Shown in pieces: positions 1-39,434 of a stretch of 39,434 nt of DNA. The position numbers and the translations under genes were made by a program. Under the pieces are notes generated by a model. It was not told the origin of the DNA, ran no database searches, and saw only the letters and a program-made list of their open reading frames with translations. Numbering within the stretch: position 1 is the stretch's first letter; every line of letters begins with the position of its first letter. The stretch comes from an uncultured bacterium (GTDB lineage Bacteria > Verrucomicrobiota > Kiritimatiellia > RFP12 > UBA1067). Location of the stretch: contig CACYQU010000016.1 in NCBI GenBank assembly GCA_902776615.1, forward strand, positions 1-39,434. The letters are read 5' to 3'.

Positions 1-36
1 ACACGTGTCCCGTTTAATGTGAACATGGAAACATCG

Positions 37-59
37 CCGCTCCTTGAAAAGAAGAGCGG
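37..59 (-). terminator. Possible hairpin terminator after the small Cys-rich gene
   Basis: CCGCTC at 37-42 pairs with GAGCGG at 54-59 around an 11-nt loop. It lies 15 nt past the stop of the minus-strand gene at 74-478. The bases after the stem on the minus strand are only partly T-rich, so an intrinsic terminator is plausible but weak. Confidence 0.3.
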
Positions 60-73
60 ACAATACGCATTCC

Positions 74-478
74 TCACGACAAAAGGAGAATCCGGCGCAA
101 TCGGGAAAGAACGGAGTCTGAAGACGCGCCCGGCGACGCATGTGCGCGCGACGTCGGGCGGCGCGGCAGAAGGATCTGGTTTCGGGCGATGACAGACGCC
201 CACGCGGGGGCAACGGGGAGGATGCCATTCCCGTCAACCGTCACCTCGCCGTCTTCGTCCCAGAAATCGAGGAAGCCAAGGGACAGATGATCGCATGGAT
301 CGAACGAGGACACGCCGTCTGGCAGGTTCTCCTCACACACATGGCATTCTTCGCCACATCCATCAGGGTCATCGGAACAAAAACAAATAACTCGCCCGCA
401 GCAAACTGCCGCGAGCGCCATGCAACCGGCGACGACGAGCGCCATCCAGTCCTTGAATCTGCCCCTACTGTGGTTCAT
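74..478 (-). CDS. Small cysteine-rich secreted or membrane protein, unknown function
   Basis: This 134-residue protein belongs to no family I recognise. Residues 11-30 form a hydrophobic stretch after a short basic N-terminus, fitting a signal peptide or single membrane anchor. Nine cysteines lie at 19, 26, 27, 32, 34, 41, 45, 48 and 62, and the cluster at 32-48 is dense enough for metal binding or disulfides. An acidic middle and a basic, Arg-rich tail follow. The start is supported by a TATAAT box 8 nt upstream (487-492) with no Shine-Dalgarno sequence, the same layout as the housekeeping operon heads of this window. It sits at the edge of a repeat- and transposase-bearing stretch. An overlapping plus-strand ORF is not preferred because it has no promoter or signal features. 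Confidence 0.55.
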   Translation of the reverse strand: MNHSRGRFKDWMALVVAGCMALAAVCCGRVICFCSDDPDGCGEECHVCEENLPDGVSSFDPCDHLSLGFLDFWDEDGEVTVDGNGILPVAPAWASVIARNQILLPRRPTSRAHASPGASSDSVLSRLRRILLLS

Positions 479-486
479 GGAGAGGC

Positions 487-495
487 ATTATACTA
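487..495 (-). promoter_or_regulatory. -10 promoter box, predicted leaderless start
   Basis: The minus strand reads TAGTATAAT, with TATAAT at 487-492 and 8 nt before the ATG at 478. A transcript starting about 7 nt after the box would have essentially no leader. Confidence 0.5.
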
Positions 496-590
496 AATTT
501 GCCCTTTGCTGTCAAAACTCAACGGAGAGGCCCAGAGATTCCAATTATGGGGAAGTGCTTGCTCGTTATCGTCAAGCCCATCGTTTTTTG

Positions 591-620
591 TCTCACGCAG
601 AGGCGCGGAGAACGCAGAGG
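591..620 (+). repeat. Dispersed TCTCACGCAGAGG-type intergenic repeat
   Basis: This A/G-rich run starts TCTCACGCAGAGGCGCGGAG and shares its TCTCACGCA start and GCA(G/A)AG-like periodicity with the inverted-repeat arm at 1513-1540. It lies in the otherwise gene-free stretch 493-714 between the Cys-rich gene and the transposase remnant. I recall similar intergenic repeats from other environmental bacteria but could not check copy number. Confidence 0.4.
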
Positions 621-714
621 CCTTGTGGCGATGCAAGCCGCCCCCTTTCCCCCATGAGACATGTGGGATTGGAAGCCTCGGCATGGGATGCGGGACGCCG
701 CTTCCCGTCGCAGT

Positions 715-1101
715 TCAGGCCACGATGTGGAATCGCCGCATGCGGAACTTGCCGACCGCGACGCGCGGCACGGATGCGAGGCCTATGACGATCAGCGCCA
801 GGAAGAGCAGCTTGGCCCACATCTCCTGCGTGGGCTTGCGGCATCCCTCCGAAAGGCGCGACAGCACGCCCGTGTCAAAGACCTGCCACAGCACGTAGGC
901 GATCTGCATGAGGACGTGGTAGTTCCGCCCCACCGTGTCGTCGTTGCAGAAGGTGTGCTCCAGCCCGAACCCGCCGTGCTTCTCGACCTTAAAGCCGTTC
1001 TCGACGTTCCAGCGCCGCCGTCCCCACGCCGCGACGACAAGCGCGCGCTTCACGTCCGCCACCTCGAAGCTCGTCGCGAACGCCCCGTTGGGTAAAAAGG
1101 G
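715..1101 (-). pseudogene. C-terminal remnant of a DDE (IS4-like) transposase
   Basis: The reading frame holds only a transposase C-terminus. RRRWNVENGFKVEKHGGFGL, followed by EH, resembles the conserved R-W-x-x-E-N-x-x-F-x-x-x-K-x-G-G-x-x-L-E-H segment containing the last catalytic Glu of IS4-type DDE transposases. A helical tail follows and the frame ends in a TGA. The N-terminal DDE part is missing: upstream of about 1088 the similarity stops and an in-frame TGA occurs at 1102-1104. Just beyond the break, composition becomes AT-richer and a plus-strand ORF begins, so this is a truncated element joined to unrelated DNA. No terminal inverted repeat was found. The exact IS family is uncertain. 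Confidence 0.7.
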
Positions 1102-1141
1102 TCAGCAACTGGAGGACATCGGCGACACCGAAAAGGAACTC

Positions 1142-1438
1142 ATGCGTTTAAGGCGAAGCGGCCTTTACTACAACATTCGCGAAGACTTAAGTGCCTTCAT
1201 CAAACAGACCTTATCGAGAGAGGAAAAATACAAGGAAATATTGAGGAACCTGATTGAGGCTTATGATAACGAAATGGATCGTCTTTCGCAATGCATGAAA
1301 TCGATTATGCTTGACACTCCAGAGGCGATGGAGTTCAACAAATTGAGATACAGTGTCGCTAAGGCTTTATTTGGTGGCTCAATATGCACCATGATGGACA
1401 TCATTGATCAAAAGAAAACGTTTCCGCTGTACAATTGA
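1142..1438 (+). CDS. Small low-GC helical protein, or C-terminal fragment of one
   Basis: This 98-residue plus-strand ORF starts at an ATG with AAGGA 4 nt upstream. The protein is rich in Lys, Glu, Arg and Leu and looks mostly alpha-helical; I recognise no family. The same frame stays open upstream through about 1091, where it runs into antisense of the transposase remnant. The protein could therefore be the 3' end of a longer gene cut at the junction, or a real small gene starting here. Its AT-rich codon use differs clearly from the surrounding high-GC genes, which suggests recent acquisition. It is followed directly by the composite repeat at 1472-1634. Confidence 0.4.
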   Translation: MRLRRSGLYYNIREDLSAFIKQTLSREEKYKEILRNLIEAYDNEMDRLSQCMKSIMLDTPEAMEFNKLRYSVAKALFGGSICTMMDIIDQKKTFPLYN

Positions 1439-1471
1439 ATAACACCACAAAGAAAGGTACGGAAATCATGA

Positions 1472-1634
1472 GGGAACGGTTTCGGAGGCTGTCCCCGGTT
1501 GCTTTTCGAATATATCTCACGCAAAGTCCGCAAAGTGCGCAATGTGATCCTATAATTATTACTTCGCGTACTTCGCGAACTTGGCGTGAGATAAACGGTT
1601 TCGGGAACGGTTTCGGGGGCTGTCCCCGGTTGCT
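1472..1634. repeat. Composite repeat: direct repeats flanking a 28-bp inverted repeat
   Basis: Two 32-bp direct repeats starting GGGAACGGTTTCGG and containing CTGTCCCCGGTTGCT lie at 1472-1503 and 1603-1634, with one mismatch. Inside them are inverted arms at 1513-1540 and 1566-1593 (24 of 28 bases match, TATCTCACGC outermost), around a 25-bp AT-rich centre. Nine bases separate arm from direct repeat on each side. AACGGTTTCGGG is also duplicated in tandem at 1594-1605 and 1606-1617. No protein is encoded here; 1439-1740 is otherwise gene-free. Confidence 0.7.
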
Positions 1635-1740
1635 CGCAAGTAGGTAATAGTATCGTTGAATTGCGTGGTTGTTGCTGCGGATCGATCTACTGAAAAAAGC
1701 AGAAACAGGCCCCGGTTTTGACATGCAGATCAGACTAGAC

Positions 1741-4038
1741 TCACGACACAAAATCGACTACACGAGCGAGAAGATCGCCAACATCGGCTACAGTGTGGAC
1801 AGTCGCGGGGATGGATTTCCGGAAGACTGCGCCGTAGGTCTTGGTGACAAGACGCGGGTCGGTCACAATAACAACGCCCCTGTCGCGCTTGGTGCGTATA
1901 AGCCGCCCGAAGCCCTGACGGAATTTAATCACAGCTTCGGGCAGGGCGTAATCGCGAAAGGAACTTCCACCTTCCCGGTCGATCTTCTCGCTTCGCGCCT
2001 CAACTATCGGGTCGCCGACCTGCGCAAAGGGAAGCCGCGCGAGCACCACGCACGAAAGCGCCTCGCCAGCAACATCCACACCCTCCCAGAAAGACTGCGC
2101 GCCGAAAAGAACCGTGCATTCACCCTGCCTCAATTCGCGCGTCATCGACTCGCGTGACATCCCTTCGCCCTGCACCAGAAGCCTTATGCCGCTTGCGGCA
2201 AGTTCGTCGCGTGCATGGGCGGCGACGGACTTCATCATCTCATAACTCGTGAACAAGACGAGGGCCCGTCCGCGCGTCGCGCCAAAGAGATCCTTCATGA
2301 GAGCGGCAAGCGCCTCGGAATACGCCGCCGCGTCGGACGATGGATCGGGCAAGCAGTCGGGTGCGAGCACAGTTGCCTGACGGAAGTAATCGAACGGACT
2401 CTCGGCCGTCAGCATCTGAAACCTTTCGCCGCAACCGAGCCGCTTGGCCATGTATGAAAAGCTGTTGCCAACGCGAAGCGTAGCGGAAGACAGCACTACA
2501 GAATCTTTCACATCGTAAAGCATCCTGTGCAGATCTTCCGCAACTGAAAGCGGCGCTGCGACAAGGCGTATGAACGACGGGCGCTTTTCGAGACGCACGC
2601 GTTCAATCCAGTACGCGTGGGTGTCTTTCTCGCCGCGCATGGCGAAATTGGCCTCGTTCGCAAAGGCAACGAGGCTGTCTGCAACACCCGCGACCTGAGC
2701 CGCAAGATCGGCGCAATAATTCATCTCGCCTTCCGGAGCCGAATTTTCAAGCGTATCGCGCAGGTCGTGAAGAAGATTCACAAGTGCGGCCAACTCGCTC
2801 TCAAAGCGCGACTGCACGGCAAGGAAATGCTGCTCGTTCCATGCATCCGCCGCATACGGTTCAAATAGACCGTGAAGAGAATGCTGTCTGACAGGCGCGC
2901 CAAGTTCGTCCACAACAACACGGTAGCGGACGCATTCGCCTTTCTTCGACGGACGCAGCAACTTCTCCGCCACATCCGACAACTCATCCGCCGCGTCAAC
3001 GATACGCACAACAAGCGACGACGCATCCTTCAGCATTTTCCCCACACGTCCTGCGACCGCACTTGAGGCGAGGACTCCCTTCTGCAGCTGACGCTCGACC
3101 GACGAGAGTATTCCGCCCGCACCGACGCGTTTGCCCCGTCCTTTGCGGACAAGCCTGTTAAGTATTCGCGTCAGGGCGTTCTTTGAGAATTCAAAACTCA
3201 AGAAATCAGTCGCTATCGACTCGAGATTGTGCGCTTCATCGAGAACAAGCCGCCCGTACGACGGCAGAAGCCCGCTACCCGGCGCGGATGCCTCGGCAAG
3301 GACGAGCGCGTGGTTCACCACGACAAGATGCGCGTCAGACGCGTTCTTCCGCGCATGGTAGACAAAGCAGCGCGAATAATACGGACAGCGTCTTCCGCTG
3401 CATTCCTCGCCAGGACAAGTAAGAAGACTACGCGGCAGGCCGTCATAGTCGTCGAGATCACCGTCACGCGTGGAGGTGAGCCATTCGATAAAACGCGGCA
3501 TCTCGTCCTGTTCTTCTCGCGACATTGTCCAGAAGCCTGGCGCGAAGAATTCGGCGAGCGCGCGCAGGCAGAGGTAGTTGCCGCGCCCCTTGAGAAGCGC
3601 AACCTTGAAATTCGCAGCGCACTCGCCAAGTGTGCACAAGGCCTTGGGTATGTCAGACCCCACAAGCTGGCTCTGAAGATTACGCGTAGCGGTCGAGACA
3701 ATTACAGGCGTATCGTTCACCAGCGACCAATGCATCGCCGGCAGGAGGTAGGCGAGAGATTTGCCGACCCCCGTACCAGCCTCGATCATCAGGTGCTCGC
3801 GCGAATTGAAGGCACGGACGATCGCCTTTAGCATGTCAATCTGTCCAGGACGCTCCTCGTAACCCGGCATCGCACCAAGAACACCGCCAGCCATGACATA
3901 AGAGGCAATCTTCTCCGGGTCGAGTCGAGAGCAGTCTTCATGCGTCGGCAGGTGACGCTTCTTCGCAGGTTCCTTGAATTCGGGTATGAAGTCCGCCCAA
4001 TTAGGGTTGTCTATGAACTGCGCTGGAGATATTTGCAT
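1741..4038 (-). CDS. dinG: DinG/XPD-like superfamily 2 ATP-dependent helicase
   Basis: The 765-residue protein carries Walker A (EAGTGVGKS, about 86-94), a DEAH box (LDEAHN, about 266-271) and a C-terminal helicase domain with QGFGRLIR. Cysteines 157, 213, 218 and 224 have the 5- and 6-residue spacing of the Fe-S ligands in DinG. DinG unwinds DNA with 5'-to-3' polarity and resolves R-loops and other structures during repair. An N-terminal extension of about 50 residues precedes the usual DinG core; the next in-frame Met is residue 49, so a later start is possible. TACAAT lies only 2 nt before the assigned ATG, too close for standard spacing, so start and promoter are the least certain part. 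It is a single gene, 71 bp from the HIT gene upstream. Confidence 0.9.
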   Translation of the reverse strand: MQISPAQFIDNPNWADFIPEFKEPAKKRHLPTHEDCSRLDPEKIASYVMAGGVLGAMPGYEERPGQIDMLKAIVRAFNSREHLMIEAGTGVGKSLAYLLPAMHWSLVNDTPVIVSTATRNLQSQLVGSDIPKALCTLGECAANFKVALLKGRGNYLCLRALAEFFAPGFWTMSREEQDEMPRFIEWLTSTRDGDLDDYDGLPRSLLTCPGEECSGRRCPYYSRCFVYHARKNASDAHLVVVNHALVLAEASAPGSGLLPSYGRLVLDEAHNLESIATDFLSFEFSKNALTRILNRLVRKGRGKRVGAGGILSSVERQLQKGVLASSAVAGRVGKMLKDASSLVVRIVDAADELSDVAEKLLRPSKKGECVRYRVVVDELGAPVRQHSLHGLFEPYAADAWNEQHFLAVQSRFESELAALVNLLHDLRDTLENSAPEGEMNYCADLAAQVAGVADSLVAFANEANFAMRGEKDTHAYWIERVRLEKRPSFIRLVAAPLSVAEDLHRMLYDVKDSVVLSSATLRVGNSFSYMAKRLGCGERFQMLTAESPFDYFRQATVLAPDCLPDPSSDAAAYSEALAALMKDLFGATRGRALVLFTSYEMMKSVAAHARDELAASGIRLLVQGEGMSRESMTRELRQGECTVLFGAQSFWEGVDVAGEALSCVVLARLPFAQVGDPIVEARSEKIDREGGSSFRDYALPEAVIKFRQGFGRLIRTKRDRGVVIVTDPRLVTKTYGAVFRKSIPATVHTVADVGDLLARVVDFVS

Positions 4039-4109
4039 GGATTGTATCTAATCCCCCGAGCACATTCCACAGTCAGAGCGAAACAAAAACGCGCCTACTC
4101 AAGCCGTCA

Positions 4110-4511
4110 CTACATGCGGAGGCGATTGGCAAGGGCAGCAAGCTCGGACATGTCGCCCTTGTGGCTCTCAAATGCCAGCGGTTCGCCAGCATATCTCGGG
4201 ATTATATGGAAATGGAGGTGTTTTACCGTCTGTCCGGCCGCTTCGCCGTTGTTCTGAAGAATGTTGAATCCGTCGCACGGGAGCGAGGCCTTCATGTGAG
4301 CCGCAACCTTCTTGACGCGCATGACCACCGCCGCAAGGGCATCATCGTCAGTATCCAGAAGACCCGTTGAATGCGTCTTCGGGATTACGAGGACATGCCC
4401 CTTCGTGAATGGATTTATGTCAAGGTATGCGAGGACGAAATCGTCCTCGTACACCTTAAAGCTCGGTATCTCGCCTGCGACGATCGCGCAGAATATGCAA
4501 TCGTTCTTCAT
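4110..4511 (-). CDS. HIT family nucleotide hydrolase/transferase
   Basis: The 133-residue HIT (histidine triad) protein starts with the typical CIFCAIVAGEIPS segment and contains HLHFHIIPRY, the H-x-H-x-H active-site triad. Bacterial homologues such as HinT hydrolyse nucleoside phosphoramidates and related adenylates, including aminoacyl-AMPs. It is the third gene of a thrS-glyS-HIT operon, with a single base between the glyS stop and its ATG. Linkage to two aminoacyl-tRNA synthetases fits, by inference, a role in removing aminoacyl-adenylates. The length is normal and there is no signal peptide, so it should act in the cytoplasm. Confidence 0.9.
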   Translation of the reverse strand: MKNDCIFCAIVAGEIPSFKVYEDDFVLAYLDINPFTKGHVLVIPKTHSTGLLDTDDDALAAVVMRVKKVAAHMKASLPCDGFNILQNNGEAAGQTVKHLHFHIIPRYAGEPLAFESHKGDMSELAALANRLRM

Positions 4512-4512
4512 C

Positions 4513-6096
4513 TCAGAACTCCAGCGACTCGTACATCATAGCAAGGAACTCGCCATATGTCATGCGCTTCTGCTCCATGGAATCGCGTTCGCGAACGGTA
4601 AATGTTCCGTCCTTCGTGGACTGTTCGTCGACCGTTATGCACCACGGCGTACCAGCCTCGTCTTGACGGCGATAGCGGCGACCGATAGCACCAGAGACAT
4701 CCCACATGCAGTTGACCTTCTTCTGAAGTTTGGCGAACAGGTCGCGCGCAAAACCGTATTGCGCCTCGTCTTTCTTTATGAGAGGGAATATCGCGACTTT
4801 TACCGGCGCGACCTTCGGGCTAAAGTGAAGAATCGTGCGGACATCCTCCTTGCCCTTTTCGTCGACAAGCTTCTGCTCCTCATACGCCTCGCAGAGCAAC
4901 GCAAGCATGAGCCGGTCAACGCCTGCCGACGGCTCGATCACGTGCGGCACATACTTGCCGTCAAAAAGCGCAAGGCAAAACTTCTCCGCCGCAACCGCAT
5001 CCTTGCCGCGCGAAACCCAATCGGACTGGACCTTCTCTATGAACGCCTTGCGCGCAGCCTCGTCCATCTTTTTGGCAGCCTGTTTGAGCGGATCGTCAAA
5101 GACCATCTGCGATTCGCCAGACCACTTCTGGTGCTGCGAAAGATCAAAGTCGCTTCGTGCGGCAATACCCTCCAGCTCCTGTCGCCCAAACGGGAAGTCA
5201 TACTCGATGTCAACGCATGCGCGCGCATAGTGGGCGAGCTCGTCCGGCTTCTGCCAATACTCTACAAAGTGCTCGGTCGGCAGACCAACAGAGTTGAGAA
5301 ACTTCTTTCTCTGCTCGACCCAATACTTGTGCCAAACCTCCCAGCCCCAATCGTCCTGCACAGGGCCGTTAAGGTCGGGGTTGTCGGCGAGGGTGACGAC
5401 GTGGCCGTGGAGAATCTCAACCGCCTCGTCCGGACGGATGAAGAACTCAAGCTCCATCTGCTCGAACTCGCGGCTGCGGAAGGTGTAGTTTCTCGGCGTC
5501 ACCTCGTTGCGGAAACTCTTGCCCATCTGCGCGATTCCGTAAGGAACGGTCATGCGCGAAGTCGATGTAACATTTTGGAACTGTGCGAAGATGGCCTGGG
5601 CCGTCTCCGGTCGCAGATACGCCACGTTCGACGGGTCGTCAATCGGACCGACGACCGTTTTGAACATAAGGTTGAACGGCTTCGGCTCGGTCATCTCGCC
5701 GCCGCAGTGCGGACACGACAGAGCGTAGGCAGGATTGACCGCAGCCGCCTTCTTGCCGAGTTCTGCGCGGATATCGTCGATCTGATCGGCTCGCATGAGC
5801 TTCTTGCACTGCTTGCACATCGTCATCGGATCGGCGAATGTGTCAAGGTGGCCGGACGCCTTCCAGATTTTCGGATGCATGATGATCGTCGCATCGAGCC
5901 CGGCGACATCCTCGCGCCCGCGAACGGTGAACTGCCACCAAGCCTGCTTTACATTCGCCTTGAGCTCACATCCGAGCGGGCCGTAGTCCCAAAAACCCGG
6001 CATTCCGCCGTATATCTCCGACGAATGATAGATGAATCCACGACGCTTACAAAGCGCACTCAGTGCATCGAGGGACGACTTGTTTTCTTCTGCCAT
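4513..6096 (-). CDS. glyS: Glycyl-tRNA synthetase, homodimeric type
   Basis: The 527-residue class II synthetase is of the alpha2 (eukaryote/archaea-like) type, not the alpha2beta2 GlyQ/GlyS type. Recognisable parts are the N-terminal GFIYHSSEIYGGMPGFWDYG block, zinc-type cysteine pairs in CKQC and CPHCGG, class II motif 2 around FRNEVTPRNYTFRSREFEQ, and motif 3 near EPSAGVDRL. It charges tRNA-Gly with glycine in the cytoplasm. The ATG at 6096 is preferred over an in-frame GTG at 6102 because AAGG lies 8 nt upstream of the ATG. It follows thrS by about 30 bp and is cotranscribed with it and the HIT gene. Confidence 0.93.
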   Translation of the reverse strand: MAEENKSSLDALSALCKRRGFIYHSSEIYGGMPGFWDYGPLGCELKANVKQAWWQFTVRGREDVAGLDATIIMHPKIWKASGHLDTFADPMTMCKQCKKLMRADQIDDIRAELGKKAAAVNPAYALSCPHCGGEMTEPKPFNLMFKTVVGPIDDPSNVAYLRPETAQAIFAQFQNVTSTSRMTVPYGIAQMGKSFRNEVTPRNYTFRSREFEQMELEFFIRPDEAVEILHGHVVTLADNPDLNGPVQDDWGWEVWHKYWVEQRKKFLNSVGLPTEHFVEYWQKPDELAHYARACVDIEYDFPFGRQELEGIAARSDFDLSQHQKWSGESQMVFDDPLKQAAKKMDEAARKAFIEKVQSDWVSRGKDAVAAEKFCLALFDGKYVPHVIEPSAGVDRLMLALLCEAYEEQKLVDEKGKEDVRTILHFSPKVAPVKVAIFPLIKKDEAQYGFARDLFAKLQKKVNCMWDVSGAIGRRYRRQDEAGTPWCITVDEQSTKDGTFTVRERDSMEQKRMTYGEFLAMMYESLEF

Positions 6097-6128
6097 TTTC
6101 ACAACCTTGAATATTTAGAGATTTTACC

Positions 6129-7850
6129 TTACTTCTTTTCGACTTCGCCATTGAGCCGCGCCGTGAAATCGGCGAGAGTCATCGCGCCCAAATCACCTTC
6201 GGCGCGAGAGCGCACCGATATTGTGCCCGCCGCCTCGTCGCGAGGACCGACCACAATCTGATACGGCACCTTCTGCACGGTCGCCGCGCGTATCTTCGCG
6301 CCGAGCTTCTCGGCGGATGTATCTACATCGACTCTGAATCCCGCATCTTCCAGTCCGGCACGGATCTTCCTCGCGTAGTCGAGAGCCTTGTCGCTGATCG
6401 GCAGTATGCGCACCTGCTCCGGTGCAAGCCAAAGCGGAAACGCGCCTGCGTAATGCTCGATCAGAATTCCGATGAAACGTTCAAGCGAGCCCAGCACCGC
6501 GCGGTGAAGCATCACGGGATGGTGTTTTTTGCCGTCCGGACCGATGTACTCGGCGTTGAGCCGCTCCGCGCTAGGCAACTGGTAGTCTAGCTGGATCGTG
6601 CCGCACTGCCACTCGCGATCAAGAGCGTCTGTTATCTTGAACTCGAGTTTGGGACCGTAGAAAGCACCCTCGCCCTCCTGAATAGCGTATTCCATTCCAT
6701 TCGCGACAAGCGCCTTGGCGAGCGCGTCCTCGGCCTTGCGCCACGTCGCCTCGTCGCCGACGTGATCCTCAGGCATAGTCGACAGGCGAACCTTCATGTT
6801 CTTGTCAAAACCGAAGTCTGAATAAACATCCTTGAGCAGGCGACAGAACTTGGCGACCTCCTCCTCAATCTGGTCTTCGGTGCAGATGATGTGAGCGTCG
6901 TCCTGTACGAAACCTCTCACACGCATTATGCCATGCAGAGTACCGCTCGGCTCGTTGCGTGCACAGTGGCCGAACTCAGCAAGACGCATGGGAAGGTCTT
7001 TGTAGCTTCTGGTCGAGCTCTTGAATATCTCCAGCGCGCCTGGGCAGTTCATCGGCTTCACGGCGAAGATGCGCTTCTCGCTCTCGGTGATGAACATGTT
7101 GGCCTTGTAGTGATCCCAATGCCCGCTGCGTTCCCAAAGACTGCGCGGCATCAGAGCGGGGGTGTTGACCTCCATGTAGCCGTCCTTGACGAGCTTGGCG
7201 CGCATGTAGTCCTGAAGCGCCACATAGATCGACCATCCGCGCGGATGCCAGAATATCTGGCCGGGATCCTCGGGATCGAGATGAAAGAGATCGAGCTCGA
7301 CGCCCAAGCGGCGGTGGTCGCGGCGCTTCGCCTCCTCGGCGCGCGCCACAATCGCGTCCATCTCAGCCTGATCCTTGGCAATTATGCCGTAGATGCGCTG
7401 AAGCATCTTGTTGTTCTCGTCGCCGCGGTAGTAGCTACCCGCGACGCGAGTAAGCTTCACTACGCCTATCTGCGCCGAGTGCGCCACGTGCGGCCCTCGG
7501 CACATCTCAGCATAATCGCCGACGGTGTATGTGGATATGTCCTCGCCCTCGGGTATGTCGGCGAGACGTTCGAGCTTGTAGCGCTGGCCCGCAAGCATCT
7601 TCGCACACTCCTCGCGCGAGACCGTTTTTTTGACAAACGGCTCGTCAAGCGCGATCAGACGGGCAATTTCGGCCTCGATCTTCGGGAAATCCTCGGGCGA
7701 AAGCCTGTGCGGCAGATCGAAGTCGTAATAAAACCCGTCGTCCGTCGCCGGGCCGATGTCGACCTGCACGTCTTCAAACACATTCTGCACCGCGCGCGCC
7801 ATTAGATGCGCCGCGCTGTGCCTTCTCATTTCCACTGTAACTTCAGACAT
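6129..7850 (-). CDS. thrS: Threonyl-tRNA synthetase lacking the TGS domain
   Basis: The 573-residue protein begins directly in the N2 editing domain (HSAAH near residues 11-15, later CRGPHVAHS). It continues through the class II catalytic core (PMNCPGALEIF, RNEPSGTLHGIMRVRGF, HRAVLGSLERFIGIL) and ends with the HGTP anticodon-binding domain. It attaches threonine to tRNA-Thr and clears mischarged serine. Typical bacterial ThrRS has about 640 residues with an extra N-terminal TGS domain, absent here. An in-frame extension to 7952 does not resemble TGS. The start at 7850 has AAGGAG 4 nt upstream and a TGGTACAAT box 19 nt upstream. It heads the thrS-glyS-HIT operon. Confidence 0.93.
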   Translation of the reverse strand: MSEVTVEMRRHSAAHLMARAVQNVFEDVQVDIGPATDDGFYYDFDLPHRLSPEDFPKIEAEIARLIALDEPFVKKTVSREECAKMLAGQRYKLERLADIPEGEDISTYTVGDYAEMCRGPHVAHSAQIGVVKLTRVAGSYYRGDENNKMLQRIYGIIAKDQAEMDAIVARAEEAKRRDHRRLGVELDLFHLDPEDPGQIFWHPRGWSIYVALQDYMRAKLVKDGYMEVNTPALMPRSLWERSGHWDHYKANMFITESEKRIFAVKPMNCPGALEIFKSSTRSYKDLPMRLAEFGHCARNEPSGTLHGIMRVRGFVQDDAHIICTEDQIEEEVAKFCRLLKDVYSDFGFDKNMKVRLSTMPEDHVGDEATWRKAEDALAKALVANGMEYAIQEGEGAFYGPKLEFKITDALDREWQCGTIQLDYQLPSAERLNAEYIGPDGKKHHPVMLHRAVLGSLERFIGILIEHYAGAFPLWLAPEQVRILPISDKALDYARKIRAGLEDAGFRVDVDTSAEKLGAKIRAATVQKVPYQIVVGPRDEAAGTISVRSRAEGDLGAMTLADFTARLNGEVEKK

Positions 7851-7854
7851 GATT

Positions 7855-7878
7855 CTCCTTTGATTCAATATTGTACCA
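7855..7878 (-). promoter_or_regulatory. Promoter and Shine-Dalgarno of thrS
   Basis: The minus strand has TGGTACAAT (7870-7878) as an extended -10 box, then AAGGAG at 7855-7860, 4 nt before ATG 7850. The leader should be about 13 nt. No T-box-like leader fits in the 74 bp available. Confidence 0.65.
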
Positions 7879-7924
7879 TATTCGTCTGCGGAACGCCACA
7901 ACCGCCTGAGCGCTTTTGGCGGCG

Positions 7925-8887
7925 TTACAAACCGTGATACGTTCTGTACCACTTTGCAAAGACCGGGATGCCTTCGCGTATAGTCGTCGTCGGTTCGTAT
8001 CCAACCGCAGAACGCAGCTTGTCGATGCTGGCGAAAGTCGCATATACGTCGCCGGGCTGCATGGGAAGCATTTCCATCTTAGGCGTTACGCCAAGAGCGG
8101 AAGCAAGCGTTTCAATCACATCCATGAGTTTTTCGCTTCTGTGGTTACCGATGTTGAATATGTCGTAGAGAGGCAGGCCATCCGCCTCGACCACGCGGAC
8201 GATTCCATTGACAATGTCGTCCACATACGTGAAATCGCGCAGCATGTCCCCATGGTTGAACACCTTGATCTTCCGATCGTGCAGCATGGCGTCGGCGAAA
8301 AGCGAAAGCGCCATGTCGGGCCGGTACCAATCGCCGTACACGGTGAAGAAACGAAGACCTATGGTCTGAATCTTGTAAAGGTGCGCGTATGTATGCGCCA
8401 TGAGTTCGTTCGCTTTCTTCGTCGCGGCGTAAAGGCTTACCGGGTTGTCCACGGGGTCGCTTTCCTCAAACGGCATTTTTTTATTTCCGCCATAGACCGA
8501 TGACGATGAGGCGAAAACAAGTTTCGGCACCTTTGGCGAATGGCGACAGCATTCCAGTATGTTCAGGAAACCTTCGAGATTCGTCTTCTGGTAGACGAAC
8601 GGATGATCTATGGAATACCTTACGCCAGGCTGCGCGGCAAGATTCAGCACTACATCTGGTGCTTCGTCCGCGAACACCCTTTTAAGCCCAGCGAGATCGC
8701 ATATGTCCATCTCCTGCTCGGAGTATCCCGGCAGCTCGCGCAGAACGGCAGATCTGTCGCGCTTTAGACGCACATCGTAGTAATCGCAGAAGTTGTCGAT
8801 GCCGACAACCGTCCAGCCCCGCCGCAAAAACTCCTGCGCCGCGTGAAAGCCGATAAAACCATCCGAACCTGTAATCAGTATTTTCAT
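7925..8887 (-). CDS. NAD-dependent UDP-glucuronate 4-epimerase-like protein
   Basis: The 320-residue extended short-chain dehydrogenase has the nucleotide-binding GSDGFIGFH motif at the N-terminus, SSSSVYG and the catalytic YAATK pair. Segments such as YSIDHPFVYQKTN and RFFTVYGDW match UDP-glucuronate 4-epimerases, which make UDP-galacturonate for surface polysaccharide. An epimerase of another UDP sugar is possible. The start at 8887 (MKILITG) is preferred over 8914 because the Rossmann strand should begin at the N-terminus. The gene follows the ClC gene by 13 bp and is last in the AEC-ClC-epimerase run. No clear Shine-Dalgarno sequence precedes it. Confidence 0.85.
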   Translation of the reverse strand: MKILITGSDGFIGFHAAQEFLRRGWTVVGIDNFCDYYDVRLKRDRSAVLRELPGYSEQEMDICDLAGLKRVFADEAPDVVLNLAAQPGVRYSIDHPFVYQKTNLEGFLNILECCRHSPKVPKLVFASSSSVYGGNKKMPFEESDPVDNPVSLYAATKKANELMAHTYAHLYKIQTIGLRFFTVYGDWYRPDMALSLFADAMLHDRKIKVFNHGDMLRDFTYVDDIVNGIVRVVEADGLPLYDIFNIGNHRSEKLMDVIETLASALGVTPKMEMLPMQPGDVYATFASIDKLRSAVGYEPTTTIREGIPVFAKWYRTYHGL

Positions 8888-8900
8888 GATTTCTAAAACT

Positions 8901-10349
8901 CTAGTGTAGGACATTCTGCCGCAATGAACCTAGGGAGTGGAGCGGCGAAGATTCGCGGCTGTGAGGCTGGCTGCGGTAGAGAGACCAGCCGTTGTTGAGC
9001 CAGAAACTTATTCCGCAAACCCACATGGCCGGCAAAAGCAGGCCGTGGTTTCCGGATATTTCAGCTACAATGACTATTGCCGTTATCGGTATGCGTATTG
9101 CGCTGGCGAGGAAGCCAGCCATTCCGACAAGGGCAAATGCCGCCGGATGGATGCCGAAAGACACAGGCAGAACGCGCGCGAAGAAGAGGCCGGTTGCCGC
9201 GCCAAGAGTACCACCGCAAACAAGCGCAGGCGCAAAGACGCCGCCAGACCCGCCGGAACCGACGGTGAAGGCGGTCGCTATCGCCTTCATGAAAAAGAAA
9301 CAGACGAATCCGGCAATCGTCAGCGGACCGAAGTTCTCAAAGAGTTCACTCTCGCCCGCCGTGAAACTTGCTTGTATGATTGAATAGCTTGTGCCGAGTA
9401 TATCGGGCACAAAAAAGCCAATTATGCCGGTGACGAGTCCTCCAATAACAACCTTTGCCCACCCGGGTGCCGCAAGTTCACGGAACCATTCCTCCACTCC
9501 ACGGAAGAACGCGATGTAAAACCGCGCGCCGAAAGTAACCATGACTGCCAGAACGAAATACGGCAGAAGCCTGAGACCGTTTTCGTATACGCAGTCGGGT
9601 GGCATTGTAAAGAGCGAGCCCCAACCAAAGAAATAGGCATAGATGGTGTAACTCACGGCAGATGCGACAAAACACGGCAGAAGCGTTTCATACTCCACAT
9701 CGCTTGACGAATAAAAGATCTCAACCCCGAATATCGCGCCCGCGAGCGGCGCCTGGAAAAGCGCGCTTATGCCAGCAGCAAGACCGGCGGCCATCAATAT
9801 GCGCCGCGCTCTCAACGTCAGGTTGAACCAACGCGCCACGATCGACCCGCAGGCCGCGCCTATCAGAGTAACCGGTCCTTCGTATCCGGCCGAACCACCA
9901 GAGGCGACGGTGAGAACCGACGCCGCAGACTTGATTGGCACAACCGCGCCGGGAATGTAGCCGTCGCGCTGATGATATGCGGAAACCGCGCTGTCGGTGC
10001 CGCGCGCATGCTCAAGGCTTGCAAAGCGCTTTATAAGGAGATAGCCCAGCAGGGCGCCGATGGCAGGCATCACGACCAACAGCCAACGATGCGGATCGAG
10101 AAACCGCGTCTTGGAGTAAAGGCCTACAAACGCCGCCCCGTCCGTCAGCCTGGAAAGGAACTGATGATGGCCGAGGCGCTCAAGCAGATAAACGCGCCCA
10201 AATTCGATCATGAAGCGAAAGCCTACGACCACAAACCCGGCAACCAGCCCGACGAGCATTGATTCGCCGAAGAATTTTCCAGTCCTGAACGAAAGCCCTG
10301 GACCGGCGCGAAAGAACTTGAGACTTGTAATGGAAAGGCGATGGAACAT
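8901..10349 (-). CDS. ClC family chloride channel or Cl-/H+ antiporter
   Basis: The 482-residue polytopic membrane protein has ClC signature segments: GSAGYEGPVTLIGAACGS, carrying the gating Glu of the GxEGP motif, and GSGGSGGVFAPALVCGG, matching the GxFxP region. No CBS domains follow the membrane part, as in the shorter prokaryotic ClCs. It probably moves chloride, perhaps coupled to protons, across the inner membrane; channel versus exchanger cannot be told. The ATG at 10349 gives a normal N-terminus; the longer frame to 10451 overlaps the upstream permease gene and has a Cys-rich, unlikely start. A 23-codon ORF (10352-10423) lies between the permease stop and this start and could be a coupling peptide. 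Confidence 0.88.
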   Translation of the reverse strand: MFHRLSITSLKFFRAGPGLSFRTGKFFGESMLVGLVAGFVVVGFRFMIEFGRVYLLERLGHHQFLSRLTDGAAFVGLYSKTRFLDPHRWLLVVMPAIGALLGYLLIKRFASLEHARGTDSAVSAYHQRDGYIPGAVVPIKSAASVLTVASGGSAGYEGPVTLIGAACGSIVARWFNLTLRARRILMAAGLAAGISALFQAPLAGAIFGVEIFYSSSDVEYETLLPCFVASAVSYTIYAYFFGWGSLFTMPPDCVYENGLRLLPYFVLAVMVTFGARFYIAFFRGVEEWFRELAAPGWAKVVIGGLVTGIIGFFVPDILGTSYSIIQASFTAGESELFENFGPLTIAGFVCFFFMKAIATAFTVGSGGSGGVFAPALVCGGTLGAATGLFFARVLPVSFGIHPAAFALVGMAGFLASAIRIPITAIVIVAEISGNHGLLLPAMWVCGISFWLNNGWSLYRSQPHSRESSPLHSLGSLRQNVLH

Positions 10350-10419
10350 GCTTACACCCGCTTCGATGTCTTTACAACCTTTACTGCCCACGGGAACTTC
10401 GCAACAAGGGTTGCACTTA

Positions 10420-11358
10420 TCATGACATACCTCCGAAAAACGTTTTCGCAAAACCGATCACAATCGGCATTGTGACAATCGAGAAAACAGTCGATACCGC
10501 AACCAGCGCCGCAGGAAACTCGCCGTCGCCACCATACCTCACGGCAAACATCGCAACGCTTGCGCCAACTGGAGCCGCCGCAGGTATAACCGCCGCCATG
10601 CGCACAGTCGGGTCGATTCCAGGGACAAGCAGCATAACCGCCGTCAACACAGCCGGCACAACGATATGCCGCAATGCGAGCGTGACATATGTGCCCGAAG
10701 CGGAAAACGCGGCGGCAAATCTCGCCCCAGACAGATAAAAGCCAAGCACGACCATCGAAAGCGATGTATTCATGTCGCCTATCGCCTTTACGGGCTCTGC
10801 GACGATCTGCGGCAGTTTAACTGAAAGCAGAAAGAACGGCAGCCCTATTGCTACGCCCACCAAGCCGGGATTGACAAAAGCCTTAAGCGGGCTCTCCCCG
10901 CCAAAGCCACCCTTTATCTCCCATACGCCATACGTCCAGCAAAGAAGATGAAACACCACCACATATACAGAACCGTAAAACACGCCCTCTGGACCAAGCA
11001 AGGCGTATTCAAGCGGGAAGCCCATGAACCCGGCGTTGGAGAATACCGTCGCGAACCGCAAGACTCGTTCGCGCGCCGCGTCGCGGTCGTGCACGGCAAG
11101 ACGGGCGAAGGCAATCGACGTTAGATGCGTAAACACCGCCGCAGCGAACGCCCACGCCACGCCAACCAACACAGCACTGTCAAACGGGCGCTGGAAGGAA
11201 GTTACCATAAGGCACGGCGTAACAATAACAAGCACAAAATCCGCAAGACGCTTCACGCTTGGAGCGTCAAGTATTCTGAACTTGCCAGCCCCGAAGCCAA
11301 ATGCCATCAGCATGAACAGTACAACCGTCTGCCGCGCCGTTATAAACAAACCATCCAT
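10420..11358 (-). CDS. AEC family (auxin efflux carrier-like) permease
   Basis: The 312-residue protein has about ten hydrophobic segments and the typical AEC start, with ARQTVVLFMLMAFGFGAGKF near the N-terminus and P-C-L-M-V in the next helices. AEC permeases export or take up organic acids such as malate or malonate; the substrate cannot be read from sequence. The start is fixed by TGGTATAAT ending 7 nt before the ATG at 11358. An open frame to 11700 is only antisense read-through over trmB. It is the first gene of the AEC-ClC-epimerase run; its TGA overlaps a possible ATGATA start of a short coupling ORF. Confidence 0.88.
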   Translation of the reverse strand: MDGLFITARQTVVLFMLMAFGFGAGKFRILDAPSVKRLADFVLVIVTPCLMVTSFQRPFDSAVLVGVAWAFAAAVFTHLTSIAFARLAVHDRDAARERVLRFATVFSNAGFMGFPLEYALLGPEGVFYGSVYVVVFHLLCWTYGVWEIKGGFGGESPLKAFVNPGLVGVAIGLPFFLLSVKLPQIVAEPVKAIGDMNTSLSMVVLGFYLSGARFAAAFSASGTYVTLALRHIVVPAVLTAVMLLVPGIDPTVRMAAVIPAAAPVGASVAMFAVRYGGDGEFPAALVAVSTVFSIVTMPIVIGFAKTFFGGMS

Positions 11359-11365
11359 GAACGCT

Positions 11366-11374
11366 ATTATACCA
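11366..11374 (-). promoter_or_regulatory. Extended -10 TGGTATAAT, leaderless AEC permease
   Basis: TATAAT occupies 11366-11371 with TGG just upstream. Exactly 7 nt separate it from ATG 11358 and no Shine-Dalgarno sequence is present. It lies in the 19-bp gap after trmB. Confidence 0.7.
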
Positions 11375-11377
11375 TAA

Positions 11378-12055
11378 TCATCCGGCAACCGCCGAATCGT
11401 CTGCTGCGGCATATCGCCGCGCCACTCCTTCGCGCGGCTCCGCCTCCGGCGGAATCGCAAGCGGAGCAAGCGGCGAATCGTCCGCTGCCAGCGACCGCCA
11501 GGCTGCGGTATGGATTGGCTTGCCCTGCTCGCGGAACATCGTCTCAAACTCCGTCCATACCTCTTTTGGGCGCGGCATGGGTTCAACCCGTTCATACCGA
11601 GCATCCGACGCGAAACACTCGCACACAACCTCGAAATATTCTGCATGGTCCGTGGCAAATTCCAGCACTCCGCCGATCTCAAGACGCTTCCACAGCGCAT
11701 TCAGAAAGAGAGGTCCGAACAGGCGGTGCGAATGATGCTTCTTCTTAGGCCACGGGTCAGGGAAGAACACATAAACTTTGCGCGCGTGATGCGCCGGGAG
11801 CAGATAGTGGAATGTGTAAAGGGCCTCAAGCCTCAGGACGCGAGCATTGTCTATCCCTCCGCGGCGACACTTGCCGTCAAACAGCCTCACTCGCTCCAGC
11901 ATGCGTTCTATGCCGAGAAAGTCGCATTCGGGATGCGCCTTCGCGCGGGCGGTGAGAAACCGCCCCTTCCCACATCCAACCTCAATTTCAAGCGGACGGG
12001 AAAGATCGAACTCCAACGGCTTGCACGGATCCGTTACTCGAATTATGTGATCCAT
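11378..12055 (-). CDS. trmB: tRNA (guanine-N7-)-methyltransferase
   Basis: The 225-residue Rossmann-fold methyltransferase carries the SAM-binding motif EVGCGKGRFL and the TrmB signature FFPDPWPKKKHHSHRL. It methylates G46 in the tRNA variable loop to m7G. After the conserved T-x-F-E-x-M region there is an Ala/Pro-rich tail of about 40 residues, looking disordered and longer than usual. It overlaps the upstream pseudouridine synthase gene by 13 bp and is the last gene of the GDPD-folD-rluD-trmB operon. Its neighbour also modifies RNA. Confidence 0.92.
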   Translation of the reverse strand: MDHIIRVTDPCKPLEFDLSRPLEIEVGCGKGRFLTARAKAHPECDFLGIERMLERVRLFDGKCRRGGIDNARVLRLEALYTFHYLLPAHHARKVYVFFPDPWPKKKHHSHRLFGPLFLNALWKRLEIGGVLEFATDHAEYFEVVCECFASDARYERVEPMPRPKEVWTEFETMFREQGKPIHTAAWRSLAADDSPLAPLAIPPEAEPREGVARRYAAADDSAVAG

Positions 12056-12936
12056 TTCATATATTCCTTCATGTCATTAGGAACCGGTGCTTCAAACTCC
12101 ATCTGACGGCCTTCCGTAGGGTGCCACAACTTCAGACGCCAAGCGTGAAGCATTTGGCGCGCTGGAGCAGGTTCAAGTTTCCGGTCGAGCGATGGCCTGC
12201 CGTAGACAACATCGCCCACCACCGGACATCCGAGCGAGGCCATGTGAACTCTTATCTGGTGTGTGCGCCCGGTTTCTATTCCACACTCCACGATGCACAA
12301 TCCATCGACAGCAGAAACACCGGACAGAACCTTCCAGTTCGTCACCGCCCGCTTTCCGCCGCGCTCGACGATAGCCATGCGCTTGCGATCCACGGGATGG
12401 CGTCCGACCATGTTGTCGATTCGGCCAGATTCAAGACGCGGCCTGCCGCGGCAAACGGCAAGATAAGTCTTCTCCACATGTTCGTGGCTGGCAAATGCTC
12501 TCACGAGCGACTCCATCGCCTTTTGCGACTTGGCGACCACCATCGCCCCAGATGTGTACTGGTCCAGGCGGTGCACTATTCCCGGTCGAGCAACGCCACC
12601 TATTCCTGAGAGGTCTGGACAATGATGAAGCAGCGCATTTACGAGAGTCCCGGTGAAATGCCCTGGGGCAGGATGCACCACCATCCCCGCCGCTTTGTTC
12701 AGAACGAGGATGTCGCCATCTTCATACAGCACATCAATCGGAATATCTTGCGGGGTCGGAATCGCCGGTACAGGCGGAGGAATCTCTACTTCTATTTCGT
12801 CATCTTCCGACACCTTCATCCCGGCTTTTTCGGCGGTCGCGCCGTTGACGGTCACATATCCGCTTTTAACGAGGCCCTCTATTCTGGACCTGGAAAAGTC
12901 CGGATTTCGCGCCAGAATAAGCTTGTCGAGCCTCAT
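12043..12936 (-). CDS. rluD: RluD-family 23S rRNA pseudouridine synthase
   Basis: The 297-residue protein has an N-terminal S4 RNA-binding domain (about residues 1-55) and an RluA/RluD catalytic domain. The catalytic Asp is residue 125 in HRLDQYTSG; the family usually has Lys after this Asp, here Gln. GRTHQIRVHMASLGCPVVGD is the conserved C-terminal motif. It isomerises uridines, probably in 23S rRNA helix 69, though RluC or RluA specificity cannot be excluded. ATG 12936 starts exactly at the S4 domain; a GTG at 12957 overlapping the folD stop is the alternative. The reading frame runs into trmB with a 13-bp overlap. Confidence 0.9.
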   Translation of the reverse strand: MRLDKLILARNPDFSRSRIEGLVKSGYVTVNGATAEKAGMKVSEDDEIEVEIPPPVPAIPTPQDIPIDVLYEDGDILVLNKAAGMVVHPAPGHFTGTLVNALLHHCPDLSGIGGVARPGIVHRLDQYTSGAMVVAKSQKAMESLVRAFASHEHVEKTYLAVCRGRPRLESGRIDNMVGRHPVDRKRMAIVERGGKRAVTNWKVLSGVSAVDGLCIVECGIETGRTHQIRVHMASLGCPVVGDVVYGRPSLDRKLEPAPARQMLHAWRLKLWHPTEGRQMEFEAPVPNDMKEYMKWIT

Positions 12937-12943
12937 AGACGGA

Positions 12944-13816
12944 TCAACCGGCGGCACGCCTGGCGGCCTGAAGCGTGTTCCAGAGAAGCATTGTTATTGT
13001 CATCGGGCCTACGCCGCCCGGGACAGGTGTTATCGCGCCCGCAACCGCCGCGCAACTTTCGAAGTCCGCGTCGCCGACCAGTCGAAAGCCTTTCGGCCGC
13101 GAATCGTCGGGGATGCGGTTGACGCCTACGTCTATCACGACTGCGCCCGGCTTGAGCATGTCGCCAGTAAGTGTGCCTGGGCGGCCTGCGGCTACGACAA
13201 CGATATCCGCGTCGCGCGTGAAATGGGCAAGATCGCGAGTACCGGTGTGGCAGAGAGTGACCGTTGCATTCGTCTCCCTGCGGGAAAGAAGCGCCGCGAC
13301 AGGCTTGCCCACAATGTTGCTGCGCCCGATCACTACCGCATGCTTGCCGCGAATATCCATGCCCGCGAACTCGATGAGCTTGATGATGCCGTGAGGAGTG
13401 CAGGGCAGAAAGCAGTCGTCTCCGATTATCATCCGGCCCACATTCACAGGAGTGAAACCGTCCACATCCTTTTCAGGTGCGATTGCGTCTATGACGGCTT
13501 TTTCGGAGATGTGCTTCGGAAGCGGCAGCTGCACAAGCACGCCGTGTATCGCAGGGTCTTCGTTGAGAGCCTTTACGAGATCGAGAAGTTCCGGTTCCGT
13601 CGTCTCCGCGCCAAGCCGAACTTCACGCGAAAGCATGCCTGCTTCGCGGCACGCCTTCTCCTTCGCAGTCACATAACTCACACTAGCAGGATTGTCGCCG
13701 ACAAGAATTACGGCGAGACCTGGAACTACGCCCTTCTCGGCTTTGAGTCGCGATACACCGCCGGCAATTTCGGCACGCAGATTCGCCGCCAGGAGTTTTC
13801 CATCAATCGTTTTCAT
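12944..13816 (-). CDS. folD: Methylenetetrahydrofolate dehydrogenase/cyclohydrolase
   Basis: The 290-residue bifunctional FolD has normal length and all main motifs: SYVTAKEKACREAGM with the catalytic Lys, VQLPLPKHI, DVDGFTPVNVGRM, VIGRSNIVGKPVAALL and PGGVGPMTITMLLWNT. It interconverts 5,10-methylene-, methenyl- and 10-formyl-tetrahydrofolate with NADP, feeding purine and formyl-Met synthesis. Its ATG overlaps the stop of the upstream phosphodiesterase gene as ATGA, implying translational coupling. It is second in the four-gene operon started by the promoter at 14666. Confidence 0.95.
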   Translation of the reverse strand: MKTIDGKLLAANLRAEIAGGVSRLKAEKGVVPGLAVILVGDNPASVSYVTAKEKACREAGMLSREVRLGAETTEPELLDLVKALNEDPAIHGVLVQLPLPKHISEKAVIDAIAPEKDVDGFTPVNVGRMIIGDDCFLPCTPHGIIKLIEFAGMDIRGKHAVVIGRSNIVGKPVAALLSRRETNATVTLCHTGTRDLAHFTRDADIVVVAAGRPGTLTGDMLKPGAVVIDVGVNRIPDDSRPKGFRLVGDADFESCAAVAGAITPVPGGVGPMTITMLLWNTLQAARRAAG

Positions 13817-14658
13817 TTGCTGGAAGCGTCAGCGTCGGCGAGAGCCTTGGCGCAGTTGGTGGTAACAGTCTGCGCGCCGCGGCGCACGGCCTCGCGCGCC
13901 TCTTCAAGCTTGTCGATTGTCCATACGTGAAACTCATACCCTGCTTTGCGCACAGTCGATATCATCTCCCCGGTGACTACATCTGGCGCAAAGTGGCAGT
14001 CGACTCCATCGGCACCCGTCTCGCGCAGAGCGGCAAGAATCTCACTGGCGGTAACCGCAGGCTTGCCGGGCTGACGCTTGTGGCGACTGGACGTAAGCCA
14101 GTAGACCTTATACTGCGGCATCTGCTGCTTAAGCGCTTTGCAGCTCTCGCTGTTGAAAGAGATGAACAGCGTGTTCTCTGGCGTGGCCCGCTTCTGTTTC
14201 TCGAATATATCCTTTATGTAAGGGACTATCTCCGGCCCTGGCTTGACCTCGACGTATATCTTGCGTCCATCGCGGGCAAGCTCAAGAACCTCCTCAAGAA
14301 GCGCGGGACGCGTGCCCGCGAACTTTGAGTCTTTCCATTTCCCCCAATTACCGACATCAATCTTTGAAAGTTCTTCCCAAGTGGCCTCAGAGCACTTCTT
14401 AGAGCTCAAGCCGCCTGATGTCCGCTTGAGATCGCTGTCGTGGAAAGTGAACACGCGCCCGTCTTTCGAAAGGTAGATGTCGCACTCGAAACCGAAGCCT
14501 CGCTCCACGGCAGTCTTGTATGCCGGGAGGGTGTTCTCAGGCGCATCGAACGATTCACCTCTATGGGCAATAAGATTGTGGTGACCTAGCACTGCGGCAT
14601 CAGCCGTAAACAACATCGCACACGTAGCGACAGACATGACTATTCTTGAATATTTCAT
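13813..14658 (-). CDS. Secreted glycerophosphodiester phosphodiesterase
   Basis: The 281-residue protein has an N-terminal signal peptide (hydrophobic about residues 5-22, AxA-like end) and a GDPD TIM barrel. Active-site residues are visible: H32 and R33 in AHRGE, ENT at 41-43, E58 and D60 in FECDIYLS, and H73 in FHD. It probably hydrolyses glycerophosphodiesters outside the inner membrane to glycerol-3-phosphate and an alcohol. TGGTATAAT ends 7 nt before the ATG, so a leaderless mRNA is predicted. It heads an operon otherwise made of cytoplasmic folate and RNA-modification genes, an odd partner by function. Confidence 0.9.
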   Translation of the reverse strand: MKYSRIVMSVATCAMLFTADAAVLGHHNLIAHRGESFDAPENTLPAYKTAVERGFGFECDIYLSKDGRVFTFHDSDLKRTSGGLSSKKCSEATWEELSKIDVGNWGKWKDSKFAGTRPALLEEVLELARDGRKIYVEVKPGPEIVPYIKDIFEKQKRATPENTLFISFNSESCKALKQQMPQYKVYWLTSSRHKRQPGKPAVTASEILAALRETGADGVDCHFAPDVVTGEMISTVRKAGYEFHVWTIDKLEEAREAVRRGAQTVTTNCAKALADADASSK

Positions 14659-14665
14659 GCCGCAA

Positions 14666-14674
14666 ATTATACCA
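14666..14674 (-). promoter_or_regulatory. Extended -10 TGGTATAAT, leaderless GDPD operon
   Basis: TATAAT at 14666-14671 with TGG upstream. It is 7 nt from ATG 14658 with no Shine-Dalgarno sequence. It would drive GDPD-folD-rluD-trmB. Confidence 0.7.
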
Positions 14675-14768
14675 TTTACTCTTGCGCCTTTTCAAGCGTC
14701 CCCTTCCCGCCGATATTTTCCGCAACATTGTAGACGGAAACCGTGAGGTCAGGCTTCATCGCCCCAGG

Positions 14769-15575
14769 TCATTTGGAGACGCCGAGAAAGCGATGCCCAG
14801 GAAGATGCGACAAGAACCTGCATGTTGCGGCACATAGTAATAGATCAAGACATATCACCAATGGCGCCATCGCTCGTTGCGGCATGATCTGCACGAGAAA
14901 CGCCTTGAAGAAGGCGTCGAGAAACATTATTGCCCATGCGTTGCGTCCTGTAAACGCCAACGCCCGCGAAGGCATGTTCGACACGGTCTTGCGAAGCGGG
15001 ACGAACGCAAAGCACGGCCAAATCCTGCGGACAAGCATACCCAAGATGAAATACGGCAAAAGCGCAGCGACGGCCTTGAGCTGGAAAGCCGACGGCAGAT
15101 ATTCCTCCACGCATGAGAGGCCTACGCTCGCCGCCAGCGCCACGAAAAGCATACGAGTCCTCAAACGCCACAAAAGCGGCGCTATTGCGAGAACGACGAA
15201 TATCGCATATGCAAACCAGTATAGACGGCCGAAGATGAACGCGTCAAGAAGCCGTCCCACCAAAGTCTCCGCATGAGCATAGCGCGCAGAAACGACTGTG
15301 CCATACAGAAGCTTCAGCGCAGAAAAGATGTAAAACGGCACTAGCACGCGGACGAACTTCTTGCGATAGTATTGATATATTGGCTGTGGACGACTGAGCC
15401 ATCCAGAAACGGCAAAAAAGAGAGGAATGCTCACCAAATACAGCACAATCCTGATAGCGCGCATAAAAGGTGTCGCAGTCCCGGCGGTCTCGTGCGCCGC
15501 GAGTACGTGGATAGCCGCGACAAACGAAACAAGCACCGCTTTTATGTGGTCAATTCTGTCATCTCTCTCTTTCAT
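14769..15575 (-). CDS. Acyltransferase family 3 membrane protein, short form
   Basis: The 268-residue protein has many transmembrane helices and an acyltransferase-3 (OafA/NodX-like) N-terminus: RIDHIKAVLVSFVAAIHV with the family's first-helix Arg and His, then IPLFFAVSGWLS like the F-F-x-x-S-G-x-L motif. Such proteins O-acylate polysaccharides or other envelope glycans. It is shorter than the usual 330-380 residues, with fewer C-terminal helices. No Shine-Dalgarno sequence or clear -10 box precedes the ATG; CATAGT 2 nt upstream is poor. It may be transcribed from the guaA-argC operon upstream; 15576-15749 is discussed with the hypothetical gene. Confidence 0.8.
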   Translation of the reverse strand: MKERDDRIDHIKAVLVSFVAAIHVLAAHETAGTATPFMRAIRIVLYLVSIPLFFAVSGWLSRPQPIYQYYRKKFVRVLVPFYIFSALKLLYGTVVSARYAHAETLVGRLLDAFIFGRLYWFAYAIFVVLAIAPLLWRLRTRMLFVALAASVGLSCVEEYLPSAFQLKAVAALLPYFILGMLVRRIWPCFAFVPLRKTVSNMPSRALAFTGRNAWAIMFLDAFFKAFLVQIMPQRAMAPLVICLDLLLCAATCRFLSHLPGHRFLGVSK

Positions 15576-15749
15576 AGACTATGGCAGCCCCCCATCACCA
15601 TCTCGCAGCATTCCGAAACCTACCCGCACGCCTACACAAGAGTTTACGATGAATATCATCTCGTGCCAAGCACTTCCAAGCATGAATTTTCTTGCCAATG
15701 CGCCTACGACCATAAAGAATGCTTCATACTGCAAACTTTTGGCATATCG

Positions 15750-16064
15750 TCAGCGAATGGCCTCAAGAAGTTCGATCGCCACCGCAGTAACGTCATTAGT
15801 GCCGACAAACCAGCGTCCATCTGCATGTTGGGACGAGATAAGCGTTATCGCCATTTCTGTGGACGTAAGGCGGTTCGTGCCTGCAAGCGCACAAATCGCT
15901 TCCGTGCGGTCAAACGAACCAATCGCCGAATTCGTCGGCGCAATGTTCAGAGCGTGGGCGACCTCGTTTTCGACACTTGGCTCCAGAACGTCATCGTCAA
16001 CGAGCGGCTGGGCCGTCATCAGCGCAGTGCCTGCAATAGTCGCGAAAGCAAATCTCAACGGCAT
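15750..16064 (-). CDS. Small putative secreted protein downstream of argC
   Basis: The 104-residue protein starts with a signal-like segment (MPLRFAFATIAGTALMTAQ) followed by an acidic, Thr/Ala/Glu-rich region ending in HADGRWFVGTNDVTAVAIEL. I recognise no family. The start overlaps the 3' end of argC by 10 bp, the tight spacing expected of a third operon gene. The same frame continues past its TGA (15750-15752) for another 56 sense codons to a TAG at 15579-15581, just before the acyltransferase start. That stretch includes a possible ATG at 15713. It is either chance, a nonsense mutation in a longer gene, or a separate 44-codon ORF. Confidence 0.5.
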   Translation of the reverse strand: MPLRFAFATIAGTALMTAQPLVDDDVLEPSVENEVAHALNIAPTNSAIGSFDRTEAICALAGTNRLTSTEMAITLISSQHADGRWFVGTNDVTAVAIELLEAIR

Positions 16065-16996
16065 ACCAGCCCCGTCTTCTCGTCGCAGCCGAGAGCTATG
16101 TTCATATTCTGTATGGCCGCGCCGGACGCGCCCTTCCCAAGATTGTCGAATCGCGCCACAAGTATGACGCGCCCGCCGTTTCCTAAGACCGACACCTCCA
16201 TCTCGTCGCTCCCAGAGAGAGCTGCGGACGACAAAAAGCCGCCTTCATCTACGGCAGGATCATCCACAAACGACATCAGTCCGTTATCGGCGTAGTACTC
16301 GCGGTAGCAATCTTTTATCGTCGAAAGATCGCGGTCGAAGAGAAACACGGTAACTTCCATTCCGCTGTAGTGCGGAACGACGACAGGCGAAAAGCATGGC
16401 GCATGTGAAATGCCGCACACCTTCACCATTTCTGGCAGGTGCTTGTGAGACTGTCCAAGCGCATATTGGCGCCCTCCCGTAAAAAGCCGCGAACTCAAAT
16501 CGCCGCCAGTCCCCAAGCAATCTTCATACTCGACAATCATCTTTTTGCCGCCACCCGAATATCCGGTAAGCGAGAACGCAGAAAGTTGTTCGCCTTTTTT
16601 GACGATTCCGGCGCGCACAAGCGGCTCGACAAGCGCGACAAACCCTGAAGCGTGACAACCCGGATTCGCAATGCGCTTCGCTTTCGCGATGCGTTCGCGC
16701 CGTCCAGCCAACTCCGGAAAGCCGTATTCCCATCCATCAACCGTGCGATGCGCCGTGGAAGTATCGATAACGACTGTATCCTTATTGTCGACGAGCGCTG
16801 CCGACTCGACTGCAGCTGCGTCGGGCAGACAGAGAAAGGCGACATCCGACGAGTTCAACGCATCGCGTCTCGCCGAAACATCTTTGCGAAGTTCGTCTGG
16901 AAGAACGACGATCTCAAGGTCGCCTCGCGCCTGCAGGCGCTCGCGAATCCTCAAGCCCGTCGTACCTGCGCTACCGTCGATGAAAACGCGCTTCAT
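16055..16996 (-). CDS. argC: N-acetyl-gamma-glutamyl-phosphate reductase, type 2
   Basis: The 313-residue protein has a Rossmann start (VFIDGSAGTTGLRIRERL), the catalytic Cys114 in ANPGCHASGFVAL, then GYSGGGKKMI and SHKHLPEM with the active-site His. The length and the G-S-A-G-T-T-G-L motif fit the shorter type 2 AGPR. It reduces N-acetylglutamyl phosphate to the semialdehyde in arginine synthesis, using NADPH. The start at 16996 overlaps the guaA stop as ATGA; an upstream in-frame start at 17038 would only add residues antisense-like to guaA coding. No other arg gene is in the window. Confidence 0.93.
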   Translation of the reverse strand: MKRVFIDGSAGTTGLRIRERLQARGDLEIVVLPDELRKDVSARRDALNSSDVAFLCLPDAAAVESAALVDNKDTVVIDTSTAHRTVDGWEYGFPELAGRRERIAKAKRIANPGCHASGFVALVEPLVRAGIVKKGEQLSAFSLTGYSGGGKKMIVEYEDCLGTGGDLSSRLFTGGRQYALGQSHKHLPEMVKVCGISHAPCFSPVVVPHYSGMEVTVFLFDRDLSTIKDCYREYYADNGLMSFVDDPAVDEGGFLSSAALSGSDEMEVSVLGNGGRVILVARFDNLGKGASGAAIQNMNIALGCDEKTGLVCR

Positions 16997-18000
16997 TCCC
17001 ACTCGATCGTCGCCGGCGGTTTCGGGGTGATGTCCCATACGACCCGGTTCGCGCCCTTAACCTTCGTCGCTATCTTCTCGGCGACCATGGTAACGAACTT
17101 GAACGGAAGCTCGACTATCCCCGCCTTGACAAACTGCTGCGTAGAGATCGCACGAATGCCGATCACGTAACCAAAAGTGCGCGCGCCGTTTTTGACGCCG
17201 ACGCTCTTTACGTTCGTCATGATGGCAAAGAACTGCTGGGCCTTCTTGTCGAGACCCGCCTTGTGCATCTCGTCGCGGAAGATGAAATCCGCCTGACGGA
17301 GGATATCAAGCTTCTCCTTCGTGAGCTCTCCAATGCAACGCACTGCAAGGCCCGGGCCAGGGAAAGGCTGGCGCATCACCATCTCCTCGGGGATTCCGAG
17401 CAGTTTGCCCACCTTGCGAACTTCATCCTTGTAGAGATATTTCACCGGCTCGACAAGCCCCTTGAAAATGATATCCTTCGGAAGTCCGCCAACGTTGTGG
17501 TGGGCCTTTACGGCCTTGTGCCCGCCAACGCCAGATTCGATAATGTCGGGATATATCGTACCCTGGCCGAGAAATTCGATGTCGCCGAACTTTTTCTTGA
17601 GATCGCGCGCAACATCAGCAAAGACCTTGATGAACTCGCCGCCGATGCACTTGCGCTTGAGCTCGGGATCGGTGATGCCTTTGGCCTTGTCGAGAAAGCG
17701 CTTCTCGGCATCGATCTGGATCAGGTTGATGCCGAACTTGCCCTTGAAGACCTTCTTGACCTCTTTAGCCTCGTTGAGACGCATGCATCCGTGATCGACA
17801 AACACGCACACGAGCTGCTTGCCGATGGCCTTGTGCAGCAGAACCGCACACACGGAACTGTCAACTCCGCCGGACATTGCCAGCAGAACCTTTTTGTCGC
17901 CAACCTGTTCGCGGATGGCCTTGATTTCGCTCTCGATGTACTTTTTCGCGTTGAAGGTCTTGCCGACCTTGGCGAAGCGTTCCTTTTCTGCCTGATTCAC
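16993..18000 (-). CDS. guaA: GMP synthase ATP-pyrophosphatase subunit, no glutaminase domain
   Basis: The 335-residue protein holds the PP-loop (AMSGGVDSSV, residues 43-49) and the GMP synthase dimerisation domain ending in KPPATIEWE. It adenylates XMP and aminates it to GMP. Common bacterial GuaA has about 525 residues because a class I glutaminase domain precedes the PP-loop. Here that domain is absent and the upstream sequence is a promoter and the GH97 gene, not a lost domain. This matches the split archaeal GuaAb arrangement. The start is GTG at 18000, with AAAGGA 8 nt upstream and TGATATAAT 35 nt upstream. argC follows with an ATGA overlap. Confidence 0.92.
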   Translation of the reverse strand: MNQAEKERFAKVGKTFNAKKYIESEIKAIREQVGDKKVLLAMSGGVDSSVCAVLLHKAIGKQLVCVFVDHGCMRLNEAKEVKKVFKGKFGINLIQIDAEKRFLDKAKGITDPELKRKCIGGEFIKVFADVARDLKKKFGDIEFLGQGTIYPDIIESGVGGHKAVKAHHNVGGLPKDIIFKGLVEPVKYLYKDEVRKVGKLLGIPEEMVMRQPFPGPGLAVRCIGELTKEKLDILRQADFIFRDEMHKAGLDKKAQQFFAIMTNVKSVGVKNGARTFGYVIGIRAISTQQFVKAGIVELPFKFVTMVAEKIATKVKGANRVVWDITPKPPATIEWE

Positions 18001-18008
18001 AAGTGGAA

Positions 18009-18044
18009 TCCTTTCTGATGAGTTGTGTTGCGTGTATTATATCA
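18009..18044 (-). promoter_or_regulatory. Promoter and Shine-Dalgarno of guaA
   Basis: The extended -10 TGATATAAT is at 18036-18044 and AAAGGA at 18009-18014, 8 nt before GTG 18000. The leader is about 28 nt, one of the few with leader and SD. A T6 run (18045-18050) after the GH97 stop may mark a weak terminator. Confidence 0.6.
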
Positions 18045-18068
18045 AAAAACGCCGTGACGTTACGCCGG

Positions 18069-20069
18069 TCAGTTCCTGGAAAAGCGAACGATAAATCCGC
18101 CGCCAGACGCCATTTTTACCGTAATCACGTCGCCGGCCTTGACGGTTTTGCGCTCGACGACGTAGTCGCAAGGTTTTGCATCGGCCGAGACCGAGTCGCA
18201 GAACATCTCAGCCGACCATTCCCCCTCTCCGAGGAATGCCGTTTTGAAAGACACCTCGCGAGCATCCTTGTTGCTTATCCCGGCTGCATACCATGAGCCA
18301 TCCTTGGACAATCTTGCCGCGGCCGCATACGATTCAGGGCATCCGCCAAGACCGACCGTCGCGTTCCAGACTACAGGCGTCTTCGCCATGAAGGAAAAGC
18401 ACTCCATATTCTGTTCGTACTTCGTCGGCGAATCGCTGAGCATCTGCAGCGGCGCCTCGTAAAGCGCCATGAGTGCCATCTGGTGAACTCGTGTGCCGAC
18501 AGAACCAGGATTCACATACGTTCCTTTATATTCCCCGATCGGATAGTTGTCCATCGCGCCAGGAGTGTAATCCATCGGACCTGCGGACATTCTAAGATAG
18601 AAGCACGCTACATCGTTCATGCACATATCCTTGTCGATTTTAGCCCACTTCATCTGTTCCAGCCCGTGTATCGCCTCGAAGTTCAAGATGTTCGGATACT
18701 TGCGCTGAAGACCGACCGGACGATATGCGCCGTGATAATCGACGACCATGCGATTTCTTGCGCACGCCTCGGCAAATTTTTCGAGGAACGTCGCGATACG
18801 CGCGTCGCCGCGATCCATAAAATCAACCTTGAACCCTTTTGCGCCGAGTTTGGCGAAGTGTTCGGCGACATGCTCTTCATCGCCATAAACCTGCGCCCAT
18901 GCCATCCACAGAATTATCCCTAAGCCCTTCTTTGCGCCGTAGTCTATCAGATGAGGAACGTCAACTTCCGGATTATCATGCCATATGTCGAGCTTGGCGC
19001 TCCAGCCCTCGTCCAGAATCACATACTCTACGCCTGTCTTGGCCGCGAAGTCGATAAAGCGCTCGTAGGTGGCAGTCGTGCAGCCTGTGCCACCCTTGTT
19101 GTCGAACGCATTCCACCAGTCCCACGCGACTTTGCCTGGCTTGACCCATGAGAAATCAGCGCCTGTTTCGGCAGGCTCTGCGAGCGCGTAAACGATATCG
19201 GCCTCGCACAGCTTTGACGGCGCGTCGGCCAATATGAATGTTCTCCACGGAAGCGTACGCGGGGTGTCAGCCTTGGCGATGAAGTCTTCGGTCTCGATGA
19301 CATCGACCCAACGGCCGCCCTTCGGCAATATAATGCGCTCGCTCCAGCCTTTTTCGTTCGCAGAATGAACGACTGTCTTTGGATATTTTGCAAACAGAGA
19401 CGAAAGCCTTATGCCGACTTCCGTCTTCTCTGCATCGGCAAAATTCAACACGGGATAGTCGTGTATGTCAGATTCTGTGACCGCCACCGTCTTGTCGGCG
19501 ACTGAATATACGAACGGCAGATAGAAGGCCTTTGTTGCATCGTTGGGAAGGTTTTGCGCATCGGCAAATTCGGGAACGGTCTCTTCGTTGCCGAGCTTGC
19601 TTCTCGGCGTTCGGTTGAACCAGCAGCGGGCCGACGGCGGAACAGTGACATCCGCCTTCTCGCCAGTGATGACGCCGGTCTTCTTGGTTTCGAGCCGGTA
19701 TGCCACGCCATCGGCGCGCGCCACGAGCCGAACCGCGAAATCGCCAAAGTCGGCAAGCGCTTCCACTCCGTTCAGGACTACGGACGACTTCTTGTAGCAC
19801 GGTGTGGAAACAGAACCCCCTTTTATCGCATTTACGGACGGCGTTGCAGCGGGCTTCGCGCCCTTGGCGAGGCACTCTCCGTTGATGCATAAGCCAATCG
19901 ACGTTCGCGGCACCAGCACAACGCCGCTTCTTGACACCTCATATGAAAGAGGATTGTCGTAAAGCCTAATCGCATTACCCTCAAACTCCGCCGTAGCGAC
20001 GGACTCCGCCGCAATGGCACATCCTGAAACAGCGGCAACTGACATCATAACTAGTGCATTGATTTTCAT
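18069..20069 (-). CDS. Secreted GH97 glycoside hydrolase, probably retaining alpha-galactosidase type
   Basis: The 666-residue protein has a signal peptide (hydrophobic residues 4-20, AxA-like end), an N-terminal beta-sandwich to about residue 280, a TIM barrel with VAWDWWNAF, YVILDEGW and KVDFMDRGD, and a C-terminal beta domain. Asp416 in GFKVDFM and Glu465 in NFEAIHG sit where retaining GH97 alpha-galactosidases have nucleophile and acid/base; inverting SusB-type enzymes lack that Asp. By inference it is a retaining exo-alpha-galactosidase or related enzyme in the periphery. TGGTATAAT ends 7 nt before the ATG at 20069, excluding an upstream TTG start at 20120. It is a single gene with no SusC/D or transporter nearby. 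Confidence 0.9.
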   Translation of the reverse strand: MKINALVMMSVAAVSGCAIAAESVATAEFEGNAIRLYDNPLSYEVSRSGVVLVPRTSIGLCINGECLAKGAKPAATPSVNAIKGGSVSTPCYKKSSVVLNGVEALADFGDFAVRLVARADGVAYRLETKKTGVITGEKADVTVPPSARCWFNRTPRSKLGNEETVPEFADAQNLPNDATKAFYLPFVYSVADKTVAVTESDIHDYPVLNFADAEKTEVGIRLSSLFAKYPKTVVHSANEKGWSERIILPKGGRWVDVIETEDFIAKADTPRTLPWRTFILADAPSKLCEADIVYALAEPAETGADFSWVKPGKVAWDWWNAFDNKGGTGCTTATYERFIDFAAKTGVEYVILDEGWSAKLDIWHDNPEVDVPHLIDYGAKKGLGIILWMAWAQVYGDEEHVAEHFAKLGAKGFKVDFMDRGDARIATFLEKFAEACARNRMVVDYHGAYRPVGLQRKYPNILNFEAIHGLEQMKWAKIDKDMCMNDVACFYLRMSAGPMDYTPGAMDNYPIGEYKGTYVNPGSVGTRVHQMALMALYEAPLQMLSDSPTKYEQNMECFSFMAKTPVVWNATVGLGGCPESYAAAARLSKDGSWYAAGISNKDAREVSFKTAFLGEGEWSAEMFCDSVSADAKPCDYVVERKTVKAGDVITVKMASGGGFIVRFSRN

Positions 20070-20076
20070 GGGTTGT

Positions 20077-20085
20077 ATTATACCA
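20077..20085 (-). promoter_or_regulatory. Extended -10 TGGTATAAT, leaderless GH97 gene
   Basis: TATAAT at 20077-20082 with TGG upstream. It is 7 nt from ATG 20069 with no Shine-Dalgarno sequence. Confidence 0.7.
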
Positions 20086-20166
20086 TACTCCCGCAGTCTT
20101 TGCAGAGCAAATCGCCCCAAGAATCCTCGGCAAAAGACATGCGGAGAAAAGCCCGCCGCCGCTGGA

Positions 20167-20805
20167 TCAAGCTGGATTCTTCAGTGTGCCGAACGGCGAA
20201 AGCGTCGCACCGCCAGGAACATTGCAGTATGCCGACGTACCTGCGGCAATCTTCGCATCATCACCTACAGATACGCCAGGAAGCGTACAGGCGTTGGTGC
20301 CGACAAAAGCGCATTCGCCAAGCGTCGTCGCGCCCGAAAGAGATGCACCGGGGCATACCTGGGAGAATGCGCCGAGGCAGGAATCATGTCCGACGCCGGC
20401 GCGCGCGTTTACTATGGCGAACAATCCAATTTTGGCGTCGACCGACACAACCGCGCGAGGCCCGACAAATACGCCGCGCGAAACGGACGCCGTCGGCGCT
20501 ATGTCCGCAGCAGGATCGACTATTGAAGGGAATGCCCTTCCATCAAGCGAGGATGCTATCTTCTGGCGCGTCTTGTTGTCGCCTACGGCGATGAAGAAAT
20601 CCGCATCAGGCCAGTCTCGCGCGGCTTTTGCGCAAGAGCCAAGAAGCGGACGTCCTGCGAAGACGCCACTTTCCTTGTCCGGGGCGTCGTCTGCGAAACC
20701 GACTATGCGCCACCTTGGCGCTGACGCGGCGGCGTTGATGCGCTCAATGGACCACGCCACTTCGCGTCCCAACCCGCCAGCGCCAACTATCACAAGGTCT
20801 TTCAT
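20167..20805 (-). CDS. NeuD/PglD-like sugar O- or N-acetyltransferase
   Basis: The 212-residue protein has an N-terminal Rossmann-like part (LVIVGAGGLGREVAWSIE) and a C-terminal left-handed beta-helix of hexapeptide repeats (V-F-V-G-P-x-A-V, I-G-x-F-A-I-V-N). The catalytic His of the family lies in GVGHDSCLG. Relatives transfer acetyl from acetyl-CoA to sialic acid or UDP-amino sugars for surface glycans. Its ATG overlaps the DUF4340 stop as ATGA, so it is the fourth gene of the ABC operon; that placement hints that the operon's cargo or target is a glycan, but this is inference. A phospho-sugar substrate cannot be specified. Confidence 0.85.
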   Translation of the reverse strand: MKDLVIVGAGGLGREVAWSIERINAAASAPRWRIVGFADDAPDKESGVFAGRPLLGSCAKAARDWPDADFFIAVGDNKTRQKIASSLDGRAFPSIVDPAADIAPTASVSRGVFVGPRAVVSVDAKIGLFAIVNARAGVGHDSCLGAFSQVCPGASLSGATTLGECAFVGTNACTLPGVSVGDDAKIAAGTSAYCNVPGGATLSPFGTLKNPA

Positions 20806-21635
20806 TCCGTAGCGGCGGAAGCCTCGGATTCCGTCACGGTAGCCGCCGGTTCTTCGACAGCGGCAGGCTCGGCTGCAGCCTTTTCGGGCTCAGGTGCAGG
20901 CTCGGCGGGTTTTTCATGCTCCTTTAGCATTCTGTCCGCCGAATAGGACGGGATGAGGTAGGTCCACTTCCCACCCTCAGGCTTGAAGTAGCGGTCGGAA
21001 CTGTCCTTCGCTTTGGCGCCGATTACAGCGACGCGCTGCACATCGTTCGTACCTTCCTTGACCGTCACCATGTGCACGACACCTGTCGCAATACCCGTTT
21101 CCTCGGGAGTGAGCGCAGGATCCGCGACAGTGTTGAAGTTCACGTCGAAATCGGCGAGGCGAGTGTCGCACCAGTCCCTCACGCCGCCATCGAACGCATC
21201 GAGAGAATCGGTCACGAGCACAGTCTCGCCTGCAAATCCAACGTAACGGCCACGGTGCTTGTCGCCTATCGGCAGACGAACGAGTTCTTTGCCTGCCGAG
21301 TCTTTGAGGACGATGTCCTTCGACTCGCCGAGTGCGCGCCCACGGGCCACCTGACCAACCTTGAGATCGACAAGCTTCAGAAGGTTCTCGGCGATCTTCG
21401 AGCGGTCTGCCGGATAGCCGTAGAGCGTATCGAGGGTCCAGCCTTCGTCGCTGGACGAGAGTTTCAGCTTGTCGCCAACCTCGATGCTCGCAACGGCGGA
21501 TACGTCTAGGCCTGGAAGTATCGGTTTTCCGTTCAGCTTCGCGGCGGAAGGCTTCGAGCTGCTGGAGAGCATGTATGCCGCGCCTCCCAGCACAATGGCG
21601 ACTGCGGCCAGCGCCACAAGATTCTTGTTAGTCAT
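20802..21635 (-). CDS. DUF4340 membrane-anchored protein
   Basis: The 277-residue protein has one N-terminal transmembrane helix (NLVALAAVAIVLGGAAYML) and a soluble DUF4340 region. The typical pattern is visible: SVEVGDKLKLSSSDEGW-like strands, a YPADRSKI segment and a D-S-L-D-x-F-D-G-G-V-x-D-W-x-D-T-R-L block. A Pro/Ala/Glu-rich disordered tail ends it. DUF4340 proteins usually follow GldG-type genes and are thought to be accessory subunits of those ABC systems; their biochemical role is unknown. The start at 21635 has AGAGG 9 nt upstream; a TTG at 21644 is the alternative. It lies 5 bp after the GldFG gene. Confidence 0.85.
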   Translation of the reverse strand: MTNKNLVALAAVAIVLGGAAYMLSSSSKPSAAKLNGKPILPGLDVSAVASIEVGDKLKLSSSDEGWTLDTLYGYPADRSKIAENLLKLVDLKVGQVARGRALGESKDIVLKDSAGKELVRLPIGDKHRGRYVGFAGETVLVTDSLDAFDGGVRDWCDTRLADFDVNFNTVADPALTPEETGIATGVVHMVTVKEGTNDVQRVAVIGAKAKDSSDRYFKPEGGKWTYLIPSYSADRMLKEHEKPAEPAPEPEKAAAEPAAVEEPAATVTESEASAATE

Positions 21636-21640
21636 GTCTA

Positions 21641-24229
21641 TCAACCTCTCTTTCTCATGAAGCCCCTGAAGAGTCCAAAGAGGACCACCAAAACAGGGAC
21701 GAGCACAATGTTATACACCTTAAGTCGAAGCCCCAGCGAGTCGATGCCAGCAGTAAGTTTCTTGCGAACGTTCTTCAGCTCACGGCGTGTCTTTGCCTGG
21801 GCCTTGCGCAGCTTGGCAATCTCGTTCTGCTGTTCAGGCGAAAGAATGAAGCGCTCGTTGCCGCTCTTCTGCTTCTGCAGCGCGGAGAGACGCTGCTGCG
21901 TCTGCTGGAGTTCCTCCTCGAACTTTGACTGCTCGCGCTGCCACTGGGCGAGCGCCTCGGCTTCGAGCTCGTCTACGACGACGAAAGGCCTGTTGGATTT
22001 GCCGCGCGACCTTACGCCGATAAGCTCCTCCCGTCCGGCGAACTGCTCGATCACGTTGGAGAACAGGGCGAGGTTGTCGTTGAGCGGCTGCGCCATGTTG
22101 CCGAAAGGCGTACGCAAAACACGCACGCAGAACTCGTCTGCGAGGAAGTCGGAATCGGCGAACACGAGCACAGACCCCTTCCCTTCGGAGAGCGCCTTCG
22201 ATACGTCGTTCGTTCCGTCTGGCCCGTTGGGATAGGCCGTCTTGAATGTGCCGTCGATACGCGCGGCGAGAGTGCGGCTTTCGCCGTCCGGCGAAAGCTG
22301 GCGCACCAGCGAGTCCATGCCGAACTGCACGCTCCAGCGATCTACGAGGCAGGAATGGTCCTTGGAGGTAGTGATCACGGGCGTGAACGACAGAGAATCG
22401 TCCTTGCCCTCGAACTTCAGCGCGCCAGCAAACGGGAACATAACCTGCGTTAGCTGCGAAACAAGCAAGTCGCCGGAGTCCATGTTCTTCGCGCCCAGCG
22501 AGAGAAACGCCGGGTTGTCCTCGACACCGCCGTCGCCCGCGTTAAGCTTCGTCGCGGCAGAGAGGTCGCAAGCCAGTTTCGACGTCTCAAACTTCACGCC
22601 CCATGCATCGAACAACTTGCCAAGGGTGGAAGGCCCGTCGCCGCCGCCCATCTGCATCGCCTGCGGATTCTGGCGCGAGGCGAGCATATCCTTAATGCTG
22701 AACGGATCGACACACGCGATCAGGCGACCGCCGCGAAGGACGAACTGGTCGATTGCGTAGAGCGTTTTGTCCGACAGATCCTTCGCGTGCAGAACAACGA
22801 GAGCCCTCACTTCTTCGTCGATGGAATCGGCATCGGTCGCAACTGGGCGCACGTCGTAGTCCTTGGCAAGCTCGGAGAAAGCAGCCCAGCCTTGAGGAGG
22901 ACGCTGACCCATCTGCATCATCATCGGGTTCATCTCGCCGCCGAGTACGCCGTCGAGCGAGGTCATTAGCCCTACGACGGGACGCTCCGGCCACGCGACG
23001 CGCGTTACTAGACGCGTAAGGTCGTATTCAAGAGTGGACTCGGTTTCGGGTGTTAGGCGAGCGATAGTCTCTTCTCGGTCGCCGCACACAGCAACGACGC
23101 CGAAGTAGACTGGCGCCCCGAACGGATTGACGGTGCGCGGCTCAATGCCATAGCGCTGCGCCCACTCCTCGGCGTCAGAATCGGGCTTTGGATCGTACGC
23201 TTCAAGAACGAGTCTCCCGGCAGACGCCCTCTCGTATTCCTTGAGCAGATTCTCCACCTGATTGGCGTATGTCTTGAGGTTTACCGGCATATCAGCCGCG
23301 CTAGAGCTGACATAGTACTTTAGCGTAACGTCGGCGTCAAGCTTGGCGAGAACTTTCTTCGAGCCATCCGAAATCGTGTAGAGTCTCTCGGCCGTGAAGT
23401 CGGCTCGGAGAGGAAGATTCGCAAGAACGACATCTGCCGCAATGACAATCACCGCTAGTGCCACGAGAGCAAATGAATTGCTCCTGGTGCCGCGGCGTCC
23501 GTCTGTCACGGCCTTGGCGGCGGCGACCATGAACACGGCGAGACCGACATAATAGCCGATATCGGCCAGATCGACCACTCCACGCTGCATTGACTCGAAG
23601 TGCGTGAGAAGCGAGCATGCGGCGATTCCATCCACTATCGCAGTCGGCACGCCCCAATTCGCCACCGCAGAGGTCACAGGGCTGAAGCCTACGATTATCA
23701 GCAGGAATACAAGCGCAAGCGATATCACGAACCCGACCACGCTGGAGCGCGAAAGCGTCGAGGCGAAAAGACCTATCGCAGCCGCCGCGCCCGCGAAGAG
23801 AAACGAGCCAAGATATCCGCAGAAGATCGCACCCCAGTCGGGAGAACCGAGATAGGCCGCCGTCGCCGCCACAGGGAATGTAAGCGCAAGTGCGATGCCG
23901 AGAAACGCCCATGCGGCAAGGAATTTGCCGACAAGCGCCTGCGTAGCGGTCATAGGCAAAGTGAGCAGAAGCTCGGCTGTACCGTTTCTGCGTTCGTCGG
24001 CCCACGTGCCCATGGTAGCAGCAGGAACCAACAGCAGATATACCCACGGATGCCAGAAAAAGAACGGCATCAGGTCGGCCTGGCGGCGTTCGTAAAACAT
24101 CGCCACACCGAATGTGAGAAACCCTACCAGAACGAGAAACGCAGTAAGGAACACATACGCCACGGGCGAGTCGAAATAGCTCTTGAACTCGCGGCGGAAC
24201 ACCGCTTTCACATTGGAAAACCACTTCAT
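21641..24229 (-). CDS. Fused ABC-2 permease and GldG-like auxiliary protein
   Basis: In this 862-residue protein, residues 1 to about 245 are an ABC-2 permease of GldF type with six hydrophobic helices and the MGTWADERRNGTAELLLTLP motif. The rest starts with another transmembrane helix and an ABC_transp_aux/GldG domain (AERLYTISDGSKKVL, then the D-x-A-C-V-D-P-F-like region). It ends in a coiled coil (about residues 750-820) and a last membrane helix with MRKRG. In Bacteroidota GldF and GldG are separate proteins of the gliding-linked ABC system; fusion puts both in one chain. It couples to the ATPase by an ATGA overlap. The frame stays open to 24532, but that part is antisense-like to the ATPase gene's coding. 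Confidence 0.9.
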   Translation of the reverse strand: MKWFSNVKAVFRREFKSYFDSPVAYVFLTAFLVLVGFLTFGVAMFYERRQADLMPFFFWHPWVYLLLVPAATMGTWADERRNGTAELLLTLPMTATQALVGKFLAAWAFLGIALALTFPVAATAAYLGSPDWGAIFCGYLGSFLFAGAAAAIGLFASTLSRSSVVGFVISLALVFLLIIVGFSPVTSAVANWGVPTAIVDGIAACSLLTHFESMQRGVVDLADIGYYVGLAVFMVAAAKAVTDGRRGTRSNSFALVALAVIVIAADVVLANLPLRADFTAERLYTISDGSKKVLAKLDADVTLKYYVSSSAADMPVNLKTYANQVENLLKEYERASAGRLVLEAYDPKPDSDAEEWAQRYGIEPRTVNPFGAPVYFGVVAVCGDREETIARLTPETESTLEYDLTRLVTRVAWPERPVVGLMTSLDGVLGGEMNPMMMQMGQRPPQGWAAFSELAKDYDVRPVATDADSIDEEVRALVVLHAKDLSDKTLYAIDQFVLRGGRLIACVDPFSIKDMLASRQNPQAMQMGGGDGPSTLGKLFDAWGVKFETSKLACDLSAATKLNAGDGGVEDNPAFLSLGAKNMDSGDLLVSQLTQVMFPFAGALKFEGKDDSLSFTPVITTSKDHSCLVDRWSVQFGMDSLVRQLSPDGESRTLAARIDGTFKTAYPNGPDGTNDVSKALSEGKGSVLVFADSDFLADEFCVRVLRTPFGNMAQPLNDNLALFSNVIEQFAGREELIGVRSRGKSNRPFVVVDELEAEALAQWQREQSKFEEELQQTQQRLSALQKQKSGNERFILSPEQQNEIAKLRKAQAKTRRELKNVRKKLTAGIDSLGLRLKVYNIVLVPVLVVLFGLFRGFMRKRG

Positions 24230-24954
24230 AGCGCGGCCCCTTTCTTCATCGTAAGATTGCGGAACACCACATCTAGCTTTCCGCTCGGATCCATCGCCTT
24301 CAGTTCGGCCGGCGTGCCGTCGGCCTTGATTTCGCCGTCGGCGATTACCACAGCCCTCGTGCAGACGGCGTCTACCTCCTCGAGGATGTGGGTCGAGATG
24401 ACAATCGCCTTTTCGGCGGCCATCTCTTTGATCATTTCGCGCACGGTGAACTTCTGGTTGGGGTCGAGACCGTCGGTGGGCTCGTCCATGATGAGAACCT
24501 TCGGGTCGTGGATGATTGCCTGCGCGAAGCACGTACGCTGGCGATAGCCCTTGGAGAGTGTCTCTATAGTCTTCTTCGCCACAGGCGCGAGGCGTGCCTT
24601 TTCAATCACTTCTTCGACCTTTGCGCGGCACTTCGCGCCATTGAATCCGCGTACGTGCGCTATGAACGCGAGGAAGTCCTCGACGGTCATAGCGCGGTAG
24701 CTCGGCGCGGATTCTGGCAGATAGCCTATGCATTTCTTCGCCTCGACAGGATCTGTCGATATGTCGTGCCCGCATATGAGAGCCGTACCGTCTGTCGGCG
24801 GCAGAAAGCCCGTAATCATTCTCATTGTAGTCGATTTTCCCGCGCCGTTTGGCCCGAGGAATCCAAGCACTTCGCCTTTCGCGACGGAAAAGGAAATGCC
24901 CTTCACCGCCTCAAACGAGCCGAAGCGCTTTTTCAGGTTCTTGACTTCCAGCAT
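24226..24954 (-). CDS. ABC transporter ATPase, GldA-like
   Basis: The 242-residue ATPase has Walker A GPNGAGKST (34-42), a signature of the form LSKGYRQR rather than LSGGQ, Walker B VLIMDEPTDGLDP and the switch His in STHILEEV. LSKGYRQR is typical of GldA-type ATPases. It powers the fused permease encoded next. Two starts are possible: ATG 24954 (MLEVKNL) with AAAAGGAG 11 nt upstream, and ATG 24963 (MATM) with that element only 2 nt away; 24954 is chosen. A TGGTAGAAT -10 box lies at 24990-24998. It is the first gene of ATPase-GldFG-DUF4340-NeuD. Confidence 0.9.
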   Translation of the reverse strand: MLEVKNLKKRFGSFEAVKGISFSVAKGEVLGFLGPNGAGKSTTMRMITGFLPPTDGTALICGHDISTDPVEAKKCIGYLPESAPSYRAMTVEDFLAFIAHVRGFNGAKCRAKVEEVIEKARLAPVAKKTIETLSKGYRQRTCFAQAIIHDPKVLIMDEPTDGLDPNQKFTVREMIKEMAAEKAIVISTHILEEVDAVCTRAVVIADGEIKADGTPAELKAMDPSGKLDVVFRNLTMKKGAAL

Positions 24955-24965
24955 TGTTGCCATTG

Positions 24966-24998
24966 CTCCTTTTGATGAAAACTGCTCTAATTCTACCA
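24966..24998 (-). promoter_or_regulatory. Promoter and Shine-Dalgarno of the ABC operon
   Basis: TGGTAGAAT is an extended -10 at 24990-24998 and AGGAG is at 24966-24970. A 14-bp palindrome TTAACG-CT-CGTTAA lies 23 bp upstream of the -10 at 25018-25031, overlapping the -35 region, and could be an operator. Confidence 0.5.
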
Positions 24999-25039
24999 CT
25001 TGCATGTTAAGGAAATGTTAACGCTCGTTAAATGTCAAC

Positions 25040-25071
25040 TGCCGAACAGCGGCCTTCCCGACTGTTCGGCA
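25040..25071 (-). terminator. 10-bp stem hairpin between glgA and the ABC operon
   Basis: TGCCGAACAG (25040-25049) pairs perfectly with CTGTTCGGCA (25062-25071) around a 12-nt loop. It lies 30 nt past the glgA stop and upstream of the ABC promoter. No T-run follows on the minus strand, so it may be a Rho-independent terminator of poor type, an mRNA end stabiliser or an attenuating hairpin. Confidence 0.4.
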
Positions 25072-25101
25072 ACCCGTTCATGCAGGCTAGTCGCATCTGT
25101 T

Positions 25102-26613
25102 TCAGCGCACGAGAGGTCTGTCGAGCATACGCTCGTAGAGCTTGATGTACTCCTTTGCGCACGTCTCGTGATTGAAGCGGCGAAGCGACTCGGTCATGAT
25201 GCGACCAATCTCGCGCTCCTTGACATCCTGCGGCTGGCGGTAGAACGCCATCGCCTGGTCGAGAGCCCAAAACAATCCGCCGGAATCGTAAGTGTCGAAA
25301 ACGAAGCCGTTGCCCTTCGACGCGCCGACATCAAGATTCTCCACTGTGTCGTGCAGTCCGCCGGTGTTGTGGGCTACTGCGAGCGAACCGTAGATCGGCG
25401 CCTGCATCTGCGGCAGGCCGCAAGGCTCGAATAGTGACGGCATGAGCGTGAAATCGCTTGCCGCGAAACCGAGCTGCGAAAGGCGTCCGTCGAAGTTATG
25501 CACGCCGATGCGGCTCTGCAGACCGTGGAACTCGCGGATATCCCAGAAAGGCTGCTGATAAGGCCCGTTCGCGATGATCGCAAGCTGCGCCCCGTCGGCG
25601 GCGTACTTTTCGAGGAAGCGGTAGGTGATGTCCGTCAGCAACTGCGGTCCCTTCTGCACCGGGTCTAGGCGGCTCGGCCAGAAAAAGAGCGGCGCGTCGG
25701 GGTTCTCCTCGAGACCGAGCGCGTGCTGCAGTGCAAGCTTGTTCTGGCGCTTCATCTCGCGGTGGTTTTCGGGACCGTATTTGAAAGGAATCTTGTCGTC
25801 CGTCGCCGGATTGTCAGTCGGATCGGGCGCATTGAGGATACCCGCCGCACAACCCGCATTGAACTTGTTGCGTATCTCATTGCGAATCGAGTCGGGAATG
25901 AACGAATGCCAGCCGTTCACAATCTCCTGCAGGAAAGTGGGAGAGACGGTGTTGATGAAGTGTGAGCCGAACACGCCAGAGGCCTGAAGGTCGATCTGAT
26001 TGGAGTTGCGAGACTCCTCGTAGTTGTACGGAGGATAGCTGTAGTAGAGGTTCATCCAGAACTCCGCCGCATCGATTCCAGCATCCTCAATCTGCGCGAG
26101 AGTGAGCTTCTGCGTGTGGATGTTGTGAACAGTGAAGAGGCAGGGAATCCCCTCGCGGCGCGCCGCCGCGGGAATGAGGCCTGTCATCCAGTCGTTGCAG
26201 TGTATGAGATCGGGCTGGACGCGCGGGATGATGTTGTTGATCACCTCGCGCTGGAACGCAAGAGCCAGCTTGATGTTGCCGTCACCGCGCGAATAAACCG
26301 TGTCGCGGTAGTAGAAGCAGCGATCTTCGGCGAGATGAATGCGTTCGTCGGGCAGATGGCTCTTGTACTTTCGAAGTTCCGACGCGACCAGTTGAGCCGT
26401 TTCGACGTGGAACATCCGCCTGTAGTGCGGCAGCGCCACGTGCACGTCGGCGCCAAGCTCATGCAGCGCTGACACAAGAGACGCGGAGACATCGGCCATA
26501 CCGCCTGCTTTTGCGGACATCTTTCCAGCGAGGTTCCCCATCCCTTCAGGCAGATAGGTAATCTCCGGCGTGACAATGAGGATTCGTGGGTTCCTTGTTT
26601 TTTCCTTGTTCAT
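25102..26613 (-). CDS. glgA: Glycogen (starch) synthase, GT5 family
   Basis: The 503-residue protein has the GT5 N-terminal KAGGMADV motif (nucleotide-sugar binding), HNIHTQ, and in the C-terminal domain FFWPSRLDPVQKG, EPCGLPQMQAP and TGGLHDTV. It elongates alpha-1,4-glucan from ADP-glucose (or UDP-glucose), storing carbon as glycogen. AAGGAGG at 26619-26625, 5 nt before the ATG, is the strongest Shine-Dalgarno in the window. It follows the carboxyltransferase gene by 37 bp and is probably cotranscribed. pgi lies elsewhere in the window; glgB, glgC and glgP do not. Confidence 0.92.
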   Translation of the reverse strand: MNKEKTRNPRILIVTPEITYLPEGMGNLAGKMSAKAGGMADVSASLVSALHELGADVHVALPHYRRMFHVETAQLVASELRKYKSHLPDERIHLAEDRCFYYRDTVYSRGDGNIKLALAFQREVINNIIPRVQPDLIHCNDWMTGLIPAAARREGIPCLFTVHNIHTQKLTLAQIEDAGIDAAEFWMNLYYSYPPYNYEESRNSNQIDLQASGVFGSHFINTVSPTFLQEIVNGWHSFIPDSIRNEIRNKFNAGCAAGILNAPDPTDNPATDDKIPFKYGPENHREMKRQNKLALQHALGLEENPDAPLFFWPSRLDPVQKGPQLLTDITYRFLEKYAADGAQLAIIANGPYQQPFWDIREFHGLQSRIGVHNFDGRLSQLGFAASDFTLMPSLFEPCGLPQMQAPIYGSLAVAHNTGGLHDTVENLDVGASKGNGFVFDTYDSGGLFWALDQAMAFYRQPQDVKEREIGRIMTESLRRFNHETCAKEYIKLYERMLDRPLVR

Positions 26614-26650
26614 CTCTGCCTCCTTGTGTTTGCAGATTTTGCTACTGTTT

Positions 26651-28342
26651 CTATTCTATGGATGCGACGGGCTGACCCTTGGCAACTACCGTTCCATGCG
26701 CGACAAGGAACGTTATTTTTCCCGATGCGGTCGCCTTGATGGGATTGAACAACTTCATCGCCTCGACAACGCACACCGCGTCGCCCGCCTTGACCGACGC
26801 ACCGTCCGCCGCCATCTGCGGCTTGCCGGGCGCGTCGCTTCTGTAAAACGTACCGTTGAGCGGCGCGAGAACGGGAGAGCCCTTCACCGCCGTCGAAGCC
26901 TTCGGCGCGGCAGCCGCGCCGGACGTTGCAGGCGCGACGCTCGTTGCAGCGCGGTCGGCCTCCTCCTGATCGGCAGGAATCGGACCACCCTCCTTGCGCC
27001 ACTTGAAGTAGCCAAGCGCAACCTCGGGGAAAAGCGCGTATGAAAGTATGTCCTCCTCGCCTTTGATCGTATTCGGCGGCAACTCGGCAGCAGCCGCCGC
27101 CAACCCCGGCTTCAAGAGATCCGCTGGACGACACGTAATCGGCTTGAGGCCACCCATCAGCTTCTTGCGGAGCTTGGGCTCGATCGGCGCAGGGGTGCGG
27201 CCGTAGTAGCCGGCAGCATAGCGCTTCGTCTCGTCCGTCACCATCGAATAGCGCTTGCCGGAAAGAACGTTCAGAACGCTCTGCACGCCGACGATCTGCG
27301 ACGTCGGTGTGACGAGCGGCGGATAGCCCATGTCGGCGCGAGTCTTTGGCAATTCTTCGAGAACCTCGGGAAGGCGGCCGAGCGCATCCTGCTGGGCGAG
27401 TTGCGAACGCAGATTGGAGATCATTCCTCCAGGAATCGCATGCACTAGCACACCAGCGTCGACAGGCTCCACCTTGGCGGACGACGCGGGCTGGCGCTTG
27501 GCCTTGACGCCCTTGAAGTACGCATTGATCTCCGCAAGCTTGCCGAGGTCGAGACCGGTGTCGTAGCCCTCCGACTCAAGAATCGCAACCATTGATTCGG
27601 CTGGCGGCTGCGACGAGAAAGAACTCATCGTGGAAATGGCCGTGTCGACGCATCCTGCGCCGGCTTCCACCGCAGCCATGTACATTGCCGCAGCCATTCC
27701 GCTCGTCATATGCGAATGAACCTGTATTGGCAGATCCGGCAGAGCCTTCACGAGCGCGCCGACGAGCTCGCGCGCCGCGCCAGGCGTTAGGATACCGGCC
27801 ATGTCTTTGATGCAAAGCGAGTCGATCCCCATCGAGACCTGCTCCTTTGCAAGCGCGACATACGCGGGAATAGTGTGAACGGGCGAAGTGGTGTAGCTTA
27901 TCGTACCCTGCGCGTGACCGCCGTACTTCTTGACGCATTTGACCGCCTGTTCGAGATTTCGCGAATCGTTCAGAGCGTCGAACACGCGGAAGATGTCCAT
28001 GCCGTTTTCGCACGCTAGCGCAATGAAACGCTCTACGATATCATCGGGATAGTGCTTGTAGCCTAAAAGATTCTGCCCCCTGAGAAGCATCTGCAGAGGC
28101 GTTTTGCGGCACACCTTCTTGATGCGACGCAACCGCTCCCACGGGTTCTCCCTGAGGAAGCGCATGCATACGTCAAACGTTGCTCCGCCCCAGCATTCAA
28201 GGGAATAATAGCCTGCTTCGTCGATCTTCTCGGCGACCTTCAAAATATCGTCCGTACGCATTCTTGTCGCCCAAAGCGACTGATGCGCGTCACGTAGCGT
28301 CGTATCGGTAATTCTGACTCGTGTCTTTTTGGATTCTTTCAT
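26651..28342 (-). CDS. oadA: Pyruvate carboxylase subunit B / oxaloacetate decarboxylase alpha-like
   Basis: The 563-residue protein starts with the carboxyltransferase HMGL-like barrel (ITDTTLRDAHQSLWATRM), followed by LRGQNLLGYKHYPDD, IDSLCIKDMAGILTP and the HSHMTSGMA metal site. A PYC_OADA domain follows, then an Ala/Pro-rich linker (about 455-490) and a biotinyl domain with Lys530 in VEAMKLFNP. It carboxylates pyruvate to oxaloacetate together with a separate biotin carboxylase, or acts as the alpha subunit of a decarboxylase; neither partner (PycA, OadB) is in the window. The biotinyl domain (APLNGTFYRS) looks like AccB rather than typical OadA. TGGTATAAT ends 8 nt before the ATG. Confidence 0.9.
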   Translation of the reverse strand: MKESKKTRVRITDTTLRDAHQSLWATRMRTDDILKVAEKIDEAGYYSLECWGGATFDVCMRFLRENPWERLRRIKKVCRKTPLQMLLRGQNLLGYKHYPDDIVERFIALACENGMDIFRVFDALNDSRNLEQAVKCVKKYGGHAQGTISYTTSPVHTIPAYVALAKEQVSMGIDSLCIKDMAGILTPGAARELVGALVKALPDLPIQVHSHMTSGMAAAMYMAAVEAGAGCVDTAISTMSSFSSQPPAESMVAILESEGYDTGLDLGKLAEINAYFKGVKAKRQPASSAKVEPVDAGVLVHAIPGGMISNLRSQLAQQDALGRLPEVLEELPKTRADMGYPPLVTPTSQIVGVQSVLNVLSGKRYSMVTDETKRYAAGYYGRTPAPIEPKLRKKLMGGLKPITCRPADLLKPGLAAAAAELPPNTIKGEEDILSYALFPEVALGYFKWRKEGGPIPADQEEADRAATSVAPATSGAAAAPKASTAVKGSPVLAPLNGTFYRSDAPGKPQMAADGASVKAGDAVCVVEAMKLFNPIKATASGKITFLVAHGTVVAKGQPVASIE

Positions 28343-28350
28343 ACGTGAGT

Positions 28351-28359
28351 ATTATACCA
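28351..28359 (-). promoter_or_regulatory. Extended -10 TGGTATAAT, leaderless carboxyltransferase gene
   Basis: TATAAT at 28351-28356 with TGG upstream. It is 8 nt from ATG 28342 with no Shine-Dalgarno sequence. It likely drives the carboxyltransferase gene and glgA. Confidence 0.7.
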
Positions 28360-28390
28360 AATTTCCCCGCAGTGTGGGGCAACCGCGCAT

Positions 28391-29560
28391 TCATGTTCGC
28401 CGGCACCCCGCCCGGAAGCGATCTACCATGAGCGCTATCGCGCCGTCGCCAGTGAGGTTGCAGGCCGTGCCTACACCGTCGATTGAAAGATACGCGGCAA
28501 TAAGTATTGCGTAGTGCTGCGGCGCCAGGCCCAGGATCGACTCTGCGATAGGAGCCGCCGCAAGCACCATTCCGCCCGGCACGCCCGGCGCGGCCACGGC
28601 GAGGACGCTAAGCAGCAGCACATACTGCGCGAACGCTCCGGCGTGCAACGTTCCGCCGGTCAGCAGAAGGAAGCCCGCGCTGAACACCGTTATCTTCGCT
28701 ATGCTGCCCGCCAAGTGGATGTTCGCACAGAGCGGAACGACGAGATTGGCCGTCTCTTCGCTTACGCCGTTGGCGCGAACCTGTCGCAAGGTCACCGGAA
28801 TAGTCGCCGCCGACGAGCAGCAGCCAAGACCGGTAATATACGCTGGCAGCATGGTCCAAAGCGCCTTTACTGGATTGCGCCGCACCAAAGCCCCTGCTGT
28901 GCAATACTGCAATATGAGCACAAGCCATGTAGTCGCAAGCGCAGTCGCCACGATTTTCAGGCTGGGGCCGCACACCTGCGAGAGTGCGCCGCGCGCAGTA
29001 AGATCCGCGACAACCGTCATGATATAGACCGGCAGAAGCGGCACAACAGCCTTACCGATGGCCAAAGTAACGACGCGCTTGGCCTCGTCGAACGCGCGCG
29101 TCAGCACGGGGCAGTCCAGCGATGCCATCGCAAGGCCGAAGATGAAGGCGACGGCCATCGCCGATATGACATCTGTCAAAGGCGGAATCTTAAGCGTAAA
29201 ATACGCAGGAAAGGTCTTGGCTGCCTCGGACGCAGCGAGGGTTCCCGAAACGACGCGCGGCAGTACAATATCGGCGATGCAAAACCCAAACGCTCCGGCG
29301 ATGATCGTGGAGGCGTATGCGAGAGCGATTGTGACGAGCAGCATGCGTCCCGCGCCGCGACCGGCCTCCGCGATCGCGGGCGTAACCAGCCCGATGATGA
29401 TCAACGGAACGATGAACTTGACGAACTGGGCAAACGTTCCGCCGAAGGAGTTCAACGCACGTATCGCGCACGCAGGCGCAAAAAGGCCGACAACCAATCC
29501 TATGGCCATTGCCACTATGAGCTTCGTCAGCGCCAAATCGCTTAATTTGCGCACTTTCAT
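28391..29560 (-). CDS. Dicarboxylate/amino acid:cation symporter (DAACS)
   Basis: The 389-residue membrane protein has about eight helices plus re-entrant loops of the GltP/SstT type. CSSAATIPVTLRQ matches the serine-rich SSxxTxP hairpin, and AAAPGVPGGMVLAAAPIAESI the second hairpin. The usual NMDGT sodium/substrate motif appears only as the diverged NIHLAGS. It likely imports a dicarboxylate, glutamate or serine/threonine with sodium or protons. The ATG at 29560 overlaps the upstream gene's stop as ATGA; the open frame to 29629 lies within that gene. It is the second gene of the metallo-beta-lactamase operon. Confidence 0.88.
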   Translation of the reverse strand: MKVRKLSDLALTKLIVAMAIGLVVGLFAPACAIRALNSFGGTFAQFVKFIVPLIIIGLVTPAIAEAGRGAGRMLLVTIALAYASTIIAGAFGFCIADIVLPRVVSGTLAASEAAKTFPAYFTLKIPPLTDVISAMAVAFIFGLAMASLDCPVLTRAFDEAKRVVTLAIGKAVVPLLPVYIMTVVADLTARGALSQVCGPSLKIVATALATTWLVLILQYCTAGALVRRNPVKALWTMLPAYITGLGCCSSAATIPVTLRQVRANGVSEETANLVVPLCANIHLAGSIAKITVFSAGFLLLTGGTLHAGAFAQYVLLLSVLAVAAPGVPGGMVLAAAPIAESILGLAPQHYAILIAAYLSIDGVGTACNLTGDGAIALMVDRFRAGCRRT

Positions 29561-30849
29561 GCCGAAAGATCCCTCTTGAACAACACACTCATCGATTCGT
29601 CGCGGGCATCCATCAGATATATGCTGCATTCGCTTCCACCCGAGGCGACCTTCACTGCGACATGCACGCCATTGCGCACTTCTTCGGGAATATTCTTCAT
29701 AAAAGGACGATCGGCGTATTTTACAACCCGGCTTTTAGGCAAAAGGTTCGGAACAATCACAGGGTCGAAATCCTTGTGGATATCTCGCGAAACCATGCGT
29801 TCCAACGTTTTGGAGTTCACATGCCCCGGACTCCAGACGCAGGAGACATATGCCTTTGCACGGACGGCGCGCACGAAGCCTTCGCTCATCGAATCCCAAA
29901 ATCCGTGATGGTTCGTCTTGCACACAGTCACCGGCCCCGCAAGCCGCCCCACGACCGCTTCGTAGTCGATCTCCGAGCCGTCGGCGAGCTTGAACCGTCC
30001 GCTGACATCGCCGCCGGCATAGTAGCTGAACTTCCCGTAGCGCATTACGAATGCGCACGACAGGGCATTCTGATTGATCTCGTTTTTGCCGGTTCCCTTC
30101 ACATGCTCCGTCGCGTAGTCGCGAACGCCGTCCACACCGTCCCACGCGACACCGTTTGCGCAGAGGTTGCGTATCGAGAAGACGCCTTTGAACCTTTCTG
30201 GATCGCGCAGCAGCGCAATCTGGTCGAGCGCTCCGACCTTGAACGGCTCGGCGGCAAGGCCCTTCTTCATTTCGGCTTCGAGCCACGACTTGACTAGCGC
30301 CATGGACATACGGTCATGGGTGTTGTACGCACCCCAAGAAGGATACTGGTGATCGAGATAACGCCTGAAAGAAAAGTCTTCCGCCACGCACCTGAAGCCG
30401 CTACCTTTCGTGCCATCGCGGAAGTCCCGGTAGCGCCAGCCGGCCTTGGGAGTATTCTTCTGCCCGATATACGCCGCGCCCACATGGTCGGTGTGCCAGT
30501 GACTGAATATGAGGTAGTCTATCGTCTTCTCTGGGTAGACACGCGAAATGTACCTGCTCACCCATTCGCCACCAAGCCGTTCGGATGACGGCAGAAGCGG
30601 TATGTCGGCAATATCCGACGGCCTGTAGAAATCGCCCGTATCGTTCAATATGGACGTACCGTCTGGAAGAATGTAGAAGCAGTTCTCGCCGCATCCGGTA
30701 TAGATGAAATGCAATTCAAGCTCGCCGGGCTTCCATAGCGGATAAGCGCCCAGCGCCGACGCATCGGTCGACCCGCATCTTGCGAACCGTGGCAGCCCCA
30801 AAGCGGCGACCGCTGCAATTTCCCGGATAAAGCTCTTTCTTGTAGTCAT
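29557..30849 (-). CDS. Exported metallo-beta-lactamase-fold hydrolase, ComEC-like
   Basis: The 430-residue protein has an N-terminal signal (residues 1-25) resembling a Tat signal with R-K instead of R-R (TTRKSF), with a Cys at 25. A metallo-beta-lactamase domain follows: H-x-H-x-D-H in SHWHTDH (117-122), YYAGGD and TNHHGFWDS. The arrangement resembles the MBL domain of ComEC, which hydrolyses nucleic acids or phosphodiesters, but no competence membrane domain is present. The true substrate is unknown. ATG 30849 is preferred over an adjacent GTG at 30852 because it lies 8 nt from TGATATAAT. It overlaps the downstream symporter gene as ATGA. Confidence 0.82.
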   Translation of the reverse strand: MTTRKSFIREIAAVAALGLPRFARCGSTDASALGAYPLWKPGELELHFIYTGCGENCFYILPDGTSILNDTGDFYRPSDIADIPLLPSSERLGGEWVSRYISRVYPEKTIDYLIFSHWHTDHVGAAYIGQKNTPKAGWRYRDFRDGTKGSGFRCVAEDFSFRRYLDHQYPSWGAYNTHDRMSMALVKSWLEAEMKKGLAAEPFKVGALDQIALLRDPERFKGVFSIRNLCANGVAWDGVDGVRDYATEHVKGTGKNEINQNALSCAFVMRYGKFSYYAGGDVSGRFKLADGSEIDYEAVVGRLAGPVTVCKTNHHGFWDSMSEGFVRAVRAKAYVSCVWSPGHVNSKTLERMVSRDIHKDFDPVIVPNLLPKSRVVKYADRPFMKNIPEEVRNGVHVAVKVASGGSECSIYLMDARDESMSVLFKRDLSA

Positions 30850-30857
30850 CACACCGC

Positions 30858-30866
30858 ATTATATCA
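30858..30866 (-). promoter_or_regulatory. Extended -10 TGATATAAT, leaderless MBL operon
   Basis: TATAAT at 30858-30863 with TGA upstream. It is 8 nt from ATG 30849 and 5 nt from the alternative GTG. No Shine-Dalgarno sequence is present. Confidence 0.65.
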
Positions 30867-30881
30867 TATTTCACCGCTGCG

Positions 30882-31679
30882 CTAATAATCGTCGGGGCGT
30901 TCGAGAGGCTTATCGTCCGGCTCTTCTCTGGACGGGAGTATCGTAATCTCGTGGAAAGCCGCGTTCTGGTATATGATTACGCGATGCTGCCTGAGAAGCT
31001 CCAGTAGCGCAAGAAACGTCACGATAATCTCTCCCTTGGGCGCATCCTCCCTGAACAACGATGTAAACGCCACCTGACCATCCTTGCGCGTGCGTTCAAG
31101 AACGTAGTCCATTTTGTCCGGCACCGAAAACCTTATGCCCTTCAGTTCCTCGTGGGGCATTTCGTTCGCACGGGCCAGCACTTCCTGAAAGGCCGACAGC
31201 AAATCGTACAGATCGAGATTCGCCAGCGCCCCGCGCGCATCGGCAGCGGTCTTTTCGAACTTCGGCCGTCCGCCGCCGTAGTCGAAGCTGTTCTGACGCA
31301 TAGCCTCCATCGCCTCAAGGCGAATGGCGGCATCCTTGAACTTTTTGTATTCGACAAGCTGACGCACAAGGTCGAGGCGCGGATCCACCCATTCCTCCTC
31401 GCCGTTCTCGTTGACAGTTCTGCGCTCCACCGGCAGAAGCATGCGAGACTTGATGACCATCAATGTAGCCGCCATCACGATGAACTCGCCGGCTATGTCG
31501 AGATCGAGCGCTCGAGCAGCCTCTATAAACTTCATGTACTCGGCGGTTATATGCTCGATCGGTATGTCGTATATGTCGAGCTCTTCGCGGCGGATCAGAT
31601 ACAAAAGAAGATCAAGAGGACCCTCGAATACATCGAGCGTCACCTTGTAGTCGTCCGCAAAAAGTTCTCTTTCCGCCAT
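30882..31679 (-). CDS. scpA: Segregation and condensation protein A (kleisin)
   Basis: The 265-residue protein starts with the ScpA N-terminal motif YKVTLDVFEGPLDLLLYLIR, then IYDIPIEHITAEYM, FIVMAATLMVIKSRMLLP and a C-terminal winged-helix domain (VTFLALLELLRQHRVIIYQ). As a kleisin it bridges the two SMC heads with ScpB, compacting and separating chromosomes. scpB is not downstream as often seen; the next gene on the same strand is the unrelated MBL gene, which has its own promoter. TGGTATAAT ends 8 nt before the ATG, so it is a leaderless single gene. Confidence 0.93.
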   Translation of the reverse strand: MAERELFADDYKVTLDVFEGPLDLLLYLIRREELDIYDIPIEHITAEYMKFIEAARALDLDIAGEFIVMAATLMVIKSRMLLPVERRTVNENGEEEWVDPRLDLVRQLVEYKKFKDAAIRLEAMEAMRQNSFDYGGGRPKFEKTAADARGALANLDLYDLLSAFQEVLARANEMPHEELKGIRFSVPDKMDYVLERTRKDGQVAFTSLFREDAPKGEIIVTFLALLELLRQHRVIIYQNAAFHEITILPSREEPDDKPLERPDDY

Positions 31680-31687
31680 GTCGCCTT

Positions 31688-31696
31688 ATTATACCA
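31688..31696 (-). promoter_or_regulatory. Extended -10 TGGTATAAT, leaderless scpA
   Basis: TATAAT at 31688-31693 with TGG upstream, 8 nt from ATG 31679. It fills the 20-bp gap after the epmA stop. Confidence 0.7.
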
Positions 31697-31699
31697 TAT

Positions 31700-32533
31700 T
31701 TATTGGGCTGACATTACCGTCGATATTTCATGCTCGCCGCAGAGCAGCATCACCAGCCTGTCGACGCCGAGCGCGACACCAGACGCCTTGCCGATTCGCG
31801 GAAGCACCGAAAGAAACTCCTCGTCAACCGGATAGTCGGCCTCGCCGATGGCACGACGTTCTTCGCGCGCGGTTTCAAAGCGCCTGCGCTGCTCGTCGGC
31901 ATCGCAGAGCTCTGAAAAGCAGTTGGCGAGCTCGACCCCCTTCCAATAGAACTCCCAGCGCTCCGCTACATCGCCGCGCGTTTTGGCAAGGGACGCCGCT
32001 TCGCGAGGATAGTCCATAAGGAACACGGCGCCATTCGGCAGCATGGGTTCTATCTTTTGCGCCATGTCGAAATCGAAACGGTTCTGATCCCATTCAAGCC
32101 AGGGATCCCACCCGGCCCAGCGAAGATACGCCTCGCGTACCGTCATGCGCAAAGGCGCAATCTCGCCAGGGGCAAGCGCGGCGAAAAGCGCCGACATGTC
32201 GTTTGCTATGTCGAGGTAATCGGCGCCGAGCCTGTACCACTCGATCATGGTGAACTCGGGGCTGTGCCGACTACCCCGCTCGCCCTCGCGGAAACACGGA
32301 CCTATCTGGTATATCCTGTCCATGCCGCCGGCCAGCAGCTTCTTCATCTGCAGTTCGGGGGACGCACGCAGAAACGCCTCGCCGGATCTCGGGCAGTCTA
32401 TGTGAGGCTCTGGCGCAGGCGAGGAGATGCGCACAGGGGTTGAAACCTCGTCGAAACCACGCGCGTCGAAAAACGCCCTGATCTGGCGCACTATTGCGGC
32501 GCGTTGCCTGAGACTGTCCGGCGTGGCCTTCAT
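31700..32533 (-). CDS. epmA: EF-P lysine ligase-like (GenX/PoxA) class II synthetase
   Basis: The 277-residue protein equals the catalytic domain of class II lysyl-tRNA synthetase without the anticodon-binding domain. Visible are FDEVSTPVRISSPAPEPHID, the motif 2 region FREGERGSRHSPEFTMIEWYR and motif 3 SGVALGVDRLVMLL. EpmA attaches beta-lysine to elongation factor P, easing translation of proline runs. Neither efp nor epmB is in the window. ATG 32533 overlaps the dnaB TGA by one base (TGATG); a GTG at 32536 is the alternative. It is coupled to dnaB. Confidence 0.9.
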   Translation of the reverse strand: MKATPDSLRQRAAIVRQIRAFFDARGFDEVSTPVRISSPAPEPHIDCPRSGEAFLRASPELQMKKLLAGGMDRIYQIGPCFREGERGSRHSPEFTMIEWYRLGADYLDIANDMSALFAALAPGEIAPLRMTVREAYLRWAGWDPWLEWDQNRFDFDMAQKIEPMLPNGAVFLMDYPREAASLAKTRGDVAERWEFYWKGVELANCFSELCDADEQRRRFETAREERRAIGEADYPVDEEFLSVLPRIGKASGVALGVDRLVMLLCGEHEISTVMSAQ

Positions 32534-34023
32534 CACAGCATCGGATCGACAGTGTATTCCGGATGGTCCGGAGGCGGCTCGGACGTCTGGAAATTGGAAT
32601 CTTCGCTTCTCGGAATCTCGCGGTCGCCGAAGCGCGTAAACTCGCGGAAGAAGTTAACCTTTACTTCGCCCGTCTCGCCATTGCGGTTTTTCGCGACGTC
32701 AATGATGGCCAGGGTCTCGTCGCCGGAATCGGGATCGCTCGGCGTGCGCGATGGACGGCGCAGCAAAAAGACCACGTCGGCATCCTGCTCGATGGCGCCG
32801 GAGTCGCGCAGGTCCGACAGCTTGGGTCGCTCGAACTTGTCGCCGCGCTGTTCGTTCGCCCGGGACAGCTGCGACAGCACTATCACCGGTATCTTCAACT
32901 CCTTTGCCATCGCCTTTATCTGCTGCGAGATCATGCTTACCTCTATCTGGCGGCTGGCCTGCCTCGCGGCCTCGCGGCAAGTGCACAGCTGGAGGTAGTC
33001 GATGACGATAAGTTCTATGCCGTGCTGCTTCTTGGCCCGGCGTGCGCGTGCGCGAAGATCCATTATGTCAAGACCGGCCGTATCGTCGACGACTATCGGC
33101 GCGCCTTTCAGTTCGCCCACCGCCTGGAACAGGTTGTTCGACATCATCTGCTTCTCGCTTTTCGGGCAGAGATTGCGATTGAGCCTCCACATGTTCACAT
33201 GGGCGCGACCGGCTATCATGCGCTTGGTCAGCGCCTCGACCGGCATTTCAAGCGAGAATATCATCACCGGGTGGCGCTTGCCGCCGTCGGCTTTGACAGG
33301 GACGTTGTTCATGTCGAGGCCTAGCGCGCAGCTTTCGGCGATATTCATGGCGAGGGACGTTTTACCCACAGAAGGACGCGCCGCGATGACTATCATTTCG
33401 GAGTTTTTCAGCCCCTGCAGTTTCTCGTCGAGATGGGTCAACCCGGTCGAAAGACCCTCGAATGTCGAACCGTTCGATTCGAACATTTTGTCGATGCGGC
33501 GAAAGCTTTCCTCGACCGCGCGGGACCATGGCATAGTGGAATCGCCACGAAGACCGATTTCAAGAAAAGTCTTTTCAGCCTCGCCGAGAACGGCTTGCGG
33601 ATCGGGATATTCTCCCTCGTCGTAGCACTTCTCGACCACCTTGGTCGCGCGCTCTATCATCATACGCCGCAAATGTTTTGCGCGGATGATGCCGATATAG
33701 TATTCGGCGTGAGCCGTAGTAGGGGTCTGGTCGTAAAGCGATTCCAGATACGCCGCGCCGCCAATGGCCTCCAACCGCCCTTCGACGCGCATCGTTTCCA
33801 TGAGAGTCAGCGAGTCGAGCGGCTTGGAGGCGCGGTTCATCGCCAGCATCGCAGCGTATATGGCACGATTGCGCGGGTCATAGAAAGTCTCTGGAGATAT
33901 GCCGCTCGTGAGGCAGAGATCCATCACGCGGTCGCCGCTTCTGCCTGTTGTGTCGAGCATTATCGAACCGAGCACGGCGCGCTCGGCCTCGACATTGTTC
34001 GGAGGAGTCTTTAAATCTTGCAT
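32533..34023 (-). CDS. dnaB: Replicative DNA helicase DnaB
   Basis: The 496-residue protein has the N-terminal DnaB domain (PPNNVEAERAVLGSIML) and a RecA-like C-terminal domain with Walker A ARPSVGKTSLA, Walker B IELIVIDYLQL, and SQLSRANEQR, plus LRDSGAIEQDADVV. It is the hexameric helicase that unwinds DNA at the fork. About 20 C-terminal residues are rich in Pro, Ser and acidic residues and look disordered. ATG 34023 is chosen because TGCTATACT lies 8 nt upstream and MQDLKTPPN fits the family start; the frame extends to 34077 without similarity. It heads the dnaB-epmA pair. Confidence 0.95.
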   Translation of the reverse strand: MQDLKTPPNNVEAERAVLGSIMLDTTGRSGDRVMDLCLTSGISPETFYDPRNRAIYAAMLAMNRASKPLDSLTLMETMRVEGRLEAIGGAAYLESLYDQTPTTAHAEYYIGIIRAKHLRRMMIERATKVVEKCYDEGEYPDPQAVLGEAEKTFLEIGLRGDSTMPWSRAVEESFRRIDKMFESNGSTFEGLSTGLTHLDEKLQGLKNSEMIVIAARPSVGKTSLAMNIAESCALGLDMNNVPVKADGGKRHPVMIFSLEMPVEALTKRMIAGRAHVNMWRLNRNLCPKSEKQMMSNNLFQAVGELKGAPIVVDDTAGLDIMDLRARARRAKKQHGIELIVIDYLQLCTCREAARQASRQIEVSMISQQIKAMAKELKIPVIVLSQLSRANEQRGDKFERPKLSDLRDSGAIEQDADVVFLLRRPSRTPSDPDSGDETLAIIDVAKNRNGETGEVKVNFFREFTRFGDREIPRSEDSNFQTSEPPPDHPEYTVDPML

Positions 34024-34031
34024 GTCGCAAT

Positions 34032-34040
34032 AGTATAGCA
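34032..34040 (-). promoter_or_regulatory. Extended -10 TGCTATACT, leaderless dnaB
   Basis: TATACT at 34032-34037 with TGC upstream, 8 nt from ATG 34023. No Shine-Dalgarno sequence is present. Confidence 0.6.
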
Positions 34041-34115
34041 TATCGCATGCGCCAAATGGCGGATTCGATATCCACATATGTCAACTCGTTGTCAACATCT
34101 TGTCACCATGTGCGG

Positions 34116-34145
34116 TTGAACGGCGAATGCGAGTTATGGTATAAT
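34116..34145 (+). promoter_or_regulatory. Promoter of tRNA-Leu
   Basis: TTGAAC (-35, 34116-34121) and TATAAT (-10, 34140-34145, preceded by TGG) are 18 bp apart, 12 nt upstream of the tRNA. It is the only good plus-strand promoter next to a real gene. Confidence 0.75.
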
Positions 34146-34157
34146 CTTCACCACATT

Positions 34158-34242
34158 GCCGAGATGATGAAATGGCAGACATAGGGGACTTAAAATCCCT
34201 TGCCAAGTTTTTGGCGTGCGGGTTCGAGTCCCGCTCTCGGCA
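34158..34242 (+). tRNA. tRNA-Leu, anticodon UAA
   Basis: The 85-nt cloverleaf has a 7-bp acceptor stem GCCGAGA/TCTCGGC with discriminator A. The anticodon stem is GGGGA/TCCCT with loop CTTAAAA (anticodon TAA at 34191-34193), a long leucine-type variable arm follows, and the T arm is GCGGGTTCGAGTCCCGC. It reads UUA codons. The genomic 3' end continues CTA, so CCA is added after transcription. It ends flush with the stop codon of the convergent ketoacyl-synthase-like gene, with no terminator between. Confidence 0.97.
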
Positions 34243-35646
34243 CTATTCCCTGTTCTCGGGCTCCTCTTCCAGTATCACAACCGCCGCACGTCCACCGACC
34301 GACGCCGTCCCTATGGGATGCACCGGATCAAAGTTGCATCCCATCACGGCGGCACGGCGCGGATTGGCGCTGTCGCCCGTTATCCACGGACGAGCCTCGT
34401 TCAACAGATACGCGCTCGACGAAAGGCTCGCCACGGCGCCAACAGGATTCTCCGTCACGACCTGCGGCGGCAGCACCTTGTGATGCAGCGCAAGCGCGGC
34501 TTTCATGACGCCAGCGGCCATCGCAGCGCGCATAGTGTGGCCGATGTTCCCCTTTAGCGATCCGATGCCTACGAGAGGACCGCCCGGTCGATGTTCACCC
34601 CAAAGTGTTTGGATGGCCGCCACCTCGCGAAGGTCATTCGCCGGGATTCCGTTTCCATCGGCCTCCACAAGACCGATCGTTTTCACGGACACGCCGACTC
34701 GCTCCGTCGCCCGCGCGAGGATGGCGGTCGGGTCGTCGTCGGGATTGTGCCCGATCGAAATCGTGCGTATCAACGCATATATGCGGTCGTGGTCTCGCAG
34801 GGCGTCCTCGCGACGCTTTAGAACGAAAAACGCGCCGCCCTCGCCGGGTATCGTACCGTCGGCGTCGGCGGCGAAGGGCTGCAGTTCGGGACGCGCCGAA
34901 AAATCGACCTCGCCGGAAAGTCCCTCCAGATACGCCCTTCCAAACGGCGGCGTAAGCGCACCGGCAAGCGCTACATCGGCCCGACCCGTCTGCAGATCGC
35001 CTACAGCATCCATAAGCGTCGCCGCACCGGTCAGCACGCCCGCGTCGAGAATCGTGGCCACGCCGCCGAACGAGCATTCGCGCGCTATCCACGATACGAA
35101 ACGGTAGCCTGAACCAAGCAGGAACGATGCTGCGTCGGGAACAGGCAGGGACTCGACCAGCTTATCCTTCACCTCCTCAAGCGACTCCTCCGGCGCAGTC
35201 GGAAAAAACCTGCGTATGACATCGATCGTCTGATCGAGCATTACGGTATGCTGTAGCCAGTTCATCGTCGATGCATTGAACGCAGGCGCGTATCCGAACC
35301 TTACAGAGCCCGAGACGGGCTCGCGCCTGTGCGGACGCATCGAAGCGTCGGCCAAAGCGTCGAACGCGAGCTGTGTCGCAAAATACAGATCCTGGTTTTC
35401 GCCGGCGTTCACCTGCCGCGGAAAGTTCTGCATCGCAGGAACGCACGCATACAGATCGCCGAGTTGGCCTATGCGCGCAGGGTAACGGCGGTCGAACACG
35501 TTGCGCTGACCGAACGGCAGCTCGACGTCAGGTCCAGGAAGCGTGAGCATGCTGCGCTGATGCATTACAACATCCCACAACGCCGCCGGGCTTGGGCACC
35601 CGGCGAAACGGCAGCTCATTCCGACGATGGCTATCGCAGATTCCAT
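34243..35646 (-). CDS. Ketoacyl-synthase-fold protein lacking catalytic Cys and His
   Basis: The 467-residue stand-alone KS-like protein opens with AIVGMSCRFAGCPSPAALWD as in type I polyketide/PUFA synthase KS domains, and has DADGTIPGEGGAFFVLKRR, IGSLKGNIGHT (Lys365, His370) and a C-terminal VVILEEEP. At the active site, the usual DTACSSS reads DAGVLTG, so Cys is replaced by Val204. The usual E-A-H-G-T-G-T reads EADGNGI, so the first His is replaced by Asp330. It cannot condense acyl chains by the known mechanism; a chain-length-factor or scaffold role is possible but inferred. Its ATG overlaps the pgi stop as TGATG. No ACP, AT or KR gene is nearby. Confidence 0.85.
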   Translation of the reverse strand: MESAIAIVGMSCRFAGCPSPAALWDVVMHQRSMLTLPGPDVELPFGQRNVFDRRYPARIGQLGDLYACVPAMQNFPRQVNAGENQDLYFATQLAFDALADASMRPHRREPVSGSVRFGYAPAFNASTMNWLQHTVMLDQTIDVIRRFFPTAPEESLEEVKDKLVESLPVPDAASFLLGSGYRFVSWIARECSFGGVATILDAGVLTGAATLMDAVGDLQTGRADVALAGALTPPFGRAYLEGLSGEVDFSARPELQPFAADADGTIPGEGGAFFVLKRREDALRDHDRIYALIRTISIGHNPDDDPTAILARATERVGVSVKTIGLVEADGNGIPANDLREVAAIQTLWGEHRPGGPLVGIGSLKGNIGHTMRAAMAAGVMKAALALHHKVLPPQVVTENPVGAVASLSSSAYLLNEARPWITGDSANPRRAAVMGCNFDPVHPIGTASVGGRAAVVILEEEPENRE

Positions 35647-37262
35647 CAGCGACGGCCTACAGCTTTACGGTATCTCGCGATCAGCTGGTTTGTCGAGGCG
35701 TCATGCTTCATCGATTGCGTGTCGGCGACAAGATCTGCGAGAACGCCCTTCGCAAGCACCTTTCCGAGCTGTACGCCCCACTGGTCGAAGCTGTACACGT
35801 CGAATATCACGCCTTGGGTGAACACTTTGTGTTCGTAAAGGGCAACGAGCGCGCCAAGAGTCTCGGGCGTCAGTTCCTTGCACAGAAGCGTATTCGTCGG
35901 GCGATTGCCCTCGAATGTCTTGAACGGCACAAGGTTCTCCGGCACACCCTCGGCGCGGCACTCTTCCGCCGTCTTGCCAAAAGCAAGCGCCTGCGTCTGC
36001 GCGAACAAGTTCGCCATCAGCTTGTCGTGCAGGTCGCCGATTGGATTGTGGGTCTTGGCGCAGCCGATAAAGTCGCATGGTATCAGATGCGTGCCCTGGT
36101 GGATGAGCTGATAGAACGAGTGCTGGCCGTTCGTACCTGGCTCGCCCCATTCGATTGGCCCCGTAAGATGCTCGACAGGGTTGCCCGCCTTGTCGACGCC
36201 CTTGCCGTTGGACTCCATGTCCATCTGCTGCAGATACGCGGGGAAGCGCGAAAGATACTGGTCGTAAGGAAGACAGCAGTATGTCTCGGCGCCGTATCCG
36301 TTGGAATAGAGTATGCCGAGAAGCGCCATCACGACAGGCATGTTCTTCTCGAACGGCGCCGTGCGGAAATGGGTGTCCATCTTCCAGTACCCGTTAAGCA
36401 GCTTTGCGTAGTTCTTGCGGCCTATGGCGATCATCAGCGAAAGGCCGATGGCCGAGGGCAGCGAATAGCGCCCGCCGACCCAGTCCCAGAAACCGAACAT
36501 GTTCTTGGTGTCGATTCCGAACGCAGCGACCTCTTTCGCCGCCGTCGAAACGGCCACGAAATGTCTGGCGACCGCGTCCTTCGAACCGAGCTTTTCGATT
36601 AGCCACGCGCGCGCAGCCTCTGCATTCGACATGGTCTCCTGGGTGGTGAAAGTCTTGGAAGCGACAATGAACAGCGTTTCCGCTGGTTTTACCGTGCGAA
36701 GCGTCTCTGCGAGGTGGGTCGAATCGACGTTCGAAACGAAGAAGAATTTGATGCTGCGCTTTGTGTAAGGAGTAAGCGCGATATTCGCCATCACAGGACC
36801 GAGATCGCTGCCGCCGATTCCGATGTTGACGACATATTTGATGCGCTTTCCTGTGAAGCCGCGCCACGCACCGCTGCGCACGGAGTCGGAAAAATCGCCC
36901 ATGGCCGCAAGCACCGCCCTGACATCGGGCATAACATCCTTGCCGTCGACAAACACCTTCGCGCTGGGATCGCAGTTCCTGAGAGCGGTGTGCAGCACCG
37001 CCCTGTTCTCGGTGCGGTTGATCTTCTCGCCGGTGAACATCTTCTCTATCTCGGCTTTGAGGTTCGACGCCTCTGCCAACTTGACAAGAGACTTCATCGC
37101 CTTCGAGTCCACGCGATTCTTGGAATAGTCGAGGAACCATCCGGCCGCTTCTATTGAAAACCTCTTAGCACGCTTAGGATCTTCAGCGAACAGTTCCTTT
37201 ATTGTCTTTCGGTTGGACGCGACCATCGCGTCGTCGAGATGTACCCACTTGTCGTTAGTCAT
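35646..37262 (-). CDS. pgi: Glucose-6-phosphate isomerase
   Basis: The 538-residue Pgi has [37 protein letters not shown] with the catalytic Glu, [21 protein letters not shown] with the catalytic His and [11 protein letters not shown] with the catalytic Lys. It interconverts glucose 6-phosphate and fructose 6-phosphate in glycolysis and gluconeogenesis. The start at 37262 has GAGG 8 nt upstream and a TGGTATAAT box 36 nt upstream; an extension to 37331 crosses that promoter. The downstream KS-like gene is translationally coupled by TGATG. Confidence 0.95.
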
Positions 37263-37270
37263 TTGTTGTG

Positions 37271-37307
37271 CCTCATTTGGTGGTTTGTTGTTCCGTAAAT
37301 TATACCA
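37271..37307 (-). promoter_or_regulatory. Promoter and Shine-Dalgarno of pgi
   Basis: TGGTATAAT (37299-37307) precedes a leader of about 30 nt with GAGG at 37271-37274, 8 nt before ATG 37262. Confidence 0.65.
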
Positions 37308-37459
37308 CTTTGACTCGCATCTGTGCAACACGCCTGGTCGCCCACGTCTTTATCTGTAATTCCTCCAGAGCGTGAACCGATCAACAGACACACTTCAGCA
37401 AAAGCGAAACGAGATTTGACATACGGGCGCACTCCCAGTTGGGGTATCTCGCCTTGCAG

Positions 37460-37480
37460 CCATGGGGTCGAACCCCATGG
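37460..37480. terminator. 9-bp perfect hairpin after tdh
   Basis: CCATGGGGT (37460-37468) pairs with ACCCCATGG (37472-37480) around CGA. It lies 63 nt past the tdh stop, in a gap of about 240 bp before the pgi promoter with no convincing gene. No T-run follows, so terminator or 3'-end protector is only a possibility. Confidence 0.35.
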
Positions 37481-37543
37481 CAGATTACGTTCCTGCAAGA
37501 CAAATCGCCGAGGCAATCCATCTTGCCGGCACTTTGGCGACTG

Positions 37544-38572
37544 TCAATCTTCCCAGTCGAGAATAACTTTGCCTGAACGGCCAGAGATCATCGCCTCAAA
37601 GCCCTTCTCGTAGTCGGTGTACTTGAAGCGGTGGGTTATTACCGGGCTGATATCGAGACCGCCCTGAATCATCGCGCCCATCTTGTACCACGTCTCGAAC
37701 ATCTCGCGCCCGTATATGCCCTTGATCTTGAGCCCCTTCCAGACGATGTGGTTCCAATTTACCTTTGTTTCAGGGCCGTGGATTCCGAGAAGAGCTATAC
37801 GTCCGCCGGTGTTCATCGACTCGATCATCTGATGAAGACACGGCGCGGCGCCGCTCATCTCAAGACCGACATCAAAACCTTCAACCATGCCGAGCTGATG
37901 CATGACATCCTCGAGCTTCTCGTTCTTGGCATTCACCGTACGCGTCGCGCCGAGGCGCTTGGCGAGGTTCAGGCGGTAGTCGTTGACATCGACGACGACA
38001 ACATTTCTCGCGCCGACGTATTTCGATATGCCCGCAGCCATGATGCCTATCGGCCCCGCGCCAGTTATAAGCACGTCTTCGCCGACCATGTTGAACGAAA
38101 GCGCCGTGTGCGTCGCATTGCCGAACGGGTCGAAGATTGAATAAAGTTCGTCGTCAATCGACGGGTCGCAATGCCACACGTTTGATTCGGGAATGCAAAG
38201 ATATTCCGCAAACGCCCCGTCACGGTTCACGCCCACTCCCTTGGTTTCGCGGCAGAGATGGCGCTGGCCAGCACGACAGTTGCGGCAGTGGCCGCAAACA
38301 ATATGTCCCTCGCCGGAAACACGCTCGCCGACCTTGACGCTTTTGACGTTTGAACCGACATCGACCACTTCACCAACATACTCGTGGCCAATCGTGAGCG
38401 GCGGCTTGATTTCTTCCTGCGCCCATGAATTCCACTCGTATATGTGCACATCCGTGCCGCATATGGCAGTCTTTTTGATTTTTATAAGAACATCGTTAAT
38501 GCCCATTTCAGGCATCGGCTTGTCAACAAGCTCTACACCCTTCTGAGGCGCCACTTTAGCAATTGCCTTCAT
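37544..38572 (-). CDS. tdh: L-threonine 3-dehydrogenase
   Basis: The 342-residue zinc-dependent MDR dehydrogenase has [15 protein letters not shown] (catalytic zinc Cys and the Tdh-specific Y-x-W), GHEYVGEV, and structural zinc cysteines in [15 protein letters not shown]. The NAD site is [16 protein letters not shown]. It oxidises threonine to 2-amino-3-ketobutyrate, usually followed by Kbl; kbl is not adjacent. ATG 38572 has AGGAG about 8 nt upstream and a textbook TTGACA-N17-TATACT promoter; the extension to 38611 crosses that promoter. It is a single gene. Confidence 0.95.
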
Positions 38573-38602
38573 TCGACTTTCTCCTGTAAAAAATTTGCGT
38601 AC

Positions 38603-38631
38603 AGTATACAAAACCCCCCTTCGAATGTCAA
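38603..38631 (-). promoter_or_regulatory. Consensus sigma-70 promoter of tdh
   Basis: On the minus strand TTGACA (38626-38631) and TATACT (38603-38608) are 17 bp apart. It is the best -35/-10 pair in the window and lacks TGn before the -10. Confidence 0.8.
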
Positions 38632-38768
38632 CTGGGGTATTCCCCGATGTGTAGTCGTCTGATCCATTTTTTTCGCGCGCTACCGGGCACTTGCGATGCC
38701 TTGCGCGATTTTGCCCGTTTTAAGACAACCGTTGTCCTCTCTGACTAGTCTTCGCTATAAAGGAAAGC

Positions 38769-38781
38769 GGGGACAGTCTCC
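38769..38781. repeat. Degenerate GGGGACAGTCTCC palindrome
   Basis: It matches the GGGGACAGTCCCC element at 39133-39145 with one change and, like the copies near 1490 and 1620, is followed by a GGTT(C)GC sequence. Confidence 0.4.
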
Positions 38782-38986
38782 TGGTTCGCGTCAAGAATGT
38801 TATATAATATGCGGCGTGGAAGCGATGTTTATTGCCTATCACAGAATGCGGTAAAACGCCATATTTGCACATTTTTGATTTTGGCCAAAATTTCATTTTG
38901 TGCAGTTATAAAGTGCATCCGGCGCAGGCGAACGAACTAATCAGCCACCCGTCCACACCTCTTGGATGGTGGGTAAGCAAAATTCA

Positions 38987-39096
38987 CCCTAAGGGGTAGT
39001 TGAACAACCCCTAAGGGGTAGTTGAACAACCCCTAAGGGGTAAGTGAACTACCCCTAAGGGGTAATTGAGCGACCCCTAAGGGGTAAGTGAGCGAC
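38987..39096. repeat. Five tandem 22-bp repeats with palindromic CCCTAAGGGG core
   Basis: Units start at 38987, 39009, 39031, 39053 and 39075, each with CCCTAAGGGGTA then a variable (A/G)(G/T)TGA(A/G)C(A/G/T)AC-like half. A partial sixth unit (CCCTTAAG) starts at 39097. Units 1 and 2 are identical; later ones differ at three to five positions, only outside the core. Together with the preceding C the core reads CCCCT-A-AGGGG, a 5-bp inverted repeat. No unique spacers separate the units, so it is not a CRISPR array. Confidence 0.9.
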
Positions 39097-39110
39097 CCCT
39101 TAAGCAATTT

Positions 39111-39145
39111 GGGGACTGTCCCCCCAATTTTTGGGGACAGTCCCC
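39111..39145. repeat. Paired GGGGACTGTCCCC / GGGGACAGTCCCC palindromes
   Basis: Two 13-bp near-palindromes at 39111-39123 and 39133-39145 are exact reverse complements of each other, separated by CCAATTTTT. The whole can fold as one long hairpin or two small ones. It resembles REP-type intergenic palindromes. Confidence 0.65.
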
Positions 39146-39410
39146 GCCAAAAAGGCGCAACGAAGCGCCGGAGAACGCGTTCGTTGCCTCAAAAACGGCC
39201 TGTCGTACACACCACAAAAGTGCATATTTGCGATATATTTGCAATTATTGCAAGTTATCACCCTAAAAGGGGGCTAAACCGGGGCGGGTTCGCAAAATCG
39301 CGCTTGAATAAGCAATACTTGGGAGAGCTCACCTGGGCGGGGACTTGTCTAATCAGAATTTGGTAAACTATCCTACTGTTCAGTCGACATAGTGTCGGCA
39401 CAGAACGGCC

Positions 39411-39434
39411 CGTCCGGGAAGGCCTTCCCAGACG
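39411..39434. repeat. 24-bp near-perfect palindrome at the window edge
   Basis: GGGAAGGCCTTCCC (39416-39429) is a perfect palindrome flanked by CGTC-C and A-GACG, giving 24 bp with one mismatched pair. It ends exactly at the window end and may extend further. Confidence 0.5.

Follow-up and report, generated by a model that had tools for sequence, protein, structure and literature searches.

The tandem array at positions 38987-39096 of the window (the whole stretch of 39,434 nucleotides analysed here, which is contig C16 of a 2.35-Mb assembly of 127 contigs, below called the host) occupies the middle of a non-coding dispersed element of about 590 bp (38761-39345), which we call the carrier. 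This dispersed repeat belongs to a group of similar ones in the Kiritimatiellae-type genome of an uncultured gut-type bacterium. Several copies of the carrier exist, in which the halves are conserved and the middle holds a tandem array; the arrays held by different copies can be unrelated to one another. We read the array as the inner minisatellite of a non-autonomous, MITE-like repeat that would be mobilised by an HUH transposase and whose cores would be dyad sites for a putative protein, and give this joint reading a probability of about 0.6.

The array and its carrier

The features of the window discussed below are as follows.

37544-38611, minus strand: gene of the zinc-binding alcohol dehydrogenase type, neighbour of the array
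38631-38603, minus strand: promoter-like TTGACA-17-TATACT, between the dehydrogenase gene and the carrier
38761-38986, plus strand: left half of the carrier (leader), starting at AGGAAAGCGGGGACAGT; common to C2 and C21, its inner part also to C11, C12 and C13
38769-38781, plus strand: near-palindrome GGGGACAGTCTCC at the left end, a member of the dispersed GGGGAC(A/T)GTCCCC family
38987-39096, plus strand: array of five 22-bp units with exact CCCTAAGGG cores at 38987, 39009, 39031, 39053 and 39075
39096-39105, plus strand: degenerate sixth unit CCCCTTAAGC, directly after the fifth
39106-39345, plus strand: right half of the carrier (tail), common to C2, C21, C37, C12, C13 and C36
39111-39145, plus strand: two GGGGAC(T/A)GTCCCC palindromes in inverted arrangement, immediately right of the array
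39339-39345, plus strand: right end of the carrier, GGGGACT; at the same point the C2 copy has GGGGACAGTCCCCG and the C37 copy GGGGACTGTCCCCG
39346-39434, plus strand: stretch matching the start of contig C21 in inverse orientation, running to the contig end

TRF reported 38987-39100 (5.2 copies, 92% matches) as the sole 22-bp array and the top-scoring repeat of the window. All five exact occurrences of CCCTNAGGG in the window lie within it, and exact CCCTAAGGG cores at 22-bp steps span 38987-39083. The real window contains three core triples at 22 bp, whereas 300 windows simulated from a first-order Markov model contained neither a pair nor a triple. The five-fold 22-bp repeat with a conserved palindromic core, first proposed from the letters of the sequence, is thereby confirmed. 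The accompanying statement that the cores are unchanged holds for a 9-bp core, identical in all five units, but not for the 11-bp CCCCTAAGGGG, which is found in four of the five, the first unit reading ACCCTAAGGGG. Likewise, the cores face the same side of the DNA roughly but not strictly, since a 22-bp step advances each unit by about 34 degrees at 10.5 bp per turn. In CRISPR arrays, identical repeats are separated by unique spacers about 30 nt long; the linkers here are 13 nt long and related to each other, so this candidate was rejected. An Rfam scan of the window matched a tRNA only.

A 621-bp query around the array retrieved near-complete carrier copies in the host on C2 (91%), C21 (90%) and C37 (78%), and partial matches on C11, C12, C13 and C36. 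In the C12 and C13 carriers, both halves align to the window copy, but the middle is an unrelated 23-bp array with the core CCTATATAGG. In the congener G062, the halves of the carrier can be recognised around 22-bp arrays that contain CCCTCAGGG or have the unit AAGTCCAGGCAAGACTGAGGGT. Conversely, CCCTNAGGG arrays also occur outside the carrier: one six-unit arrangement is found in either orientation in eight host copies, on C1, C4, C7, C24, C30, C45, C47 and C59. Because CCCTNAGGG arrays exist without the carrier and carriers exist with other arrays, the two are separable modules. Since the slot accepts both 22-bp and 23-bp arrays, it is also doubtful that helical phasing is the cause of the spacing. 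The open-licence papers searched contained no description of an exchange of unrelated arrays within one carrier.

The long gene-free flanks of the array had been taken to indicate a structural locus. They are indeed non-coding, but they are the remainder of the dispersed element, and the right flank ends with the contig at 39434, about 340 bp beyond the array; the locus is better described as a dispersed repeat with a minisatellite inside it than as a structural locus standing alone. At the right side, the window (39346-39434) and the start of C21 both end in common sequence at the near-palindrome CGTCCGGGAAGGCCTTCCCAGACG, probably an unresolved longer repeat.

Dispersal in the host and its relatives

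Searching the host for three cores at 22-bp steps with at most one mismatch gave 93 places, against none for the reversed-pattern control. We located 21 arrays on 21 contigs, comprising 132 units in register, with four to eight units per array; the further genome copies that the original prediction had proposed to look for are therefore present. Numerous scattered copies lacking core conservation had been named as evidence against a site array; copies are indeed many and scattered here, yet the core is retained in them. Eleven of the 21 arrays lie within 2 kb of a contig end, where 22% would be expected (binomial tail 0.0019), as expected if such repeats break the assembly.

The triple-core pattern is present in 7 of the 145 genomes searched, the host counted. 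Relatives that share it are MAGs of the Kiritimatiellae or Lentisphaeraceae type, for example UBA4286, RGIG1481 and Candidatus Spyradenecus faecavium (199 places), the last of which is assigned to the Lentisphaeraceae in the NCBI taxonomy. The label Kiritimatiellae-type for the host is taken from these relatives. An identical core and step occur with unrelated linkers in the genome of another family. The CCCTNAGGG array type is missing from most relatives and is hence not essential to the clade. At the mnmE locus, compared in order to find an empty site or a target-site duplication, the array was found in the host only, among 30 loci, but the two nearest relatives differ in the upstream neighbour, so that the comparison yielded neither a clean empty site nor a duplication. 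Viral contigs gave no match to the triple-core pattern, and the open-licence literature searched held no paper on arrays of the CCCTNAGGG kind in the Kiritimatiellae-type clade.

Matches were also obtained in Prevotellaceae, Porphyromonas levii, Ruminococcus and Methylobacterium; their core and step are alike by design of the search, and we do not claim common descent for them. The Prevotellaceae bin.145 MAG has 22-bp CCCTAAGGG arrays at L070:3364-3560 and L096:104-230. In the former locus, the units switch to the CACCTATGCGTG type in unbroken 22-bp register and are followed by a long hairpin.

Other array families

A 400-kb sample of host DNA, chosen regardless of arrays, contains six arrays whose period lies between 21 and 26 and whose copy number is at least 2.5. 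All six have a period of 22 or 23, and none is a CCCTNAGGG array: two belong to the CCTATATAGG family and four to a 22-bp family based on GGTGGCAGG. No arrays of period 22 or 23 were found in 348 kb from 20 congeners (the first contig, or the first three, of each genome) or in 262 kb from more distant relatives; in both samples, most periods were divisible by three, as in repeats of coding DNA.

The arrays of these two families that we located in the host are listed below.

L176:212-344, L187:133-307, L154:1170-1347 and L155:1243-1444: CCTATATAGG arrays of 23 bp, inside the carrier (C12, C13) and elsewhere (C4, C18)
L171:3987-4117, L181:236-397, L185:4245-4429 and L190:15715-15793: dispersed 22-bp arrays based on GGTGGCAGG, on C1, C8, C14 and C23

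Pairs of CCTATATAGG at 23 bp with at most two mismatches occur in 3 of the 145 genomes (48 in the host, five in G067, seven in G055); the reversed control gave none in these three and two in G118. Since G055 and Spyradenecus are members of one genus, the two core types (CCCTNAGGG at 22 bp and CCTATATAGG at 23 bp) are both found in two of the order's bacterial families, their linkers being different and unrelated. The four arrays on C1, C8, C14 and C23 have the unit GGTGGCAGGTCT(A/G)GCGGC(T/C)AGA, the conserved part of which is not palindromic; palindromes are therefore not a general need of such arrays. Some host arrays have further dispersed palindromes (GCGGGCG..CGCCCGC with CTGGGAGAGC) in their vicinity, for instance at L019:1341-1440 and L181:200-215.

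Core conservation and spacing

Neighbouring exact cores no more than 100 bp apart in the fetched loci are spaced by 22 bp in all 87 host cases and all 113 Spyradenecus cases, a count that leans towards 22 because the loci had been found with the 22-bp pattern. Among the places listed by a separate genome search for wider gaps, almost all pairs are 44 bp apart; G070 has an exception of 47 bp and G041 one of 43 bp. Of 90 interior cores, 86 are exact, whereas 42 distinct sequences are found among 47 non-redundant linkers, so the predicted drift of linkers around constant cores is borne out. Conserved cores, drifting linkers and a strict 22-bp step are, at the level of sequence, what would be expected of protein-binding sites, as had been suggested.

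A neutral minisatellite, in which palindromic units prone to slippage or gene conversion serve no function, would account for the patchy distribution of the pattern (7 of 145 genomes), for the variable unit number and for the several unrelated unit families within one genome. It fits poorly with the strict spacing in both genomes, with the retention of cores despite changing linkers and with the recurrence of core and step beside unrelated linkers in another family, and we regard it as unlikely.

Alternatively, the array might act as a long stem-loop, transcribed or single-stranded, that ends or protects transcripts in the manner of REP or BrickBuilt elements, its palindromes being kept by pairing. 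The window array does fold as one long hairpin (-66.7 kcal/mol, z -7.9), and terminator-like hairpins flank it, among them one predicted at 39109-39127, by the palindrome pair on its right. In addition, 9 of 52 Spyradenecus arrays overlap a predicted gene in our purpose-built ORF model, all nine at its 3' end. However, any run of palindromes would fold. Swapping linkers among 20 arrays left folding unweakened (mean z +0.23, below zero in 8 of the 20; window array, z -1.35), and no covarying pairing extends past the exact core, offset 5 pairing in 49% as in shuffles. Weak pairing signals appeared at linker-dyad offsets 9 and 10 in the non-redundant set (p 0.01 and 0.02, uncorrected for 22 offsets). 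Selection for a long hairpin is thus not supported, and we consider the stem-loop an unlikely explanation.

The position flanking the core bears on the same question. On the left it is A or C, and on the right T or G, a rule that 103 of 108 host cores and all 167 Spyradenecus cores follow; these counts are not independent because array copies are related by descent. The rule does not hold in G127, where 0 of 11 cores conform, or in some distant genomes. The two positions can base-pair in only 53 of the 108 host and 75 of the 167 Spyradenecus cores, and in the host they do not covary (p about 0.55). A stem would need such pairing, whereas a protein reading half-sites in duplex DNA would not, and the pattern therefore favours, though indirectly, binding sites in duplex DNA over a selected hairpin.

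The ends of the arrays also have a recurring form. A terminal unit with an even palindrome (CCCTTAAGGG or CCCCTAGGGG, at most one mismatch) flanks 13 of the 21 host arrays, compared with 0 of 21 for controls at each of six offsets. In Spyradenecus, the terminal CCCTTAAGGG begins a base earlier, for which reason the same test gave 0 of 52; there, 46 oriented CCCTTAAGGG matches in 45 of 51 loci have CTTAAGG in the next unit.

Gene setting and replication functions

None of the 21 host arrays lies inside a gene according to the same ORF model. The arrays might be operators of a single regulon, whose genes would share them upstream, and in the window the carrier does sit some 130 bp upstream of a sequence that resembles a good promoter of the dehydrogenase gene. 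Yet no gene family stood out as recurring beside the arrays (the largest cluster comprised six of the loci compared), and arrays are also found between convergent genes and at 3' ends, which makes a single regulon highly improbable. In RGIG1481 (G070), two arrays, L043 and L049, adjoin related protein genes of unassigned kind.

Iterons, a partition site or part of a replication origin had been named as candidates. Plasmid iteron units are close to 22 bp in length, and the direct order of the units would suit iterons as well. A single origin or partition site is nevertheless refuted by the 21 arrays dispersed over 21 contigs, none beside dnaA or parB: dnaA and the array on C9 are some 40 kb apart, and parB is on C8, where no CCCTNAGGG array is listed. 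Moreover, GC skew does not change sign anywhere in the window, no plasmid-type rep protein was detected among the eight window proteins scanned (including DnaB, 5 kb away), and plasmid and phage collections gave no match. This group of explanations was not borne out, and we now rate it as extremely unlikely.

Possible mobility and comparison with known repeats

The ends of the carrier and its inner palindromes are of the GGGGAC(A/T)GTCCCC type, a 13-mer that occurs 10 times in the 400-kb host sample versus once in 348 kb of congeners. The ends also fit GGGGWSAS, which a survey reports as a motif common to the inverted repeats flanking TIRYT genes (PMC3733652). Six Y1_Tnp matches were found in the host, five of them over the cut-off. 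At the end of C21, a Y1-type transposase gene (L165, C21:32623-34486) has GGGGACAG motifs, the type present at the carrier ends, inside and just after it, namely GGGGACAGTCACT and GGGGACAGTCCCC in the coding sequence and CTGTCCCC about 65 bp past the stop; the other five loci have no GGGGACAG motif. The CCCTNAGGG core is found at none of the six, so that the REP/BIME arrangement, with palindromes flanking a RAYT gene, is not seen for it. Mobilisation by a Y1 transposase is a lead, not a result.

The closest kind of known system is the modular interspersed repeat with an inner minisatellite, such as BrickBuilt and BOX; the present element is a variant of these, not a BrickBuilt. BrickBuilt, a MITE of P. 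gingivalis, consists of a leader and a tail around a variable number of tandem units of a single 23-nt type (PMC4596501). Similarly, the carrier is an intergenic dispersed repeat with leader and tail, variable short tandem units, a predicted long stem-loop and no transposase inside. It differs in that the window unit is 22 bp (23 bp in the C12 and C13 copies) and in that the carrier holds unrelated unit types. The IS5-type ends of BrickBuilt, GAGACCTTTGCA, gave two window matches with two mismatches, none near the element, where 2.8 were expected. BOX of Streptococcus, including pneumococcus, also has two end modules flanking a variable number of tandem inner modules, and in S. suis the end modules vary around the same inner module (PMC3049150). 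Here, by contrast, the exchanged part is the inner module, with a short palindromic core at 22 bp, as judged from the published description (PMC3049150). The element further resembles REP/BIME and REPIN sequences with RAYT or TIRYT genes in being made of dispersed extragenic palindromes in clusters, likely mobilised in trans by a Y1 enzyme (PMC2817692, PMC3733652, PMC3116915). Unlike REP/BIME as described in these sources, the CCCTNAGGG units are shorter, are tandem at one fixed step and lack association with a transposase at the six Y1_Tnp loci.

Proposed mechanism and significance

Taken as the inner minisatellite of a mobile repeat, the array could have arisen as follows. An HUH transposase (Y1, RAYT- or TIRYT-like) acting on the GGGGAC(A/T)GTCCCC ends would have copied the carrier around the genome, and slippage or unequal recombination would change the unit number. 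Each core would be a dyad site, at which a dimeric protein may read the two half-sites separately in duplex DNA. As a putative block of binding sites, the array may affect neighbouring transcription or chromosome organisation.

One may go further and imagine a clade-wide module system, in which mobile carriers have a slot that exchanges unrelated 22-23-bp arrays of dyad sites, each with its own putative DNA-binding protein, so that dozens of intergenic places could gain or change whole blocks of sites. We put this forward tentatively, as a possibility that we think unlikely.

Short interspersed repeats are usually described as one copied sequence family, whereas here a single carrier slot holds different arrays. 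If a protein reads the cores, mobile repeats could rewire or reorganise the chromosome by swapping blocks of binding sites. Even if no protein does, the example shows that bacterial minisatellites free of coding constraint can retain both a fixed core and a strict 22-bp step.
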